64,000 nucleotides of DNA, taken from positions 434,001-498,000 of the forward strand of contig NZ_RZRU01000003.1 of the NCBI RefSeq assembly GCF_003997495.1. The letters are read 5' to 3'. Below the pieces are notes generated by a model. It worked only from the letters and a program-made list of their open reading frames with translations. It was not told the origin of the DNA and ran no database searches. The DNA comes from Mesorhizobium sp. M7A.F.Ca.US.008.03.1.1 (GTDB taxonomy: Bacteria; Pseudomonadota; Alphaproteobacteria; Rhizobiales; Rhizobiaceae). The stretch's first letter is position 1, and the number at the start of each line of letters is the position of its first letter. This document shows, piece by piece, positions 1 to 64,000 of this stretch. A program made the translations under genes and the position numbers.

Positions 1-644
1 GTGACCATCAGGCCGATCGCCAGGAAGGCGGCGAGCTTGACCACGGTTTCGACCGCCACCGCCAGCACCAGCCCGTCCTGGTGCTCGGTGGCGTCGGCGT
101 GGCGTGTGCCGAACAGCACCGCAAACAGCGCCAGCAACATGGCGACGACCAGCGAGATGTCGCTGACGAAGGGATCGAAGGACGGCGGCGATCCCGTATA
201 GTGCTCGACCATGAGGCTGACCGAGCCGGAAATTGCCTTCAGCTGCAGCGCGATATAGGGCACCGCGCCGATGGTGGCGATCAGCGTGGCGATCGCCGCG
301 ACGGTGAAACTCTTGCCGTAGCGCGCGCCGAGGAAGTCGGCGATCGAGGTGATCTTCTCGGCCTTGGCCAGCCGCACGATGCGGTTGAGCAGCGGGAAGC
401 CGAACACGAAGACGAGCACCGGGCCCGTATAGATGCCGAGGAATTCGAGGCCGCGTTCGGAAGAGAGGCCGACCGAGCCGAAGAAGGTCCAGGATGTGCA
501 GTAGATCGCGAGGCTGAGCGCGTAGATGAAAGGCCGCCCCCGGCCTGGCTCTGATATGGCCGAGCGGCGGTCGCCGAGGCTGGCGATGGCAAACAGCAGC
601 GTCACATAGGCGACCGCGATGATGACGATGAACAAGCCCTGCAC
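1..644 (-). CDS. Sodium/solute symporter-type sensor kinase, N-terminal part (CbrA-like)
   Basis: The partial gene runs off the left edge, and 214 codons are visible. I place the start at a GTG at 644 because an AGGAAAG-type ribosome site lies just upstream (about 652-660). No ATG gives the full conserved N-terminus. The translation is strongly hydrophobic, with helices beginning GLFIVIIAVAYVTLLF, and it contains phrases typical of the sodium:solute symporter module of hybrid histidine kinases (YCTSWTFFGSVGLSSERG, then DATEHQDGLVLAVAVE). In that family the symporter domain precedes PAS, kinase and receiver domains, which would lie outside this window. It could instead be a plain symporter, but the DATEHQ region is more like the kinase-linked class. 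Ligand unknown. Confidence 0.7.
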   Translation of the reverse strand, partial: MQGLFIVIIAVAYVTLLFAIASLGDRRSAISEPGRGRPFIYALSLAIYCTSWTFFGSVGLSSERGLEFLGIYTGPVLVFVFGFPLLNRIVRLAKAEKITSIADFLGARYGKSFTVAAIATLIATIGAVPYIALQLKAISGSVSLMVEHYTGSPPSFDPFVSDISLVVAMLLALFAVLFGTRHADATEHQDGLVLAVAVETVVKLAAFLAIGLMV

Positions 645-1121
645 GCTTGGACTTTCCTCCTCTGCCGTCTTTTATCCGGCTTGCCCGGACGCAATCACAG
701 CTTGGCGTCCGAGTCCATTGCGGCTTTGGCAGCATGCGGGCCGCGATTACCGGCGGATGCCAATTTCCTCACGCGTTCGACGCCACGTCCAAACGAGCAC
801 AGGCAGGGTGAGAAAGAATTGCGAAAGAATACATACCTCCTAGGGTACGTTGTTGAGCCGGCCCAAAAAATGACGCGTGCCAGCGCCGAAACGGGGCGGC
901 TTTGCTTGGTGAACGTCAACAGTACAAGCTTCACACAACAGAGTGCGAATGCGTGGGACGCGCGCGGGTTGGCCCAATTGGGGCTAGCCCCATGGGGCGG
1001 AAAGCCCGATGCTTTGAAGCCACTCCAGGCGGCGGGCCTAGTTGATGACCTTGCTGTGTATCCGCTCCCGCCACGACGCCGAGCTGTGCAGGACGGTTAT
1101 CAGGTCGCCGCGCCGATGTTG
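645..1121. other. Intergenic stretch, no gene recognised
   Basis: These roughly 480 bases lie between the sensor kinase start and the 3' end of the toxin pseudogene. Both strands hold open frames, but none has a ribosome site or a recognisable product. The part next to 660 should hold the kinase promoter. I see no RNA gene or repeat in it. Confidence 0.4.
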
Positions 1122-1393
1122 TTATGGAGAAGATCGCCGCTGAGCGCCGTGGAAAATACGGCCAATAATGATTTCCTCCGAACCCATACGACAGACGATG
1201 ATGTGCTTGCCATGGACGAACTGATGGGTCCTGCCTTCATAGGACCTGCCCATACTCGGATAGTCGCCGAGGAGCTCAAACACTGCGTCGAGTTCGCGCA
1301 GGTACTTTTCGGCCTGAGTGTGGCCGAAGTTTTCGAAGGTGTAGCGGTATGTCCTTGAGATCGCGTTCGGCGATGCGTTATCCTACGGCGCAT
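1122..1393 (-). pseudogene. ParE/RelE-type toxin, frameshifted
   Basis: Three reading frames together spell a ParE-like ribosome- or gyrase-directed toxin. The ATG at 1393 starts MRRRITH, a second frame gives AERDLKDI, and a third frame gives the rest, from YRYTFENFGHTQAEKYL through GDYPSMGRSY to IIIGRIFHGAQRRSP and a TAA at 1122-1124. The two shifts fall within about 40 bases near the 5' end, each explained by loss of about two bases. The ATG overlaps the 3' end of the antitoxin gene by 11 bases, the normal toxin-antitoxin arrangement. The protein cannot be made intact unless there are sequencing errors. Confidence 0.75.
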
Positions 1394-1592
1394 GCGGGAG
1401 TTCGGCACGCGCTTCCCGAATGATGTCGTCGATCGACTTTTCGCTGAGGGGGCTCTCAAAACCTTCGTCGATCGCCGCCTGAATCGCTTTGCGCTTCTCA
1501 TTGGGCGAAAGCGCGTCGAACCACGCGCGCTGCTCCTTTGTTGGAACCGCCCACGGGTAAACGTCAATATTGATGGTTTCGAGCATGTTCAT
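1383..1592 (-). CDS. Small antitoxin of a ParDE-like pair
   Basis: This gene encodes 69 residues starting MNMLETINIDV. The start is the ATG at 1592. Longer versions begin inside sequence with no ribosome site. The C-terminal half (EKRKAIQAAIDEGFESPLSE, then IDDIIREARAEL) is charged and helical, as in ParD/CC2985-type antitoxins. It would neutralise the toxin encoded immediately downstream, but that gene is frameshifted, leaving this antitoxin as an orphan. A TATAAT box ends 7 bases before the ATG, so the transcript is probably leaderless. The family assignment rests on size, position and composition. Confidence 0.6.
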   Translation of the reverse strand: MNMLETINIDVYPWAVPTKEQRAWFDALSPNEKRKAIQAAIDEGFESPLSEKSIDDIIREARAELPHAP

Positions 1593-1598
1593 GAGAAC

Positions 1599-1604
1599 AT
1601 TATA
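1599..1604 (-). promoter_or_regulatory. Candidate -10 box of the antitoxin gene
   Basis: A perfect TATAAT on the minus strand lies 6 bases upstream of the antitoxin ATG, with a CTGGCA-like -35 about 18 bases further up. The expected transcription start coincides with the start codon, which suggests a leaderless mRNA. No Shine-Dalgarno sequence is present. Confidence 0.4.
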
Positions 1605-1761
1605 GGCGAAAACGCTACTGATTGCCAGAAATTGGACGCTGACCTGTCGCGCCCTCAATGCGGGGAATCCCTGCGGGAACGATTGATCGATCGCGTCAAC
1701 GACCAGGGCGCCAATCTGGCTCGGCGTGGCCGTTTTGCAGCGAGCGGCAATGGGACTCGAA

Positions 1762-1976
1762 CAACTGAACCGGGGTCAGTCTCGGCGGGCGACCTAGCCG
1801 GATCCCGCGCCTGCCGGCGGAGGCAAGATCTTCCTTGGTTCGCTCGATGAGCTTTTCCCGTTCATACTGAGCAGTCGGGCTGATCTGGCCGTAGTGACAA
1901 CGGCGGTGCCGATTTGCATCGTAGTGATATGAAATTTCACACCCCTTGCACGTAATGCGTCAAGTTCGGCAAAGGC
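1762..1976 (-). pseudogene. Serine recombinase (resolvase/invertase) remnant
   Basis: Two minus-strand frames carry consecutive pieces of a serine recombinase. The first is AELDALRARGVKF, the piece around the helix before the conserved loop. The second is QYEREKLIERTKEDLASAG followed by RRGIRLGRPPRLTPVQL, which is the long E-helix and the linker to the DNA-binding domain. The stretch between them (usually about 20 residues with TPTGR) is garbled and out of frame. No start codon, catalytic serine region or C-terminal helix-turn-helix remains. This is a scar of a mobile element next to the broken toxin-antitoxin pair. Confidence 0.7.
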
Positions 1977-2141
1977 GCCAGTACAACGGCGCCGCAAACC
2001 CAAGGTGCCGCAACGTAGGGAGAAAGCGGTTGTTTTCTTCCTTTTGCACATGTTGCAACCGCAGGTTTTTGTTATGTTGCCTCAGGTCGATGCCGCAAGG
2101 ACGGAAACGGCAGCTCGACCGGTCACGACAAGGAGGGTCGA

Positions 2142-2564
2142 ATGCTGAAAGAATTCCAGGAGTTCATTTCCAAGGGCAATGTGATGGACCTTGCGGTCGG
2201 CGTCATCATCGGCGCGGCCTTCGGCAAGATCGTCGATTCTCTTGTCAACGACATCATCATGCCAATCGTCGGCGCGATTTTCGGCGGATTGGACTTCAAC
2301 AACTATTTCTTCGGATTGTCCTCAGCCGTCAACGCGACCTCGCTGGCGGACGCCAAGAAGCAAGGCGCGGTCTTTGCCTATGGCAGCTTTATCACCGTCG
2401 CGCTGAACTTCCTTATCCTCGCTTTCATCATCTTCCTGATGGTCAAGGCGGTGAACAACATGCGCAAGCGGCTCGAGCGCGAGAAGCCCGCCGCACCGGC
2501 CGCTCCGCCGCCAGCCGACGTCGCGCTGCTCACCGAAATTCGCGACCTGCTCGCCAGGCGCTGA
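2142..2564 (+). CDS. mscL: Large-conductance mechanosensitive channel
   Basis: This 140-residue inner-membrane channel opens under membrane tension and releases solutes during hypo-osmotic shock. The N-terminus [20 protein letters not shown] and the following first helix ([18 protein letters not shown]) are textbook MscL. A second helix ([19 protein letters not shown]) is followed by a cytoplasmic helix ending in [12 protein letters not shown], with an Ala/Pro-rich linker. The length is usual for alphaproteobacteria. A strong AAGGAGGG site sits 6-7 bases before the ATG. The gene stands alone and is followed by a clear hairpin terminator. Confidence 0.97.
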
Positions 2565-2587
2565 CCGCGGCCGGCATTTGCTGGACC

Positions 2588-2617
2588 AAAACCCCGGTCG
2601 TTCGCGGCCGGGGTTTT
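2588..2617 (+). terminator. Rho-independent terminator of mscL
   Basis: The stem AAAACCCCGG (2588-2597) pairs perfectly with CCGGGGTTTT (2608-2617) around a 10-base loop, and the right arm ends in TTTT. It lies 23 bases after the mscL stop and before the ribosome site of the next gene. Confidence 0.85.
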
Positions 2618-2649
2618 CCGTTATCGCATCTGGTAAGGAGCGCTGACGA

Positions 2650-3843
2650 ATGCTTGAGACCAGAACGGACCCGCCCATGACCTTGATCGACAGCCTTCGC
2701 GCCGAAGCCCGCGCCGCGCCCGAAAGCGGCATTGTCGCCGTCGTCAATTACGGCCGCCTGCGCGAAGGTATGATTCCGCTCTGGGCCGGCGAGGGCGACC
2801 TGCCGACGCCAGCCTTCATCACCGATGCCGCGTCGAAGGCGCTGGCCGGCGGCGAGACATTCTACACCTGGCAAAGGGGCATCCCCGATCTCAGGCAGGC
2901 GCTCTCCCGCTACTATGCCAGGCATTTCGGCAAGACCTTCCCGGAGGAAGAATTCATCGTCACCGGCTCCGGCATGCATGCCATCCAGCTGGCGCTCGAC
3001 GCGCTCGCCGGTGCCGGCGACGAGGTCATCTACCTATCGCCGGCCTGGCCGAATTTCGATGCCGCAGCAGGGATAGCGGGAGCCGTTCCAGTCGCGGTCA
3101 CGCTCGATCATTCCGGCAATGGCTGGTCCTGCGACGTCGAGAAGATCGCGGCTTCGATCACGCCGCGCACAAAGGCGCTGTTCATCAACACGCCGTCGAA
3201 CCCGACCGGCTGGACCGCCGATCATGAGACCTTGCGGGCCATCCTCGATCTGGCGCGCGCGAAAAACCTCTGGATCATTGCCGACGAGATCTATTCGCTT
3301 TTCCACTATGGCCACGGCCGCGCGCCGTCCTTCCTCGACATCGCGTCGGCGGAAGACCGCATCCTGTACGTCAACTCCTTCTCCAAGAACTGGGCGATGA
3401 CCGGCTGGCGCGTCGGCTGGATCAAGACGCATCCGAGCTTGCAGCAGGTGTTCGAGAACCTCATCCAGTATTCGAACTCCGGCGTCGCCCAGTTCATGCA
3501 GCGCGGCGCGGCTGCCGCCCTTGACGGGGGCGATGCCTTCGTTGCCGAACAGGTGGAGCGGGCGCACAAGGCGCGTGACCTTGTCTGCGGCATCCTCGGC
3601 GCCACCGGCCGCGCCCGGTTCACGGTGCCGCAGGGCGCGTTCTATCTGTTTTTCACTGTCGACGGCATCACCGATTCACGCACGGCCGCCTTCGACATCG
3701 TCGACAAGGCCAATGTTGGCCTGGCGCCCGGCACGGCCTTCGGTCCCGGCGGTGAAGCCTTCCTCAGGCTGTGCTTCCATCGCCGCCTCGACCAGGTCGA
3801 GGAAGCGGCGCACCGGCTGGCAAAGTGGATGAAGACGGTTTGA
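2650..3843 (+). CDS. PLP-dependent class I/II aminotransferase
   Basis: This 397-residue fold-type I aminotransferase shows the family landmarks: LWAGEGDLPTPAF near the N-terminus, the FINTPSNPTGW loop (Asn contacting PLP), DEIYSLF (Asp pairing with the pyridine nitrogen), and NSFSKNWAMTGWRVGW with the Schiff-base lysine in SFSKNW. An Arg in the C-terminal LRLCFHRRLDQ stretch would bind the substrate carboxylate. The start is the ATG at 2650, which has an AAGGAG site 9 bases upstream. A second in-frame ATG ten codons on is less well placed. The donor/acceptor pair cannot be read from sequence; aspartate/aromatic-like use is likely. The gene is monocistronic. Confidence 0.9.
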   Translation: MLETRTDPPMTLIDSLRAEARAAPESGIVAVVNYGRLREGMIPLWAGEGDLPTPAFITDAASKALAGGETFYTWQRGIPDLRQALSRYYARHFGKTFPEEEFIVTGSGMHAIQLALDALAGAGDEVIYLSPAWPNFDAAAGIAGAVPVAVTLDHSGNGWSCDVEKIAASITPRTKALFINTPSNPTGWTADHETLRAILDLARAKNLWIIADEIYSLFHYGHGRAPSFLDIASAEDRILYVNSFSKNWAMTGWRVGWIKTHPSLQQVFENLIQYSNSGVAQFMQRGAAAALDGGDAFVAEQVERAHKARDLVCGILGATGRARFTVPQGAFYLFFTVDGITDSRTAAFDIVDKANVGLAPGTAFGPGGEAFLRLCFHRRLDQVEEAAHRLAKWMKTV

Positions 3844-3926
3844 GGTCTGTTGGGATCGATGGCTGGTCAGGAGCTCGCAGTATGGTCGGCAGCCTGCTGA
3901 CCGTTGCATCCTTCGGCTGATGTAGC

Positions 3927-4135
3927 GGCATGGATCCTAGGGTCTGCGCCGCGTCGCTTCGCTCCTTGCTTCGCCCTAGGATGACGAAGCGATGGACGTT
4001 TTCGACCGATCTCCAAGGTTTTCGATGCTCACAGCCAATGTACAACTTCCGCCATTAGCCAAAAGCCCACTGCCTTCGTCATCCTAGGGCGGAGCAGGAG
4101 CGAAGCGACGTCGCGGAGACCCTAGGATCCATGCC
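3927..4135. repeat. Large inverted repeat, two 62-63 bp arms
   Basis: Arm 1 (3927-3989) begins GGCATGGATCCTAGGGTCT and ends CCCTAGGATGACGAAG. Arm 2 (4074-4135) is its near-perfect reverse complement, starting CTTCGTCATCCTAGGGCGG. Each arm also contains its own CCTAGG-based dyad. The 84 bases between the arms contain no gene. The form fits a non-coding palindromic element dispersed in Mesorhizobium-type genomes. It fills the gap between the convergent aminotransferase and hemA and could act as a bidirectional terminator. Confidence 0.85.
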
Positions 4136-4195
4136 ATGACCTTTAGGCGTTGCGGCGATGCAGGAACGAATCGGCGCCTATCTCGATAGGCAGGA

Positions 4196-5473
4196 TCACC
4201 CGCCCGACTTGGGCACCAGCAGCGGAATGATCCGGTCGCTCTTGGCCACCGAAGGCCTGCCGGCGGAGCCGTAGGGAATGCCGAGCGCATCCCAGGTCTC
4301 GACCAGCGCATCTTGCAACTCGGCGATCAATGCATCGGAATGGAACGGCGTCGGCGTGATACGCAGCCGCTCGGTGCCGCGCGGCACGGTCGGGTAGTTG
4401 ATCGGCTGGATGTAGATGCCGTGCACGCCAAGCAGGCGGTCGCTGGCCATCTTGCAGGCCTCCGGATCGCCGACCAGCAGCGGCACGATGTGCGTCGGCG
4501 AGTCCATCACCGGCAGGCCGGCGGCGGAAAGGACCTGCTTGGTTCGTGTCGCCTGCTGCTGCTGGGCGTCACGTTCGGCCTGCGAGCGCTTGAGGTGGCG
4601 GATCGACGCGGTCGCGGCGGCCGCGATCGCCGGCGGAAGCGCCGTGGTGAAGATGAAACCCGGCGCGTAGGAGCGCACGGCGTCGATCACAGCGCTGGTG
4701 CCGGTGATGTAGCCGCCCAGCGTGCCGAATGCCTTGGCCAGCGTCCCCTCGATGATGTCGATGCGGTCGGCCAGGCCCTCGCGCTCGGTGATGCCGCCGC
4801 CGCGCTGCCCGTACATGCCGACGGCATGGACCTCGTCGATATAGGTCATGGCGTTGTAGCGCTCGGCGAGCTCGACGATCTCTCTGATCGGCGCGATGTC
4901 GCCATCCATCGAATAGACGCTTTCGAAGACGATCAGCTTGGCGCGTTCGCGCCCCGCCGCCTGCAAAAGGCTTTCCAGATGCGCGACGTCATTGTGGCGG
5001 AAGATCTTCTTTTCCGCACCGGAGCGCCGTACGCCCTCGATCATCGAAGCGTGGTTCAATTCGTCCGAAATGATCAGGCAGTTGGGCAAAAGCTTCGCGA
5101 TGGTCGAGATCGAGGCCTCGTTGGAGACAAAGCCGGAGGTGAAGACCAGTGCCGCTTCCTTGTCGTGCAGGTCGGCAAGCTCCACCTCGAGCTCGACCAG
5201 CGGGTTCGAGGTGCCGGAAATGTTGCGGGTGCCGCCGGCGCCCGAACCCATCTTGCCAGCGGTATTCTGGAACGCGGCGATGACGTCGGGATGCTGGCCC
5301 ATGCCAAGATAGTCGTTGGAGCACCAGACGGTGATTTCCTCGGCGCGGCCATTGGAGCGCCAGATGGCGCGCGGGAACTTGCCCGCGATCCGCTCCAGGT
5401 CGGCGAAAACGCGGTAGCGACGCTCGGCATGGAGCTGGTCGATCGCTTCCTCGAAGAACCGCTGATAGTTCAT
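4196..5473 (-). CDS. hemA: 5-aminolevulinate synthase
   Basis: This 425-residue PLP enzyme condenses glycine and succinyl-CoA to 5-aminolevulinate, the first committed step of haem synthesis in alphaproteobacteria (C4 pathway). Diagnostic runs are [58 protein letters not shown] and the lysine motif [14 protein letters not shown]. The start [14 protein letters not shown] (ATG at 5473) is conserved in the family, and a longer frame adds 24 unlikely residues. A perfect FNR/FixK-type box lies about 125 bases upstream, which suggests oxygen control of haem supply. The gene is divergent from galE. Confidence 0.97.
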
Positions 5474-5597
5474 GTCGACTTCCCAATTTTTGCGCGGGAT
5501 CATAATCATTGGCCTGTTGGTCGTCCACCTGGCCTTTTTGGTCAAAATGCCACGCCCCGGACCTGTTCCTAACGATCACGGATCGTGGCCTATTCCC

Positions 5598-5611
5598 TTG
5601 ATGTGGATCAA
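5598..5611. promoter_or_regulatory. FNR/FixK-type anaerobox
   Basis: TTGATGTGGATCAA is a perfect TTGAT-N4-ATCAA palindrome. It sits in the hemA/galE divergent region, about 125 bases from the hemA start and 131 from galE. FNR, FnrN and FixK proteins recognise this consensus in rhizobia. hemA is the likelier target, since haem is needed for microaerobic respiration. Confidence 0.7.
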
Positions 5612-5741
5612 CTTTGTTTCAGGACGATGCCACCAGCCGGCGATGCCGGTTACCACGGGTTCCAATAGTCATGCGGCGGGCTTTCCAGTAGAGCGGGGGT
5701 TGAGACAGTTTCCGATAAATCTTGGATAAGCGAGGACGCGG

Positions 5742-6737
5742 ATGACGGTTTTGGTTACAGGCGGCGCCGGTTACATCGGCAGCCATATGGTCTGGGAGTT
5801 GCTTGATGCCGGCGAGAGTGTGGTCGTCCTCGATCGCCTTTCCACCGGTTTCGAATGGGCGGTGGCGCCGGAGGCAAGGCTGGTGGTGGGCGATGTCGCC
5901 GACAGGGAATTGGTCGGCGGGGTCATCAGGGAGAACAAGGTCGACGCGATCATTCATTTCGCCGGCTCGATCGTGGTTCCGGAATCGGTCGCCGACCCGC
6001 TCAGCTACTATGAGAACAACACCTCGAAGACGCGCACGCTGATCGAAACCGCGGTGCGCGAAGGCGTGCCCAATTTCATCTTTTCATCGACCGCCGCCGT
6101 CTATGGCGGCGCCGGGCTGGAGCCGGTGCGTGAGGATGCCCGCCTGGCGCCGGAATCGCCCTATGGCCTGTCCAAGCTGATGAGCGAGTGGATGCTGCGC
6201 GACGCGTCGATCGCGCATGGCCTGCGCTATACCGCGCTGCGCTACTTCAACGTCGCCGGAGCCGACCCGAAGGGCCGCACCGGCCAGTCGACGCCGGGCG
6301 CCACCCATCTGATCAAGGTCGCCTGCGAGACGGCACTCGGCAAGCGGCCGTTCATGCAGGTGTTCGGCACCGATTATCCGACGCCGGACGGCACCTGCAT
6401 GCGCGACTACATCCATGTCAGCGACCTGGCGGCGGCACATCGCCTTGCCCTGCAGCGGCTGCGCGCCGGGGGACAAAGCCTCATCGCCAATTGCGGCTAC
6501 AGCCATGGCTATTCGGTGCTCGAGGTCATCGACAGCGTGCGCCGCGCTTTCGGCCATGATTTCGAGGTGAAGATGGGCGACCGTCGCCCTGGCGATGCCG
6601 CGGCGGTTGTCGCCAATTCGGATCTCGCCCGCGCCGAACTCGGCTGGACCCCGCAACGCGACGATCTCGACCAGATCGTCGCCGACGCGCTCGCCTGGGA
6701 GCGCATCCTGACCGGCAAGAACTCCGCGCGCGGCTGA
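5742..6737 (+). CDS. galE: UDP-glucose 4-epimerase
   Basis: This 331-residue extended short-chain dehydrogenase interconverts UDP-glucose and UDP-galactose, feeding exopolysaccharide and LPS synthesis. The NAD-binding GGAGYIGSH motif is at residues 7-15, the catalytic Ser in FSSTAAVYG, and the Tyr-x3-Lys pair in SPYGLSKLMSEW. RYFNVAGADP and the C-terminal GDRRPGDAAAVVA are family signatures. A GAGGACG site precedes the ATG. Rhizobial paralogues are often called exoB; I cannot tell which this is. The next gene follows after about 100 bases, and co-transcription is uncertain. Confidence 0.93.
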   Translation: MTVLVTGGAGYIGSHMVWELLDAGESVVVLDRLSTGFEWAVAPEARLVVGDVADRELVGGVIRENKVDAIIHFAGSIVVPESVADPLSYYENNTSKTRTLIETAVREGVPNFIFSSTAAVYGGAGLEPVREDARLAPESPYGLSKLMSEWMLRDASIAHGLRYTALRYFNVAGADPKGRTGQSTPGATHLIKVACETALGKRPFMQVFGTDYPTPDGTCMRDYIHVSDLAAAHRLALQRLRAGGQSLIANCGYSHGYSVLEVIDSVRRAFGHDFEVKMGDRRPGDAAAVVANSDLARAELGWTPQRDDLDQIVADALAWERILTGKNSARG

Positions 6738-6841
6738 GCCGGGTTCTCCCAAGGGCTCGCAAGACGGGCAGTGAAGCGCTATTGAAGGCATTCGCGGCAC
6801 GGCGTGGAGGCGCTGCGCCGCGAGGAGCTTTTGGGGATGGC

Positions 6842-8092
6842 ATGAAGATAACGGTGCTCGGGGCCGGTGTCGTCGGTACGGCGGCCGCCTATTATCTGGC
6901 CAGCGACGGCCACGAGGTCACCGTGATCGAGCGCCATCCGGCACCGGCGCGCGGCACCAGCCGGTCGAATGCCGGCCTGGTCTCGCCTGGAGACGCCACC
7001 GCCTGGGCTTCGCCGGCGGCGCTGAAGACATTCCTTCGCGCGCTTTACAACCACGATCTCGGTATCAAGGTCAGGCTGCGCTTCGATCCTTATTTCCTCG
7101 CCTGGAGCCTGCGCTTCCTGCGCCAATGCACGAAAGATCGCTTGCGCGCCAACAGCCGGGTCAAGCTGCGCCTGGCGCTCTATTCGCGCGACTGCATCAA
7201 CGCCATCTCCGCCGTTTCAGGCATTCATTATGACGAGCGCAAGAAGGGCATCCTCTATTTCTTCCGCTCGCAGCACAGTCTCGACACCGGCACCGACAAT
7301 TATCGCTATCTGGCCGAACACGGCCTGCCGATCGAGATCGTCGGCCGCGAGCGGCTGGTCGAGCTTGAACCCGGTCTTGCCGGGGTGAAGGAAAAGATCG
7401 CCGGCGGCGTCTATTCGCCGATCGACCAGACCGGCGATTCCCGGCAGTTCGTGGAAAAGCTTGCCGCGTACGCTGCCGAAAAGCTCGGCGTAAAATTTCT
7501 CTATGGCACGACGGTCGAGGGTCTCGACATCGAAGGCGCCCGGGTGCGCGCGGTGATGACTTCGGCCGGACCGGTCACTGGTGATGCCGTAGTCATCTCG
7601 ATGGGGCCGGAAAGCGGCTTGCTCGGCCGTCGCTACGGCATCGATCTGCCAGTCTATCCTGTGAAGGGTTATACCGCGACGCTTCCTTTGGAGGACGAGA
7701 GCAAGGGCCCGACCATGGGCGGCGCCGACGAGGACCAACTGATCGCCTATTCCAGGCTTGGCAACCGGCTGCGGCTCGCCTCGACCGCCGAATTCACCGG
7801 CTTCGACCGCAGCCACAAGCCAAGCGACTTCGCCGCCATGTTCAGGACCGGCAAGGATCTGTTCCCCGGTGCCTTCGACGAGAACAAGGCCGAGCTGTGG
7901 GCAGGCCTGCGGCCGATGATGCCGAACTCGGTGCCGGTCATCGGCCAGGCGCGCTATGAGAATCTCTATCTCGACACCGGCCACGGCCATGTCGGCTGGA
8001 CCATGGCCTGCGGCTCCGGCAAATTCCTTGCCGATCTTGTCGCCGGCCGCAAGACGGAGATCGACCCGCAGGGGCTGGTTTACGGGGGCTAG
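6842..8092 (+). CDS. FAD-dependent D-amino-acid dehydrogenase-like oxidoreductase (DadA family)
   Basis: This 416-residue DAO/DadA-family flavoprotein begins with the Rossmann motif ITVLGAGVVGTAAAYYLA, followed by VIERHP, and NAGLVSPG matches the DadA-type flavin loop. The C-terminal GLRPMMPNSVPVIG and DTGHGHVGWTMACGSG bind FAD and substrate. The usual reaction is D-amino acid to keto acid plus ammonia with electrons to the respiratory chain. The start is the ATG at 6842; 20 further residues upstream look non-coding. It ends 2 bases before a PLP racemase gene, so the two probably form an operon for turnover of a D/L amino acid. Confidence 0.85.
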   Translation: MKITVLGAGVVGTAAAYYLASDGHEVTVIERHPAPARGTSRSNAGLVSPGDATAWASPAALKTFLRALYNHDLGIKVRLRFDPYFLAWSLRFLRQCTKDRLRANSRVKLRLALYSRDCINAISAVSGIHYDERKKGILYFFRSQHSLDTGTDNYRYLAEHGLPIEIVGRERLVELEPGLAGVKEKIAGGVYSPIDQTGDSRQFVEKLAAYAAEKLGVKFLYGTTVEGLDIEGARVRAVMTSAGPVTGDAVVISMGPESGLLGRRYGIDLPVYPVKGYTATLPLEDESKGPTMGGADEDQLIAYSRLGNRLRLASTAEFTGFDRSHKPSDFAAMFRTGKDLFPGAFDENKAELWAGLRPMMPNSVPVIGQARYENLYLDTGHGHVGWTMACGSGKFLADLVAGRKTEIDPQGLVYGG

Positions 8093-8094
8093 AG

Positions 8095-9921
8095 ATGTCG
8101 GGACCGCAAGTCGCCATCGACCTTGGCCGCATCGAGCGCAATGCGCGCACCATCGTCGAGCGCTGCGCGCTCTCGGGCATCAAGGTGTTCGGCGTCACCA
8201 AGGGCACATGCGGCATGCCGCAAGTGGCGCGCGCCATGCTGCGCGGCGGCGTCGCCGGCATCGCCGAATCGCGCTTCGAGAACATCCGCCGGCTGCGCGA
8301 CAGCGGCATCAATGCGCCGATCATGCTGTTGCGCAGCCCGCCGATGGCGCGTGTCGAGGAGGTGGTGCGCACCGTCGACATCAGCCTGCAGTCGGAACTC
8401 GCCACCATCCGCGAGATTTCGCGCATCGCCGAGCGCATGGGCCGGGTCCACGACATCATGCTGATGATCGACCTCGGCGATCTCCGCGAGGGCATCTGGC
8501 CCAATGACCTGATCCCCACGGTCGAGCAGATCTTGCAGTTCAAGGGCGTGCGCATTGCCGGTATCGGCACCAATCTCGGCTGCTTCGGCGCCATCATGCC
8601 GACGCCGGAAAATCTCGGCCAGCTCGTCGCCCATGCCTACAAGACCGAGCGTCTGTCCGGCAAAAGCCTCGACGTGATCTCCGGCGGCGCCTCGTCGTCG
8701 CTGCCGCTGCTGCTCGAAGGCAGACTGCCGGCCGGTATCAACAATCTGCGTGTCGGCGAGGCGATCCTGCAAGGCGGCGTCGAGACCTTCCGCGACACGC
8801 CATTGGCGGAGCTCGAACCCGATGCCTGCCGGCTGACCAGCGACATCATCGAGGTCAAGCTCAAGCCGTCACGGCCGATCGGCCAATCCGGCTACGACGC
8901 CTTCGGCAACCAGCCGGTCTTCCCCGACGAAGGCGACAGGCTGCGCGCCATCGCCAATATCGGCCGTGAGGACGTGCTGGTCGAGGGGCTGATGCCGATC
9001 GCAAAAGGGATAAGGGTGCTCGGCGCCTCCAGCGACCATCTGCTGCTCGATGTCGCCGATGCCGATCCGCCGCCGGCAGTCGGCGACCGCGTCGCCTTCC
9101 GCATGAGCTATGGCGCCATGCTTTTGGCGATGACCTCGGAATATGTCGAGAAGGCCCCGATGCACGACGTCGAGGACTTTTCCGGCCGCAAGATGGTGCA
9201 GATCACGGCCGAGCAAGGGGCTGCCGGCATCCTGGCTCGGGAAGGCACCGGCGCGCGATTGGAAGCGATGAATTTCGACGTCGTCGAGCTGGCCGATGTC
9301 GAGCGGCCGCCATCGGGGCTGATCCGGCTGACCGCCGGCGCCGACCGCCGCATCGCCCATAAGGCGCTGACCGCAACGGCGCGCGCGACACATTCCTTCG
9401 GCCTGATCTGGATCGATTCCATCGCCGCCCTAATGCCCGAGGACGAGGAGGGGATCGACCTGCCGGAAATATCGGTGTTGGCGCGTGCGCTTGGCCTCGA
9501 TCACAAAGCGGGTGCGCTGCAACCGCAGCTGTCGCCGGAAAATGTCGTCATCGTCGGCCTGCGCCACGCCGACCCGGCTGAAGCACGCGTGCTGAAGGAT
9601 TCGCGCGTTGCGGCCTTCACCATGACCGACATCGATGCCATGGGCATGCGCGACCTGATGCATGAAGCGATCCGCATCGCCACCTCGGGTACGCAAGGCT
9701 TTCATGTCAGCTACTCGCCGACCGCGACCGAATTCGCCGGCTGGGCCGCGGGCTCCGGTGGGCTGACCGTGCGCGAGACGCATCAGGCGATGGAGGCGAT
9801 CGCGCTTTCCGGCGGGCTGCTGTCGATGGATGTTTCGGGTCTGACCGCTGATCTGGAGCCACGGATCGGCACCGACGCGGTCAATTTTGTCATGTCGGCT
9901 TTCGGCAAGCGGATCTTGTAA
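8095..9921 (+). CDS. PLP racemase (Ala/Orn racemase fold) fused to a degenerate arginase-like domain
   Basis: The 608-residue protein has two parts. Residues 1-355 are an alanine/ornithine-racemase type PLP barrel: the lysine lies in GIKVFGVTKGTCGMP, followed by the barrel motifs MLMIDLGDLREGIW, GIGTNLGCFG and VISGGASSSLPLL. Residues 360-608 align by eye with arginase/ureohydrolases: LIWIDSIAAL, VVIVGLRHADPAEA, FHVSYSPTATEF, GGLTVRETHQAMEAIA and the closing SAFGKRIL. The metal ligands are gone: the WxDAHxD motif reads WIDSIAA, SxDxDxxDP reads SYSPTATEF, and GGDHS reads GADRR. The second domain is therefore probably a non-catalytic binding or regulatory module. The gene is coupled to the DadA-like gene upstream. 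Its stop codon abuts the stop of the convergent rhaK. Confidence 0.85.
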   Translation: MSGPQVAIDLGRIERNARTIVERCALSGIKVFGVTKGTCGMPQVARAMLRGGVAGIAESRFENIRRLRDSGINAPIMLLRSPPMARVEEVVRTVDISLQSELATIREISRIAERMGRVHDIMLMIDLGDLREGIWPNDLIPTVEQILQFKGVRIAGIGTNLGCFGAIMPTPENLGQLVAHAYKTERLSGKSLDVISGGASSSLPLLLEGRLPAGINNLRVGEAILQGGVETFRDTPLAELEPDACRLTSDIIEVKLKPSRPIGQSGYDAFGNQPVFPDEGDRLRAIANIGREDVLVEGLMPIAKGIRVLGASSDHLLLDVADADPPPAVGDRVAFRMSYGAMLLAMTSEYVEKAPMHDVEDFSGRKMVQITAEQGAAGILAREGTGARLEAMNFDVVELADVERPPSGLIRLTAGADRRIAHKALTATARATHSFGLIWIDSIAALMPEDEEGIDLPEISVLARALGLDHKAGALQPQLSPENVVIVGLRHADPAEARVLKDSRVAAFTMTDIDAMGMRDLMHEAIRIATSGTQGFHVSYSPTATEFAGWAAGSGGLTVRETHQAMEAIALSGGLLSMDVSGLTADLEPRIGTDAVNFVMSAFGKRIL

Positions 9922-11298
9922 TCAGCCCTGCACTTCCACTGCCGCGCGCCATGCGCTGACATAGTCGACCCAGGCCGGGTCTACAGGCAGTTCTATTCTT
10001 TCGCCCTTGCCGTGCGTCGCCGGCTGATCGGATGCCAGCAGCGCGGCGCCGATGCTGGTGCCGGTAGCGGCCTCGGACGCAACGACGGCGCGCGCCGTGG
10101 CTGCCGCCAGCATGCCGACAAAGAGCCGGTTGCGGGCAAAGGGCCCTTCGACCGTGGTCGGGCCATCGGCGCCGATCAGGTCGAGGCAGGTCGCCGTCAT
10201 CAGCGCCAGATAGAAAGAGATGGCGGCAAAGCGCTGGCCGCTGTTCAAGTCGACGGCGTTGAGCCATGCTGCGGCATGGTGCGGGAACGGCCCCGAGCCT
10301 TGCTGGGTCGATGGCAGTAGCAGCATCTTTCGCGCCAGCACGGCGCCGACATCATCCTCGGTCCACTGCTCCGGCTGGTCCTTTGTCAGCACGGAAAACT
10401 CGCGGCCGCCCATGAAGCGCGCCGAGGGAACGGGATTACCGAGTGCATTGACATTGACCAGCGTGTCGCGCGCTGCATCCAGCGCAATCTGTTTGCCGCC
10501 GACCGCCATCGACACCACCCAGGTACCGGTCGAGACGACGGAGAAAGGCGGCTTGTCGGACAGCAGATGCGGCAGCAGCGAGGCGTTGGAATCATGCAGG
10601 CCACAGAACACCGGCGTTTGCGGATCCAGTCCGGTTCGCACCGCAACGATGGGCAGGATAGGGCCGAGACGATCCCTGGCCGGCCGCACCGGCGCCATCA
10701 GGCCGCGCCATTCCAGGCCGTCGACCAACGATGAAAAATCCGCCGTCCACGGGTTCCACAGATCGGTGTGGCAGCCGAGCGAAGTGACCTCGTTGGCAGC
10801 GATGCCGGTCAGGCGCAAGGCCCAGTATTGCGGGTACATCAGCATCGCGGCGGCCCTGGCGAATTCCGCCGGGAAGCTTTTCTGTTGCCAGAAAAATTGC
10901 GCTCCGAGATTGAGGCCGAGCGGCAGGCGCGGCGTGCCGGTCTCGTAAAAGGGCGGGCGGATCGCTTCATAATCCGCTGCCAGCCTGTCAGGGCCATCGA
11001 ACTCATAGTCGAGCACAGGTAGCACCAGTTCACCCGAAGCATTGACCAGCACGCCCGTCGCGCCGTGGGTGGTGATCGAAATGGCGTCGATGCGCTGTTC
11101 GCGGTTGAGGCCGGCAAGGCTTTCGAGGATGAATGCCCACAAGGCCTCGACATCGTGGTGCGGGTAGGGAGCCTGTCGCACCGGCGCATTGGCCATGCGG
11201 CGCAGCGCCACCTCGCTCAACGTAGCGAGGTCGACCAGCGCCACCTTGGCGTTGGTCTTGCCGATGTCGATGACGGCGATATGGCGCATCGCACTCAT
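9922..11298 (-). CDS. rhaK: L-rhamnulose kinase, FGGY family
   Basis: This 458-residue FGGY-type sugar kinase has the N-terminal phosphate-1 motif [43 protein letters not shown] and [10 protein letters not shown], and the C-terminal [27 protein letters not shown]. It would phosphorylate L-rhamnulose (or another product of the locus) to feed the RhaD aldolase. The ATG at 11298 overlaps the rhaU stop by four bases (ATGA), showing translational coupling. It is the last gene of the minus-strand rhaRSTPQUK array. FGGY kinases acting on fucose and rhamnose are similar, so specificity is inferred from context. Confidence 0.88.
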
Positions 11299-11612
11299 GC
11301 CATGTGGAACATTGTTTCCAGCGGCACGGCCACGGGCTCGTTGTCCGGTCTGGTTTCCATGATGTCGGCCATTTCAGCCCACCAGCGCTGCATCACCGAA
11401 TGCCCGGGCAATTCGTCCATGCCGTGGTCGTCTCGCCGCCACAGCACGCCGAACAGGACATCGGTCTCCTCGTCGAGATGGATGGAGTAATCGGAGATGC
11501 CGGCCTGCTTCAGCAGCGATACCAGTGACGGCCAGATCTCGTCATGGCGCTTCTTGTACTCGGCCTTCATGCCGGGCTTCAGCTTCATCTTGAACGCGTA
11601 TTTCTGCGGCAT
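11295..11612 (-). CDS. rhaU: L-rhamnose mutarotase
   Basis: This 105-residue dimeric ferredoxin-like protein interconverts the anomers of L-rhamnose. Family features are [20 protein letters not shown], the [19 protein letters not shown] segment, [15 protein letters not shown], the paired tryptophans in [12 protein letters not shown] and the end PLETMFHM. The ATG overlaps the rhaQ stop by one base (TGATG), and its own stop overlaps the rhaK start. The length matches the family. Confidence 0.95.
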
Positions 11613-12607
11613 CAGCGCCCTCCGCGCAGCCGCCGCCAGACGATCGGCAAGGCAATGACGATGATCAGCAGCAGGCCGATGAAGATCGACATGACGATGC
11701 CGGGCACGTTGAGCAGGCCGAGGCCAAAGGTCACCAGCCCCATGATGAAGGCGGCGAGCACGACGCCCAATATGCTGCCTGCACCGCCGAGAATGCTGAC
11801 GCCGCCGAGCACCACCATGGTGATGACTTCGAGCTCGTAGCCCTGTGCGATCGAGGGCCGGGTCGAACCGAGCCGCGAGGTGATCAGCACCGAGGCGATG
11901 CCCGACATCAGCCCGGTCAGGCAGAACAGGATGAACTTGGTGCGACCGACGCGCACGCCGGAAAACTGCGCAGCTATCGGGTTGTTGCCGATGGCGAAGA
12001 CGCGTCGGCCGAAACTCGTACGGTGCAGCAAGAACCAGTAGACGATGGCCGCGATCAGGAAGAGCACCAGCTCGAACGACACCACCCACCAGACATAGCC
12101 CTGGCCGAAGAAGGCGAAGCTTGAGGGATAGCCCTTGTAGGCCTGGTCGCCGAGGATGATGAAGGCGATGCCGCGAAACAGGCTCATCGTGCCGATGGTG
12201 ACGACGATGGAAGGCAGGCCGAGCCTTGTCACCAGCAGACCGTTGAAGGCGCCGCAGCCGAGCCCGACGACGATGCCGATCGCCACCAGCGCCGGCGTGC
12301 CTGCGCCGGCCTGCACCGCCATGCCCATCATGGTCGACGCAAGCGCGATGATGGCGGCCACCGACAGATCGATCTCGCCCGAGATGATCAGCAGCGCCAT
12401 GGCGAAGGCGATCAGACCCTTCTCGGTGAAATTGAAGGTCAGATCGGACAGCGAATACGGGTCGAGGAAATAGGGCGATGCGAAGCTGTTGATGGCGAAG
12501 ATCGCCACGGCCACCACGACCAGCAGCGCTTCCCAGGAAAAGATCGCCGAACGAAGCGGCTTGTCGAGCCGGTCGGGAATATGGCGCGGGGCAGGGATGT
12601 CGGTCAC
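11612..12607 (-). CDS. rhaQ: Rhamnose ABC transporter, permease
   Basis: This 331-residue inner-membrane permease belongs to the ribose/CUT2 class (BPD_transp_2). It has about ten hydrophobic segments, the [17 protein letters not shown] motif typical of the class, and the EAA-like region [19 protein letters not shown] followed by [11 protein letters not shown]. The late [18 protein letters not shown] loop matches RbsC-like proteins. It pairs with RhaP; both genes overlap by four bases (ATGA at 12604-12607). The assignment to rhamnose follows from operon context. Confidence 0.92.
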
Positions 12608-13578
12608 GCCTCCACCTTTCTGAGGATGATGCGGCCTTGCTGGCGTTCGCCGCGCGCGTTGAGCACGACGGCCAGGATGATGGCGCTGCCCGAAATCGCC
12701 ATCTGCCAGAAGGGCGAGATGTTGATGACCGGAAGCGCGTTGGAGATGATACCGAGGAACAGTGCGCCGAGCACCGCGCCGCCGACCGAGCCGATGCCGC
12801 CGGCGATAGAGATGCCGCCGATAACGCAGGCAGCAATGATGTTGAGCTCATAGCCATTGGCGACCTCGACCGACGCGATCACATAGCGCGAGATCCAGAG
12901 ATAGCCCGATAGGCCGCCGATCATGCCGGAGATGCAGAAGACGATGAATTTCGTCCGGCCGACATCGATGCCGGCATAGACCGACGCCGTCGGATTGACG
13001 CCGATGGCATAGATCGAGCGGCCGAGCGCGGTGCGCGTCATCAGGACAAAGAACAGCGCGATGACCAGGATGGCGATCCACGACAGCACCGGAATGCCGA
13101 GGAAGGCGGCGCGCTGGAAGCCGATGAAGTCCGGGCTCATCTTGTCGGCATTGACCCAGGCGCCGCCGGACAGGACGAAGGTGGCGCCGCGATAGATGGT
13201 CAGCGTGCCCAAAGTCACCACGATCGAGGGGATGTTCAGCCGCCAGACCAGCAGGCCGTTGATGGCGCCGAGCATCAGCCCTACGGCCAGCGCGATGACG
13301 ATCAGCAGCGGGATCGGGATTGCCGGATGCGCGGCGTTCAGCATCGCCACCACCATGCCGGTGAAGCAGAGGTTGGACGCCATCGACAGATCGATCGACC
13401 GGGTCAGGATGACCACCATCTGGCCAAGCGCCAGGATCATCAGGATCGAGGTGTCGTTGAACACCTGACGCAGATTGCCGGGGTCGGCAAAGGCCGGGAA
13501 GCGCGTCGAGATCAGGCCGATCAGCAGGACGATGGCCGCCAACAGCCAGATTTCACGGTATTTGAGGAAAGCTTTCAT
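12604..13578 (-). CDS. rhaP: Rhamnose ABC transporter, permease
   Basis: The second CUT2-class permease, 324 residues, starts [20 protein letters not shown]. It carries [17 protein letters not shown] (the counterpart of the SGEIDLS motif in RhaQ), [17 protein letters not shown] and [18 protein letters not shown]. Its two ends overlap the neighbouring rhaT and rhaQ genes by four bases each, so the complex subunits are translated in tandem. RhaP and RhaQ would form the membrane heterodimer energised by RhaT. Confidence 0.92.
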
Positions 13579-15131
13579 GCCACGATCCCCGCTGCCGTCC
13601 GAACCAGCGTCTCGGCGTCCAGCCCCTTGTTGTCGTAGACCGCCGCGACAAGCCCCTCGCGCATGACCACGACGCGGTCGGACATGCCGAGGATTTCGGG
13701 CAGCTCGGACGACACCATGATCACCGACAGGCCTTGTGCCACCAACTCGGCCATGAAGCCGTGCACGGCGGCCTTCGAGCCGATGTCGATGCCCTTGGTC
13801 GGCTCGTCGAGGATGATCACCTTAGGCGACGTCGCCAGCCATTTGGCGATGACGATCTTCTGCTGGTTGCCGCCCGACAGCGTGCCGACGTCCTGGCTGA
13901 GCGAGGAGGCCCTGAGGTCGAGCCGCTCGGTGTAGGAGCGGGCCAAATCGAACTCCTCCGACAGCCGCAGCAGGCCGGACTTCGAGGTGCGCTTGAGCGA
14001 AGGCAGCGAGACGTTCTGGAAGATAGGCAGGCCGATCACAACGCCCTGCTTGCCGCGTTCTTCGGGCACGTAGACGATGCCGGCATCGATCGAATCCGCA
14101 GCCGATTTCGGCGCGAGCGTCTTGCCTTCCAGCGTGATCGTGCCGGCTGATGTGCGGGTGATGCCCGATATCGCCTGCATCACCTCGCTGCGGCCGGCGC
14201 CGACAAGGCCGTAGAAGCCGAGGATCTCGCCCTTGTGCAGTTCGAAGCCGATGTCGTTGAATTCGGTCGGATGCGACAGGCCGGAAACGGAGAGCACCGG
14301 CGCGCCGATCTCGGCCTTGCGCTGCGGGAAGATGTGATCGACCGCGCGGCCAACCATCAGGCGCACGATCTGGCTCTGGCCGGCGTCCCTGATCAGGCCT
14401 TCGCCGACCATCTCGCCATCGCGGAACACCGTGTAGCGGTCGGCGATACGGTAGATCTCGTCGAACTTGTGGCTGATGAACAGGATCGCCTTGCCATCGC
14501 TCTTCAGGAACTCGATCAGCAAAAAGAGCTCCTCGATCTCCTTCATCGAAAGCGCGGCGGTCGGCTCGTCCATGATGACGATCTGCGCGTCGATCGACAT
14601 GGCGCGCGCAACGGCGACCAGATGCTTGTTGGCGATGCCGAGGTCCTTCAACCGCGCGTCGGCGTCGATATGGCCGGCATGCATGGTGTCGAGCACTTCG
14701 CGCGCATTCTTGCGCATCGTGCGCCAGTCGATGGTGCCGAAACGCGTGCGGGGCGCGTGGCCGAGAAAGATGTTTTCGGCGACGCTCAGATCGTCGAACA
14801 GCACGGTTTCCTGGTGGATGGCCGTGACGCCATGGCCGAAGGCGGCATGCGCACTGGGCAGGGTGATGGCCTGGCCGTCGATGCTGATGGTGCCCCCGTC
14901 GGGCTGGTAGATGCCGGTCATGATCTTGACCAGCGTCGACTTGCCGGCGCCATTTTCGCCGATCAACGCCGTCACCTGCCCCGGATAGAGCGACAGGCTC
15001 ACATCGTGCAGCGCGCGCACGCCGGGAAAGCTCTTGGAGATGCCGGACAGCGTCAGGCGTGGAGCCGCCTCACCCTCCCCCTTGTGGGGAGGGTCACGAA
15101 CATCGTGAGCGGGGTGGGGGTTGTCTAGCAT
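13575..15131 (-). CDS. rhaT: Rhamnose ABC transporter, duplicated ATP-binding subunit
   Basis: This CUT2-class tandem ATPase has about 518 residues. The first nucleotide-binding domain has Walker A GENGAGKSTLVK and Walker B VIMDEPTAALS. The second has the degenerate GLVGAGRSEVMQ, the signature LSGGNQQKIVIAKWL, and VIILDEPTKGID. The best available start is the ATG at 15131 with an AGGA site. From there the first 24 codons (MLDNPHPAHDVRDPP...) are read through a palindromic repeat, and the conserved protein begins only at RLTLSGISKSFPGVRAL. No other start lies between the repeat and the conserved part. An earlier in-frame ATG at 15248 overlaps rhaS and would read through both repeat copies. Confidence 0.9.
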   Translation of the reverse strand: MLDNPHPAHDVRDPPHKGEGEAAPRLTLSGISKSFPGVRALHDVSLSLYPGQVTALIGENGAGKSTLVKIMTGIYQPDGGTISIDGQAITLPSAHAAFGHGVTAIHQETVLFDDLSVAENIFLGHAPRTRFGTIDWRTMRKNAREVLDTMHAGHIDADARLKDLGIANKHLVAVARAMSIDAQIVIMDEPTAALSMKEIEELFLLIEFLKSDGKAILFISHKFDEIYRIADRYTVFRDGEMVGEGLIRDAGQSQIVRLMVGRAVDHIFPQRKAEIGAPVLSVSGLSHPTEFNDIGFELHKGEILGFYGLVGAGRSEVMQAISGITRTSAGTITLEGKTLAPKSAADSIDAGIVYVPEERGKQGVVIGLPIFQNVSLPSLKRTSKSGLLRLSEEFDLARSYTERLDLRASSLSQDVGTLSGGNQQKIVIAKWLATSPKVIILDEPTKGIDIGSKAAVHGFMAELVAQGLSVIMVSSELPEILGMSDRVVVMREGLVAAVYDNKGLDAETLVRTAAGIVA

Positions 15132-15231
15132 ATCAAGGTCCTGGTGCGTGGAGATGTCGCCACCCCACCCCGTCTCGCCGGTTTTGCTTCGCAAGACCGC
15201 CTCGCCGACCCTCCCCACAAGGGGGAGGGTG
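15071..15231. repeat. Two inverted copies of a GC-rich palindromic element
   Basis: Copy A (15071-15120) reads CACCCTCCCCCTTGTGGGG followed by AGGGTC, a small ACGAACATCGTGA dyad and GGGGTGGGGG. Copy B (15161-15231) is the same element inverted, with a longer variable hairpin (GGTTTTGCTTCGCAAGACC) in the middle. The pair sits between rhaS and the conserved part of rhaT, and copy A is read as rhaT codons. Such elements are dispersed in Mesorhizobium-like genomes. Confidence 0.85.
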
Positions 15232-15244
15232 CAAGCGCCCCAGA

Positions 15245-16240
15245 TCAATAGATCTTGGAGAACTTCTCGATGTTCGACTTGTCGAACTGGAAGGGCGGAG
15301 CCATCGCAGCCGAGTTGGTGTCGTCAAGCGTGACCTTGCCGACGCGGCCGATCGACAGCGTGGCGCCGGGCTTTGCCTCTTCCTTCTTCACCGCCAGATC
15401 ATGGGCGAGGTAGACGGCCGAGTAGCCGAGGTCGATCGGATTCCACAGCGCAACCGCCTGGCTGGAACCGTTGTCGATGAACTTCTTGAACTCGGACGGC
15501 AGTGCGAGACCGGTGACATTGACCTTGCCGATCAAGTTCTCGTCGGTGACGACCTGGGCGGCGGCGACGACGCCGACGGTGGTCGGCGCGATGATCGCCT
15601 TGAGGTTCGGATAGGACTTCAACAGCCCCTTGGCTTCGTCGGTGCTCTTGGCAGAGTCGTCATCGCCATAGACGGTGGCGACGAGTTTGATCTTGGGGAA
15701 CTTCTCCGGCAGGATCTTCTTGGCCGCGTCGATCCAGGCGTTCTGGTTGGTCGCGGTCGAGGAGGCCGACAGGATGGCGACCTCGCCGCCTTCCGGCAGG
15801 TGGTCGGCGGCAAGCTTGATGATGGTCTCACCGATCAGGCCGGTATCGGACGGGTTGAGGTGAAGCTGGCGGCCTTCCTTGGCGACGCCCGAATCCCACG
15901 AGATGACGGTGATGCCGCGTTCCATGGCCTTCTTCAGCACAGGCACCAGAGCGTCGGCGTCGTTGGCCGAAATGGCGATGGCGTTGACTTTCTGCGCGAT
16001 CAGCGAATTGACCACTTCGATCTGGGCTTCGGCGGTCGCCTTGGTCGGGCCGGTGTAGATGATGTCGACGTCGCCGAGTTCCTTGGCCGCCTCTTCGGCG
16101 CCCTTGTTGGCGGCATCGAAGAAGCCGTTGCCGAGCGACTTCACCACCAGTGCGATCTTGACGTTTTCGGCATAGGCGGCATTTACGAACATGGCGGCTG
16201 AAAAGGCCGCCGTCACCATCAATTTCTTCAAGAAGCTCAT
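15245..16240 (-). CDS. rhaS: Rhamnose ABC transporter, periplasmic binding protein
   Basis: This 331-residue protein is exported: KKLMVTAAFSAAMFVNAAYA is a signal peptide with cleavage expected before ENVKIAL. The mature part is a type I periplasmic binding protein (Peripla_BP_4), with VVKSLGNGFFDAANKGAEEA, AQIEVVNSLIAQKVNAIAIS, VISWDSGV and NQNAWIDAAKKIL. It would capture L-rhamnose and deliver it to RhaPQT. The ribosome site GGGAGGAAATTCG before the ATG is strong. The palindromic repeat pair after the stop could hold the high-level binding-protein message separate from the permease part of the operon. Confidence 0.93.
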   Translation of the reverse strand: MSFLKKLMVTAAFSAAMFVNAAYAENVKIALVVKSLGNGFFDAANKGAEEAAKELGDVDIIYTGPTKATAEAQIEVVNSLIAQKVNAIAISANDADALVPVLKKAMERGITVISWDSGVAKEGRQLHLNPSDTGLIGETIIKLAADHLPEGGEVAILSASSTATNQNAWIDAAKKILPEKFPKIKLVATVYGDDDSAKSTDEAKGLLKSYPNLKAIIAPTTVGVVAAAQVVTDENLIGKVNVTGLALPSEFKKFIDNGSSQAVALWNPIDLGYSAVYLAHDLAVKKEEAKPGATLSIGRVGKVTLDDTNSAAMAPPFQFDKSNIEKFSKIY

Positions 16241-16295
16241 CGAATTTCCTCCCTTGAGCGTTGCATTCCATCGTCGCTGCGGGCGTGAGGGTGTC

Positions 16296-17105
16296 TCACG
16301 CCTGCAGTGAAGATTCTTCCTTGTTGGTTGCGGATGTCCGGGCGACGATCAGCGTCACGCCGGCGGTCTCCAGCATCTTGGCTTCGCGATCCTCGATGCC
16401 GTCATCAGTAATGACGGTGGCGATGCGCGACAGGCCGCACAGGATCAGGCTGGAGCGTTTGCGGAATTTCGAGGAATCGACCAGCACCACCAGCTCGTCG
16501 GCCTGGTCGATCAGTTTCTGCTCCGCCTGGATCAAAAGCGGATCGCCCTCCATCAGGCCGAGCGGCCCAAGCCCCTGCGCGCCCATGAACATGCGGCGCG
16601 CATAGAAATTGCGCGTCACGTCATTGTCGAAGGGCGACAGGATAATGTTCTGCTCGCGGTAGATGGTGCCGCCCGACAGCATCACCGTGTTCTTGGAGTG
16701 CTTGAGCAGGTGCTCGGCGATCGGGAACGAATTGGTGAAGATCGGCATGCGGCGGCCGGTCAGGAAATGCACCATCTGGAAGGTGGTGGTGCCGCCATTG
16801 ATGATGATCGGTTCGCCGTCCTTGCAGAGCTCGACCGCTTCACGCGCAATTGCCCGCTTCTGCGAGGCGTTGATGGTTTCGTTGACGGAAAAGGGCCGGC
16901 CGGCCAGCCCGATGAACTGCGGCGGCGAGATTGCCTCGGCTCCGCCGCGCACGCGGCGCAGGCGCTTCTGGACATGGAGAGCCGCGATATCGCGCCGGAT
17001 CGTCGCCTCGGAGGACTCCGTCAGGTCGACCATCTCCTGCACCGTCACCACAGGCTTTTCCTGGACGGCGGACAGAATGATCCTGTGGCGCTCTTTTTCG
17101 TGCAT
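16296..17105 (-). CDS. rhaR: DeoR-family transcriptional regulator of rhamnose use
   Basis: This 269-residue regulator has an N-terminal winged helix (RHRIILSAVQEKPVVTVQEM, then SSEATIRRDIAALHVQKRLR with the DeoR signature RRVRGGAEA) and a C-terminal sugar-phosphate sensor domain (INGGTTTFQMVHFL, NSFPIAEHLL, VLVDSSKFRKRS). The start is the ATG at 17105 with GGGAGGAACC upstream, rather than an ATG seven codons earlier. It heads the minus-strand array and faces rhaD. The 48-bp-spaced inverted motif between them is its likely operator. DeoR proteins are usually repressors released by a phosphorylated sugar. Confidence 0.9.
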   Translation of the reverse strand: MHEKERHRIILSAVQEKPVVTVQEMVDLTESSEATIRRDIAALHVQKRLRRVRGGAEAISPPQFIGLAGRPFSVNETINASQKRAIAREAVELCKDGEPIIINGGTTTFQMVHFLTGRRMPIFTNSFPIAEHLLKHSKNTVMLSGGTIYREQNIILSPFDNDVTRNFYARRMFMGAQGLGPLGLMEGDPLLIQAEQKLIDQADELVVLVDSSKFRKRSSLILCGLSRIATVITDDGIEDREAKMLETAGVTLIVARTSATNKEESSLQA

Positions 17106-17148
17106 GGTTCCTCCCTGCCTGAGCATCTAGGCACCCAAAACGCGCAGT

Positions 17149-17219
17149 GTCAATCATTTCCGATCATATAATTTCATTGTGCAGTGCAATATGATCGATA
17201 TTGATCGTTTGTGATTGAC
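17149..17219. promoter_or_regulatory. Candidate RhaR operator, inverted half-sites
   Basis: Left half-site GTCAATCATTTCCGATCAT (17149-17167) and right half-site TATTGATCGTTTGTGATTGAC (17199-17219, last 19 bases complementary in pattern) share GTCAATCA-N4/5-CGATCA in inverted orientation. A second weaker dyad, ATTGTGCAGTGCAAT, sits between them. The pair fills the rhaR/rhaD divergent promoter and is a natural place for repressor looping. Confidence 0.55.
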
Positions 17220-17290
17220 AAGCCGACCGCTTCCGTGGAAATTCGGGGGCAAATGGCCGCGCCTTTTGCGTGCCTTCGGGAGGATTTCTT

Positions 17291-19393
17291 ATGCTCGACA
17301 AGCGCACCGGCGCGCGCCTCGCCAATCTGTGGGACGAGGCCAAGGCTCACGCCATGAGCGGGCCGGAACTTCTGGTCTACCGCTCGAACACACTTGGCTC
17401 CGACAAGCGCGTCACCAACTATGGCGGCGGCAACACGTCGTCGAAAATCTGGCAGAGAGACCCGCTCACCGGCGAGGATGTCGAAGTGCTGTGGATCAAG
17501 GGATCGGGCGGCGACAGCGCCTCGATCAAGCTGGACGGCTTTGCCACGCTCTACATGGACAAGCTGCGCGCGCTTAAAGGCCTCTATCGCGGCGTCGAGC
17601 ACGAAGATGAAATGGTCGGCTTCCTGCCGCACTGCACCTTCAACCTCAATCCGCGCGCGGCCTCTATCGACACGCCGCTGCATGCCTACGTGCCGAAGCC
17701 TTTTGTCGACCACATGCATCCCGATGCCATCATCGCCATTGCCGCCGCGAAGGATTCGAAGGCGCTGACGAAAGAAATCTTCGGCGACGCCATCGGCTGG
17801 CTGCCGTGGAAGCGTCCGGGCTTCGAACTTGGCCTGTGGCTTGAGAAATTCTGCCTCGAACACCCGGCTGCCAAGGGTGTCATCCTGGAAAGCCACGGCC
17901 TGTTCACTTGGGGCGACACCCCTCGGGAATGCTACGAGACGACGATCTCGGTGATCAACCAGGCGACCGAATGGTTCGAGCGCCGCTCCGAGGGTGTCGC
18001 TATCTTCGGCGGTGAAGCGGTCAAGTCGCTCGACGCCGCTGAGCGCCGTGCCATCGCGGCCAAACTGATGCCGAGGATTCGCGGCCTGATCTCGGAAAAA
18101 AGCCACAAAACAGGCCATTTCGACGATTCCGCCGCCGTGCTCGAATTCGTCAACTCCAGGAATCTGCGCCCGCTGGCGGCACTCGGCACCTCGTGCCCCG
18201 ACCATTTCCTGCGCACCAAGATCCGTCCGCTGGTCATCGAGTTCGATCCGGCAAAGCCCGATGTCGATGCCGTCATCACGCGTCTCGCCGACGACATCGC
18301 CGAATATCGCGTTGGCTACCAGGCCTATTACGACAGCTGCAAGCATCCGGACTCGCCCGCCATCCGCGATCCCAACGCCGTCGTCTACCTGATGCCCGGC
18401 GTCGGCATGTTCACCTTCGCCGGCGACAAGGCGACGGCGCGCATTTCGGGTGAGTTCTATGTCAATGCCATCAACGTCATGCGCGGCGCCTCGACCGTCT
18501 CGTCCTATGTCGGCCTGCCCGCACAGGAAGCCTTCGACATCGAGTACTGGCTGCTCGAGGACCTCAAGTTGCAGCGCATGCCGAAGCCGAAGGCACTCGC
18601 CGGCCAGATCGCGCTGGTTACCGGCGGCGCCGGCGGCATCGGCCGCGCCACGGCCAACCGCCTGCTGCGCGAAGGCGCCTGCGTCGTGCTGGCCGACATC
18701 GATGAAACAGCGCTGGCCAGCGCCAATGACGAACTGGCGAAAGTCTACGGCAAGGATTTCGTCCGCCCGGTATTGATCAACGTTACCTCGGAGGATCAGG
18801 TCATTTCGGGCTTTGCAGAGACGGCGGTCGAGTTCGGCGGCATCGATATTCTGGTGTCGAACGCAGGGCTGGCCTCCTCGGCGCCGATCGAGGAGACGAC
18901 GCTGGCGCTGTGGAACAAGAACATGGATATCCTGTCGACCGGCTATTTCCTGGTCTCCAGGGAAGCGTTCCGGCTGTTCCGGGTGCAGAAGATCGGCGGC
19001 AACGTCGTCTTCGTCGCCTCCAAGAACGGCCTTGCCGCATCGCCCAACGCCGCCGCCTATTGCACCGCCAAGGCCGCCGAGATTCATCTCGCCCGCTGCC
19101 TGGCGCTGGAGGGCGCGGAAGCCCAGATCAGGGTCAATGTCGTCAACCCGGACGCGGTCCTGCGCGGCTCGAAGATCTGGACCGGCGAGTGGAAGGAACA
19201 GCGCGCCGCCGCCTACAAGATGTCGACCGACGATCTGGAGGAGCACTATCGCTCGCGTTCGATGCTGAAGCGCTCGGTCTTTCCGGAAGACATCGCAGAG
19301 GCGATCTATTTCCTGGCGTCCGACATGTCGGCCAAGTCGACCGGCAACATCATCAATGTCGACGCGGGCAACGCCCAGAGCTTTACGCGCTGA
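17291..19393 (+). CDS. rhaD: Bifunctional rhamnulose-1-phosphate aldolase / short-chain dehydrogenase
   Basis: This 700-residue two-domain enzyme follows the rhizobial RhaD pattern. Residues 1-430 form a class II aldolase/adducin domain with zinc ligands in HMHPDAIIAIA and ILESHGLFTWGD. Residues 435-700 form a short-chain dehydrogenase with the NAD motif VTGGAGGIGRATANRLL, NAGLASS and the catalytic YCTAKAAEIH. It would cleave rhamnulose 1-phosphate to dihydroxyacetone phosphate and lactaldehyde and then oxidise the aldehyde. The ATG at 17291 has a GGGAGGA site, and the first seven codons of the longer frame are not needed. rhaI follows after a hairpin. Confidence 0.93.
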   Translation: MLDKRTGARLANLWDEAKAHAMSGPELLVYRSNTLGSDKRVTNYGGGNTSSKIWQRDPLTGEDVEVLWIKGSGGDSASIKLDGFATLYMDKLRALKGLYRGVEHEDEMVGFLPHCTFNLNPRAASIDTPLHAYVPKPFVDHMHPDAIIAIAAAKDSKALTKEIFGDAIGWLPWKRPGFELGLWLEKFCLEHPAAKGVILESHGLFTWGDTPRECYETTISVINQATEWFERRSEGVAIFGGEAVKSLDAAERRAIAAKLMPRIRGLISEKSHKTGHFDDSAAVLEFVNSRNLRPLAALGTSCPDHFLRTKIRPLVIEFDPAKPDVDAVITRLADDIAEYRVGYQAYYDSCKHPDSPAIRDPNAVVYLMPGVGMFTFAGDKATARISGEFYVNAINVMRGASTVSSYVGLPAQEAFDIEYWLLEDLKLQRMPKPKALAGQIALVTGGAGGIGRATANRLLREGACVVLADIDETALASANDELAKVYGKDFVRPVLINVTSEDQVISGFAETAVEFGGIDILVSNAGLASSAPIEETTLALWNKNMDILSTGYFLVSREAFRLFRVQKIGGNVVFVASKNGLAASPNAAAYCTAKAAEIHLARCLALEGAEAQIRVNVVNPDAVLRGSKIWTGEWKEQRAAAYKMSTDDLEEHYRSRSMLKRSVFPEDIAEAIYFLASDMSAKSTGNIINVDAGNAQSFTR

Positions 19394-19412
19394 GCTAACC
19401 TCGAAGCGCTTC

Positions 19413-19466
19413 CCTTCTCCCCGTCACTATACGGGGAGAAGGTGGCCCGCAGGGCCGGATGAGGGG
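19413..19466. repeat. REP-like palindrome between rhaD and rhaI
   Basis: A 12-bp perfect stem (CCTTCTCCCCGT / ACGGGGAGAAGG, 6-base loop) is followed by a GGCCC-GCA-GGGCC hairpin and GGATGAGGGG. The same element occurs in reverse orientation after rhaI. It may damp read-through or stabilise the rhaD message. Confidence 0.85.
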
Positions 19467-19503
19467 CAGCGCTGACGGAACGCATTTTGGGAGGAATAGC
19501 AGT

Positions 19504-20796
19504 TTGTCCGAAACCATCATCTCAGCCGACCTCGTCGCCAGCCACAACGCCACGCGCAAGGCCAATCTCGAGCGCGACTACGCCTCGCTGGGCGAGCGCC
19601 TCGACCGTCGCGGCATCGCCATCGACGCCATCCGCGACAAGGTCGAGAAATTCGCCGTGGCGATCCCCTCCTGGGGCGTCGGCACTGGCGGTACACGCTT
19701 TGCCCGCTTTCCCGGCGCCGGCGAGCCGCGCGACATCTTCGACAAGATCGAGGACTGCGCCGTCATCAAGCAATTAACGCAGGCGACGCCGACCGTTTCC
19801 CTGCACATCCCGTGGGACAAGGCCGACCCGAACCGGCTGAAGCAGGCGGCCTCGCGCTTCGGCCTCGGCTTCGACGCCATGAATTCCAACACCTTTTCCG
19901 ACGCCAGGGACCAGAAGCTCTCCTACAAATTCGGCTCGCTGTCGCATGCCGACGCCGGCACGCGCCGGCAAGCGGTCGAGCACAATCTCGAATGCATCGA
20001 GATCGGCAAGACGCTCGGTTCCAAGGCATTGACGGTGTGGATCGGCGACGGCTCGAACTTTCCCGGCCAGGTCAATTTCGCCAAGGCGTTCGAGCGCTAT
20101 CTGGACGCTATGAAGGAGATCTATGCCGGGCTGCCCGCCGACTGGAAGCTGTTTTCCGAGCACAAGATGTACGAGCCGGCCTTCTATTCCACCGTCGTGC
20201 AGGACTGGGGCACCAACTACATGATCGCGCAGGAACTGGGTGATAAGGCGTTCTGTCTCGTCGACCTCGGCCACCATGCGCCCAACGTCAACATCGAGAT
20301 GATCGTCTCGCGGCTGATCCAGTTCAAAAAACTTGGCGGCTTCCACTTCAACGATTCGAAATATGGCGACGACGACCTCGATGCCGGTTCGATCGACCCC
20401 TACCGGCTGTTCCTCGTCTTCAACGAACTGGTCGATGCCGAGCTTTCCGGCGCCGACGGTTTTGACCCGGCCCATATGCTCGACCAGAGCCATAATGTGA
20501 CCGACCCGATCGAAAGCCTGATGCTGTCGGCGGTCGAGGTGCAGCGCGCCTATGCGCAGGCGCTGCTTGTCGACCGCAAGGCGCTGGAAGGGTTTCAGGA
20601 CTTGAACGACGCGCTGATGGCGACGCAGACGCTGAAGGCCGCCTATCGCACCGATGTCGAGCCGATCCTGGCGATGGCGCGGCTCAAGACCGGCGGCGCC
20701 ATCGACCCCGTCGCCGCCTACCGGGCAGCAGGCTACCGCGCCGAGGTCGCCGCGGAACGCCCGGCCGTCGCCGGCGGCAGCGGCGGGATCGTGTGA
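19504..20796 (+). CDS. rhaI: L-rhamnose isomerase, rhizobial type
   Basis: This 430-residue enzyme converts L-rhamnose to L-rhamnulose with divalent metal ions. It belongs to the xylose-isomerase-like TIM barrel group (Pseudomonas/Rhizobium RhaI), seen in SLHIPWDKADP, GSLSHADAGTRRQAVEHN, LFSEHKMYEPAFYST and the metal-site runs LVDLGHHAPNVNIE and GGFHFNDSKYGDDDLDAG. I choose the TTG at 19504, preceded by GGGAGGAATA. The longer frame begins inside the upstream palindrome and has no ribosome site. It completes the pathway: RhaU, RhaI, RhaK, RhaD. Confidence 0.92.
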   Translation: MSETIISADLVASHNATRKANLERDYASLGERLDRRGIAIDAIRDKVEKFAVAIPSWGVGTGGTRFARFPGAGEPRDIFDKIEDCAVIKQLTQATPTVSLHIPWDKADPNRLKQAASRFGLGFDAMNSNTFSDARDQKLSYKFGSLSHADAGTRRQAVEHNLECIEIGKTLGSKALTVWIGDGSNFPGQVNFAKAFERYLDAMKEIYAGLPADWKLFSEHKMYEPAFYSTVVQDWGTNYMIAQELGDKAFCLVDLGHHAPNVNIEMIVSRLIQFKKLGGFHFNDSKYGDDDLDAGSIDPYRLFLVFNELVDAELSGADGFDPAHMLDQSHNVTDPIESLMLSAVEVQRAYAQALLVDRKALEGFQDLNDALMATQTLKAAYRTDVEPILAMARLKTGGAIDPVAAYRAAGYRAEVAAERPAVAGGSGGIV

Positions 20797-20814
20797 CAGG
20801 CCGAGCCGGTCCCC

Positions 20815-20903
20815 CTCATCCGGCCGCTTCGCGGCCACCTTCTCCCCGAGGGGAGAAGAGGCGGGTTTCAGCGCTGGTGACCTCCTCTCCCCTCGGGGAG
20901 AGG
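20815..20903. repeat. Tandem REP-like palindromes after rhaI
   Basis: Three dyads follow one another: GGCCGC-TTC-GCGGCC, CTTCTCCCC/GGGGAGAAG (20839-20858) and CCTCTCCCC/GGGGAGAGG (20884-20903). The first two, with CCCCTCATCC before them, are an inverted copy of the element at 19413-19466. They probably end the rhaDI transcript. Confidence 0.8.
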
Positions 20904-20946
20904 TCGGATTGCCCCGGATTGCTCTTCGCAATTCGGTTGGCGATCC

Positions 20947-20966
20947 AGGTGAGGTGAGGTGAGGTG
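20947..20966 (+). repeat. Four tandem AGGTG units
   Basis: Four perfect AGGTG pentamers lie about 90 bases upstream of the ggt start and are continued by AGGG. This is a short microsatellite of a length that could vary by slippage. Confidence 0.7.
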
Positions 20967-21056
20967 AGGGAGGCTCTTTCTCACGCTCCTTTAATTGTTA
21001 GTGGACTCGATCCGTCCAACACGGTCTTCTAGGCGTCCCCCGCCCGGAGAACCGCC

Positions 21057-22796
21057 ATGCCTCTCAACCGTCGAACCCTCATCGCCGTCAGCCTCTCCGT
21101 CACCTTTGCGCTTGCGCCACTACGGTTGACTTTCGCCGCCTCGCCCGCGCCGGCCAAGGGCGAGCACGGCATGGTGGTGACGGCTCAGCATCTGGCGTCC
21201 GAAGTGGGCATCGAGGTGTTGAAAAAGGGCGGCAATGCTGTCGATGCGGCGGTTGCCGTCGGCTATGCACTCGCCGTCGTCTACCCCAATGCCGGCAATA
21301 TCGGCGGCGGCGGCTTCATGACCATACGCTTCCAGGACGGCAAATCGACCTTCCTCGATTTCCGCGAACGGGCGCCGCTGGCGGCGACAAAAACCATGTA
21401 TCTCGACAAGGACGGCAACCCGGTGAAGGGGGCGAGTCTCGACGGCTATCTCGCGGTCGGCGTGCCGGGTTCGGTGGCCGGTCTGGAGATGGCCCGCGAA
21501 AAATACGGCAAATTGTCCCGCCAGGATCTGATGGCGCCGGCAATCGGCTATGCCAGGGACGGCTTCATCCTCAATCAGGGCGATGCCGCTTCTTTTGCCG
21601 GTAGTGCCGACAGGCTGGCAAAGGACCCTGCGGCCGCCGCCATATTCCTCAAACCTGACGGCAAGCCTTATGGCATCGGCGAGCGGCTGATCCAGCCCGA
21701 CCTTGCGGCCTCGCTCGCCGCCATTTCCGAAAAGGGTACGGATGCCTTCTACAAAGGCGCCATCGCCGATGCCATCGTCAAGGCGAGCGGCGCCAAGGGC
21801 GGCATTCTCGCCAAACCGGATTTCGAGCAATATGCGGTGCGTGAGCTCAAGCCCGTGACCTGCACCTATCGCGGCTACGAGATCACCTCCTCGCCGCCGC
21901 CCAGCTCCGGCGGGGTCATCATCTGCGAAATCCTCAACGTTCTGGAGGGCTATCCCTTATCCTACCTCGGTGCCGGTTCGGCCGAGACGGTCCACGTCAT
22001 GGTCGAGGCGATGCGCTACGCCTATGTCGACCGCAATTCCGCGCTCGGCGATCCCGATTTCGTCGACAATCCGGTCTCGAAATTGCTTGATAAGGCCTAT
22101 GCCAAGGACATCCGCGACAAAATCGATCCGTTCCGGGCCGGCGTGTCGCAGGACCTGACGCCGAAGGGCTTTGGCGAGAGCAAGGAGACGACGCATTATT
22201 CGATCATCGACGATGAAGGCAATGCGGTCGCTGTCACCTATACGTTGAACGGGTCCTTCGGCGCCGGCGTCGTCGCCGACGGCACCGGCATCTTGCTCAA
22301 CAACGAAATGGACGATTTCACCCAGAAGCCCGGCGTGCCCAACCTCTATGGCCTGGTCCAGGGCGAGGCCAATGCCATCCAGCCGAAGAAGACCCCGCTG
22401 TCATCGATGAGCCCTACCGTGGTGGCCAAGGACGGCAAACCGTTCATGGTCATAGGCAGCCCAGGCGGTTCGCGCATCATCACCATCACGCTGGAAGCGA
22501 TCGTCAATGTCATCGACCACGGCATGAACATCCAGGAGGCGATCGACGCGCCCCGCATCCACCATCAATGGCTGCCCGACACGGTTTATGTCGAGCCGTT
22601 CGGCCTGTCGCCGGACACAGAAAAGCTGCTGGCCGGCATGGGATATCACCTCGATCTCGCTGACCAGACCTGGGGTCAGGCGGCCGGCATCCTGGTCGGC
22701 GGCAAGAGCCTGGCGGAAATCGAGAAAGGCGGCGGCGCGCGCTACAACGGCGCCATCGACAGCCGCGCGGCCTCCGGCGAGGCGCTCGGATACTGA
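21057..22796 (+). CDS. ggt: Gamma-glutamyltransferase
   Basis: This 579-residue periplasmic enzyme hydrolyses or transfers the gamma-glutamyl group of glutathione. The N-terminus has a signal peptide (RRTLIAVSLSVTFALAPLRL, then TFAASP). The proenzyme cuts itself before the catalytic Thr in TTHYSIIDDEGNAVAVTYTL. Other signatures are GGNAVDAAVAVGYAL, NIGGGGFM, SSPPPSSGGVIICE, NNEMDDF and MVIGSPGGSRI. The length is normal. A CGGAGAA site precedes the ATG. It stands alone after the rhamnose genes. Confidence 0.95.
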   Translation: MPLNRRTLIAVSLSVTFALAPLRLTFAASPAPAKGEHGMVVTAQHLASEVGIEVLKKGGNAVDAAVAVGYALAVVYPNAGNIGGGGFMTIRFQDGKSTFLDFRERAPLAATKTMYLDKDGNPVKGASLDGYLAVGVPGSVAGLEMAREKYGKLSRQDLMAPAIGYARDGFILNQGDAASFAGSADRLAKDPAAAAIFLKPDGKPYGIGERLIQPDLAASLAAISEKGTDAFYKGAIADAIVKASGAKGGILAKPDFEQYAVRELKPVTCTYRGYEITSSPPPSSGGVIICEILNVLEGYPLSYLGAGSAETVHVMVEAMRYAYVDRNSALGDPDFVDNPVSKLLDKAYAKDIRDKIDPFRAGVSQDLTPKGFGESKETTHYSIIDDEGNAVAVTYTLNGSFGAGVVADGTGILLNNEMDDFTQKPGVPNLYGLVQGEANAIQPKKTPLSSMSPTVVAKDGKPFMVIGSPGGSRIITITLEAIVNVIDHGMNIQEAIDAPRIHHQWLPDTVYVEPFGLSPDTEKLLAGMGYHLDLADQTWGQAAGILVGGKSLAEIEKGGGARYNGAIDSRAASGEALGY

Positions 22797-22882
22797 TAGC
22801 TCGGAGGAAAGGCTTGGTGCAGCGTGGCGATTCGGGTTGATCGCCCGCTGCTCAACTGGATCGGCTCACACCGATTTGACCG

Positions 22883-23230
22883 TCACAAGACCAGCGTGAG
22901 GGTGGACGCAACCAGCATCAAGGCGGCAATGCCGACGAACAGCGCATAGATGCGCGGCCGATCGAGCAGCAGCGCGTTCCCGGATATCCAGGCGGACGTG
23001 GCGCCGCCAAGCGCGAAGAGGAAGCCGTTGCGGTGCCCGAAGACCATCGATGCGGCCATCAGCCCGCCGATGATCAGCGCACCGAACACGATGATCACGG
23101 CAACGGCATATCTCTCGAAATCATTGCCGCTTCCCATGCTCGGGCCGATTGCGTTCAAGGTTGGCAGGTCGTCCGGATCGAAAGGGTTCGTCGACCCATA
23201 TTCGTCTTGACCGGCAGGCTCTCGCATCAT
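22883..23230 (-). CDS. Small membrane protein of unknown function
   Basis: This 115-residue protein starts MMREPAGQDEYG, with a polar Asp/Pro-rich N-terminal 40 residues, followed by three hydrophobic helices (AVAVIIVFGALIIGGLMA, FLFALGGATSAWISGNALLL, YALFVGIAALMLVASTLTLV). A GGAGAATGA site precedes the ATG. The clean alternation of polar and membrane segments and the ribosome site support a real gene. I do not recognise a family. It converges with ggt across a short gap. Confidence 0.65.
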   Translation of the reverse strand: MMREPAGQDEYGSTNPFDPDDLPTLNAIGPSMGSGNDFERYAVAVIIVFGALIIGGLMAASMVFGHRNGFLFALGGATSAWISGNALLLDRPRIYALFVGIAALMLVASTLTLVL

Positions 23231-23675
23231 TCATTCTCCGTATAGCGGCAACAAACCATCAAGCCTTGCCGAGCGCAACCCGATCGCACTCCCTTCAATG
23301 CGTTTGGTACGGTCTTCTACACCTTCTGGCGACGGCCGCCGCCGGTTTTTTGATTCGTTGCCTTTTCAGGCAATCCAAATCCAGAGCGCGTCTGCCCGAT
23401 GGCGGGCGTGGGACCATCCATCCTGGAATGCATTCGTGGAGGAAAAATGATGCGCGACGTGGATTTCGCTTCGCGGGCAGCGATTTCGGTGAGCTTGACC
23501 TCGCACAGCGCCATGGCGGGGCCGAATCGCCTTGCCGCCAAGCCGATGGAGAACAGGGTCGCGCCCGATCGCGGCCCTGGACGCGTCGCATCGTCACGGG
23601 TTCATGTGGCGCGCTCCAGGCGGCCGTTCGATGCATGCCGGACCACCGCCGATCGGGGCAGCCGAGCGGCCTGCG
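23231..23675. other. Intergenic stretch, no gene recognised
   Basis: These 445 bases lie between the small membrane protein and the end of the TonB receptor gene. Several short frames are open on both strands, but none has a good ribosome site or a recognisable product. I see no strong hairpin, RNA or repeat. Confidence 0.4.
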
Positions 23676-25832
23676 TCAGAACTTCATGCTGAGGCTGCCC
23701 TTGATGACGCGACCTTCGCCATAGATGCAGCTGAGGTCGGCATTGCTGCCGGCCTCATAGCAAGTCGAATAGTAGGTCTTGTCGAACAGGTTGGAGACAT
23801 TGAGCGCCGCCTGCCAGCCATTCTTCTTGTAGCGCAGGGCCGCGTCGACCAGCGTGTGGCCGGGCACGTCCACGGTGTTGGCATTGTCGCCGAAGCTGGC
23901 GCCGATATAGCGCACGCCGGCGCCGACACTCAGGCCCTCGAGCACGCCGCTGCCGACCTCGTAATTGGCCCACAGCGATGCCTGATGTTCCGGCACCCTG
24001 GCCGGGCGGTTGCCGATGACGGCGGCGGCATCGCTGGTTATCTCCGCGTCGAGATAGGTGTAGGCCGCCGTCATGCTGAGGCCGGAAGCCAGATCGGCGT
24101 TGGCCTCGATCTCCAGGCCACGATGGCGGACTTCTCCGGTCTGGACCTGGTAGACGGGATTGGCTGCCGCCGTCGGCACATTGGTCTTGCGCAGGTCGAA
24201 CAGCGAAGCGGTGATGAAGCCGGGGAAGGGGAAGAAGGTCGGCTCGTATTTCAAGCCGACTTCGTACTGCTTGCCCAACGAAGGCAGCAGCGCGTCTCCG
24301 GACTGGGTCGGGCCGATATTGGTGGTGAAGGATTCGGCATAGCTGGCATAGGGCGTCAGGCCGTTGTCGAAGAGATAGCCGATGCCAATATTGCCGGTGA
24401 AGGCATGGTCCTTCTGATCGTAGCTGCCTGCACCGTCGAGCCGGTCGAAATTGGTGTGGTCGATCCAGGCCTGCCGGCCGCCGAGGGTCAGGACCCAATG
24501 GTCGGCGATCTTGGACTGGTTTTGTGCATAGAGACCGACCTGGCCGATCGTCTCCACGCGATCCGTAATGATGAGGCTCGGCGGCGTGACCGGGATCGAA
24601 TAGTCCGGGTTTTGGGTGTCCAGCGGCGGACCCTCGCCGTAGCCGTTGCGTCCGTCGACCGACTGCCTGCTGTAGTCGAGACCGAACAGCAGCTTATTTT
24701 CGACCACGCCGATGTCAGCCTTGTATTCGGCCTGGTTGTCGACGTTGAACAGCCTTGCAGTCTCGTCCACCGTGAACAGGGTGCGCGACATCGTATGGTC
24801 GTCGATCATGTCCGGGCCGCCAAGCCACTCGCCATAGTAGAGCTGCCGGTAGTCGGTGTCCTGTTGCGAGAAGCGCAGGTTCTGCCGCACCGTCCAATGG
24901 TCGTCGAACTCATGGCTGAACTGGTAGCCGATCGAACCATGGTTGGCGTCGAAGCGGTCGAAGTCGGGCGAGCCGGTGAAGAAATTGCGCGGCAGATTGC
25001 CATACTGCGCCGGCAGAAATTGGTTCGTCGTCAGCCTGTCCCACTGGTAGTTGGCCAGGATTGTCAGCGAGGTCTGCGCATCCGGCTGCCACTTGAGCGC
25101 CGGCGCGACGAAGATGCGGTCGTTGCGGGAATAGTCGGTTTCGAGCTCGCCGTTGCGAACCAGGCCGGTCAGCCGGTAGGACCACACGCCGGCATCGTCG
25201 ATCGGGCCGCCTATATCCAGCCCGGCCTCGACCGTGTTAAAGCTGCCATAGCTGAGGAAGCCGTCATAGATCGGCTTGTCCGTCGGCCGCTTGGTGACGG
25301 CATTGACCATGCCGCCAGCCTCGTTCTCGCCGTAGAGCACCGAGGATGGCCCCTTCAACACTTCGATTCGCTCCAGCCCGTAGGGCTCGATCTTGAAGCC
25401 TGAGAAATCGATCACTTTCTGCGGCAGCCCGTCGCGATAGATCGCCGACGTGCAGAGGTCGAACCCACGAATCAGGCATTGGTCGAAGCGATCGTCGACG
25501 CCCCATGGCGAGATGGTGACGCCGGCGAGATAGGACAAGGCGTCCTCAAGCTGCCCTGGCTGGCGATCGTCGAGCTGCTTGCGGGTCACCACCGAAATCG
25601 AGCGCGGAATTTCCTTCAGCGGCGTGTCGGTTTTCGAGCCGGTGGTGGGGTTTTTGGCGATGTAGCCGTCATCCGGTCCGACCGGGCTGTCGCTCTGTCC
25701 CTCGACATTGATCGGGTTGAGTTCGGTCGTGGCTTCCTGCGCAAAGGCCTGGGTGCAAAGCAGGGTCGAAAGCGATGCGACGAGAAGGGTCCGGTTTCGC
25801 CGACCCTCCGCACGATTTGCACTCGACCTCAT
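23676..25832 (-). CDS. TonB-dependent siderophore receptor (FhuA/FoxA-like)
   Basis: This 718-residue outer-membrane receptor is likely for a hydroxamate siderophore. Start MRSSANRAEGRR is an ATG at 25832 with GAGGGG upstream; 29 further codons open above it are not needed. The signal peptide is LLVASLSTLLCTQAFA. The plug domain shows IPRSISVVTRKQLDDRQPGQ, LIRGFDL, IEVLKGPSSVLYGENEAGGM and VTKRPT. The barrel ends in the usual aromatic, GSLSMKF. It is divergent from a fhuD-fhuB pair, so it supplies their periplasmic substrate. Cysteines at DQCLIRGFDLCTS and STCYEAGSNADLSC may form two disulfides. Confidence 0.92.
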   Translation of the reverse strand: MRSSANRAEGRRNRTLLVASLSTLLCTQAFAQEATTELNPINVEGQSDSPVGPDDGYIAKNPTTGSKTDTPLKEIPRSISVVTRKQLDDRQPGQLEDALSYLAGVTISPWGVDDRFDQCLIRGFDLCTSAIYRDGLPQKVIDFSGFKIEPYGLERIEVLKGPSSVLYGENEAGGMVNAVTKRPTDKPIYDGFLSYGSFNTVEAGLDIGGPIDDAGVWSYRLTGLVRNGELETDYSRNDRIFVAPALKWQPDAQTSLTILANYQWDRLTTNQFLPAQYGNLPRNFFTGSPDFDRFDANHGSIGYQFSHEFDDHWTVRQNLRFSQQDTDYRQLYYGEWLGGPDMIDDHTMSRTLFTVDETARLFNVDNQAEYKADIGVVENKLLFGLDYSRQSVDGRNGYGEGPPLDTQNPDYSIPVTPPSLIITDRVETIGQVGLYAQNQSKIADHWVLTLGGRQAWIDHTNFDRLDGAGSYDQKDHAFTGNIGIGYLFDNGLTPYASYAESFTTNIGPTQSGDALLPSLGKQYEVGLKYEPTFFPFPGFITASLFDLRKTNVPTAAANPVYQVQTGEVRHRGLEIEANADLASGLSMTAAYTYLDAEITSDAAAVIGNRPARVPEHQASLWANYEVGSGVLEGLSVGAGVRYIGASFGDNANTVDVPGHTLVDAALRYKKNGWQAALNVSNLFDKTYYSTCYEAGSNADLSCIYGEGRVIKGSLSMKF

Positions 25833-25920
25833 CTCGATACCCCTCACTGGTTGCAAAGCACGCAGGGCCGTCCTGCCCTGCGCTAATTTCAAATTGTTGA
25901 CTCGTTTAATCATCTTCAAT

Positions 25921-25952
25921 GTTGACTATTAAAGTCATGTTTCATAGTCAAC
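25921..25952. promoter_or_regulatory. Inverted repeat in the receptor/fhuD divergent region
   Basis: GTTGACTAT (25921-25929) and ATAGTCAAC (25944-25952) form a perfect 9-bp inverted repeat with a 14-base spacer, about 90 bases upstream of the receptor start and in AT-rich sequence. It is a candidate iron-regulator or AraC-type operator. It does not match the Irr ICE motif, and its match to the RirA box is weak. Confidence 0.45.
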
Positions 25953-26058
25953 CAGCCATCGGCTGCCGGCAGCCAGATTTTTGTACCGCGTCGCGTTGGA
26001 GAAAACCCGTGCCTGAAATCCACGCCCTGCCGGCTTTCCGCACAGGCGCTGCGCGGTG

Positions 26059-26979
26059 ATGGCAGCCCTTGAATCCCACAGGGCTGACCGTCTCCGCGGT
26101 CGGATCACCCGGCGCTGCGCGCTGGGGCTTTTCGTTCTGCCCTTCGCCGCAGTTGCATCGCCATCTGCCACGGCGAAACCGTTGCGCATCGTCTGCCTGG
26201 ATGACGGCCTGGCCGAGACCTTGCTCATGCTAGGTGTCAGCCCGGTTGCCATTGCCGGTCGCGACATCTGGGAGACCTGGGTGGTCGAACCGCCGCTGCC
26301 GCCTGAGATCGCCGATGTCGGCACGCTGCTCGAACCCAATCTCGAATTGCTGCAGCAGCTCAGGCCCGACGTCATCCTGTCCATGCCGTATCTCGACGGC
26401 ATCAAGCCGCTGCTCGAACGCGTGGCGCCGGTGACGACGATCGGGCTCTATACCGAAGCCGGACAGCCCTATCAGCGCGCGCTCGAGGCGACGCGCCAGC
26501 TTGCCGGGCTTGTCGGCAAGGAAAGCGAAGGCGAAGCGCTGATCGCGGCGACAGATGCATATCTTTCGGAAGTTCGCCGGCAACTGGTGCCGCTTTCGGC
26601 GCGGCCGATCTATGTCGTCAGCTTCATGGACCCGCGCAATGTGCGCGTCTATGGCGCAAAAAGCCTGTTTCAGGAGGTGTTCGACCGCATCGGGCTCAGC
26701 AATGCCTGGACGGCCGAGACCAATTATTGGGGGTTTTCGACCGTCGGTATCGACGGGCTGGCGACATCCAGCGACGCGCGCCTCGCCTATCTCGAACCCT
26801 TGCCCGAGGGCGCGGGCGGCACGCTGACCGAAAGCCCGGTCTGGAACGCCATGCCTTTCGTGCGCAACCGCTCGATCATGCGCCTTCCCGCCGTCCATAT
26901 GTTCGGCGCCCTTCCGTCCGCCACCCGTTTTGCCCGGGTCCTGGCGTCGGCGATGACCGTGGAGGCCGCCCGTGGCTGA
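26059..26979 (+). CDS. fhuD: Iron-siderophore ABC transporter, binding protein
   Basis: This protein of about 306 residues starts at the ATG at 26059 (a GTG codon just before it is an alternative). An RR-containing export signal, RITRRCALGLFVLPFAAVA, resembles a Tat signal, as in FhuD. The mature part is a type III periplasmic binding fold with PLRIVCLDDGLAETLLMLG, GTLLEPNLELLQQLRPDVIL and the long helix region. It overlaps fhuB by eight bases. It would bind ferric hydroxamates released by the outer-membrane receptor. The symbol is by family resemblance. Confidence 0.85.
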   Translation: MAALESHRADRLRGRITRRCALGLFVLPFAAVASPSATAKPLRIVCLDDGLAETLLMLGVSPVAIAGRDIWETWVVEPPLPPEIADVGTLLEPNLELLQQLRPDVILSMPYLDGIKPLLERVAPVTTIGLYTEAGQPYQRALEATRQLAGLVGKESEGEALIAATDAYLSEVRRQLVPLSARPIYVVSFMDPRNVRVYGAKSLFQEVFDRIGLSNAWTAETNYWGFSTVGIDGLATSSDARLAYLEPLPEGAGGTLTESPVWNAMPFVRNRSIMRLPAVHMFGALPSATRFARVLASAMTVEAARG

Positions 26980-29023
26980 TGATGCTGCGGCCATTGCCCA
27001 AGGGGGGAAGCATGCATCTGCCGGCCGGGCCTCCGCGTGGCGCTTTTTCAGCAATCAGCCGGTAGGCGCGATCCTGCTTTGCGCGATGCTGCTCGCGGCG
27101 GCGGCAGCGGCAACCGTCTCAAACCTCACCGTGCAGCTGTCATCGGCGCTCTGGCTCCAATCGCTCGCCGCCCCCGACATCGATGACATGCGGCAGGTGC
27201 TCGTCCACTACGCCTTCCTGCCCAGGCTTGCCGTCAGCCTTCTGTGCGGTGCGGCGCTCGGGCTTGCCGGAACCGTCCTGCAACAGGTTCTGCGCAACCC
27301 GTTGGCCTCGCCCGAAACGGTCGGCGTCTCGGCCGGCGCCTACCTGGCGCTGGCGCTGGCGACGCTTTTGTCGCCGTCCCTGCTTGCCTTCGGCCGCGAA
27401 TGGGTGGCGCTGGCCGGCGCATTCATGGCTCTTGCCGCCGTCTTCGCTCTGTCCTGGCATAAGGGCCTGTCGCCGCTTTCCGTTGTGCTGGCGGGGCTTG
27501 TGGTCAGCCTCTATGCCGGAGCCATCGGTGCCGCTCTCATTGTGCTGCGGCATGAATGGCTGGCCAGCCTGTTCATCTGGGGCGCCGGTTCGCTCGGCCA
27601 GCAGGACTGGTCGACGACGCTGTGGCTTTTGCCACGCATCGGCGCAGCGGCGCTTGCGATCTTCCTCATGGTGCGGCCGCTGACCCTGCTTGGCCTCGAC
27701 GACGAAGGCGCGCGCAGCCTTGGCGTGCCGCTCGGCGCCTATCGCTTCGCGGGGTTGGCGGCGGCCGTCGCCCTGATCGCCTTCGTCGTTGCCGCTGTCG
27801 GCGTCATCGGTTTCGTCGGCCTGGCCGCGGCCACCCTTGCGCGTATCGGCGGCGCCCGCCGGCTGGGCCAGCAGCTGGTGATGGCGCCGCTCATTGGCGG
27901 CGCATTGCTGTGGGCCGCCGACCAAGCTGTGCAGATCACCACCGGACCGCAAGGCGACCTGCTGCCGACTGGAGCGATCACAGCACTTCTCGGCGCGCCG
28001 CTGCTGCTCTGGCTGCTGCCGCGTCTTGCCCTTGGTTCGGAAGCCCCGGCACTCGGTTCAGAACGCCTGCCGCGCGCACGCCGGCCCGGCCTCGCGCTGG
28101 GGGCGATCGGCCTGGCTCTGCTTCTGCTGCTCGGGTTGGCCCTGCTCTATGGACCGGGTCCGCATGGCTGGACCTTCGCCTTCGGCGACGAGCTGCAGCC
28201 TTTGCTGTCGTGGCGGTGGCCTCGCGTGCTTGCCGCGCTGAGTGCCGGCGCCATGCTGGCGCTTGCCGGGCTGATGATGCAGCGGCTGACCGGCAATCCG
28301 ATGGCCAGCCCCGAGGTGCTTGGCATCAGCGCCGGTGCCGCGCTCGGCATGATGGTGGCGCTGTTTGCGCTCGTCGATGCCGGACGCCCGGTTCAGACGG
28401 CGGCGGCAACCATAGGCGCCTTCGCCGCTTTGCTGGTGACTCTGGCGATCGGCCGCCGTGCCGCCTATGCGCCGGAGCGGCTGCTGCTCGCCGGCGTTGC
28501 CCTGACGGCCTTGTTCGACGCGCTGATCCTGGTGCTCACCGCCACCGGCGATCCGCGTGCCATGCTGCTGCTCAACTGGCTGACCGGTTCGACCTATGGC
28601 GTCGATGTCGGCGCCGCCCTTTTGACCGGCGGCATTGCCGTCTGCCTCTTCGCGCTCGCGCCTTTCTTCATGCGCTGGCTCGACATCCTGCCGCTCGGCT
28701 CCGCCGCCGTTCAAGGCCTGGGCATTGACCTGAAGAGGACGCGGCTTCTCGTGCTGCTGGTGGTCGCGGCACTCACCGCTGCCTCGACGCTGATCGTCGG
28801 TCCGCTGACCTTCATCGGCCTCATGGCGCCGCACCTAGCCCGTCGCCTTGGCCTCTCCCGTGCGCTGCCGCAGGCCATTGGCGCGGTGCTCGCCGGCGCG
28901 CTGATCATGGTCGCCGCCGACTGGGTGGGCCGCACCGCCATCTTCCCGCGCCAGATCCCGGCCGGTCTCGTCGCCACGCTCATCGGCGGCCCGGTGCTGA
29001 TGTGGCTGCTGCGCCGCCGCTGA
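26972..29023 (+). CDS. fhuB: Iron-siderophore ABC transporter, fused double permease
   Basis: This 683-residue inner-membrane protein is made of two FecCD permeases in tandem, the FhuB layout. The half-repeats show LPRLAVSLLCGAALGLAGTV and WPRVLAALSAGAMLALAGLM, then NPLASPETVGVSAGAYLALA and NPMASPEVLGISAGAALGMM, and the GFVGLAAATLAR / TFIGLMAPHLAR coupling loops. The start is a GTG overlapping fhuD. No ATPase gene follows, so an FhuC-like protein must be supplied from elsewhere. Confidence 0.93.
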   Translation: MADDAAAIAQGGKHASAGRASAWRFFSNQPVGAILLCAMLLAAAAAATVSNLTVQLSSALWLQSLAAPDIDDMRQVLVHYAFLPRLAVSLLCGAALGLAGTVLQQVLRNPLASPETVGVSAGAYLALALATLLSPSLLAFGREWVALAGAFMALAAVFALSWHKGLSPLSVVLAGLVVSLYAGAIGAALIVLRHEWLASLFIWGAGSLGQQDWSTTLWLLPRIGAAALAIFLMVRPLTLLGLDDEGARSLGVPLGAYRFAGLAAAVALIAFVVAAVGVIGFVGLAAATLARIGGARRLGQQLVMAPLIGGALLWAADQAVQITTGPQGDLLPTGAITALLGAPLLLWLLPRLALGSEAPALGSERLPRARRPGLALGAIGLALLLLLGLALLYGPGPHGWTFAFGDELQPLLSWRWPRVLAALSAGAMLALAGLMMQRLTGNPMASPEVLGISAGAALGMMVALFALVDAGRPVQTAAATIGAFAALLVTLAIGRRAAYAPERLLLAGVALTALFDALILVLTATGDPRAMLLLNWLTGSTYGVDVGAALLTGGIAVCLFALAPFFMRWLDILPLGSAAVQGLGIDLKRTRLLVLLVVAALTAASTLIVGPLTFIGLMAPHLARRLGLSRALPQAIGAVLAGALIMVAADWVGRTAIFPRQIPAGLVATLIGGPVLMWLLRRR

Positions 29024-29046
29024 CCGTTTTGCCCCTGGAGATATCC

Positions 29047-29949
29047 ATGTCCAAGATATCCATGTCCAACGCGATGCCAGCCTTGATCGCCGACACGACG
29101 GTCCACGACTTTGTCCCGGCGCAGGGCGGCGCCCCCTGGCGGATATTCCTGCATGTGCCGTCCGGGCCGGTGCCCGAGGCCGGCTGGCCGGTCCTCTACA
29201 TGACCGACGGTAACGCCGTCATCGGCACGGCGGTCGACGCCATGCGCGCGCAGGCCTTCTATCCCACGGGCACCAATGTCGGCTGGGGCGTCATCGTCGC
29301 CATCGGCTATCCCGTCGAGGGCGCCTATGACCCGCTGCGCCGCTCATGGGACCTCGGTCCGCCGCCGGGCAAGGCCTATCCGCCCTTCTACGAGGGCACG
29401 CCCGAAGTGCGGACCGGTGGGGCAGGGGAATTCCTTGCCTTCATCGAGGACGAGCTGAAGCCATGGGTCGCCAGTCGGGTCGCGGTCGATGCAAGCCGCC
29501 AGGCGCTTTACGGCCATTCCTTCGGTGGCCTGTTTGCGCTCTACGCCCTGTTCACGCGGCCTTCTTCCTTCCAGACCTGGATCGCGGCGAGCCCCGCCAT
29601 CTATTGGGAAGACCGCGCCATCGACCGCTTTCTCGAAGCGTTCGAGGCCGCCGTGCCCGATGGCCTGACGACGACCATGATCCTGTCGGCCGGCGAATAC
29701 GAGACCGACAAGCTGGCGTCGTTCCAGATTGGTGCCGAGGACGAGGAAAAGCGCCTGCAGCAGAAGAAGGTGACACGTACCGACGCATTCGCGCGAGCCA
29801 TGGCGGAGCGTCTTGATGCTCTCCCGGGCGTGCGCGCAAGCTTCGAACTGCATGCCGGCGAAAACCACATGTCGATCCTGCCGGTCACCGTCAATCGTGC
29901 GGTGCAGGCGGCGTTTGCGGTGAGGGAGAAGGATACCGCCCTTTGCTGA
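29047..29949 (+). CDS. Siderophore esterase-like alpha/beta hydrolase
   Basis: This 300-residue hydrolase of the esterase D/Fes/IroE class starts at an ATG at 29047 with TGGAG upstream. The nucleophile serine is in ALYGHSFGGLFALYAL, an acidic residue lies in ILSAGEYETDK, and the catalytic histidine is probably the one in LHAGENHMSIL. No signal peptide is seen, so it should act in the cytoplasm, opening or hydrolysing the imported ferric siderophore so that iron can be released. It lies 23 bases after fhuB and probably shares its transcript. The substrate is inferred from context. Confidence 0.82.
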   Translation: MSKISMSNAMPALIADTTVHDFVPAQGGAPWRIFLHVPSGPVPEAGWPVLYMTDGNAVIGTAVDAMRAQAFYPTGTNVGWGVIVAIGYPVEGAYDPLRRSWDLGPPPGKAYPPFYEGTPEVRTGGAGEFLAFIEDELKPWVASRVAVDASRQALYGHSFGGLFALYALFTRPSSFQTWIAASPAIYWEDRAIDRFLEAFEAAVPDGLTTTMILSAGEYETDKLASFQIGAEDEEKRLQQKKVTRTDAFARAMAERLDALPGVRASFELHAGENHMSILPVTVNRAVQAAFAVREKDTALC

Positions 29950-29982
29950 ACGCTGCAGCAAGGCGGTCGGCGCCTCGCGCTG

Positions 29983-30480
29983 TCATTCCTGTGAGGGGGA
30001 GGCGCTCAATCGGCGGTACGAGACGCCGCCGAAGTTTGCCGTCACAAAATCCGTGACGGACATCTTGCGCTTGCCTCCGTCGCTGCAGGCGTAAACCGGC
30101 CAACCGGCATCGCTGCATTCTCTGGCAGCGCAGATGCGCGCCAGGCAGTTCCCGATAGTCAGCCGGAAGCCGCCCTTGCCGGCGAAGCCTTGCAACAGGC
30201 TGCCGTCCGCCGAGCGCCATGTCCGCGCACGGAATTCCGCCCGCAAAAGCAGGGGTTCGAGAGGGACCGCAAGGTTGCTTTCGCCGGCACGCCCTGTGAG
30301 CTGCAGACGGAAGCGCGCCATCGCGGTCGCGTATGCGGTCACAAGATCCGCTTGGCGAAAATAGGCGGTTGCCAGGCTTGAGCGGTCAAGCAGATGAGAC
30401 GTCCACTCGCCTGCCTCTACCGGCCTCAGCAAGGCAACAAAGGCAAGAAAGGCAAGAAAGACGAAGCAAGCTCGTGACAT
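29983..30480 (-). CDS. Secreted protein of unknown function
   Basis: This 165-residue protein starts MSRACFVFLAFLAFVALLRP, with signal peptide cleavage expected after VEA (before GEW). The mature part has four cysteines (CLARICAARECSDAGW, VYACSD) that may form disulfides. The start is the ATG at 30480 with a weak GGAA site. No family recognised. Base use is slightly different from neighbours, and it opens the accessory patch that runs to tRNA-Phe. Confidence 0.55.
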   Translation of the reverse strand: MSRACFVFLAFLAFVALLRPVEAGEWTSHLLDRSSLATAYFRQADLVTAYATAMARFRLQLTGRAGESNLAVPLEPLLLRAEFRARTWRSADGSLLQGFAGKGGFRLTIGNCLARICAARECSDAGWPVYACSDGGKRKMSVTDFVTANFGGVSYRRLSASPSQE

Positions 30481-30545
30481 TTCCAGCAGCCATATCGATC
30501 TCGGCGTGCCGGTTTGCCCCCCGGTTGCCCTCCTATAACATCCCG

Positions 30546-30717
30546 CCAATCGGTGCCCGGCGCAAGCCGCTTGCTGAGGCAGTCCAGAAGGCCGCCGAGC
30601 AAAGGCGTCTGGACCCGAAGACGGTGACCCGCATCGACGAACTTATGTGGGCGATGACGGAGCGGCTTGATGCTCACCCGGGCGTGCGCGCGAGCTCCGA
30701 ACTGCATGCCGGCCCCG
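30546..30717 (+). pseudogene. 3' fragment of the siderophore esterase gene
   Basis: The translation AAEQRRLDPKTVTRIDELMW followed by AMTERLDAHPGVRASSELHA matches the C-terminal region of the esterase at 29047-29949 (EEKRLQQKKVTRTDAFARAM, AERLDALPGVRASFELHA). The DNA is also clearly related. The rest of the gene, including the catalytic serine region, is absent. It looks like a decayed partial duplication or the remains of a recombination event. Confidence 0.7.
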
Positions 30718-30848
30718 TGGGTGCGAGGTCTGCGTCAGCCGAACGTCGATATGCCATCGCAACATAATGAAATCGGTGATTAGTTTTTTGGTTCGCTTGT
30801 CACTGCCTTTGACGAGGTGTCTATTTAAAACAGGTGGCGGGGGATGGA

Positions 30849-32117
30849 ATGGACAATCTGATATATTTTTTGATCGAATTGCTCCGAGATAGAAGTGTTG
30901 AACTGCCTGATAAAACTGGTGGTAACGCCAGAGCGCTCGTTGCCCAGCAAACGGTCTTGTACGATGAGCTCAGATCTCTGTTTCAGGACGTGCCATTTCA
31001 GACCGAAAATGCCTCCGGAAGTGCGAGCATAAGCGATCTGGCAGACAAAGTACTTAGGGAGTGTCGTGCATTGCTGGACAATAGTCCGGCTCTTTTTGTC
31101 CAGAGTAGAGATAAATCAATAGTTAGCGGAATCTTACCGATACTTCGTGATGACGACATGCAGCAACTCCGTTCCTTTATTAAGGTGTCCATAGCAGGTA
31201 GGTCAGCAGAGCAGGCAAAACAATTTGGCATCGTTGCTGCAGCTGCTTTGATCGTGGAATCAAACGATTCGATCAAAGGCCCCCTCATAGACAGCCAAGA
31301 GTTGATCGGCAGAGATGGCTTGTCTCTGATAATTCAGATCGGGATATACAATGCTCATAAAATTGAGCAGGCAAAGGAGCCTGAGCGCGCCGCTTCCGTA
31401 AGTAATGAAATCGCTGCGCTTACGGCGAGTCTGCAGAACTATCGCGCCGAATTCGAAAAGGAACGTGCGGATCAAAGAGGGCAATTGGACGTTCTCTCCG
31501 CGGCTGGAGTCGACATCGATGAGAAGTCGCAGCAGGCAGTCGCAGCACTGGCGGGATTTCAGAATGATCTTCTGAACCATGAGAATGCAATCCGTGAGGA
31601 ATGGAAGCTCGACCGGGCTCGCCTCAATTGGAACACCCGTTATTTGGAGGCACGGCGCGGGTTCCAAATTGGCTGCGTTATCTTGTTTGCCTTCCTCGCG
31701 GTGACGATGGCTGTCGCATATCTCTTTGGGCCGGCTATTGTAGCGTCTGTGAACCATTTTGACGTCGCCCTCTTCTTGAGCGGAGGATCGGTTGGCACCG
31801 CTATCGCGCATCAATTCAGCCGTCTTGTCATCTTCTCTGTTCCAATCCTTGTCTATCTGTGGATGTTGAAGGCGGTCATGCGGTATTTCATGCGATCGAT
31901 GCTCCTGATGGATGACGCCAGACAGCGCGAGACGATGCTCGATACGTATTTCTTGCTCACGGAAAAGGGGCGGGCAGATGAGCGCGACAGGCCTCTCATT
32001 CTTTGGGCGTTGTTCCGGCAGACGCCTGGTCACGGCCCCGACGGTATTGAGCCACCCGATTTCACCGAGGTCATCAATGCGGGCTTCAATCGGGCCAAGG
32101 CCCCGCTGCAAGGTTGA
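30849..32117 (+). CDS. Membrane protein with coiled coil, DUF6161-like
   Basis: This 422-residue protein starts MDNLIYFLIELLRDRS (ATG at 30849 with GGGGGATGG upstream; a GTG five codons earlier is possible). Residues 180-265 are a charged coiled coil (SLQNYRAEFEKERADQRG). Two transmembrane helices follow (IGCVILFAFLAVTMAVAYLF and VIFSVPILVYLWMLKAVM) and then a cytoplasmic tail ending PPDFTEVINAGFNRAKAP. The layout recalls DUF6161. Codon use is visibly more AT-rich than in surrounding genes, suggesting recent transfer. The role is unknown; similar membrane/coiled-coil proteins occur in accessory islands. Confidence 0.6.
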   Translation: MDNLIYFLIELLRDRSVELPDKTGGNARALVAQQTVLYDELRSLFQDVPFQTENASGSASISDLADKVLRECRALLDNSPALFVQSRDKSIVSGILPILRDDDMQQLRSFIKVSIAGRSAEQAKQFGIVAAAALIVESNDSIKGPLIDSQELIGRDGLSLIIQIGIYNAHKIEQAKEPERAASVSNEIAALTASLQNYRAEFEKERADQRGQLDVLSAAGVDIDEKSQQAVAALAGFQNDLLNHENAIREEWKLDRARLNWNTRYLEARRGFQIGCVILFAFLAVTMAVAYLFGPAIVASVNHFDVALFLSGGSVGTAIAHQFSRLVIFSVPILVYLWMLKAVMRYFMRSMLLMDDARQRETMLDTYFLLTEKGRADERDRPLILWALFRQTPGHGPDGIEPPDFTEVINAGFNRAKAPLQG

Positions 32118-32213
32118 ATGAGAACAGCCGCCGAAGTCCCGGAACAAACCGTAGGCACGCAGATGCGAATGCGCTGTCGGCAGAGCTGGCGTTTTTACAA
32201 CACGCCGCAATTC

Positions 32214-32654
32214 TTATGCGGCGCGAGCCGGCGGCAGCTCGAACAGAGTGGCGCCGTTCTCCCGGCCGCGCTCGACATAGCCGATAACGCCGAACCATCT
32301 TGCGACATCCGGCCCCTGCAGCCAACTGCGCGAGTGGATGGCGAGGTTGCCGGCAAGCGCCTGGATGTGCCGGATATGCCGCTTGCAGAAGCGGACGGTC
32401 GCAGCACGGAAGAAATCCTCCCGTGCGGCGAACAGCGTGTCGGCGGCATCGCTGTTCTCATGCCAGGCGATGATCGCGACGGCCTTGTCGTCCTCGACAA
32501 GCGCGTGCGCGCGGCCTTCCTTCAAATTCATCATCAGATTGTCGTAGGCGATCTTGCTGTCCTTGCCGGCCGCCACATATTCGTCCGACATCCGCTTGGA
32601 CAGACCGCGAAAGACATCCTCCAGATCCCCAAGCGTTGCTGCGCGTGCTCTCAT
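32214..32654 (-). CDS. Small GNAT-like protein
   Basis: This 146-residue protein starts MRARAATLGDLEDVFRGLSK, with a very strong AGGAGGAGAA ribosome site. The order of elements (N-terminal helices, NLKEGRAHALVEDDKAVAII strand pair, then helix and WFGVIGYVERGRENGATLFEL) is like a reduced GNAT acetyltransferase. The acetyl-CoA Q/RxxGxG/A loop is not evident, so activity is doubtful. Proteins of this type occur in phages and islands. It sits alone between the DUF6161-like gene and the RES toxin. Confidence 0.55.
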   Translation of the reverse strand: MRARAATLGDLEDVFRGLSKRMSDEYVAAGKDSKIAYDNLMMNLKEGRAHALVEDDKAVAIIAWHENSDAADTLFAAREDFFRAATVRFCKRHIRHIQALAGNLAIHSRSWLQGPDVARWFGVIGYVERGRENGATLFELPPARAA

Positions 32655-32882
32655 TTCTCCTCCTAGCGCCCCGGCAGGCAGTTTGCCCTAGGGATGAGGG
32701 GTGGCCAAGAAAATTAAATCCGCATGTAGGCAGAAGAGCGCAAACTTGTTTCGGCCAATGATGCTTGCGGTGACGTTGGCCAGCTTTTACGGCCACCCTG
32801 CTGGCCGTTACCAAGCCGCAGATATTTTGGCTGCGACGCCCGGGTGAGCCGACGCCTTGCACACAGCGCCCACGCGGCCAGA

Positions 32883-33392
32883 TTAGCGGCCGGCCGGGGG
32901 ATGCAGCCTTGTGTCGAGAGCAAAAGTTTCCTGGAGCTTCAGCGCATAGGTGTCTGCCGCTACGCTTGCCACGAAGATCAAGTTCCAGCTATGTGAAGAG
33001 ACCGCACTCGGTATCGCCACCACGCGATGGCTCATCAGAAGGTCATCCCCGAATGCCTGCTGACCCGCGCTTGGTATACCAGGGCGCAGCCAGTTCGGAT
33101 TGGGCACGCTTGCAGGATCAACGACATGTATAGCCGATGCATCGCTGATGACAGCGGCTGTTAACGTGTGAGGAACTGTGTCGAGGGCGCGAAAACCCTT
33201 ATGTACGGCGACTTCGAGGATAGCCGTGGCGGGATCGATCGAGCAGTACACAGCTCTTACGCCTTTGCTGTTCCAGCGGCCGCCGACCCGGTAGGCACCT
33301 TCGCCACTATTCCATGTCGCGGCATGGATGGCTTGGTCAAGCCGCCACGCGATGAGTTCCGTTCCTCCGAGCGCTATTGGCAGAGGCGTCAT
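32883..33392 (-). CDS. RES-domain toxin
   Basis: This 169-residue RES-family toxin belongs to a group whose studied members destroy cellular NAD+. It shows AWRLDQAIHAATWNSGEGA, the conserved RVGGRWNSKGVRAVYCSIDP, the Glu of ATAILEVAVHKG and the serine-rich HSWNLIF near the C-terminus. The ATG at 33392 overlaps the antitoxin stop by four bases (ATGA). The antitoxin gene comes first, the usual Xre-RES order. Confidence 0.92.
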   Translation of the reverse strand: MTPLPIALGGTELIAWRLDQAIHAATWNSGEGAYRVGGRWNSKGVRAVYCSIDPATAILEVAVHKGFRALDTVPHTLTAAVISDASAIHVVDPASVPNPNWLRPGIPSAGQQAFGDDLLMSHRVVAIPSAVSSHSWNLIFVASVAADTYALKLQETFALDTRLHPPAGR

Positions 33393-33874
33393 GCATAGAC
33401 GCCGTATTCAAGTCGTTCGAGATAGTCTTCGACCAGTTCCACGCCGGCGGGAGTGCCCAGAAGATCGATCGGACGGCGCTGGTCGAGACCGATCGCCGGG
33501 CGCTCCAACCATTGCTCAGCTTCCGCCTGCGTGCCGAGGACATCCGTCGCCTTCGCCAGGATCTCTGCGAATTTCCAAGTCCGTCCGCTTTGCTCTTGGC
33601 TAAGGGGCTTGGATGGAGCGTCTTTGCGGCGCTGCCAGGTTCGCAGGCTCATACCAACCGCCTTTTCGAGGGACGCCGTCTTGTCAATGAAGACCAGTTG
33701 CTCGACGAGATGGTTTAGCGCCGAGGCCGGCAGGCCACTTAGAAGCAATTCATGCGCATCAAGTGCGCTGGTCAATCGACGCGACAATATACGAGACCCG
33801 CCGAGCAGTGCCTCCACTCGTTGGAGACCGCCGTCTCTCGCTTCCGTAACGACCTTATCCGCCGTAGTCGTCAT
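33389..33874 (-). CDS. Xre/MbcA/ParS-type antitoxin
   Basis: This 161-residue antitoxin with a C-terminal DUF2384-like domain includes the helix-turn-helix-like AVGMSLRTWQRRKDAPSKPL, AEILAKATDVLGTQAEAEQW and the ending GTPAGVELVEDYLERLEYGV, which plugs the toxin active site in characterised complexes. The start MTTTADKV (33874) has a CAGGAGG site; a longer frame adds ten residues across the operator. It is likely to repress its own promoter through the dyad at 33889-33917. Confidence 0.92.
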   Translation of the reverse strand: MTTTADKVVTEARDGGLQRVEALLGGSRILSRRLTSALDAHELLLSGLPASALNHLVEQLVFIDKTASLEKAVGMSLRTWQRRKDAPSKPLSQEQSGRTWKFAEILAKATDVLGTQAEAEQWLERPAIGLDQRRPIDLLGTPAGVELVEDYLERLEYGVYA

Positions 33875-33888
33875 GTGCGCCTCCTGCG

Positions 33889-33917
33889 TCAACTGTCGCG
33901 TCAAATATGACAGTTGA
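33889..33917. promoter_or_regulatory. Operator of the Xre-RES pair
   Basis: TCAACTGTC and GACAGTTGA form a perfect 9-bp inverted repeat with an 11-base spacer, ending 15 bases upstream of the antitoxin ATG. The position fits autoregulation by the antitoxin or the complex. Confidence 0.65.
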
Positions 33918-34115
33918 CGGTGGCGATTTCAAGTGGGCAGCGCGGGCGCTGCTTGAACCCAGTCCGGACCATATGACCGGGTGCGCGGCGTCGGTAGCCA
34001 GATGATTAGAATTAAGGCCGGAAAGGCGGTCGTATTTGACGTAGTGGGCAGGGTCTTAACGGCGCGCAAGACGGCTAAGCGTCCAACGATTAAGTTATTG
34101 ATATTGTTTAGAAAA

Positions 34116-34191
<76 letters not shown>

Positions 34192-34512
34192 CTGTTCCGG
34201 CAAACGAAAACTCGCAGACCGGAATTCATCGAGACACCGTGGGCGCCCCTTGAAAGCGCGTGGGTTATAGCACGGGAATTCGGCCTGTCCAGCGCCTTGG
34301 TGGCGATTTCAGGCAGGAAAAGCGATGCCGTGCGGTGCCCCGGTTTCCATGCTGCTTGCAGGCCGGAATGGCGCACGGCATGGGACGATCCGGCCTTCGC
34401 CATTCTTGTCCGTGCCGCTATTGCCGGCTGACATGCCGTGGCGCTGCCTTTGGCCGGCGATCGACTCGCACCAATGCATTTGCGGCTCGGACACGCCACT
34501 GGTCGCCGCCAT
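34192..34512. other. Intergenic stretch, no gene recognised
   Basis: These 321 bases lie between tRNA-Phe and the end of the AraC regulator gene. They should hold the tRNA promoter. GC-rich dyads such as GATGCCGTGCGGTGCC and GGCGCACGGCATGGG are seen, but no coding frame is convincing. Confidence 0.4.
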
Positions 34513-35406
34513 CTATCTGGCGCCGGTCACGCCGCGGCGAAAATCGGAGGGCGACATGCCGGCGAGCTTGCGGAACGACTTGTTGAAGGCGCTGAGCGAG
34601 CCGAAACCCGAATCCATGGCGACGCGCAGCACGTTGGCGTCCTGATGCATCAAAAGCGCCTGCGCATAGCTCAGCCGCAACAGGTTCACATACTCGTTGA
34701 GCGTCATGCCGGTGGATTTCTTGAACAGGCTCATGGCATATTTGGGATGGATGTCGGCGGCGGCCGCGATGTTCACGCAATCGATGTCGTAGAGGAAGTT
34801 TTCGGCGATGAAATCGCACATGCGACCGACATTGCGCGACGACTGCTGATCGAACGGGCTGCCTGTTTCCTGGCCGGTCGGGGTTGCGGATACCAGCCGG
34901 TAAGGCTCGAACCGGACCCGCTCCAGCCGCAGCAGCAATTCGTTGACGGCATGTTCGGCCTTGGCCTGGTCGCCGGACCGGGCGTAGCGGTTCCAGCGCT
35001 CGAAATTATGGTTGTCGGACTGGTCGGTGGCTGATGTCACCAGCGTCGCGCCCGTCATCAGCCGGTGCCTTATGTCAGTGGGCAGGTGCAGCCGGAAGAA
35101 ATGCACCAGCGGCAGATGCGCTCCGGCATAGATGGCGTCGTCGGACAAATCGTCCATCTGGTGTGGCAGGCCACCCCAGAACAGGCACATCTCGCCGGCC
35201 GAAAGCGAAATCTCGTGGTCGTTCATGCGGTAATGCACGCTGCCGCGCACGATGAAATTAACCTCGACCTGGGCGTGCCAATGCGGCTTGAGCATCACCA
35301 GCGGATTGGTGTGAAACATCTGCAGGAGCAGCGGCAGGCCTTCCACGCTGCTGGCGCCAGGCTGGTAAAACGGCCGTTCCGACATCTTACTTTCCGCCAA
35401 TTTCAT
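34513..35406 (-). CDS. AraC-family regulator of the adjacent sugar ABC operon
   Basis: This regulator of about 297 residues starts MKLAESKMSERPFYQPG (ATG 35406; the ATG at 35385 with GGAAAG upstream is an alternative). The N-terminal cupin sensor (MLKPHWHAQVEVNFIVRGSV, AGEMCLFWGGLPHQMDDL) and C-terminal double helix-turn-helix (NIAAAADIHPKYAMSLFKKS, then FGSLSAFNKSFRKLAGMSPS) resemble MelR-type activators. It is divergent from the ABC operon at 35492 and probably activates it when the substrate is bound. Confidence 0.88.
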   Translation of the reverse strand: MKLAESKMSERPFYQPGASSVEGLPLLLQMFHTNPLVMLKPHWHAQVEVNFIVRGSVHYRMNDHEISLSAGEMCLFWGGLPHQMDDLSDDAIYAGAHLPLVHFFRLHLPTDIRHRLMTGATLVTSATDQSDNHNFERWNRYARSGDQAKAEHAVNELLLRLERVRFEPYRLVSATPTGQETGSPFDQQSSRNVGRMCDFIAENFLYDIDCVNIAAAADIHPKYAMSLFKKSTGMTLNEYVNLLRLSYAQALLMHQDANVLRVAMDSGFGSLSAFNKSFRKLAGMSPSDFRRGVTGAR

Positions 35407-35491
35407 ATTCCCTTTGACGGCGACAGGCCTTGCCCACTGCATAGTCTAGCCACGCTCACAGTGAGAGAGCAAATGAAATGGGAGGATTTCA

Positions 35492-36763
35492 ATGCGCATC
35501 ACAATGACCTGCGCCGCGCTCGCGCTTGCCCTGGGCTCAGCCCCGGCCTTCGCGCAATCCGGCGAAATCACCATCTGGAGCTGGAATGTCGCGGCTTCAT
35601 CGCTGAAGGCGACCATTGCCGGCTTCAACAAGCAATTTCCCGACGTCAAGGTCACGGTCCAGGATCTCGGCAACCAGCCGACTTACGACAAGTCGATCGC
35701 CGGCTGCGCCGCCGGCGGCGTAGGCCTGCCCGACATCGTCACCGTCGAGAACGGTGAGGCCGAAAATTACTGGAGCCAGTTCCCCGACTGCTTCGTCGAC
35801 CTGCATACGCTCGGCTACACAGCCGACGACCAGAAAAAATTCCCTGATTTCAAGCGCACCGAGCTGGAGGTGGGCGACAAGGCCTACGCGATGCCGTGGG
35901 ATTCCGGCCCGGTGGCCGCCTTTTATCGCCGCGACTTCTATGAAAAGGCCGGCGTCGATCCGGCTTCGATCAAGACCTGGGATGATTTCATAGCCGCGGG
36001 CAAGAAGATCCAGGCCGCCAACCCAGGCGTCTCGATGACCAATGCCGATTTCAACGGCGACTCGGAATTCTTCCGCATGATCTCCAACGAACAGGGCTGC
36101 GCCTATTTTTCCGAGGACGGACAATCGATCACGGTCAACCAGCCCAAATGCGTCGATGCCATGACCAAGGTCAAGGAGATGAAGGACGCCGGCATCATCT
36201 CGTCGGCCGACTGGGGCACCAAGATCACCAACAATACCGCCGGCACGGTCGCTACCCAGGTCTATGGCGGCTGGTATGAAGGCACTATTCGCACCGAATC
36301 TGCCGGTGAAAACGGCAAATGGGGCGTCTATCTGATGCCGAGTCTCACCGCCGACGGGCCTCGCGCCGCCAATCTCGGCGGGTCTTCCCTGGCCATCACA
36401 TCCGCGTCCAAGAACAAGGAGGCTGCCTACGCCTATCTGAAATACACGCTGGGAACCAATGAAGGCCAGATCACGATGCTGAAGGAGTTCGGCTTGGTGC
36501 CGTCCCTGATCTCGGCACTCGACGATCCCTATGTCGCGCAAGGCCTGCCTTACTGGGGCGGCCAGGCGGTATGGAAGGACATTCTCGGTACCTTGCCGAA
36601 GGTTGTTCCGAGCCGCGGCACGCAGTTCCAGAGCGACGCCGAAATCATCGTCCGCGCCGTGCAGACCAAGTATCTGGCCGGTGGCTATCCGGACGCCAAG
36701 GCGGCGCTCGACGACGCTGCAAGCCAGATCGCGGCGGCGACCGGACTGCCCGTCAAATCTTGA
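35492..36763 (+). CDS. Sugar ABC transporter, binding protein (CUT1)
   Basis: This 423-residue extracellular solute-binding protein family 1 member has signal peptide ITMTCAALALALGSAPAFA. The mature part starts QSGEITIWSWNVAAS. Typical runs are AGFNKQFPDVKVTVQDLGNQ, YAMPWDSGPVAAFYRRDFYE and GKWGVYLMPSL. A GGGAGGATTTCA site precedes the ATG. The sugar is unknown. Intercistronic hairpins separate it from the permease genes, consistent with higher expression of the binding protein. Confidence 0.92.
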   Translation: MRITMTCAALALALGSAPAFAQSGEITIWSWNVAASSLKATIAGFNKQFPDVKVTVQDLGNQPTYDKSIAGCAAGGVGLPDIVTVENGEAENYWSQFPDCFVDLHTLGYTADDQKKFPDFKRTELEVGDKAYAMPWDSGPVAAFYRRDFYEKAGVDPASIKTWDDFIAAGKKIQAANPGVSMTNADFNGDSEFFRMISNEQGCAYFSEDGQSITVNQPKCVDAMTKVKEMKDAGIISSADWGTKITNNTAGTVATQVYGGWYEGTIRTESAGENGKWGVYLMPSLTADGPRAANLGGSSLAITSASKNKEAAYAYLKYTLGTNEGQITMLKEFGLVPSLISALDDPYVAQGLPYWGGQAVWKDILGTLPKVVPSRGTQFQSDAEIIVRAVQTKYLAGGYPDAKAALDDAASQIAAATGLPVKS

Positions 36764-36773
36764 TCTGGACGAG

Positions 36774-36840
36774 ATGGTCCCGGACGGCATGATGCTGCCT
36801 GGGACCATTCCCGAACGCGCCCGGCGTTTCAGCGGGCGCG
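36774..36840 (+). terminator. Intercistronic hairpins after the binding-protein gene
   Basis: Two dyads fill the 107-base gap: ATGGTCCC (36774-36781) with GGGACCAT (36801-36808), and CGCGCCCG (36816-36823) with CGGGCGCG (36833-36840). There is no T-run, so they are more likely attenuators or mRNA stabilisers than full terminators. Confidence 0.5.
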
Positions 36841-36870
36841 CCACCCCTTGAACCCGGGAAGGAGGCAAGA

Positions 36871-37731
36871 ATGCGCAATCGCAACGCCACGGCCTATCGC
36901 TTCCTCACGCCCTATCTGCTGATCTTCGCGATCTTCTGGGTGTGGCCGATCATCAGCTCCTTCTTGATCTCCTTCCAGGCGACGCGCACCGTGCCGTGGC
37001 GGTTCGCGCCGAGCTTCAACTGGGGCCGATTGATCGGCGATCCGGCCTTCTTCAACGCCCTGAAGAACACGCTGCTCATCCTTGTCATACAGGTGCCGGT
37101 GATGATCTCGCTGGCGCTCGTCATGGCGGTGCTTTTGAACTCGCCGCTCTTGAAGGCGCGCGGCCTCTACCGCTTTGCCTTCTTCGCCCCGGTGGTGGTC
37201 GGCGAAGTTGCTTATTCGGCGGTGTTCCGGCTGATGTTCAACCTCGATTTCGGCATCATCAACAAGCTCCTGAACAGCGTCGGCCTGCCCAGGATCGACT
37301 GGTTTTCCAACGTCACGCCGGCGATGGCACTGATCATGATCGCGGTGACCTGGCGCTGGGCCGGTTACAACGCCATCATCCTGCTCGCCGGCATGCAGTC
37401 CATTCCCGAAGATGTCTACGAGGCGGCGACGCTCGACCGCGTCAGCAAGCTCAAGCAGTTCTTCTACATCACCCTGCCGCTCCTGAAGCCGGTCATCGTG
37501 TTCTGTCTCGTGCTGTCGATCATCGGCACCATGCAGCTGTTCACCGAGCCCTTCCTGATCACCGAGCGCGGCGGGCCGGGCGGCGGTACGGAGACGCTTG
37601 GCCTGCTGCTTTACCGCCAGGGTTTTCGGTCGCTCAATTTCGGCTATGCGTCGGCCGTCGCCTACACCATGGCCGGGCTGGCGATCGCCATCACGCTGGC
37701 GCAGCTGTGGCTGACGAGGGAACCGAAATGA
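36871..37731 (+). CDS. Sugar ABC transporter, permease 1
   Basis: This 286-residue CUT1 permease of the MalF/UgpA type has six membrane helices. It starts MRNRNATAYRFLTPYLLIFA with GGAAGGAGG upstream. The EAA loop is EDVYEAATLDRVSKLKQFFY followed by ITLPLLKPV, the contact point for the ATPase. Its stop overlaps the next start (ATGA). Confidence 0.93.
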   Translation: MRNRNATAYRFLTPYLLIFAIFWVWPIISSFLISFQATRTVPWRFAPSFNWGRLIGDPAFFNALKNTLLILVIQVPVMISLALVMAVLLNSPLLKARGLYRFAFFAPVVVGEVAYSAVFRLMFNLDFGIINKLLNSVGLPRIDWFSNVTPAMALIMIAVTWRWAGYNAIILLAGMQSIPEDVYEAATLDRVSKLKQFFYITLPLLKPVIVFCLVLSIIGTMQLFTEPFLITERGGPGGGTETLGLLLYRQGFRSLNFGYASAVAYTMAGLAIAITLAQLWLTREPK

Positions 37732-38564
37732 GTTCGCGCTCCTCCGCCAGACTGGGACGCAGCATCGCTCTGCATCTGTTCCTGACGCCGCTGGCGCTGA
37801 TCTGGCTGTTTCCGCTGTGGATGATGGTGGTGTTCTCGACCATGCCGGACAACGGCATCTTCAGCCCCGGCATCGAGCTTTTGCCGCACGGCAACTTCAT
37901 CGACAATTTCAACAATCTGCAGCGTGACACCAACTTCGTCGGAGCCATCGGCATTTCGGTCTCGGTGGCGGTGACTTACACCATCCTGTCGGTGCTGCTA
38001 ACGTCGATGGCCGGCTGGGCGCTGGCCCGCTACCAGTTCTTCGGCAAGGGCGTGGTTGTCGCCATCATCCTGGGCACCATAACGCTGCCTTATGCGGTCG
38101 TGTTGATCCCGCAATTCATCATGGTGGCGCGCGACTTCAAGCTCGCCAACACCTGGGTGGCGCTGATCGTGCCGCCGTTGTTCAATTCACTCGGCGTGCT
38201 GTTCATGCGGCAGAGTTTTTCGATGATGCCGGACGACCTCTTCGATGCGGCGCGCGTCGAGGGCGTGAAGGAATGGCGCATCTTCCTTTTCGTCGCACTG
38301 CCTTTGGCTAGGCCGATGCTGGCGGCGCTCGCCATCATCCTGTTCCTCGCCTCCTGGAATAATTATCTGTGGCCGCTTCTGATCAACAGCCAGCCGGGTT
38401 CGATGACGGCGCCGGTGGCGCTCGGTACGCTAATCGGCCTCACCAAGGTGTCATGGGGCGGCATCATGGCGGGCGCGGTGATGCTGACGGTGCCGATGCT
38501 CGTCGTCTTCGTGCTGCTGCAGCGTCATTTCATCGCCGGCATTGCCGCCGGCGCGGTCAAGTAA
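37728..38564 (+). CDS. Sugar ABC transporter, permease 2
   Basis: This 278-residue CUT1 permease of the MalG/UgpE type starts [20 protein letters not shown]. It has six membrane segments and the EAA loop [20 protein letters not shown] followed by VALPLARP. It is translationally coupled to permease 1 by a four-base overlap and followed eight bases later by the ATPase gene. Confidence 0.93.
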
Positions 38565-38572
38565 GGGGCAGC

Positions 38573-39652
38573 ATGGCAACGGTCACGCTCAACAATGTCG
38601 TCAAGCGCTTCGGCGTCTTCGAGGTCGTTCATGGCGCCAGCATCGACATCAAGGACGGCGAGTTCGTCGTCTTCGTCGGCCCCTCCGGCTGCGGCAAATC
38701 CACACTGCTCAGGATGATCGCCGGGCTCGAGGACATCAGCGGCGGCGAGATCGCCATCGGCGGCAAGGTGGTCAACGATGTCGAACCAGCCGACCGCGGC
38801 ATCGCCATGGTGTTCCAGTCCTACGCGCTCTATCCGCATATGAGCGTCGAGCAGAACCTCTCTTTCGGCCTGCGCATGACCGGCAACCCAAAGGCCGACA
38901 CCGAACGGCGGGTGAAGCGGGCGGCCGAGATCCTGCGCATCAGCGAATTGATGGACAGGCGCCCGAAAAAACTCTCCGGCGGCCAGCGCCAGCGCGTCGC
39001 CATCGGCCGCGCCATCGTGCGCGAACCGCAGGTGTTCCTGTTCGATGAGCCGCTCTCCAATCTCGACGCCGAACTGCGCGTCCAGATGCGCGTCGAGATT
39101 TCCCGGCTGCACAAGGAGCTCGGCGCCACCATGATCTATGTCACGCACGACCAGACCGAGGCGATGACGCTCGCCGACAGGATCGTCGTGATGCGCGCCG
39201 GCCATATCGAGCAGATCGGCCGGCCGCTTGATCTCTACGACAACCCCGACAATCAGTTCGTGGCAGGCTTTGTCGGCTCGCCGAAGATGAATTTCGTAAA
39301 TGGCCGCATTGTCGAGCACGATGCACGCGGTGTCGTGGTGGAACTGGCGGGTCAGGAGAAGACCCGTATCACCCAGCCGCTGACAGGCGCCATGCCCGAA
39401 GTGGGCAGCAAGGTCATCGTCGGCGTGCGGCCCGAACATTTCGGCAGTGCGGGAGAAGGTGGCGCCGACCTCGTCGTCGGCATCGACGTGATTGAGCACC
39501 TCGGCGGCACGAGCTTTCTCTACACCAGAACGGCCAACGGTGACGACGTGGTGATCCAGCGCGACGCGGCAAAGGTTCCCGATACGTCCGAAATCACCGT
39601 TTCCATCCGCAAATCCTACCTGTTCGACGAAAAAGGACTGCGGCTGCGCTGA
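38573..39652 (+). CDS. Sugar ABC transporter, ATP-binding protein (UgpC/MsmK type)
   Basis: This 359-residue ATPase has Walker [19 protein letters not shown]-loop [10 protein letters not shown], signature [14 protein letters not shown], Walker [16 protein letters not shown] and switch histidine VTHDQ. The C-terminal TOBE/regulatory region VGVRPEHFG is typical of MalK relatives that serve CUT1 transporters. It would drive the two permeases before it. Confidence 0.94.
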
Positions 39653-39688
39653 CCGCTCGGCCCTTTCCAGCCTTCAAGGAGAATGACA

Positions 39689-41716
39689 ATGACCGCAACC
39701 ACGCCCATTCGCTGGGGCATTCTCGGCCCGGGCAGCATCGCCCAGTCCTTTGCCCGTGGCGTGGCCGCTTCGCGCACCGGAAAGCTGGTCGCCATCGGCG
39801 CGCGAAATCCCGCCACGCCAGGTCTCGCCGAGAGTTTCCCCGGTGCCCGCATCCTCGACGGCTACGACGCGCTGCTCGCCGATCCCGATATCGACGCCGT
39901 CTACATTTCGATACCGCATCCCGGGCATGCGCAATGGGCGATCAAGGCGGCCGAGGCCGGAAAGCATGTGCTGTGCGAAAAGCCGCTCGCGTTGACCGCC
40001 TTCGAGGCCGACGCCATGATCCATGCCGCGCGCAAGGCCGGCACATTTCTCGGCGAAGCCTTCATGTACCGGTTGCACCCGCAGACGCTGAAGCTGGTGG
40101 AACTGATCAGGTCTGGCGTCATCGGCGAGACCAGGATGATCAAGTCGAGCTTCGGCTTCGCCATGCCGCGCTTCATGCCGGAGCACCGTCTCTATGCCAA
40201 CGATCTCGCCGGCGGCGGCGTCCTTGACGTCGGCGGATATCCGGTCTCGATGGTGCGGCTGATTGCCGGGGAGGCGACAGGACTTCTCTTCGCCGAGCCT
40301 GACAAGGTGGTCGGCACCGCCCATCTTGGCCAGTCCGGCGTCGACGAATGGGCCTCCGCGCTGCTGCATTTCCCAAGTGGCATTGTCGCCGAAGTCTCCT
40401 GCAGCATCTCGCTCAACCAGGACAATGTCTTGCGCATCCTGGGCACCAAAGGCCGCATCGAAGTGCCGGACTTCTGGTTCGCCGGCGGCAATCGCGAAAT
40501 CGGCCTCGGCCAGATCGACATCATCGCATCCGACGGCGCGCGCGAGACCATCAGCGTCAACGAGAAGCGCCATGTCTATTCCTTCGAGGTCGACGCAGCC
40601 GGTGAGGCCATCCGCGCCGGGCGGCAGGAATTCGCCTGGCCGGGCATGGCGTGGGCGGAAAGCCTCGGCACCTTGCGTGTGCTGGACAAATGGCGGGCGG
40701 CTGCCGGCCTCGAATACGGGATCGAGAAGGCCCAGCAGCGTACCAACACCATCTCCGGCCGGCCTTTGCGGTCCGGCGGCACGGCGATCGCCAAGCGCAC
40801 CATTCCTGGCCTGTCGAAGCCGGCATCGGTGGTGGCGCTCGGCTTCGAGGATTTCCGTACGTTTTCCTCAGGCTCGATCCTGCTCGATGCCTTTTTCGAG
40901 GCCGGCGGCAATCTCTTTGATACCGGCTATGTCTATGGCGGCGGCTATACCGAGAAGCTGCTTGGCGAGTGGTTGAAAAACCGCGGCGTGCGCGCGCAAT
41001 CGGTGGTCATCGCAAAGGGCGCGCACTCGCCGCTGTGCTATCCCGATGTGATCGGCAAGCAGCTCGACCAGTCGCTCGAACGCCTGCAGACCAATCATGT
41101 CGATGTCTATTTCATGCACCGCGACAATCCCGATGTGCCGGTCGGCGAATTCGTCGATGCGATGGATCGCGAGGTGAAGGCTGGCCGCATCCGCGGCCCG
41201 TTCGGCGGTTCGAACTGGACGATGGAACGCATGGATGAGGCAATTGCCTACGCCGAACGCACCGGCAAGCAAAGGCCCGGCGCGCTATCCAACAATTTCT
41301 CGCTGGCCGAAATGCTGGAGCCGATCTGGGCAGGCTGCATTACGTCCTCCACGGATGCGTGGAAGGCCTGGCTGACATCCAGGCAGATGCCGAATTTCGC
41401 TTGGTCGAGCCAGGGGCGCGGCTTCTTCACCGATCGCGCCGGGCGCGACAAGCGCGACAACGAGGAACTGGTGCGGGTGTGGTACTCGGAGCGGAATTTC
41501 GGCCGCCGCGACCGGGCAATCGAACTTGCCGCGAGACTGGGCAAGAGCCCGATCCATGTTGCGCTGGCCTATGTGCTCGCCCAGCCCTTCCCATCCATCC
41601 CCCTGATCGGGCCGCGCACGCTGGACGAGTTGGACGACAGCCTGCGCGCCTTCGACATCACGCTTTCGCAGGCCGATCTCGAATGGCTGGATGGCGGCAG
41701 CCGGCGCGCAGCCTAG
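39689..41716 (+). CDS. Fusion of Gfo/Idh/MocA dehydrogenase and aldo/keto reductase
   Basis: In this 675-residue fusion, residues 1-335 are a Gfo/Idh/MocA oxidoreductase: nucleotide motif IRWGILGPGSIAQSFARGVA, the catalytic lysine in HVLCEKPLALT, and the fold-specific GVLDVGGYPVSMVRLIAGEA. From about residue 355 an aldo/keto reductase follows with its tetrad intact: Asp and Tyr in LFDTGYVYGGG, Lys in VVIAKGAHSP and His in DVYFMHRDNP, ending with IPLIGPRTLDELDDSLRAF. The two could act in turn on one sugar, oxidising and then reducing different carbons. I prefer the second of two ATGs, because AAGGAG lies seven bases from it and one base from the first. It ends the ABC operon. Confidence 0.9.
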   Translation: MTATTPIRWGILGPGSIAQSFARGVAASRTGKLVAIGARNPATPGLAESFPGARILDGYDALLADPDIDAVYISIPHPGHAQWAIKAAEAGKHVLCEKPLALTAFEADAMIHAARKAGTFLGEAFMYRLHPQTLKLVELIRSGVIGETRMIKSSFGFAMPRFMPEHRLYANDLAGGGVLDVGGYPVSMVRLIAGEATGLLFAEPDKVVGTAHLGQSGVDEWASALLHFPSGIVAEVSCSISLNQDNVLRILGTKGRIEVPDFWFAGGNREIGLGQIDIIASDGARETISVNEKRHVYSFEVDAAGEAIRAGRQEFAWPGMAWAESLGTLRVLDKWRAAAGLEYGIEKAQQRTNTISGRPLRSGGTAIAKRTIPGLSKPASVVALGFEDFRTFSSGSILLDAFFEAGGNLFDTGYVYGGGYTEKLLGEWLKNRGVRAQSVVIAKGAHSPLCYPDVIGKQLDQSLERLQTNHVDVYFMHRDNPDVPVGEFVDAMDREVKAGRIRGPFGGSNWTMERMDEAIAYAERTGKQRPGALSNNFSLAEMLEPIWAGCITSSTDAWKAWLTSRQMPNFAWSSQGRGFFTDRAGRDKRDNEELVRVWYSERNFGRRDRAIELAARLGKSPIHVALAYVLAQPFPSIPLIGPRTLDELDDSLRAFDITLSQADLEWLDGGSRRAA

Positions 41717-41743
41717 CCAGTTGCCTGTCTAACAGTGGCGGTG

Positions 41744-42619
41744 TCAGGCCTCGTCATCAGGGGCCCTGACGCCGCGCCGCGCCGGAGTTCTCAAATTGGC
41801 ATACATGCCGGTGGTGCGGAATTGGCTTGGTGTAATGCCGTAGCAGCGGCGGAAGACCTTCGAAAAATAGTTGGCGTCCTCGAAGCCGCACAGGATGGCG
41901 ACTTCCTTCACCGGCAGGAAGTCCGCCTTGGTCAGCAGCTTCGCCGCGCGTTGCAGGCGCTGCTGCAGCACGAATTCGGCGGGCGGCAGGCCTTCGCTTT
42001 CGGCAAAGCAGCGTGAGAAATGAGCCCGGCTGAGGCCACTGATCTGGACCAGGTCCGCCACTGGCAGCGGCCTGTCGAGATTGGCATTGATGTGATCGAT
42101 GACCGGCTGCATGGCGCTCAGTTTTTCGGCGAAGGCATGGGAGCCGAAGACATCGTCATAGAGCGCCATCGCAGCCTCGTAGGCTATCGCCGAAGCAGCC
42201 CCAGGCGAAGCGGCCCCTTTGATCAGGCGCAGGCTGCAATCGGCAAGATGATCGATCGTCGCCGGCTGCAGCCGAAATACCGGACCAGAGACGCTGAGGA
42301 TCGACTTGTGGATGCGCAGCGCCTCTTCGCCGTTCATCGAAATCCAGAAATATTCCCAGCGCTCATCCCCGGCCAGCCAGTAGCGGTGGTTGTGCGGCAC
42401 CAGCACCAGCAATGTGTCGTTCTTCTGCAGGCGGTAGTTGCGGTTCTCGTACCGCAGCCGGCCGGTTCCGCTGATCGTGTGCTGGAGCACGGTGAACGGT
42501 GTCTGGCCGCGCCTGCGCCCATCCCAGTCGTAGATTTCCTCCTCGCGCACTTCATAGCCCGTGCTCGTCGGCATGGCGTGCAGGCGCTGGCGGCCGCGCG
42601 GCAGCGAGATCGTGCGCAT
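41744..42619 (-). CDS. agpT: AraC-family regulator of the alpha-galactoside operon
   Basis: This regulator of about 291 residues starts MRTISLPRGRQRLHAMPTST (ATG 42619; no good ribosome site, and a TTG seven codons upstream is possible). The cupin-like sensor contains LRYENRNYRLQKNDTLLVLV and VPHNHRYWLAGDERWEYFW. The C-terminal DNA-binding part has VADLVQISGLSRAHFSRCFA and VAILCGFEDANYFSKVFRRC. It lies divergent from a galactosidase/ABC operon in the arrangement known for AgpT of Sinorhizobium meliloti; the symbol is by that analogy. Confidence 0.8.
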   Translation of the reverse strand: MRTISLPRGRQRLHAMPTSTGYEVREEEIYDWDGRRRGQTPFTVLQHTISGTGRLRYENRNYRLQKNDTLLVLVPHNHRYWLAGDERWEYFWISMNGEEALRIHKSILSVSGPVFRLQPATIDHLADCSLRLIKGAASPGAASAIAYEAAMALYDDVFGSHAFAEKLSAMQPVIDHINANLDRPLPVADLVQISGLSRAHFSRCFAESEGLPPAEFVLQQRLQRAAKLLTKADFLPVKEVAILCGFEDANYFSKVFRRCYGITPSQFRTTGMYANLRTPARRGVRAPDDEA

Positions 42620-42668
42620 GGACTGTCCATTGGCTATCAATTCCTGCAGCACAAAATTACCCCTGAAA

Positions 42669-42712
42669 GCATAATCCTTCTCTGGTCGCGCTCGCGAATA
42701 AGCGCATAATCC
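42669..42712. promoter_or_regulatory. Direct repeats in the agpT/agaL1 divergent region
   Basis: GCATAATCC occurs at 42669-42677 and again at 42704-42712, 35 bases apart start to start. Direct repeats are the usual binding pattern of AraC-family activators. They lie 150-200 bases upstream of agaL1 and 50-90 upstream of the regulator start, so they may serve both. Confidence 0.4.
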
Positions 42713-42865
42713 CAGCCGAAAAGCGAGAGAGATCCGCAGTCGAGGAGCGGGCAGGGAGGTTGGCGAGCCGGATTCCGGCTTGTCGCGCATACATGTCGCG
42801 GCATATGGCTACAGCCTCCCATTGTCATTCCTTGTCTGCCATGTGAACGGAATGAGGTGCGGCTG

Positions 42866-44332
42866 ATGAGTTTCAAAATCGCTATCATCGGTGCCGGCAG
42901 CGTCGGCTTCACCAAGAAATTGTTCACCGACATCTTGTGCGTGCCCGAATTCACCGACATCGAATTCGCGCTGACCGACGTCAGCGAGCACAACCTTCAG
43001 ATGATCAAGGCGATCCTCGACAGGATCGTCGAGGCAAACAGGTTGCCCACTAGGGTGACGGCGACGACCGACCGCCGCAAGGCGCTTGAAGGCGCACGCT
43101 ACGTCATCAGTTGCGTGCGGGTCGGCGGGCTCGAAGCCTATGCCGACGATATCCGCATTCCCCTGAAATACGGCATCGATCAATGCGTCGGCGACACGAT
43201 CTGCGCCGGCGGCATTCTCTATGGCCAGCGCAACATCCCGGTGATCCTGGATTTCTGCAAGGACATCAGTGAGGTCGCCGAGACGAACGTCAAATTCCTG
43301 AACTACGCCAACCCGATGGCGATGAACACCTGGGCCGCGATCGAATACGGCAAGGTCGACACCGTCGGGCTCTGCCACGGCGTCCAGCATGGTGCCGAGC
43401 AGATCGCCGAGGTGCTTGGCGCGAAGTCCACTCAGGAGCTCGACTATGTCTGTTCCGGCATCAACCACCAGACCTGGTTCATCGACCTGCGCCTGAACGG
43501 CCGCCCCATCGGCAAGGACGAACTGGTGGCGGCCTTCGAGGCGCATCCGGTCTATTCGCAACAGGAGAAGCTGCGCATCGATGTCCTGAAGCGCTTCGGC
43601 GTCTATTCGACCGAAAGCAATGGCCACCTGTCCGAATATCTGCCCTGGTACCGTAAACGTCCCGACGAGATCACGCGCTGGATCGATATGTCCGACTGGA
43701 TCCACGGTGAAACTGGCGGCTATCTCCGCTACTCCACCGAAACCCGCAACTGGTTCGAGACGGAATATCCGCAGTTCCTCGAAGCGGCGTCAAAGCCGAT
43801 CAACCGGGAGAAGCGCTCCAATGAGCATGCCAGCCACATATTGGAGGCGCTGGAGACCAACCGGGTCTATCGCGGCCACTTCAACGTCAAGAACAATGGC
43901 GTGATCACCAACCTGCCGCAGGATGCCATCATCGAGTCGCCGGGCTTCGTCGACCGTTTTGGCATCAACATGGCCGCCGGCATCACGTTGCCGGAGGCCT
44001 GCGCCGCCACCTGCATCGCTTCGATCAACGTCCAGCGCATGTCGGTGCATGCCGCGATATCGGGCGACATCGATCTTCTGAAGCTCGCCGTGCTGCATGA
44101 CCCGTTGGTCGGCGCGGTTTCGACGCCGGAGGAGGTCTGGCAGATGGTCGACGAAATGGTCGTCGCCCAGGCAGCCTGGCTGCCGCAATATGCCCATGCG
44201 GTTCCGGCCGCCAGGGAGCGGCTGTCGACATCTCAGGTGAAGACCCGCGAGTGGGCGGGCGCCGCACGGCGCAGCGTGCGCTCGATCGAGGAATTGCGCG
44301 CCGAAAAAGCCGCACTGAAGCAAGCCGGCTGA
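42866..44332 (+). CDS. agaL1: Alpha-galactosidase, glycoside hydrolase family 4
   Basis: This 488-residue cytoplasmic GH4 enzyme uses NAD+ and Mn2+ in a redox-assisted hydrolysis of alpha-galactosides. Features are KIAIIGAGSVGFTKKLF (nucleotide site), NYANPMAMNTWA, the metal ligands Cys and His in GLCHGVQHGAE and SGINHQTWFIDLRL, and KNNGVITNLPQDAIIE. I start at the ATG at 42866; the GTG three codons earlier is less likely. It is first in the operon. The enzyme has no signal peptide, so sugars must be imported by AgpABCD. Confidence 0.9.
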   Translation: MSFKIAIIGAGSVGFTKKLFTDILCVPEFTDIEFALTDVSEHNLQMIKAILDRIVEANRLPTRVTATTDRRKALEGARYVISCVRVGGLEAYADDIRIPLKYGIDQCVGDTICAGGILYGQRNIPVILDFCKDISEVAETNVKFLNYANPMAMNTWAAIEYGKVDTVGLCHGVQHGAEQIAEVLGAKSTQELDYVCSGINHQTWFIDLRLNGRPIGKDELVAAFEAHPVYSQQEKLRIDVLKRFGVYSTESNGHLSEYLPWYRKRPDEITRWIDMSDWIHGETGGYLRYSTETRNWFETEYPQFLEAASKPINREKRSNEHASHILEALETNRVYRGHFNVKNNGVITNLPQDAIIESPGFVDRFGINMAAGITLPEACAATCIASINVQRMSVHAAISGDIDLLKLAVLHDPLVGAVSTPEEVWQMVDEMVVAQAAWLPQYAHAVPAARERLSTSQVKTREWAGAARRSVRSIEELRAEKAALKQAG

Positions 44333-44463
44333 AACGGGCCGGCTGAAAGTTCATGCGGTGATGCTGGATCCATGGGAGGCGGATCCACTGCCACGAAGCC
44401 GTTTGAATTCGAGGAGAGGCGGAGCGGGTGCACCGCTCCGGACAAACAAGAGGGAGAGAGACC

Positions 44464-46548
44464 GTGAGGAATTTACGCAATATCGGCCTTGCTGCCGGAC
44501 TGACGCTGAGCGTCTCGGTCTCGGCACTCAATGCTTACGCTTCCGAGCCGACGGTTCCGCCGGCGCCGACACCGTTTCCCGCCGAAGGCAAGATCAACTA
44601 TGTCGCGCGAGACTCGATCCTGGAGTTCAAGGCGCTTCCAGAATATCACGAGCCCGACTGGGTCACCGAGAAATACGTCAAGACCGGCAAGCTGCCGCCG
44701 GTGAAAGACAGGCTGCCGAAGGAGCCGCTGGTCTTCAAGACGGGCAACATGCAGGACGGCATCGGTGTCTATGGCGATACGATGCGCCATGTCATCGGCG
44801 GACGGCCGGAAGGCTGGAACTACGGCGCCGGCCAGACGCAAGGGTGGGGCGGCATCGATATCGGCCTTTCCGAATGCTTGACGCGCACCGCGCCGCTGTT
44901 CCAGGTCGAGGCGAAAGATACCGAGCCGCTGCCGAATCTGGCCAGGAGCTGGGATTGGTCGAGCGATGGCCACAAGCTGACCATGCACCTCATCGAAGGA
45001 GCGAAGTGGTCGGACGGCGTGCCGTTCAATGCCGACGACGTGATGTTCTACTGGGACGACGAGGTGGTCGATCCCAACGTCTCGCCGCTGAACGGCGCGA
45101 CGCCGGAAACCTTCGGTGTCGGCACGACGTTGAAGAAGATCGACGACTACACCGTCGAATGGACCTTCCAGGATGCCTTCCCGAAGCAGTACCTGTATAC
45201 CATGGCCTACGGCACCTTCTGTCCCGGCCCCGCGCACATCCTCAAGCCGCAGCATCCGAAATATTCGAAGAACACCTACGATCAGTTCAAAAATGCCTTC
45301 CCGCCGGAATTCATGAATATGCCGGTGATGGGTGGCTGGGTCCCGGTCGAATACCGGCCGGACGACATCATCGTCATGCGTCGCAATCCCTATTACTGGA
45401 AAGTCGACGAAAAGGGCAATCAGCTGCCCTATCTCAACGAACTGCACTACAAGCTGTCAACCTGGGCCGATCGCGACGTCCAGGCGGTGGCCGGCGCAGC
45501 CGACTTTTCCAATCTGGAGCAGCCGGAAAACTTCGTCGCCTCGCTGAAGCGTGCGGCGGAGCCGAACGCGCCGGCCCGTCTTGCTTTCGGCCCGCGGCTC
45601 ATCGGCTACAATCTGCGCTTTAATTTTTCCGCCAATGGCTGGGGCAACCCGGATGAACGCGGGCAAGCTGTGCGCGAGCTGAACCGCAACGAGGATTTCC
45701 GCAAGGCCGTCACCATGGCGCTCGACCGCAAGGCGCTCGGCGACTCGCTGGTCAAGGGGCCGTTCACCGCCATCTATCCCGGCGGCCTGTCGTCCGGAAC
45801 CAGCTTCTACGATCGCGCTTCGACGGTCTACTACCCCTTCGACCTCGAGGGCGCCAAGGCCGAGCTCGCCAAGGCCGGCCTCAAGGATACGGACGGCGAT
45901 GGGTTCGTGAACTTCCCTTCCGGCACCGCCGGCGGCAAGAACGTCGAGATCGTGATGCTGGTGAACAACGACTACACGACAGACAAGAGCCTTGCCGAAG
46001 GCGTCGTCGCCCAGATGGAAAAACTCGGGCTTCGCGTCGTGCTCAACGGCCTCAACGGCACCCAGCGCGACGCGTCGCAATATTCCGGCCGCTTCGATTG
46101 GCTGGTCCGGCGCAACGAACAGGAACTGACGTCGGTGGTGCAGAACACCGTGCAGCTTGCCCCGGTCGGTCCGCGCACCAGCTGGGACCATCGTGCGCCG
46201 GAAAATGGCGAGGTCGATGTGATGCCGTTCGAAAAGGACCTCGTCGACATCGTCAACACGTTCGTCTCGACGCAGGACAATGACCAGCGCGCCAGCCTGA
46301 TGAAACAGTTTCAGAAGATCTCGACGGAGCACGTCTACAATGTCGGCCTGACGGAATATCCCGGCGCGCTCATCGTCAACAAGCGTTTCTCGAACATTCC
46401 GCAGGGCACGCCGATCTTCATGTTCAACTGGGCCGAAGATTCGATCATCCGCGAACGGGTCTTTGTCGCGGCCGACAAGCAGGCGAAATACGAATTGTTC
46501 CCTGAGGAGCTGCCCGGCAAGCCCGGAGAAAAAGGCCCGATGAATTAG
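44464..46548 (+). CDS. agpA: Alpha-galactoside ABC transporter, binding protein
   Basis: This 694-residue periplasmic binding protein belongs to the oligopeptide/SBP-5 family, which in rhizobia includes AgpA for raffinose, melibiose and galactosides. The start is a GTG at 44464 with GAGGGAGAG upstream; the signal peptide is RNIGLAAGLTLSVSVSALNA, with cleavage near YAS-EP. Family runs are DGHKLTMHLIEGAKWSDGVP, FNADDVMFYWDDEV, DIIVMRRNPYYWK and DFRKAVTMALDRKALGDSLV. It is longer than DppA/OppA, as AgpA is. Confidence 0.87.
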   Translation: MRNLRNIGLAAGLTLSVSVSALNAYASEPTVPPAPTPFPAEGKINYVARDSILEFKALPEYHEPDWVTEKYVKTGKLPPVKDRLPKEPLVFKTGNMQDGIGVYGDTMRHVIGGRPEGWNYGAGQTQGWGGIDIGLSECLTRTAPLFQVEAKDTEPLPNLARSWDWSSDGHKLTMHLIEGAKWSDGVPFNADDVMFYWDDEVVDPNVSPLNGATPETFGVGTTLKKIDDYTVEWTFQDAFPKQYLYTMAYGTFCPGPAHILKPQHPKYSKNTYDQFKNAFPPEFMNMPVMGGWVPVEYRPDDIIVMRRNPYYWKVDEKGNQLPYLNELHYKLSTWADRDVQAVAGAADFSNLEQPENFVASLKRAAEPNAPARLAFGPRLIGYNLRFNFSANGWGNPDERGQAVRELNRNEDFRKAVTMALDRKALGDSLVKGPFTAIYPGGLSSGTSFYDRASTVYYPFDLEGAKAELAKAGLKDTDGDGFVNFPSGTAGGKNVEIVMLVNNDYTTDKSLAEGVVAQMEKLGLRVVLNGLNGTQRDASQYSGRFDWLVRRNEQELTSVVQNTVQLAPVGPRTSWDHRAPENGEVDVMPFEKDLVDIVNTFVSTQDNDQRASLMKQFQKISTEHVYNVGLTEYPGALIVNKRFSNIPQGTPIFMFNWAEDSIIRERVFVAADKQAKYELFPEELPGKPGEKGPMN

Positions 46549-46574
46549 GTTTACCTCCCCTGACCGAGAGAACT

Positions 46575-46599
46575 CGGGCCGCGCCGCTGGCGCGGCCCG
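46575..46599 (+). terminator. Strong hairpin between agpA and agpB
   Basis: CGGGCCGCGC (46575-46584) pairs perfectly with GCGCGGCCCG (46590-46599) around a five-base loop. There is no U-tract. It sits 26 bases after the agpA stop and probably raises binding protein yield over permease by protecting the 3' end. Confidence 0.6.
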
Positions 46600-46659
46600 A
46601 CAAACCAACCTCCGGACGCAACCAAGGGCGCGATCGGCGAGACAAGGAACGAACCGTCC

Positions 46660-47667
46660 ATGCTGCGATTCCTGCTCACGCGCATAGCGTCGGCAATCCC
46701 GGTCCTCGCCATTTTGAGCCTGGCCACCTTTGCCATCATCCAGGCGCCACCGGGCGATTATGCCGACTATATCCGCTCGCAGGCGATCAACCAGGGTGGA
46801 GCCTCCTTCGCCGAAGCCGACGCGCAGGCAAAGGCCTATCGCATCGAGCATGGCCTCGATAAGCCGCTGCCCGTCCAGTATCTGAACTGGATCGGCGGCA
46901 TCGTCACCCGCGGCGATTTCGGCTACAGCCTCTACTACAACAAGCCGGTAGCCGACGTGGTCGGAGAGCGCCTGCCGCGCACGCTTCTCCTGGCGCTGGT
47001 CTGCCATCTGCTCGCCTCGGTGCTGGGCATCACATTCGGCATATGGGCGGCGACGCGGCAATACACCTGGATCGACTCGACACTGTCGGCCATCTCCTTC
47101 CTTGGCATGACGGTGCCGCGGTTCCTGATGGCGCTGATCATCGTCTATCTCCTGGTCTTCCAGTTCAACGTGTCGGAGATCGGCTCATTCTTCTCGCCGC
47201 AATATGGTGGCGCGCCGTGGTCCTGGGCCAAATTCATCGACCTGGTCAAGCATGTCTGGCCGGTGGTGGCGATCGCCACTTTCGGCGGCCTCGCTTACAA
47301 TATGCGCGTCATGCGCGGCAATCTGCTCGACACGCTGAACGCGCAATATGTCGAGACGGCAAGGGCCAAGGGGTTGACCGGCGCCGCCGTCGTCATGCGC
47401 CACGCCGTGCCCAACGCGCTGCATCCGCTCATCATGTATCAGGGCGTGGTGCTGCCCTATATGCTGACCGGCGAGATCGAGACGGCGATCATCTTCGCGC
47501 TGCCGACCGTCGGCCCGGCGATTGTCGGCTCCATGGCCGTCGGCGACGTCTATGTCACCGCCACCTTCATGATGGTGCTGTCGGCGACGCTGATCGTCGG
47601 CAACATCATCGCCGACATGCTGCTCGTCCTGCTCGATCCGCGCGTGCGCCAGTTCGGGGAGGGTTAG
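46660..47667 (+). CDS. agpB: Alpha-galactoside ABC transporter, permease (DppB type)
   Basis: This 335-residue inner-membrane permease starts MLRFLLTRIASAIPVLAILS, as DppB/OppB proteins do. It has six helices and an EAA loop, YVETARAKGLTGAAVVMRHA followed by VPNALHPL. It ends two bases before agpC. Specificity comes from the operon. Confidence 0.92.
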   Translation: MLRFLLTRIASAIPVLAILSLATFAIIQAPPGDYADYIRSQAINQGGASFAEADAQAKAYRIEHGLDKPLPVQYLNWIGGIVTRGDFGYSLYYNKPVADVVGERLPRTLLLALVCHLLASVLGITFGIWAATRQYTWIDSTLSAISFLGMTVPRFLMALIIVYLLVFQFNVSEIGSFFSPQYGGAPWSWAKFIDLVKHVWPVVAIATFGGLAYNMRVMRGNLLDTLNAQYVETARAKGLTGAAVVMRHAVPNALHPLIMYQGVVLPYMLTGEIETAIIFALPTVGPAIVGSMAVGDVYVTATFMMVLSATLIVGNIIADMLLVLLDPRVRQFGEG

Positions 47668-47669
47668 AG

Positions 47670-48809
47670 ATGCTGGCGCGCGATCCATCACCGCCGCCAC
47701 CGCCGGCCGAAGGTCCCATCGTTGCCAAACCGGCGCGCGGCAACGAAAGCTACATCGCGCTTGTCTGGCGCCGGCTGAGGCGCTCCTGGACCGGCATGGC
47801 CGGGCTCTGGCTCGTCGTGCTGCTGCTGGTGATGGCCGTGTTCGCCGAATTCATCGCGCCAATGGACCCGAAGGTCACGGACGTCGGCTTCGCTCCGCCG
47901 CAGGTGCCAGGTTTCCACGACAAGGACGGCGCTTTCACCGCGCGGCCGAGGGTCTATGCGCTGGCCGATTCGGCGGACCTCGATCCGGTCACTTTCCAGC
48001 CCGTCGTCGGACCCGACTACGACCATCCAAGGCTGCTTGGTTTCTTCGTGCATGGCGCCCCCTACAAGCTCTTCGGGCTCATCCCGGCGGACCGGCATCT
48101 GTTCGGCTCGCTGGACGGCCAGCCGGTGCATTTCCTCGGCACCGACAAGTTCGGCCGTGACGTGCTGTCGCGCGCGATCCACGGCTCGCGCGTTTCGCTG
48201 ATGATCGCGCTGACGGTTGTCTTCATCATCACCGTCATCGGCACAACCGTCGGCATGGTTTCGGGCTATTTCGGCGGCAGGTTCGATGTCTGGATGCAGC
48301 GCTTCGTCGAACTGGTGCTCGCCTTTCCGCAGTTGCCGCTCTATCTGGCGCTGACGACGCTGATCCCGGTCACCGCTCCCACCAACGTCTTCCTGGCTTT
48401 CGTCATCATCGTCATGTCGGCCTTGGGCTGGGCGCAGATGTCGCGCGAGGTGCGCGGCAAGACGCTGGCGCTGGCGCGGATCGAGTATGTGCGCGCCGCC
48501 ATGGCGGTCGGCGCCACCGACCGGCGCATCATCATGCAGCACATCTTCCCCAATGTGATGAGCCATGTGATCGTCGCGGTGACGCTGGCGATCCCGACGG
48601 TGGTGCTGCTCGAATCCTTCCTCGGGTTCCTCGGCTTCGCCGTCAAGCCGCCGCTGATCTCGTGGGGCCTCATGCTGCAGGACACCGCGACCTATTCCGT
48701 CATCGGCACCTATCCCTGGATCCTGTCGCCGGTCGGTTTTGTGCTCGTCACCGTCTTTGCCTTCAATGCGCTGGGCGATGGCCTGCGCGACGCCGTCGAC
48801 CCCTATTGA
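47670..48809 (+). CDS. agpC: Alpha-galactoside ABC transporter, permease (DppC type)
   Basis: This 379-residue permease starts MLARDPSPPPPPAEGPIVAK. An N-terminal Pro-rich tail precedes the first helix (AGLWLVVLLLVMAVFAEFIA). A periplasmic insert of about 100 residues before LGTDKFGRDVLSRAIHGSRV is larger than in DppC. The EAA loop is YVRAAMAVGATDRRIIMQHI followed by FPNVMSH. The ribosome site GGGGAGGG overlaps the end of agpB. Confidence 0.92.
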   Translation: MLARDPSPPPPPAEGPIVAKPARGNESYIALVWRRLRRSWTGMAGLWLVVLLLVMAVFAEFIAPMDPKVTDVGFAPPQVPGFHDKDGAFTARPRVYALADSADLDPVTFQPVVGPDYDHPRLLGFFVHGAPYKLFGLIPADRHLFGSLDGQPVHFLGTDKFGRDVLSRAIHGSRVSLMIALTVVFIITVIGTTVGMVSGYFGGRFDVWMQRFVELVLAFPQLPLYLALTTLIPVTAPTNVFLAFVIIVMSALGWAQMSREVRGKTLALARIEYVRAAMAVGATDRRIIMQHIFPNVMSHVIVAVTLAIPTVVLLESFLGFLGFAVKPPLISWGLMLQDTATYSVIGTYPWILSPVGFVLVTVFAFNALGDGLRDAVDPY

Positions 48810-48818
48810 GGTGCTGAG

Positions 48819-50486
<1,668 letters not shown>

Positions 50487-50505
50487 ACATATGCCGGAGG
50501 TTAGC

Positions 50506-51879
50506 ATGGCAAGAAATCCCAAGATCACGTTCATCGGCGCCGGCTCGACGGTGTTCATGAAGAATATTGTCGGCGACGTGCTGCAGCGCCCGTCGCTGTC
50601 CGGCGCGACGATCGCGCTGATGGACGTCAATCCGCAGCGGCTGGAAGAGAGCGCCATCGTCGTCAACAAGCTGATCGCGACGCTTGGCGTCAAGGCGAAG
50701 ACCGAGACCCATTCGGACCAGCGCAAGGCGCTGACGGGCGCCGACTTCGTCGTCGTCGCCTTCCAGATCGGCGGCTACGAACCCTGCACCGTCACCGACT
50801 TCGAGGTGCCGAAGAAATACGGCCTGCGCCAGACGATCGCCGACACGCTGGGCGTCGGCGGCATCATGCGGGGGCTCCGGACCGTGCCGCATCTGTGGAA
50901 GGTCTGCGAGGACATGCTCGCCGTCTGCCCCGAAGCGATCATGCTGCAATATGTCAACCCGATGGCGATCAACACCTGGGCGATATCGGAGAGATATCCT
51001 GAGATCAGGCAGGTCGGCCTCTGCCATTCGGTGCAGGGCACGGCGATGGAGCTGGCTGAAGACCTCGACCTTCCCTACGAAGAAATCCGCTATCGCTCGG
51101 CCGGCATCAACCACATGGCCTTCTACCTGAAATTCGAGCATCGTCAGGCGGACGGCTCCTACCGCGACCTCTATCCCGATCTGGTGCGCGCCTATCGCGA
51201 AGGCCGTGCGCCCAAGCCCGGCTGGAACCCGCGCTGTCCCAACAAGGTGCGCTACGAGATGCTGACCAGGCTCGGCTATTTCGTCACCGAAAGCTCGGAA
51301 CATTTCGCCGAATACACGCCCTATTTCATCAAGGAAGGACGCCCAGACCTGATCGAGAAATACGGCATCCCGCTGGATGAGTATCCCAAGCGCTGCATCG
51401 AGCAGATCGAGCGCTGGAAGGGGCAGGCGGAAGCCTATCGCTCGGCCGATCGCATCGAAGTCGAGCAGTCCAAGGAATATGCCTCCTCGATCATGAATTC
51501 GGTCTGGACCGGCGAACCCTCGGTGATCTACGGCAATGTCCGCAACAATGGCTGCATCACCTCGCTGCCCCGGGATTGCGCCGCCGAAGTGCCGTGCCTG
51601 GTCGACGCCTCCGGCATCCAGCCGACCTACATCGGCGACCTGCCGCCTCAATTGACCGCGCTGATGCGCACCAACATCAACGTGCAGGAATTGACGGTGC
51701 GGGCGCTGATGACGGAAAACCGCGAGCACATCTACCATGCGGCGATGATGGATCCGCACACCGCGGCCGAACTCGATCTCGACCAGATCTGGTCACTGGT
51801 CGATGATCTCTTGGCCGCTCACGGAGACTGGCTGCCGGACTGGGCGCGCGTCAACCGCAAGAACGAAGCTGCCGCCTGA
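50506..51879 (+). CDS. agaL2: Alpha-galactosidase/glucosidase, glycoside hydrolase family 4
   Basis: The second GH4 enzyme of the operon, 457 residues, starts MARNPKITFIGAGSTVFMKN with CCGGAGG upstream. It has the NAD motif GAGSTVF, QYVNPMAINTWA, the metal-ligand runs GLCHSVQGTA and SAGINHMAFYLKFE, and NNGCITSLPRDCAAEVPCLV. It differs clearly from AgaL1, so the pair may split substrates (for example melibiose against raffinose or stachyose). It is the last gene of the agp operon. Confidence 0.92.
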   Translation: MARNPKITFIGAGSTVFMKNIVGDVLQRPSLSGATIALMDVNPQRLEESAIVVNKLIATLGVKAKTETHSDQRKALTGADFVVVAFQIGGYEPCTVTDFEVPKKYGLRQTIADTLGVGGIMRGLRTVPHLWKVCEDMLAVCPEAIMLQYVNPMAINTWAISERYPEIRQVGLCHSVQGTAMELAEDLDLPYEEIRYRSAGINHMAFYLKFEHRQADGSYRDLYPDLVRAYREGRAPKPGWNPRCPNKVRYEMLTRLGYFVTESSEHFAEYTPYFIKEGRPDLIEKYGIPLDEYPKRCIEQIERWKGQAEAYRSADRIEVEQSKEYASSIMNSVWTGEPSVIYGNVRNNGCITSLPRDCAAEVPCLVDASGIQPTYIGDLPPQLTALMRTNINVQELTVRALMTENREHIYHAAMMDPHTAAELDLDQIWSLVDDLLAAHGDWLPDWARVNRKNEAAA

Positions 51880-51894
51880 TCGGCGGCGCTCGGC

Positions 51895-52092
51895 TCATTT
51901 CGGAGCGTCCGGGTCCGTCTCTTCCTCGTCGTCGCGGGCCTTGATGACATAGGCGCCCTTCAGCCAGCGGTTGAGGTCGATGTCCTTGCAGCGCGTCGAG
52001 CAGAACGGAAAGGTGTCGCGCGCCGACGGCTTGCCGCATTCGGGACAGGGGCGCTTGGGGCGCAAGGGCGTGACTTTGGGATCGGAATTCAC
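51895..52092 (-). CDS. yacG: DNA gyrase inhibitor YacG
   Basis: This 65-residue zinc protein binds gyrase. The four-cysteine site is intact (CPECGKPS and [15 protein letters not shown]), and AYVIKAR plus an acidic tail follow. The ATG overlaps the maf stop by four bases, so it is the last gene of the infA-maf-yacG run. Confidence 0.95.
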
Positions 52093-52718
52093 AGCCGGGT
52101 TCCCGCCAGCCAGCCGCCATGCACCTTGAAGCCTTCACCGCTCAACAGCGCGACGGTTTCATAGAGTGGCAGCCCGACGATGTTGGTGTAGGAGCCGACC
52201 AGCTTGACGACGAAGGCGCCGGCGAGGCCCTGGACGGCGTAGCCGCCGGCCTTGCCGCGCCATTCACCCGAGGCGATATAGGCGTCGATCTCTTCGCGTG
52301 GCAGCCGCTTGAAGCGCACCCGCGTCTCGACGAGCCGCTGGCGCAGCTTGCCACCTGGGGTGATCAGGCAGATGCCGGAATAGACCCGGTGCGAACGGCC
52401 CGACAACAGCCCGAGGCAGTTGGCGGCGTCGTCGAGGGTTTCGGCCTTGGGCAGGATGCGCCGCCCGACGGCAACCACCGTGTCCGCGGCCAGCACGAAA
52501 CCCGGCGCATAGTCGGCTTCGGTCTGCAGCGAGGCGAACGCCTTCTCGGCCTTTTCCTTCGACAGCCGCTTGGCCAGCGAGCGCGGATGCTCGGCACGCA
52601 GCGGCGTTTCGTCGACATCGGCCGGCAGCACGCGGTCCGGCTCGATGCCGGCCTGCTGCAAGAGTTCGATCCGGCGCGGCGAACCCGAGGCAAGCACCAG
52701 CTTCTGCAAAATGCTCAT
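52089..52718 (-). CDS. maf: Maf-like nucleotide pyrophosphatase
   Basis: This 209-residue Maf/HAM1 superfamily protein hydrolyses non-canonical or modified nucleoside triphosphates. Signatures are [65 protein letters not shown] and [20 protein letters not shown]. It starts 21 bases after infA. Confidence 0.94.
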
Positions 52719-52739
52719 CGCGGACCAGTCGGGCTTTGC

Positions 52740-52958
52740 TTACTTGAAACGATAGGTGATGCGGCCCTTGGTCAGGTCGTATGGCGTCATCTCGACCAGA
52801 ACCTTGTCGCCGGTCAGCACGCGGATGCGGTTCTTGCGCATGCGGCCGGCCGTATGGGCGATGATCTCGTGTTCGTTTTCGAGCTTTACCCGGAACATCG
52901 CGTTCGGCAACAATTCCGTCACGACACCCGGAAACTCGAGGACTTCTTCCTTCGGCAT
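52740..52958 (-). CDS. infA: Translation initiation factor IF-1
   Basis: This 72-residue OB-fold protein starts [20 protein letters not shown] and ends [12 protein letters not shown], with the conserved middle [20 protein letters not shown]. It assists start-codon selection in the ribosomal A site. The second residue Pro (others have Ala/Ser) is seen in alphaproteobacteria. Confidence 0.98.
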
Positions 52959-52991
52959 TCGATACCTTTGCTTGGATGGTAGTTCCGGCGC

Positions 52992-53062
52992 CTAGAGCAT
53001 GATGCCGAAAAGTGTCAAGCGGTTTTCGGACGACATCATGCTCTATTTCTTTGATCTAGAGG
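52992..53062. repeat. Rhizobial palindromic intergenic element
   Basis: Outer arms TAGAGCATGATG (52993-53004) and CATCATGCTCTA (53034-53045) enclose the inner dyad CCGAAAA...TTTTCGG, and the unit ends in GATCTAGAG. Elements with this core are widely dispersed in rhizobial intergenic DNA. It lies in the infA 5' leader. Confidence 0.8.
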
Positions 53063-53070
53063 CGGATTCA

Positions 53071-53097
53071 GATTTCAGGTCGAACAGACCTGAAATC
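53071..53097. terminator. Perfect 11-bp hairpin between the phosphatase gene and infA
   Basis: GATTTCAGGTC pairs with GACCTGAAATC around the loop GAACA. No T-run follows on the minus strand, so it may be part of the adjoining repeat or a transcript-shaping hairpin rather than a true terminator. Confidence 0.5.
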
Positions 53098-53158
53098 ATC
53101 CGACTCTAGCCGGAATTTCGGCGGAACCTATATGATAATCGTCCGCTTGTGAACACGC

Positions 53159-53614
53159 TTAATCCGTCGTGTTTTTTGCTTCAGGATGCAAAAAACGTCG
53201 GCCTATGCGCACCTTCAGCCGCTCGCGCACGTCCCGATAACTGGCCATGATCTGTTCGCGGGTGCCGCTGGCGTCGGTCGGGTCTGGCGTCGGCCAGTAT
53301 TCGACCTCGACCGCGAGCGAGCGGGTGAGTTCGAGTGCGGTGTGGTGCGCTTCCGGCGCCAGCGTGATGATCAGGTCGAAATAGTCGTCCTCGAGATCGT
53401 CCATCGTCCTTGGGTGACGCTCGCCCAGCGTGAGACCTTCTTCGGCAAGCACCGCATCGACGAATGGATCGCGCTCGCCGGCGCGGACGCCGGCGGAAGC
53501 GACAAAGACGGTGGCGGGCAGCATGCGGCGCGCCAGCTGCTCCGCCATTGGCGAGCGCACGGCATTCATGCCGCACAGGAACAGGATCGAACGGGGCAGG
53601 GCGCCGGGTGCCAG
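53159..53614 (-). CDS. Low-molecular-weight protein tyrosine phosphatase/ArsC-like protein, probable non-ATG start
   Basis: The LMW phosphatase signature C-x5-R is present as LFLCGMNAVRSPMAEQLARR, and the acidic residue is in PTPDPTD. The first ATG (53569) lies inside the signature, after the catalytic Cys, and would give a dead protein. The frame is open upstream without ATG, GTG or TTG. A CTG at 53614, preceded by GCGGGG, gives LAPGALPRSILFLCG and 151 residues. The start is inferred, and another CTG at 53599 is possible. The gene meets the UPF0262 gene almost end to start, so translation may also be coupled. Confidence 0.7.
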   Translation of the reverse strand: MAPGALPRSILFLCGMNAVRSPMAEQLARRMLPATVFVASAGVRAGERDPFVDAVLAEEGLTLGERHPRTMDDLEDDYFDLIITLAPEAHHTALELTRSLAVEVEYWPTPDPTDASGTREQIMASYRDVRERLKVRIGRRFLHPEAKNTTD

Positions 53615-53616
53615 GG

Positions 53617-54102
53617 CTAGCCCCGCCAGTGCAGCACGCAGACCAGCGTGAACAGCCGGCGCGCCGTATCGAAGTCGATGTCGATCTTGCCGGACAGCCG
53701 GTCCATCAATGTCTGGGAGCCTTCATTGTGCAGGCCGCGGCGACCCATGTCGATCGCCTCGATGTGGCTCGGCGTCGAGGAGCGGATGGCGTCGTAGTAG
53801 CTTTCGCAGATCATGTAGTAGTCCTTGACGATGCGCCTGAGAGGCGTCAGCGACAGGATATGGGTGACGACGGCGGCGCCATCCTCGCGGGCCACGGCAA
53901 ACACCAGGCGCTGCTCGGCCAGCGACAGTTTCAGCCGATAAGGACCGGCGCCGCTGTCATTGACGGGTTGAAAACTGTTTTCCTCGATCAGGTCGAAGAT
54001 CGCCACCGCGCGTTCATGCTCGACATCGGGTGTCGAACGGCCGATCGATTCATCGAGTTCGACATCGATCAGCCTGGCGCGGTTTTGATCGGGGCCAGAC
54101 AT
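53617..54102 (-). CDS. UPF0262 family protein
   Basis: This 161-residue protein starts [20 protein letters not shown]. It shows [40 protein letters not shown], the ASRQ-like [19 protein letters not shown], and a final VLHWRG. The family is confined to alphaproteobacteria and has no known function. It lies six bases after hisD in a conserved gene neighbourhood. Confidence 0.92.
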
Positions 54103-54108
54103 CGCCGC

Positions 54109-55401
54109 CTACATGTTCAACCGTATGGCGACGGAGCGTCCATGCGCGTCAAGGCCCTCCGCCTTGGCCAGCGCAATCGCCGCCGGCGCCAAAATCCGCA
54201 ACTGCTCCGGTCCAAGCTTGAGGATCGACGTGCGCTTGACGAAATCGAGCACGGACAGGCCGGACGAGAAACGTGCCGAGCGCGCCGTCGGCAACACATG
54301 GTTGGAGCCGCCGACATAGTCGCCGATGGCTTCCGGCGTATGGCGGCCGAGAAAGACGGCACCCGCATTGCGCATCCGCGACAGGAAACCCTCGGCATCG
54401 TCGATTGCCAATTCGACATGTTCGGCGGCGATGCGGTCGACCAGCGGCAGCGAGGATTCAATGGTTGGAACCAGGATCACGGCGCCAAAATCGCGCCAGC
54501 TCGCCGCAGCCGTTTCGGCCCGCGGCAGGCTCTGAAGCTGACGCTCGACCGCTTGTTCGACAGCGATGCCGAAAGCCGCATCGTCGGTCATCAGGATCGA
54601 CTGCGCCGATGTGTCGTGCTCGGCCTGGGCAAGAAGGTCGGCCGCGATCCAGTCCGGATCGTTGCTGCCGTCAGCCACGACGAGCACTTCCGATGGCCCG
54701 GCGATCATGTCGATGCCGACGGTGCCGAACACCTGGCGCTTGGCCGCCGCGACATAGGCATTGCCCGGGCCGACGATCTTGGCGACCGGCCGGATCGTTT
54801 CGGTGCCGTAAGCAAGGGCGGCGATCGCCTGCGCGCCGCCGACGCGGTAGATTTCCGACACGCCGGCTATATCGGCGGCTACCAGAACCAGCGGATTGAT
54901 GATGCCACCCGGCGCCGGCACGACCATGACGATGCGCTCGACGCCGGCCACCCGGGCCGGTACGGCGTTCATCAGCACCGAGCTTGGATAGCTCGCCGTG
55001 CCGCCCGGCACATAGAGCCCGACCGCCTCGACCGCCGTCCAGCGCCAGCCGAGCTCGACGCCGGCGGCATCCGTATAGCGATCGTCCTTCGGCCGCTGCC
55101 GTTCATGATGCGAGCGGATGCGGTCGCGCGCGAATTCCAGCGCCTCGATTGTTTTTGGGTCGGCGGCCTTGTAGGCCTGAGCGATATCGTCCTTCGAGAC
55201 AGCGATGCCTAGCCCAGCCAGATCGGCGCGATCGAATTTCTGAGAATAGTCGATCAGCGCCGCGTCGCCCTCGGCGCGCACGCGCGCGATAATGTCGCGC
55301 ACCGCGGCGTCGACATCGGCGGACACTTCCCGCTTCGTCAGCAGGAAGGCGGCGAAACGCTGCTCGAAATCGGCGTCGGACTGACGAAGCGTGATGGCCA
55401 T
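54109..55401 (-). CDS. hisD: Histidinol dehydrogenase
   Basis: This 430-residue enzyme oxidises L-histidinol to histidine in two NAD+ steps, using zinc. Signatures are GLYVPGGTASYPSSVLMNAV, QAIAALAYGTETI, IVGPGNAYVAAAKRQVFG, DMIAGPSEVLVVAD and AQAEHDTSAQSILMT. I start at the ATG at 55401 (MAITLRQSDADFEQRF); a longer frame has an improbable Arg/Ser-rich extension. It sits between DUF2948 and UPF0262 genes, all same strand with gaps under ten bases. Confidence 0.96.
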   Translation of the reverse strand: MAITLRQSDADFEQRFAAFLLTKREVSADVDAAVRDIIARVRAEGDAALIDYSQKFDRADLAGLGIAVSKDDIAQAYKAADPKTIEALEFARDRIRSHHERQRPKDDRYTDAAGVELGWRWTAVEAVGLYVPGGTASYPSSVLMNAVPARVAGVERIVMVVPAPGGIINPLVLVAADIAGVSEIYRVGGAQAIAALAYGTETIRPVAKIVGPGNAYVAAAKRQVFGTVGIDMIAGPSEVLVVADGSNDPDWIAADLLAQAEHDTSAQSILMTDDAAFGIAVEQAVERQLQSLPRAETAAASWRDFGAVILVPTIESSLPLVDRIAAEHVELAIDDAEGFLSRMRNAGAVFLGRHTPEAIGDYVGGSNHVLPTARSARFSSGLSVLDFVKRTSILKLGPEQLRILAPAAIALAKAEGLDAHGRSVAIRLNM

Positions 55402-55408
55402 CGGACGG

Positions 55409-55843
55409 TCAGGCCTTGTGGATGGGGCGCGAGGTGGCTTCCCACGCGCCGCCGATATCGGCAAGGCGGGCCTCGATGCACTCGACGTCGAGCATGATCG
55501 TGCCACCGCCCGCAAAGATCAGCTCGACGATGCCGGCCGGCTTGCTGATCTCGATGAAGCTGATCGCCAGCAGCGATAGGATTTCGTTCGGCTTGTCGCG
55601 GGCGATGCCATTGGTCTTGGCGCCAAGCACCCGGTCGAAATGCAGCACGGCCTGCCGCCGCTCATTGTGCTGGCGAAACAGGCCGGATTTGGCCTCCCAG
55701 ACGAAACGGTTCATGGTCAGCAGGAAACGCTTGGCCCTGGGCAGGAATTCGAGGTCTGAGACCTTCATCACGGCGTCCTGGACATGGGCCGAGACGATGC
55801 TCAGATCCTGATCGTCGAGGGCGATAAGCTTAAGGCCGGTCAT
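55409..55843 (-). CDS. DUF2948 family protein
   Basis: This 144-residue protein starts MTGLKLIALDDQDLSIVSAH. It shows VQDAVMKVSDLEFLPRAKRF, the HNERRQAVLHFDRVLGAKTN segment and GGTIMLDVECIEARLADIGG. The family is found next to hisD and murA in alphaproteobacteria; its function is unknown. It starts 89 bases after murA and ends seven before hisD. Confidence 0.92.
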   Translation of the reverse strand: MTGLKLIALDDQDLSIVSAHVQDAVMKVSDLEFLPRAKRFLLTMNRFVWEAKSGLFRQHNERRQAVLHFDRVLGAKTNGIARDKPNEILSLLAISFIEISKPAGIVELIFAGGGTIMLDVECIEARLADIGGAWEATSRPIHKA

Positions 55844-55932
55844 GCGGAGTTCGCACCTGAAGGTTGATAACTGAACCTTCTGTTAGGCGGTCTTTCCCCT
55901 CCGCGCAACCGCACCGCAAGGGGTTGCGATTC

Positions 55933-57225
55933 CTACGCCGAGATCCGCTCGATCACCGCGCCGCAGTTGGACAGCTTTTCTTCCAGCCGTTCGAAGCCGC
56001 GGTCGAGATGGTAGACCCGGTTGACCGTGGTCTCACCTTCGGCCGCCAGGCCGGCGATGACCAGCGACACGGAGGCGCGAAGATCGGTCGCCATGACCGG
56101 GGCGCCCTTCAGCTTCGGCACGCCCTCGACGATCGCCGTCTGGCCCGAAAGCGTGATGTGGGCGCCGAGCCGCGCCAGCTCCTGCACATGCATGAAGCGG
56201 TTTTCGAAAATCGTCTCGGTGATGCGCGATTTGCCCTTGGCCATCGTCATCAGGCCCATGAACTGCGCCTGCAGATCGGTCGGGAAGGCCGGGAAGGGCG
56301 CTGTCGTCACGTCGACCGGCGAAATGCCGGCGCCGTTGCGCCTCACACGGATGCCGGAATTTGTCGGCGTGATTTCGGCGCCGGTCTGGGCGATCACGTC
56401 GAGCGCGGTCTGCAGCAGCTCCGGCCGCGCGCCCTCAAGCACGACGTCGCCGCCGGTCATGGCGACGGCCATGGCATAGGTGCCGGTCTCGATGCGGTCG
56501 GGAATGACGCGCACGCGCGCGCCCGACAGCGATTCGACGCCGTCGATGGTGATTGTCGGGGTGCCGGCGCCGGAAATCTTCGCGCCCATGGCGTTGAGGC
56601 ACTCGGCGAGGTTGACGATCTCGGGCTCGCAAGCCGCATTTTCCAGCACCGTCTCGCCCTTGGCGAGTGCCGCGGCCATCATCAGCACATGGGTGGCGCC
56701 GACCGAGACCTTCGGGAAGATATAGCGGTTGCCGACAAGCCGGCCATTCCGGGTCTTGGCGATGACATAGCCGGTGTCGACGTCGATATCGGCACCCAGC
56801 GCCTGCAGGCCATCGAGGAACAGATCGACCGGCCGTGTGCCGATCGCGCAACCGCCGGGCAGCGACACTTTTGCTTCGCCCATGCGGGCCAGCAGCGGGC
56901 CGATCACCCAGAACGAGGCGCGCATCTTCGACACAAGCTCGTAGGGCGCCGTCGTGTCGACGATGTTGCGGGCGGAGAAATTGATGGTGCGCGAATAGCC
57001 CTCATTCTGCTTCTCGCGACGGCCATTGACCGAATAATCCACGCCGTGATTGCCGAGGATCCGGATCAGCTGCTCGACATCGGCCAGATGCGGCACGTTT
57101 TCCAGCGTCAGCGTGTCGTCGGTGAGCAGCGAGGCGATCATCAGGGGCAGGGCCGCGTTTTTCGCGCCCGAGATCGGAATGCTTCCCGAGAGCTTGTTGC
57201 CCCCGACAATTCTGATGCGATCCAT
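55933..57225 (-). CDS. murA: UDP-N-acetylglucosamine 1-carboxyvinyltransferase
   Basis: This 430-residue enzyme transfers enolpyruvate to UDP-GlcNAc, the first committed step of peptidoglycan synthesis and the fosfomycin target. It starts [20 protein letters not shown] (ATG 57225), followed by [14 protein letters not shown]. The catalytic Cys is in [18 protein letters not shown]. The later runs [20 protein letters not shown] and [19 protein letters not shown] fit. The length is exactly usual. Confidence 0.97.
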
Positions 57226-57370
57226 GGAAGAGCGTCCCTCTCGGCCAAAAAGGGCCGGTTCAATCGTTTGAGTAGCGGCCCGTCTAGACCATTGGCCAAT
57301 CTGGTTCAAGAATTACACTGGTGCAGAAATAGGATTTCGCCCACCCCGGGCCAAGAGTGGCCGATTTGAG

Positions 57371-57547
57371 TTAATCTTTTTGTATTTCCTTCGATGCAGC
57401 GAGCCCGTCCGGGCGCAGGTCGGCCTCGCCGGTCCGCCGCGAGCGCGACTGCGCCTTGCGCTTTTGCAGATTGGCCCGCAATTGCTCGGCAAGCCGATCC
57501 TTGCGGATTGTTGCTCTGTTTTTCGGTGGAATTGTCTTGTCGTCCAT
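57371..57547 (-). CDS. Small basic conserved protein (58 residues)
   Basis: A short frame reads MDDKTIPPKNRATIRKDRLA, then EQLRANLQKRKAQSRSRRTG, and ends ASKEIQKD. It has an ATG at 57547 with GGGGCG upstream and a TAA at 57371. The Arg/Lys-rich middle, the third-position GC pattern and the position between murA and tRNA-Thr suggest a true small gene of a type common in Rhizobiales. The function is unknown; nucleic-acid binding is possible from composition. Confidence 0.6.
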   Translation of the reverse strand: MDDKTIPPKNRATIRKDRLAEQLRANLQKRKAQSRSRRTGEADLRPDGLAASKEIQKD

Positions 57548-57708
57548 CGCCCCGTCCGTGCCGGCGACCCGCCAGCTTGCTGTTCAGGGATAGCCAACAT
57601 TGTGGCACGGCCATGTCATTAAAAGCTATCCGGCAAAGCCTTTCACAGAAGCGTTGCACTTGGCCTTGCGCTTGCCGGTTCGATATGGCAGAAGCCCCGC
57701 CATCAGCG

Positions 57709-57783
<75 letters not shown>

Positions 57784-57874
57784 GATTTTTCTGTTGAAAT
57801 CTTTCAAGCCACTGACACACAACGGTTTCTGTCCATTCTGACGTTACAAATACCGTACAATTTGGATGGAACTG

Positions 57875-58180
57875 ATGGCAGGCCGTGTTCGAAATCTCCT
57901 GAATCGGGCGGCCGCTATTTTGCACGGCTTGCAGTCCCGAAAGAGCTTTGGTCGGATATCGGGATTGCGACCAAGGGCTTGGCCGCGACTACAGGACAGC
58001 CATGAAGACGCTTCCTGGTGCTGTCGCCACTCTTCAGCATGAAATAGCACTTGGCGGGCGCGGCGCCGTCGCGGCTGACGAACAGTCCATCACTGTCGGC
58101 CGCTATCAACTTCTTCCACCATCGAGACTGTCAAATGCGCCTGGCCGACGATTCAAAGATCCGGACGCACCACTATGTCA
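57875..58180 (+). pseudogene. Tyrosine-type integrase, N-terminal relic
   Basis: Pieces of an island integrase N-terminus lie in successive frames: MAGRVRNLLNR (from 57875), then GGRYFARLAVPKELWSDIG, then GRDYRTAMKTLPGAVATLQH with EIALGG and VGRYQLLPP, then QMRLADDSKIRTHHYV. At least three shifts break the frame, and the catalytic C-terminal half is absent. It directly follows tRNA-Thr, as island integrases do. Downstream to 58354 I see only AT-rich DNA without genes. Confidence 0.75.
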
Positions 58181-58354
58181 GACATTGTCCATTTTGATGG
58201 ACATCACAATCTTGCAAAGCGTCTTGTAAATTGTTGATTTTGCTAATTGAACTCAGAGTTCAATCTTCCCAGCGCTAATTTATTTCCATTGAGTGGCTAA
58301 GCTCTTGCGGAGGTTCTGGTCGCGTCTAGACCAATCAGTCCGCAGCAATCCACG

Positions 58355-59869
58355 TCATGCCTTCAGCACAAGTGCCCCGGTTGTCCTCCTAGCCTCGAGG
58401 TCGCGATGAGCGTCGGCAGCCCGCGCCAGATCATATTGCCTGGGCGCGCCGATCTTGATCACACCTTGGCGCAAAGCAGCGAAAAACCGGTTGATGTGAG
58501 GGCCAAGCTTTTCGGGGCTGTCAGTGTAATGGGCGTAGTTCGGACGGGAAATGGTGATCGACTTCGAAGAGAACCCACCGATGTCCCAATTTCCCACAGG
58601 TCCAGAGGCCTGACCGAAACTGACGAGATGGCCACGGACACCCAATGCGGCCAACGATCCACCGAACGTGTCATTGCCGACGGCGTCATAGGCGACATCT
58701 GCGCCCTTGCCTTCGGTCAAACGCATGACGGCCTCGGCGAAATTCTCTCTGGAGTAGACGATCACGTGATGGGCGCCGAGGCGTTCCACGATCCGGGCCT
58801 TATCGTCGCTCGAGACGGTGGCGATCACCGTCGCGCCGAGATGGCGTGCCCATTGCACCAGCAACTGGCCGACCCCGCCTGCTGCCGCATGGATGAGCAC
58901 GACGGCCCCGGGCTTCACGGAATAGACGTCATGGAGCAGGAAGCTCGCAGTAATGCCCTTCAAAAGACTTGCCGCGACGGTTAGGTCGGAAACGCCGTCA
59001 GTGAGGTGAACCAAAAGGTCCGGTGCCATGTTGCGTCGTTCGCAGTATGCGCCGACCGGCGGGCATGCATAGGCAATCCGGTCGCCGACTGAAAAGCCCG
59101 AAACTTCGGGGCCGACCGCTGCGATGACGCCTGCGGCCTCCATGCCCGGAACGCCTGGCGGCTGCAGGAGATCGAAATAGCCGGTCCTGCAATAGACGTC
59201 GATGAAGTTGACCCCAATGAATGTGTGACGGATCTGGACCTCGCCACGCGATGGCGGCGCCAAGGCGATCTCCGCAAGCTGCAGAACCTCCGGTCCTCCG
59301 TGTCGCTCGACGAGGATTGCCTTGGCCCGTGTGCCTTGGGCGCTGGTCCTAGGCGGCTCCAGCTGGGGCCTCTCCGGGATCAACCGCGCCACTGGTTGCT
59401 TTGACGTGGCCCCCGTTGGTTCGGCAACTGGCCTTCCGTTTAAGAGCCGGCGAACGGACTCAAAACCGGCTTGGTAGATGCCTTCGGTGACCAGCTTGAC
59501 CAGTTCATCACGGCGATGCGCCGGCGGATGGAACTCCGAGGACCATTCCCAGAAGGTGGTGTTGCCGTCCGTTACCGGCTTCAGCCGGATCGACGCGACA
59601 TAACCCATCAACGGCAACGGCGCTTCCAGCAGACAATAGCTCAGCCGCCGGTCTTTGTCGGACAAGGCCAGGAGTTGTTCGCGCAGCTCGCTGCCATCCG
59701 TAAGGCGGAAATGACGCACCGCGCCGATCGCATCGGCCGCATCACCGCCCTCGATCTCGCTGAAGGAGATTGCCGGATGCCAGCGTTCATGCCCGTTGAA
59801 ATCGCGCAGGACAGACCAGACGTCCTGGACAGGCGCGTTGATGATCGTGCTCTGGCAAACCTTGACCAT
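58355..59869 (-). CDS. Fusion of SRPBCC (START-like) domain and quinone oxidoreductase
   Basis: This protein has 504 residues. Residues 1-145 are a polyketide-cyclase/SRPBCC domain (STIINAPVQDVWSVLRDFNG, HERWHPAIS, LKPVTDGNTTFWEWSSEF) clearly related to the separate gene at 59879. A Pro-rich linker (145-180) leads to a medium-chain NADPH:quinone oxidoreductase (KAILVERHGGPEVLQLAEI, PGMEAAGVIAAVG, HAAAGGVGQLLVQWARHLGA). The zinc-ligand cysteines are missing, as in the QOR class. The SRPBCC cavity could present a lipid or aromatic ligand to the reductase. It is last in a same-strand cluster, nine bases after the second SRPBCC gene. Confidence 0.88.
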   Translation of the reverse strand: MVKVCQSTIINAPVQDVWSVLRDFNGHERWHPAISFSEIEGGDAADAIGAVRHFRLTDGSELREQLLALSDKDRRLSYCLLEAPLPLMGYVASIRLKPVTDGNTTFWEWSSEFHPPAHRRDELVKLVTEGIYQAGFESVRRLLNGRPVAEPTGATSKQPVARLIPERPQLEPPRTSAQGTRAKAILVERHGGPEVLQLAEIALAPPSRGEVQIRHTFIGVNFIDVYCRTGYFDLLQPPGVPGMEAAGVIAAVGPEVSGFSVGDRIAYACPPVGAYCERRNMAPDLLVHLTDGVSDLTVAASLLKGITASFLLHDVYSVKPGAVVLIHAAAGGVGQLLVQWARHLGATVIATVSSDDKARIVERLGAHHVIVYSRENFAEAVMRLTEGKGADVAYDAVGNDTFGGSLAALGVRGHLVSFGQASGPVGNWDIGGFSSKSITISRPNYAHYTDSPEKLGPHINRFFAALRQGVIKIGAPRQYDLARAADAHRDLEARRTTGALVLKA

Positions 59870-59878
59870 TCGTCGATG

Positions 59879-60316
59879 TCAGCGGGCGAAGCGCTGTTTG
59901 AGCGCCGTGAAGGCGCTCTGGAATACACCCGTGCCGATCTGTTGCGCCAATGCGCTTTCACGCTCGGGTGCACAGTCGAACTCGGCCCGCCACTCGGCGA
60001 ACGTCATGTTGCCGTCGGTTACAGGGGTCAGGGAGAGTGTGGCTATGTAGTTCTCGACCGCCATCGGGCTCTCCAGCATCGCATAGCTACAGGAGAGGTC
60101 GTAGTCAGACAAAGCCAGCAGTTTCTCTCTGATCCGGCCGCCGTCCTTCAGCAAGAAATTGCGAATGCAGCCGATCTGGTCCGGATGCGCGTTCTGTTCG
60201 ATGCGGCTCTCCGCGACGAACGGTGTCCAGCTCGGCAAGCCATTGAAGTTTCGGACAAGTTTCCAGACGTCCACAGCTGGCGCATTGATCGTAGACGACA
60301 CATAAATCTTCGGCAT
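59879..60316 (-). CDS. SRPBCC family protein
   Basis: This 145-residue stand-alone START-like protein starts MPKIYVSSTINAPAVDVWKL. It shows VRNFNGLPSWTPFVAESRIE, then REKLLALSDYDLSCSYAMLE and LSLTPVTDGNMTFAEWRAEF. It is the close paralogue of the N-terminal domain of the following gene, which points to tandem duplication and then fusion. It would bind a hydrophobic ligand; the ligand is unknown. It starts 17 bases after the flotillin gene. Confidence 0.87.
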   Translation of the reverse strand: MPKIYVSSTINAPAVDVWKLVRNFNGLPSWTPFVAESRIEQNAHPDQIGCIRNFLLKDGGRIREKLLALSDYDLSCSYAMLESPMAVENYIATLSLTPVTDGNMTFAEWRAEFDCAPERESALAQQIGTGVFQSAFTALKQRFAR

Positions 60317-60333
60317 CGGGTGACCTTACGGCT

Positions 60334-62523
60334 TCACTGGTCGCGATCGTCATCGTCGGTTTCCTTGCCGCTCTTTGCCTTGCCTTTCTTGTCGCGGCTC
60401 AGGCTGGCTATGTCCTTGGCGTCTCGCAAAACATCCGTCATGCGGCCAAGCGACCCGCCCTCGATGCCGATCTCCTTCATCAGATTGTCGATCATCGGCG
60501 CCTGCACCCTGTAACGCAGCGCTGAATCGATGACCTCGTCGGTGACGTTGCGGCTGCCGCCCTGGCTCCCGTTGATGCCGTCGACATGCAGGATCTTGAT
60601 GCCTTCGATCTTCTCCATCGGCTTGACGCTCTCGCGGATGATGCCTTCCATATGGTCCAGCAGCTTGCCGCGCAGGCGCCCGGCGCGGGCTTCGTCGGAG
60701 AGCAGATTCTCGGCCTCGTTGAGCTGCCTGTGACCGGCGGCGTCGACCTCGTAGCGCTGGGCTGCGGCCAGGGCATGGATTTTCTCCGCTTCCGCCGAAG
60801 CGACAGCAGCGATCTTCTGCGCTTCCGCCAGGCTCTTGGCCGCTTTCATCTCGGCGTCGGCGGCCGAGGTGATGCGCAAGGCATCGCGCTCGGCTTCCCG
60901 GGCGGCGCCGATGAGATCGGTCAGCTTGCGGCGCTCGGCAATCTCGCGCTCACGGGCGGTGAAGGCCTGTTCCTCTGCCTGAATCGCCTTTGCACGAACG
61001 GCTTCCGATGCGGCGATCGCGGACGAACGCTCCTGTGTTTTCTTGGCGATGTCGATGGCCTTCTGGATCTCGGCGATCTCGATCTTCTGGTCACGGTCGA
61101 CGCCCAACTGGCGCATGTCGCGATCCTTGATCAGGCGGGCCTCCTCAATGCCGCGCTCGGTGGTGATGCGGGCGCGTTCCACCTCTTCGCCGGCAGAGAT
61201 TTCGGCTTCCTCGAACGCTTGGCGCTTTGCAATTTGCAGCGCTTCGAGGTGACGCTCGCGCGCAATCCTCACCTCGTCAATGGCGCGCTCCTGCGCAATG
61301 CGCGCGGTTTCCGTGGCCTGGTTTTCGACGATCTCGGCGCGGCGCTTTTCAGCCTCTGCCTTGGTGACCTCCAGGGCCTTCTCCGCCAAGGCGATCTGAC
61401 GCTCAAGCTCCGCGATCTCGAGCACCTTCTTGCGCTCGATCTCCAGTCCGCTCTGCGCACCTTCGCGCTCGATGCGAGCCTTTTCCAGGGACAATTCCAG
61501 AGCGATCTGTTCACGCTCTGTCAGTTCGCGCATTTTCATCTCGGTCTCGTCGAGGGACCGCCGGCGGGCGATTTCACGGCGCTGCGTGTCCTCTTCGCTC
61601 TTGATGCGCTCCTCGGTGATGTTTCGTTCCTGATTGAGGCGCGATTTCTCGACGGCTTCGCGCGATGACAGCTGCGCCTGTTCGGATTCCTGGTCGCGGA
61701 GCGCGCGCTCGATGGCCAGCTCAGAGCGCTGCGAGGCACGGCGGATTTCGACCTCGCGTTCCTGTTCGAGCCGCGCATATTCGGTGTCACGGTCGATCTC
61801 GAGCACCTTGCGCTGCGTATCGAGGTTCTGGTTGCGGATATCGACGAGGGTGCGCTGTTCAATCTCGTTGCGCATCCGGCGGCGAGTTTCGATGGATTCC
61901 GTCAGTTGCGTCAGCCCCTCGGCATCGAAAGCGTTGGACGGATCGAAATATTCCAGGCTGGTCTGGTCGAGGTCGACGATAGCGACACTCTCAAGTTCGA
62001 GACCGTTTGCGGCTAGCGATTCGGAGGCAAGCGTGCGCACCTTGGCCGCATAGTCGCCGCGCAACTCGTGCATTTCCTCCAAGCTCATCTGCGCAGCGAT
62101 CGTGCGCATGGCGCCGGCGAATTTTCCCTCAAGCAATTCGCGCAGGCTTTCAGGCTGCAATGTGCGCCGGCCAAGTGTCTGCGCGGCAGCGGCGACCAAT
62201 TCGCGGCTTGCTCCCACGCGCACGAAGAATTCCGCGATCAGGTCGACCCGCATCCGGTTCTTGGTGATCAACGCATGAGCGTCTTCGCGACGCACCTCGA
62301 TGCGCAGCACGTTCATGTTGACGGGAGTTATTTCGTGCAGGACCGGTATGACGAAAGCGCCGCCATTGACGACCACTTTCTCGCCCATGAAACCGGTTCG
62401 CACGAACGCTGTTTCCTTGGTGGAACGCCGATACAGCCATCGCAGGACATAGACAGCAATCACAACGATGATCGCTGCGACGATCAACCACAAAAGGAAC
62501 GTGCCAAAAGTCTGCGCGGCCAT
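60334..62523 (-). CDS. YqiK-type flotillin-like membrane protein
   Basis: This 729-residue protein has an N-terminal membrane helix (FGTFLLWLIVAAIIVVIAVY), a band-7/SPFH domain (residues 35-200, with VRTGFMGEKVVVNGGAFVIP and LEYFDPSNAFDAEGL), a very long Glu/Arg/Ala-rich coiled coil (210-600), and a C-terminal flotillin segment (EGIIRESVKPMEKIEGIKIL). The tail is Lys/Asp-rich (KKGKAKSGKETDDDDRD). Flotillins scaffold ordered membrane domains. There is no NfeD gene beside it. The neighbours are lipid-fold (SRPBCC) and Tm-1-like genes. Confidence 0.9.
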   Translation of the reverse strand: MAAQTFGTFLLWLIVAAIIVVIAVYVLRWLYRRSTKETAFVRTGFMGEKVVVNGGAFVIPVLHEITPVNMNVLRIEVRREDAHALITKNRMRVDLIAEFFVRVGASRELVAAAAQTLGRRTLQPESLRELLEGKFAGAMRTIAAQMSLEEMHELRGDYAAKVRTLASESLAANGLELESVAIVDLDQTSLEYFDPSNAFDAEGLTQLTESIETRRRMRNEIEQRTLVDIRNQNLDTQRKVLEIDRDTEYARLEQEREVEIRRASQRSELAIERALRDQESEQAQLSSREAVEKSRLNQERNITEERIKSEEDTQRREIARRRSLDETEMKMRELTEREQIALELSLEKARIEREGAQSGLEIERKKVLEIAELERQIALAEKALEVTKAEAEKRRAEIVENQATETARIAQERAIDEVRIARERHLEALQIAKRQAFEEAEISAGEEVERARITTERGIEEARLIKDRDMRQLGVDRDQKIEIAEIQKAIDIAKKTQERSSAIAASEAVRAKAIQAEEQAFTAREREIAERRKLTDLIGAAREAERDALRITSAADAEMKAAKSLAEAQKIAAVASAEAEKIHALAAAQRYEVDAAGHRQLNEAENLLSDEARAGRLRGKLLDHMEGIIRESVKPMEKIEGIKILHVDGINGSQGGSRNVTDEVIDSALRYRVQAPMIDNLMKEIGIEGGSLGRMTDVLRDAKDIASLSRDKKGKAKSGKETDDDDRDQ

Positions 62524-62604
62524 TTTTCTACCCTCCCAAACAGGATGCGATCGACCGAAGCCGACCGGCTTGATTTTCGTGAAGCTGTCGAACTGCAGAT
62601 CGTG

Positions 62605-63915
62605 TCATGCGCGCCTCTGCAGTTTCGGTCCGATTGCATGGAATGCAGTGATCACCGCATCGATGAATGGCGCATCGTTGATGTTGGATCGGACCCGCTG
62701 AACCACACGCAGTGAGGTCTGGCGCACGGTTTTCTCGATCGCCTCGAACAGCGCATTGTCGGCCTCCGGATCGTGGAATGGTTGCCCGGGTGCATCGAGC
62801 ATCGAGACGCCGCCTTCAGGCAGGAGAAAGCGCACAGGCCCGTTCATGGAATTCAGCCGCGCGCCGATCCATTCGCCAAACTGCCGGTTTTCGTCCCTGG
62901 TGGTGCGCATCAGGGTGACATTGGGATTGTGGACGACGAACTTCCGGCTTTTGAATTTTTCCGGCACACTGTCGCGCGGACCGAAATTGACCATGTCCAG
63001 GGCGCCGGTGGATCCGACATAGGGCAAGCCAGTGCGTATCGCCGCGCCGAAGCGATCATCGCTTGCCGGGAATACGCCGCCGACCACCATGTCGGCTATT
63101 TCCGTCGTTGTCAGGTCGATGAAGGCCGACAGCATTCGGGAATCGGCGAGGTTCTCCATGGCCCGGCCACCAATGCCTGTCGCGTGGAAAACCAGGCAGT
63201 CATAATCCGCTTCCAAACGTTTGGTCACGGCCTGCACGGCGGGCGTGGTGACGCCAAACATGGTGATGCCGACGGCTGGACGTGCCAGCTTTCGTTTGGC
63301 CTCCCAGGCCTCGCCGGAAGGCAGCTGCGCGACCATGCCCGCCATAGCGTGCGCAGCGTTGCCCAGGACGGCCTCGGTGATCGAGTTGAGGCCCTGAACA
63401 TCGGCGACCGAGTGGAACATCATGATATCGGCGCCACCGACATATTTGCCGACGTCGCCGGCTGCGACAGTGGACACCATCAGTTTGGGGATGCCTACCG
63501 GCAGGACGCGCATACCGGCGGTGGCCATAGTCGTTCCACCTGAGCCGCCGGCTGAAATCACACCGCCGAGACGTTGCTCGCGTTCGATCCAGCGAGCAAA
63601 GGCCTCGGCCATTGCCGCGACCGAGCTACCGCGGTCATTGGAAAACACAGCCGATGATCCTCGCGCATGCATGCCTGCGACCTGCATAGCGGGAACGTCC
63701 GCGCTCGACGGCTTTCCCGAGGTGGAGAGGTCGACTGTGCGAACGGGGATCCCCAGCGATTTCAGACGATCGGCCACGAACCGCAATTCCTTCGCCTTCG
63801 TGTCGAACGTTCCGGCGACAAGAACGGTGCGGCCGATCCGCTCGGCGAAGGGGATGGCGAACACTTTCTTCAGTTCGTCTTGCGGATTGTGTTTTTCGAC
63901 AGCCGCTTCCCGCAT
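62605..63915 (-). CDS. Tm-1-like ATP-binding domain protein (UPF0261)
   Basis: This protein of at least 436 residues belongs to the UPF0261/Tm-1 family (TVLVAGTFDTKAKELRFVAD, VISAGGSGGTTMATAGMRVL, PKLMVSTVAAGDVGKYVGGA, DIMMFHSVADV, VVGGVFPASDDRFGAAIRTG, VSMLDAPGQPFHDPEAD). The nearest ATG is 63915, but the frame stays open to the edge of the window with no stop (VYRPVTELPNRWNVPVAA upstream), so the true start may lie outside. The plant homologue Tm-1 blocks viral replication; the bacterial role is unknown. It heads a cluster with the flotillin 81 bases downstream. Confidence 0.88.
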   Translation of the reverse strand: MREAAVEKHNPQDELKKVFAIPFAERIGRTVLVAGTFDTKAKELRFVADRLKSLGIPVRTVDLSTSGKPSSADVPAMQVAGMHARGSSAVFSNDRGSSVAAMAEAFARWIEREQRLGGVISAGGSGGTTMATAGMRVLPVGIPKLMVSTVAAGDVGKYVGGADIMMFHSVADVQGLNSITEAVLGNAAHAMAGMVAQLPSGEAWEAKRKLARPAVGITMFGVTTPAVQAVTKRLEADYDCLVFHATGIGGRAMENLADSRMLSAFIDLTTTEIADMVVGGVFPASDDRFGAAIRTGLPYVGSTGALDMVNFGPRDSVPEKFKSRKFVVHNPNVTLMRTTRDENRQFGEWIGARLNSMNGPVRFLLPEGGVSMLDAPGQPFHDPEADNALFEAIEKTVRQTSLRVVQRVRSNINDAPFIDAVITAFHAIGPKLQRRA

Positions 63916-64000
63916 GGCTGCAACCGGGACGTTCCATCGGTTTGGCAGCTCGGTGACCGGACGATAAACCCCATTCTGGGCGATCGGCTCGGTGCGTGTG

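What the first reader, a model, noticed from the sequence alone, without database searches (positions are those of the whole stretch)
8095..9921. PLP racemase fused to an arginase-like domain that has lost its metal ligands
The C-terminal 250 residues follow ureohydrolases over most of their length, but the D/H ligands are replaced (WIDSIAA for WxDAHxD, SYSPTATEF for SxDxDxxDP, GADRR for GGDHS). The N-terminal part is an alanine/ornithine racemase with its lysine kept. Arginase makes ornithine, so a dead arginase fold would be a natural ornithine/arginine sensor or substrate guide for an ornithine racemase. The gene is coupled to a DadA-type D-amino-acid dehydrogenase, suggesting an L-to-D-to-keto acid route.
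Basis: partly seen in the sequence, partly recalled or inferred. Interest (0 to 1): 0.72.

Follow-up and report, generated by a model that had tools for sequence, protein, structure and literature searches.

The report
Arginine racemase with dead arginase domain
This soil bacterium carries one protein that joins a racemase, most likely for arginine, to an arginase that has lost its metal site but kept the place where arginases grip each other and a regulatory arginine, so a dead enzyme has probably become the oligomer-builder and arginine sensor of a living one.

Summary
Window 8095-9921 encodes 608 residues: an alanine/ornithine-racemase-type PLP domain plus a full-length arginase fold (model vs arginases Z 27-28) with five of six metal ligands lost. 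It is not local decay: the fusion occurs in dozens of Mesorhizobium genomes and in Aminobacter, Labrys, Shinella, a Burkholderiaceae MAG and Thiofilum. None of the 65 copies tabulated has the metal site, yet the domain is under purifying selection. What stayed fixed in all 65 is the arginase subunit interface: D514, R560, E561 and E567. D514 and E567 match the residues that hold Arg308 at the mammalian trimer interface, where Bacillus caldovelox arginase binds free L-arginine.

The ornithine reading is probably wrong. In complete operons the gene sits with 5-guanidino-2-oxopentanoate decarboxylase, aldehyde dehydrogenase, agmatinase-type ureohydrolase, D-amino-acid dehydrogenase and a Rid protein: the L-Arg to D-Arg to 2-ketoarginine to 4-guanidinobutyrate route. 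The decarboxylase is in 15/15 fusion genomes versus 105/283 others. Best explanation: an arginine racemase whose dead arginase domain oligomerises it and probably senses arginine. Arginine binding and regulation are inferred. Precedents exist (Fusobacterium decarboxylase-dead-arginase fusion, MetCb, T. brucei arginase), so this is a new variant of a known kind.

The parts
8095..9921 (+). Fusion gene: PLP racemase plus pseudo-arginase, 608 aa
8095..9159 (+). Racemase part, residues 1-355, alanine-racemase fold of the Orr-like branch; PLP lysine K36 at 8200-8202
9160..9921 (+). Pseudo-arginase domain, residues 356-608, complete arginase fold without the C-terminal S-tail
9346..9429 (+). Former metal-ligand positions R418 (H99 in B. 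caldovelox arginase), D441 (D122, kept), I443 (H124), A445 (D126)
9715..9723 (+). Former metal-ligand positions S541 (D226) and T543 (D228)
9634..9636 (+). D514 (= B. caldovelox D199, mammalian D204), subunit-interface / regulatory-arginine residue, invariant in 65 of 65
9772..9777 (+). R560 and E561 (= R249, E250), in the same interface motif, invariant in 65 of 65
9793..9795 (+). E567 (= E256, mammalian E262), subunit-interface / regulatory-arginine residue, invariant in 65 of 65
6842..8092 (+). D-amino-acid dehydrogenase (DadA/DauA type), 2 nt upstream of the fusion and its neighbour in most branch-A loci
   Evidence: NF001933 453 bits against cut-off 383

Best explanation
The gene encodes an arginine racemase of the alanine/ornithine-racemase superfamily. 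Its C-terminal domain is an arginase that has lost catalysis. It works in the D-arginine / 2-ketoarginine route: L-arginine is racemised to D-arginine by this protein; the coupled DadA-type dehydrogenase oxidises it to 2-iminoarginine; a Rid protein or water gives 2-ketoarginine; an AruI-type decarboxylase, an aldehyde dehydrogenase and an agmatinase-type ureohydrolase take it to 4-aminobutyrate and urea. The pseudo-arginase domain no longer cuts arginine. It keeps the arginase subunit interface, so it most likely oligomerises the racemase dimers. It probably also binds L-arginine at that interface (D514 and E567, as in B. caldovelox arginase) and so couples racemase activity or assembly to the arginine supply. 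Shown here: fusion, fold, ligand loss, conservation of the interface residues, purifying selection, operon partners. Inferred: arginine as substrate, oligomerisation, arginine binding, regulation.
For: Fold: arginase over the full domain. Ligand loss in all 65 copies, with D514, R560, E561 and E567 invariant in all 65, including a branch only about 37% identical; only 14 of 201 C-domain columns are invariant, so chance inclusion of all four is about 1.5e-5 (the four were picked from known arginase biology after the alignment was seen). In mammalian arginase the D204/E262 pair holds Arg308 across the trimer interface; in B. caldovelox arginase, which lacks Arg308, a free L-arginine binds there (PMC7925462). 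The fusion ends where that arginase ends, without an S-tail. Median dN/dS 0.21 for the C-domain against 0.19 for the racemase. Operons: ureohydrolase, 5-guanidino-2-oxopentanoate decarboxylase (770 and 753 bits against cut-off 500), ALDH, DadA, fusion, Rid. Decarboxylase in 15/15 fusion genomes against 105/283 others, p 7e-7. Own genome has it, three ureohydrolases and a Rid relative. Rid2/Rid3 proteins deaminate the iminoarginine made by D-arginine dehydrogenase (PMC5619798).
Against: No biochemistry. The sequence model calls the racemase Orr-like, and ornithine is also a possible substrate. In Mesorhizobium the decarboxylase is elsewhere in the genome (contig 2), not beside the fusion. The interface residues could be kept only for trimer contacts, without arginine binding. 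The co-occurrence test ignores relatedness. Full-length model pTM is 0.57, so the domain arrangement is unknown, and no oligomer was modelled. One branch-B genome (G798) lacks the decarboxylase.
Confidence: 0.55

Rival explanations
1. Scaffold only: the pseudo-arginase trimerises the racemase dimers into a larger particle (for stability or to dock DadA) and binds no ligand.
For: The invariant residues are those of the arginase trimer interface. The former active site is free to vary. MetCb, a metal-free ureohydrolase, acts as a structural partner in metformin hydrolase (PMC11271267).
Against: The C-terminus stops before the S-tail, as in B. caldovelox arginase, where the site is open to free arginine. 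A ligand of the arginase family matching the operon's substrate would be a coincidence.
Confidence: 0.25
2. Ornithine racemase with an arginase-derived ornithine/arginine sensor in the old active site.
For: Closest named model is Orr. Arginase produces ornithine.
Against: Score is below the Orr cut-off (398 against 480). The operons encode a 2-ketoarginine route. Former substrate-site positions are lost or variable (E271 to G582, D178 to D/S/A).
Confidence: 0.12
3. Heteromer tether: the pseudo-arginase forms mixed hexamers with the intact ureohydrolase of the same operon, linking the first and last enzymes of the route, as MetCb does with MetCa.
For: An intact agmatinase-type ureohydrolase is encoded close by in Thiofilum, Shinella, Roseateles, L081, L083, L122 and L161. 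Pseudoenzyme-enzyme ureohydrolase hexamers exist (PMC11271267).
Against: The neighbour is of agmatinase type and lacks the arginase-type interface residues that the fusion keeps (alignment). In Mesorhizobium the ureohydrolases are unlinked.
Confidence: 0.07
4. Non-functional remnant: the arginase domain is decaying baggage.
For: The linker and the first strands of the domain vary strongly. One relative (G029) has a broken copy.
Against: C-domain dN/dS 0.21, invariant interface residues, and the fusion kept from Mesorhizobium to Thiofilum.
Confidence: 0.01

Closest known systems
Fusobacterium nucleatum ornithine decarboxylase fused to an arginase homologue (PMC8503589)
   Same: A PLP enzyme of basic-amino-acid metabolism with a C-terminal arginase-like domain that has lost Mn ligands
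   Different: There the PLP part is an aspartate-aminotransferase-fold decarboxylase, the arginase domain lost two Asp ligands, and removing it hardly changed activity; here it is an alanine-racemase-fold racemase and five ligands are gone. The PLP folds are unrelated, so the fusions must be independent.
MetCb, the metal-free subunit of metformin hydrolase (PMC11271267)
   Same: Ureohydrolase fold with five of six ligands lost, kept for a structural role
   Different: Separate subunit pairing with an active ureohydrolase, not fused to a racemase
Trypanosoma brucei arginase-like protein (Hai 2015, known here only by citation)
   Same: Arginase fold without the binuclear Mn cluster
   Different: Stand-alone protein
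Ornithine racemase Orr (NF040742)
   Same: N-terminal domain belongs to the same branch of PLP racemases
   Different: Below the model's cut-off; Orr is a stand-alone protein of about 350 aa
Bacillus caldovelox arginase
   Same: Fold, subunit-interface residues D199, R249, E250, E256, and lack of an S-tail
   Different: Active Mn enzyme; here no metal site, and fused to a racemase

Membership tests
Ureohydrolase (arginase) fold superfamily, PF00491 | Sequence profile match and three-layer arginase fold | tested here: met
   PF00491 57 bits against 22; Z 27-28 to arginases over the whole domain
Arginase (catalytic) | GGDHS, DAHxD and SxDxDxxDP binuclear Mn ligands | tested here: not met
   five of six ligands replaced in the window; metal site lost in all 65 copies
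Arginase (NCBIfam TIGR01229 equivalog) | curated cut-off 227.6 bits | tested here: not met
   74.1 bits
Arginase-type subunit interface | D199 / R249 / E250 / E256 (B. caldovelox numbering) | tested here: met
   D514, R560, E561, E567 invariant in 65 of 65
PLP alanine-racemase fold | fold and PLP lysine | tested here: met
   PF01168, Foldseek matches to alanine racemases, K36 invariant
Ornithine racemase Orr | NF040742 cut-off 480 bits | tested here: not met
   397.9 bits
Arginine racemase | racemises arginine | not testable with these tools
   inferred from operon partners and co-occurrence
2-ketoarginine pathway operon | 5-guanidino-2-oxopentanoate decarboxylase, ALDH, ureohydrolase and D-amino-acid dehydrogenase encoded together with the fusion | tested here: met
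   complete in Shinella, Roseateles plasmid and Thiofilum; at the Mesorhizobium locus only DadA is adjacent, and the decarboxylase is elsewhere in the genome

The most novel reading that the evidence does not exclude
A dead arginase domain, covalently fused to an arginine racemase, has been converted from enzyme to L-arginine sensor: it lost the metal site but kept the interface site that binds regulatory L-arginine, and so gates the first step of arginine catabolism.
Probability: 0.42. Interest if true: 0.75.

Novelty: new variant of a known kind. Interest (0 to 1): 0.6.

Why it matters
Pseudo-ureohydrolases recur, but why they are kept is mostly unknown. Here the family tells which part of the arginase matters after catalysis is gone: the subunit interface with its arginine-binding acids. 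It gives a widespread protein in which to test whether a dead enzyme became an amino-acid sensor. It also names a candidate arginine racemase for the D-arginine route of rhizobia, in a gene that RefSeq calls alanine racemase, and it parallels an independent fusion of a PLP decarboxylase to a dead arginase in Fusobacterium.

Tried and rejected
Local decay: rejected by conservation in dozens of genomes and dN/dS 0.21. Homologue with intact ligands: sought by peptide-pattern scan and by profile in family, order, class and phylum samples; none found; the nearest is L160, which keeps H99 and D122 but has M, S, N, A for the other four. One origin of the fusion: the tree neither supports nor rejects one clade for branches A and B (p-AU 0.47). 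A first tree script recovered only two stand-alone relatives and was replaced. The T. brucei paper is not held. No paper found describes this fusion.

Full report
What is there. The ORF at 8095-9921 (+) encodes 608 residues. Residues 1-355 are a PLP racemase of the alanine-racemase fold (PF01168; best named model Orr, 398 bits against a cut-off of 480). Residues 356-608 are an arginase-type domain (PF00491 57 bits; solved arginases by sequence, E 6e-18). The AlphaFold model of residues 357-608 alone has pLDDT 87 and pTM 0.88 and matches arginases over the whole fold: VIA-align Z 28.3 to 2ef5 with 236 residues at 2.4 A; Foldseek's best hits are all arginases. The full-length model gives alanine racemases and arginases as two sets of matches, but with pTM 0.57 the relative position of the domains is not known.

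Ligands. By the alignment to B. caldovelox arginase, the six Mn ligands H99, D122, H124, D126, D226, D228 are R418, D441, I443, A445, S541, T543. Five are lost; D122 survives as D441. Over 60 branch-A copies and 5 copies of a divergent branch B, none has the metal site; D441 is kept in 64 of 65, the other positions change. One early-branching copy (L160) still has the first His.

Not decay. The fusion was found in 75 loci of the genome collection (a few of them cut by contig ends): Mesorhizobium, Aminobacter, Pseudaminobacter, Labrys, Shinella, Rhizobium, a Burkholderiaceae MAG, Thiofilum. Family, order, class and phylum samples added a branch B of 577-612 aa. Within Mesorhizobium it is patchy: 12 of 37 genomes of the genus have a full copy. 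Median pairwise dN/dS is 0.185 for the racemase, 0.214 for the arginase-like domain and 0.34 for the linker and first strands.

What is conserved instead. In 65 copies only 14 of 201 columns of the C-domain are invariant. They include D514, R560, E561, E567, which are D199, R249, E250, E256 of B. caldovelox arginase. D199 and E256 correspond to mammalian D204 and E262 (numbering from own knowledge of the arginase sequences, consistent with the spacing). PMC7925462 reports that Arg308 of the S-tail bridges E262 and D204 across the trimer interface, that R308A is monomeric, and that B. caldovelox arginase, which has no Arg308, binds an L-arginine molecule at the same place. Garcia et al. 2015 (cited in PMC6988801, title only) reports arginine activation through an allosteric site in that enzyme. 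The fusion ends where B. caldovelox arginase ends, so by analogy the site would be open to free arginine. The agmatinase-type ureohydrolases of the own genome do not share these residues, so the domain descends from a true arginase.

Which pathway. In Thiofilum the order is ureohydrolase, 5-guanidino-2-oxopentanoate decarboxylase, aldehyde dehydrogenase, D-amino-acid dehydrogenase, fusion, Rid protein. Annotated records of Shinella zoogloeoides and Roseateles sp. XES5 show amino acid permease, universal stress protein, speB, 5-guanidino-2-oxopentanoate decarboxylase, ALDH, 'biotin carboxylase', C45 peptidase, DadA, fusion (named alanine racemase), Rid. DadA lies directly upstream in most branch-A loci. 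In the window DadA (6842-8092) ends two bases before the fusion. In a 298-genome family sample the decarboxylase is present in 15 of 15 genomes with the fusion (one, G103, seen as two fragments) against 105 of 283 others (p 7e-7, no correction for relatedness), and in 3 of 9 genomes with a stand-alone Orr-like racemase. The own genome has the decarboxylase on another contig, three ureohydrolases and a Rid relative. PMC5619798 shows that D-arginine dehydrogenase releases iminoarginine and that Rid2 and Rid3 proteins deaminate it; the Rid subfamily of the proteins here was not determined. The racemase is therefore most likely an arginine racemase; ornithine is less likely. This is inference from context.

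How it probably works. L-Arg to D-Arg (this protein), to 2-iminoarginine and 2-ketoarginine (DadA, Rid), to 4-guanidinobutanal (decarboxylase), to 4-guanidinobutyrate (ALDH), to 4-aminobutyrate and urea (ureohydrolase). The pseudo-arginase oligomerises the racemase through the kept interface and probably binds L-arginine there. A pure scaffold is the main rival.

Known relatives. PMC8503589 describes a Fusobacterium ornithine decarboxylase fused to an arginase homologue without key Mn ligands; the isolated decarboxylase domain had similar activity. PMC11271267 describes MetCb, a metal-free ureohydrolase that acts as a binder of its active partner. No paper on the racemase fusion was found in the searched library, which holds only open-licence papers.

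Noticed in passing
L094 2099-4659; L191 6195-8672; L192 5214-7691: A stand-alone 'biotin carboxylase' (ATP-grasp, NF005096) and a C45 autoproteolytic acyltransferase/hydrolase sit between the aldehyde dehydrogenase and DadA in the arginine operons of Labrys, Shinella and Roseateles; their role in arginine catabolism is unexplained.
   Followed up: partly
L122 2807-3763; L161 161-1498: In two branch-B copies of the fusion an intact agmatinase-type ureohydrolase lies directly upstream and no DadA is seen in the short flanks held; genome G798 of L161 also lacks the decarboxylase, so branch B may use another substrate.
   Followed up: partly
L004 1501-2274 (own genome, contig 2): A further odd arginase-family protein in the own genome: GGDHS is AGNCL and DAHxD is DQHGD, but HLDMDVHDP is kept, so the metal site is partly altered.
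   Followed up: no
L156 614-3075 (own genome, contig 2): The own genome's 5-guanidino-2-oxopentanoate decarboxylase overlaps an arginine-deiminase-family hydrolase and is followed by a short-chain dehydrogenase, a different arginine cluster from the one in Shinella.
   Followed up: no
L019 1501-2750: In the relative G029 the fusion gene is broken in the racemase part (stop codon and change of frame), a loss event in one Mesorhizobium.
   Followed up: no
window 9922-15248: Downstream, on the other strand, lies an FGGY sugar kinase with two ribose-type ABC permeases and an ATPase, a sugar uptake cluster unrelated to arginine.
   Followed up: no

Follow-up and report, generated by a model that had tools for sequence, protein, structure and literature searches.

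Judging from sequence, the four same-strand genes at the end of the analysed window (the whole stretch of DNA, 64,000 nucleotides) appear to form the 3′ end of an 11-gene operon whose products would take up and break down a compound, and the first of the four is a gene for an importer ATPase of the LivF type carrying a C-terminal UPF0261 domain. The most probable reading, to which we give roughly even odds, is that the operon imports and degrades a small, probably aromatic compound, with the participation of a fused UPF0261 kinase, a flotillin/SRPBCC assembly, a redox enzyme and hydrolases. The features of the region are:

58355 to 59869, minus strand: SRPBCC domain fused to a zeta-crystallin-type quinone oxidoreductase (SRPBCC~QOR, second SRPBCC protein, SRP2), 504 amino acids, last gene of the operon; PF10604 at residues 1-143, ADH_N and ADH_zinc_N
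59879 to 60316, minus strand: SRPBCC protein (SRP1), 145 amino acids, PYR/PYL-like; PF10604 (2.4e-24)
60334 to 62523, minus strand: flotillin, 729 amino acids; PF15975 (1.2e-34) and PF01145 (7.3e-14)
62605 to 64000, minus strand: C-terminal part of the LivF~UPF0261 gene, whose unbroken reading frame carries PF00005 at 28-167, PF06792 at 329-495 and PF23189 at 511-726
62605 to 64812 (window numbering), minus strand: the whole LivF~UPF0261 gene, 735 amino acids; the portion past 64000 corresponds to positions 8002-8813 of locus L004

The ORF coordinates (window positions 58355 to 64000) bear out the four minus-strand ORFs with intergenic gaps of 81, 17 and 9 bases that the original prediction had described, and all of its domain calls (SRPBCC plus zinc-type QOR, SRPBCC, flotillin with SPFH and Flot, UPF0261) were assigned by Pfam. 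Its start for a "Tm-1 gene" at 63915 has to be moved, as the frame is open beyond the window end, with the true start at the contig position equivalent to 64812, and its four-gene unit grows by seven further same-strand genes immediately upstream, which overlap or are separated by no more than 52 bases. That prediction lacked both transporter and fusion because the window end falls inside the LivF~UPF0261 gene, whose ATG overlaps the stop codon of LivG. The complete order reads FAH–ABH–amidohydrolase–LivH–LivM–LivJ–LivG–LivF~UPF0261–flotillin–SRPBCC–SRPBCC~QOR; every gene has an assignment, and a GntR/FCD regulator gene is divergent from the operon. Counts of predicted promoters and terminators lay inside the range of shuffled sequence.

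In the fusion protein, a LivF-type ABC ATPase and UPF0261 are joined via a variable linker in one uninterrupted frame. Its Walker A motif reads GRNGMGKTT, its ABC signature LSGGEQQ and its Walker B motif LLVMDEP; the three motifs are preserved in each of 14 aligned fusions, with G44-T52, S141-Q146 and M163-P166 invariant. LivG, LivH, LivM and LivJ are encoded alongside, each with a Pfam match, and all five components of a branched-chain-type (HAAT) ABC importer LivFGHMJ are thus present; unlike the LivF of that system, the one found here bears the additional domain. Both Pfam halves of UPF0261 exceed their cutoffs (298 and 194 bits), the modelled domain matches 3wry (Z 31.7) and 9mpy (Z 28.3) in fold, and its sequence identity is 44% to tomato Tm-1 and 33% to 9MPY. 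Bacteria, archaea, fungi and plants all have UPF0261 proteins, a family known mainly for plant virus resistance; its conserved fusion to an importer ATPase links it to small-molecule uptake. No published description of a LivF with C-terminal UPF0261 was found in a literature search.

LivF~UPF0261, flotillin, SRPBCC and SRPBCC are consecutive in 36 of 36 fusion loci, with only PF09370 sometimes standing between the fusion gene and flotillin, an order that goes beyond chance. The gene set, whose failure to recur in other genomes the original prediction had named as refuting, is thus recovered by neighbourhood comparison. A full-length fusion was detected in 15 of 151 genomes at the family level, 18 of 385 at the class level and 13 of 398 at the phylum level, and additionally in named Variovorax, Rhizobacter, Reyranella and Natronohydrobacter, a range that covers many families of Alpha- and Betaproteobacteria. 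A class genome with its fusion on a 3.4-kb contig (G489) was left out of the 36, and one with a long insert between both domains (G422, locus L182) was counted among them. The fusions form one clade of 36 in the tree (99/95) and originated once; the loci are not independent, because the link between fusion and flotillin goes back to one ancestral event. Adjacent but separate LivF and UPF0261 genes occur in six loci. The 22 comparison loci in which UPF0261 lacks the LivF fusion consisted of two paralogues from the same genome and 20 loci picked from the family and class match lists, some of which have LivF or LivG nearby (L191, L196, L209, L210). One locus with a stop within the match (L204) entered the tree with that position written as X and was left out of the invariant-residue count given below.

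That unrelated genes were juxtaposed by chance behind an island integrase is a negligible possibility. The fusion is indeed scattered in the genus, occurring in 14 of 61 genomes, and no flanks are shared with the 13 other genus loci except for about 940 bases in L216 that match at 68%, the contig of L211 ending about 2 kb past the flotillin gene so that its downstream flank is not comparable; however, the retention of the order in all 36 loci, across many families, refutes it. The integrase relic that had been placed beside the cluster (57784-58002, a stretch of 73 codons) gave no hit with E up to 1 in either Pfam or PHROGs, and no copy of at least 14 bases of the tRNA-Thr was found in 30 kb. 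With neither an integrase domain nor an attachment repeat found, the proposed link to an island is unsupported and such an origin was rejected.

The best clue to the activity of UPF0261 comes from PDB entry 9MPY, a family member with bound acetovanillone. Its source is the same bacterium in which acetovanillone catabolism is initiated by MarK: in N. aromaticivorans the first step is carried out by this single-component kinase (PMC13101465). The 9MPY protein (Saro_1862) is therefore probably MarK, and UPF0261 could be a small-molecule kinase, probably a phenol kinase, though 33% identity to 9MPY settles neither substrate nor reaction. A search for MarK orthologues at E 1e-70 (0 of 289 class genomes) was run without a positive control and is uninformative. 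Across 65 aligned UPF0261 rows, 9MPY and tomato Tm-1 included, 25 residues are invariant, among them D337-T338-K339, H543, D566, E571, R587, D606 and H628 (numbered as in the fusion protein). The operon may share a homologous first step, by a single-component aromatic kinase, with the MarK/Hpe/Acv acetovanillone pathways (PMC13101465, PMC9618137); unlike in those pathways, Pfam assigns none of its genes to a biotin carboxylase, a phosphatase or a CoA ligase, and since the biotin carboxylase and phosphatase are lacking it is not an acetovanillone pathway. The Hpe pathway differs further in that its kinase HpeHI is rifampin-phosphotransferase-like and belongs to a different kinase family, so HpeHI was rejected as a UPF0261 relative.

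In the import and degradation pathway that we favour, the periplasmic binding protein LivJ, the channel LivH/LivM and the ATPases LivG and LivF would bring the compound in, and UPF0261, as an ATP-dependent kinase, might phosphorylate the cargo as it leaves the importer on the inner side, so that the cargo would be trapped and activated; phosphorylation of hydroxyphenylethanones has been proposed to trap them inside the cell (PMC9618137). The two SRPBCC proteins may then bind a hydrophobic substrate or product and pass it to the redox enzyme, held together at the membrane by the operon's own flotillin, and the amidohydrolase, the alpha/beta hydrolase and FAH could finish the degradation of a ring or side chain. 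Until the substrate arrives, the operon is probably kept repressed by the GntR/FCD protein. Of the membrane-located redox pathway for a lipid or aromatic compound suggested originally, the aromatic part fits the ABC importer genes, the hydrolases, the redox enzyme and the aromatic ketone bound in the structure of a related UPF0261 protein. Only tentatively would we go further and regard the system as an ABC importer with built-in phosphorylation of what it carries, i.e., a PTS-like group translocation by an ATPase subunit with an attached substrate kinase, held by flotillin and hydrophobic-ligand carriers, with small-molecule kinase as the ancestral activity behind plant Tm-1. If the kinase reading is true, it would represent a new coupling of import with activation, of use in lignin-aromatic biotechnology.

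A possible, though rather doubtful, alternative is that UPF0261 on LivF is not an enzyme but a ligand sensor, which on binding an intermediate or the compound taken up would gate the ATPase of the transporter like the regulatory domains of other ABC ATPases, in an otherwise ordinary uptake and catabolism operon. The ATPase subunit is the place where a regulator might be expected, and the usual partner of UPF0261, PF09370, which adjoins it in 32 of 36 fusion loci, also serves as the sensory portion of a sigma-54 activator. Genes for such an activator with PF09370 stand beside 6 of 36 fusion loci and 5 of 6 unfused importer loci, which ties the UPF0261–PF09370 pair to ligand sensing. However, the 25 residues that are invariant across very divergent members, with many D, E, H, K and R among them, resemble an active site, a domain of about 400 residues is large for a sensor, and MarK and 9MPY suggest an enzyme. 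A point against the kinase pathway that we favour is that PF09370 is missing from the operon of this genome and from 13 of 13 further genus loci; it has been lost from the operon in this genus. The only copy in this genome lies at G000:C4, next to another UPF0261. Supply in trans as an explanation of the loss was discarded as uninformative: a copy exists elsewhere in 17 of 17 fusion genomes without an operon copy, yet the same holds for 7 of 7 genomes of the genus that lack the fusion.

The flotillin, with an N-terminal hydrophobic segment, an SPFH/Band 7 domain, a long charged middle part and a Flot domain, accompanies 36 of 36 fusion loci vs. 0 of 28 loci with unfused UPF0261. It shares the SPFH and Flot domains with bacterial flotillins such as FloT, but scores far below the cutoff of the FloT equivalog profile (43.6 vs. 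700) and is linked to a transporter operon, which makes the operon a clear example of a bacterial flotillin tied to one particular pathway.

The conserved set is followed by an oxidoreductase in 35 of 36 fusion loci, the remaining one lying at a contig end. A QOR match was obtained in 22 of 36, and one nested clade of 14 has molybdenum hydroxylase genes in place of QOR; the redox enzyme may thus be replaceable. CoxG, a protein of the SRPBCC type, is encoded in the CO dehydrogenase operon, and 14 of 36 fusion loci have a CoxM-like gene next after the SRPBCC pair, as in molybdenum hydroxylase (CoxSML-like) operons; unlike there, QOR occupies that place in this genome, and neither SRPBCC domain has a match to the COXG Pfam family (PF06240) at E up to 0.01. 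The fusion of SRPBCC to QOR and the adjoining flotillin, together with the hydroxylase subunits of the sister group and the precedent of CoxG, could also speak for a membrane lipid or quinone redox pathway, in which SRPBCC extracts a quinone or other lipid for the attached QOR on a flotillin platform and the transporter is secondary. We consider this unlikely, given the missing COXG match, the importer, amidohydrolase and FAH that it leaves unexplained, and a QOR family that includes reductases of soluble enones, e.g., the 2-haloacrylate reductase 1wly, which is related to the QOR part besides its nearest solved QOR, 3jyl. The model of SRPBCC~QOR (pLDDT 49) is too poor to show domain packing, and its fold matches merely repeat the sequence result.

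A stress or anti-phage defence module is highly improbable. Its precedent is plant Tm-1, which stops tobamovirus replication (PMC5028733), but PADLOC gave no match for eight of nine proteins and only generic ATPase matches, in the LivF part, for the ninth, and the genes conserved nearby serve transport and catabolism; this part of the original prediction is not supported. Like the family described with its PF09370 partner in PMC5028733, the UPF0261 domain found here is above cutoff, with PF09370 adjacent in most fusion loci, but the plant form is fused to PF09370 and the one studied here to an ABC ATPase.

SRP1, present in 36 of 36 fusion loci, weakly matches abscisic acid receptors (E 5e-4). 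Among class genomes 7 of 16 matches to PYR1 lie in this operon, all with weak scores, and the two best (L225, L226) lie outside it. A descent of both plant PYL and Tm-1 from one such bacterial operon is an attractive lead, but these matches speak against it, as does the position of tomato Tm-1, which forms a long branch beside L192, outside the fusion clade. The donor of plant UPF0261 has been suggested to be possibly a planctomycete (PMC5028733).

The original prediction placed at 58355-63915 a four-gene cluster for a Tm-1-like (UPF0261) protein, a flotillin, an SRPBCC protein (SRP1) and an SRPBCC domain fused to a quinone oxidoreductase (SRP2~QOR), and named a membrane redox or a stress or defence role as possible. 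The four same-strand ORFs and their gaps of 81, 17 and 9 bases stand, but the "Tm-1" ORF continues past the window end, and reading the sequence beyond it altered the finding: the frame stays open into a LivF-type ABC ATPase, giving a single protein of 735 aa (LivF~UPF0261, 62605-64812 in window numbering; Pfam ABC_tran at 28-167, UPF0261 halves at 329-495 and 511-726), whose ATG falls inside the end of livG (8-base overlap). Upstream, the same strand carries genes for LivG, LivJ, LivM, LivH, an amidohydrolase (closest solved relatives arginine carboxypeptidase Cc2672 and Xaa-Pro dipeptidase, with ochratoxinase lower in the list), a PcaD/RutD-like alpha/beta hydrolase and an FAH-type hydrolase, beyond which a GntR/FCD regulator is encoded divergently. 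Neighbouring genes either overlap, by 4 to 8 bases, or are separated by no more than 81 bases, and the region is predicted to form one 11-gene operon of about 13.7 kb. What had looked like a novel four-gene set is a widely conserved importer operon, not a defence locus, with a single-origin fusion and its own flotillin. Its anatomy and conservation are firm, and no description of fusion or operon was found in the open-licence literature (UPF0261, Tm-1-like, COG5441/COG5564, PF06792/PF09370, flotillin with SRPBCC).

Searches recovered the full-length fusion from 15 of 151 family, 18 of 385 class and 13 of 398 phylum genomes, counting the own genome each time; named carriers are Natronohydrobacter sp., Variovorax sp. 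J22R187, Reyranella soli and a Rhizobacter MAG. We compared 36 fusion loci (the own one, 14 from the family search, the four named carriers and 17 from the class search), excluding G489 (contig of 3.4 kb) and including G422 despite a long insert between its two domains. The order LivF-UPF0261-(PF09370)-flotillin-SRPBCC-SRPBCC was present in all 36; a redox enzyme, either QOR or the FAD subunit of a molybdenum hydroxylase, came next in 35, the remaining locus stopping at a contig end. Flotillin at ≥91% identity occurred in 14 of 61 genus genomes (own included), and the 13 further loci have the identical order without PF09370; they are not independent evidence, because they were located through flotillin. 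In a fifteenth genus genome the flotillin is only 41% identical, with no UPF0261 match in the surrounding 13.6 kb. One fusion locus (L180) is rearranged, with an additional SRPBCC pair immediately behind PF09370 and LivF~UPF0261 shifted downstream of the hydrolase genes.

Among the examined loci carrying UPF0261, flotillin was restricted to those with the fusion, being absent from all six with adjacent unfused LivF and UPF0261 and from all 22 others, a pattern compatible with a scaffolding role in a membrane-bound group of enzymes. PF09370, the usual UPF0261 partner, was found in 32/36, 6/6 and 21/22 of these loci, respectively; its pairing and co-evolution with bacterial UPF0261 are described in PMC5028733. 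Two loci (L037, L038) have spacers of 382 and 597 bases between UPF0261 and flotillin, without PF09370 similarity, and these leftovers mark the site of PF09370 loss in the own genome's clade; the gap in genus loci is just 80-92 bases. PF09370 fused to a sigma-54 activator (L051:13859-15604, and beside L050, L052, L061, L170-L175 and L184) adjoins many of the operons, frequently alongside a divergently oriented, degenerate PF09370-like protein of about 230 aa; PF09370 therefore seems to have two uses, as a sensor and as a partner enzyme.

In a maximum-likelihood tree of UPF0261 (66 rows), all 36 fusions formed one clade (support 99/95), within which the 14 molybdenum-hydroxylase loci formed a nested clade (100/98); the QOR type is therefore probably ancestral and was later replaced by the molybdenum hydroxylase. 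Nested among the alphaproteobacterial fusions are operons of Paracoccaceae and Betaproteobacteria, a placement suggesting that the operon was transferred as a unit. Since fusion and flotillin perhaps arose only once each, their perfect association reflects long conservation rather than 36 independent events.

The structure model of the UPF0261 domain (mean pLDDT 77) matched tomato Tm-1 (Z 31.7, rmsd 12.0, 383 aligned) and 9MPY (Z 28.3, rmsd 11.3, 364 aligned), the latter entitled 'Structure of Saro_1862, a UPF0261 domain protein from Novosphingobium aromaticivorans with bound acetovanillone'; the large rmsd values point to a different orientation of the two halves in the model. We infer that Saro_1862 is MarK, the single-component kinase with which N. 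aromaticivorans begins acetovanillone catabolism (PMC13101465), and that UPF0261 is a kinase that uses ATP to phosphorylate small molecules. An alignment of 65 rows, 9MPY, Tm-1 and all 36 fusions among them, has 25 invariant residues, and the family's chemistry, whatever its kind, is therefore probably retained in the fusion. Trapping of hydroxyphenylethanones inside the cell by phosphorylation has been suggested (PMC9618137); a kinase joined to an importer ATPase would trap cargo at its entry point. A Brucella UPF0261 gene came up in a signature-tagged attenuation screen (PMC2364660). The own genome has a divergent UPF0261 paralogue (31%; L054, G000:C12:77000-93000) without adjoining PF09370, neighboured by an IclR regulator, two class-III aminotransferases, an APH-fold kinase, an amino acid permease and a P450.

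Three lines of evidence speak for metabolism of a small, probably aromatic compound linked to its uptake: the make-up of the operon (importer genes, hydrolases, a redox enzyme and a regulator of metabolite type); the solved relatives of LivJ that rank next after 4zpj, namely 4ey3/4eyg and 4evq/4evr, which we take to be binding proteins of Rhodopseudomonas whose structures contain aromatic acids; and the match of the UPF0261 model to Tm-1 and 9MPY. Both SRPBCC domains belong to PF10604 and show weak similarity to abscisic acid receptors of plants, which makes a pocket for a hydrophobic ligand likely, and the fixed position of the pair ahead of an exchangeable redox enzyme suggests that it hands the ligand to that enzyme. 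A second gene of SRP1 type in the own genome (L229, G000:C22, near 73923; 51% identical to SRP1) sits between an AraC-type regulator and the FAD and 2Fe-2S subunits of a molybdenum hydroxylase, with no UPF0261 in the 3.3 kb examined.

Elsewhere in the window, G+C dips to 0.554 at 30001-32000, against about 0.63 over most of its length, and 26001-30000 combines strong AT skew (-0.21 to -0.22) with elevated G+C (0.67-0.68).
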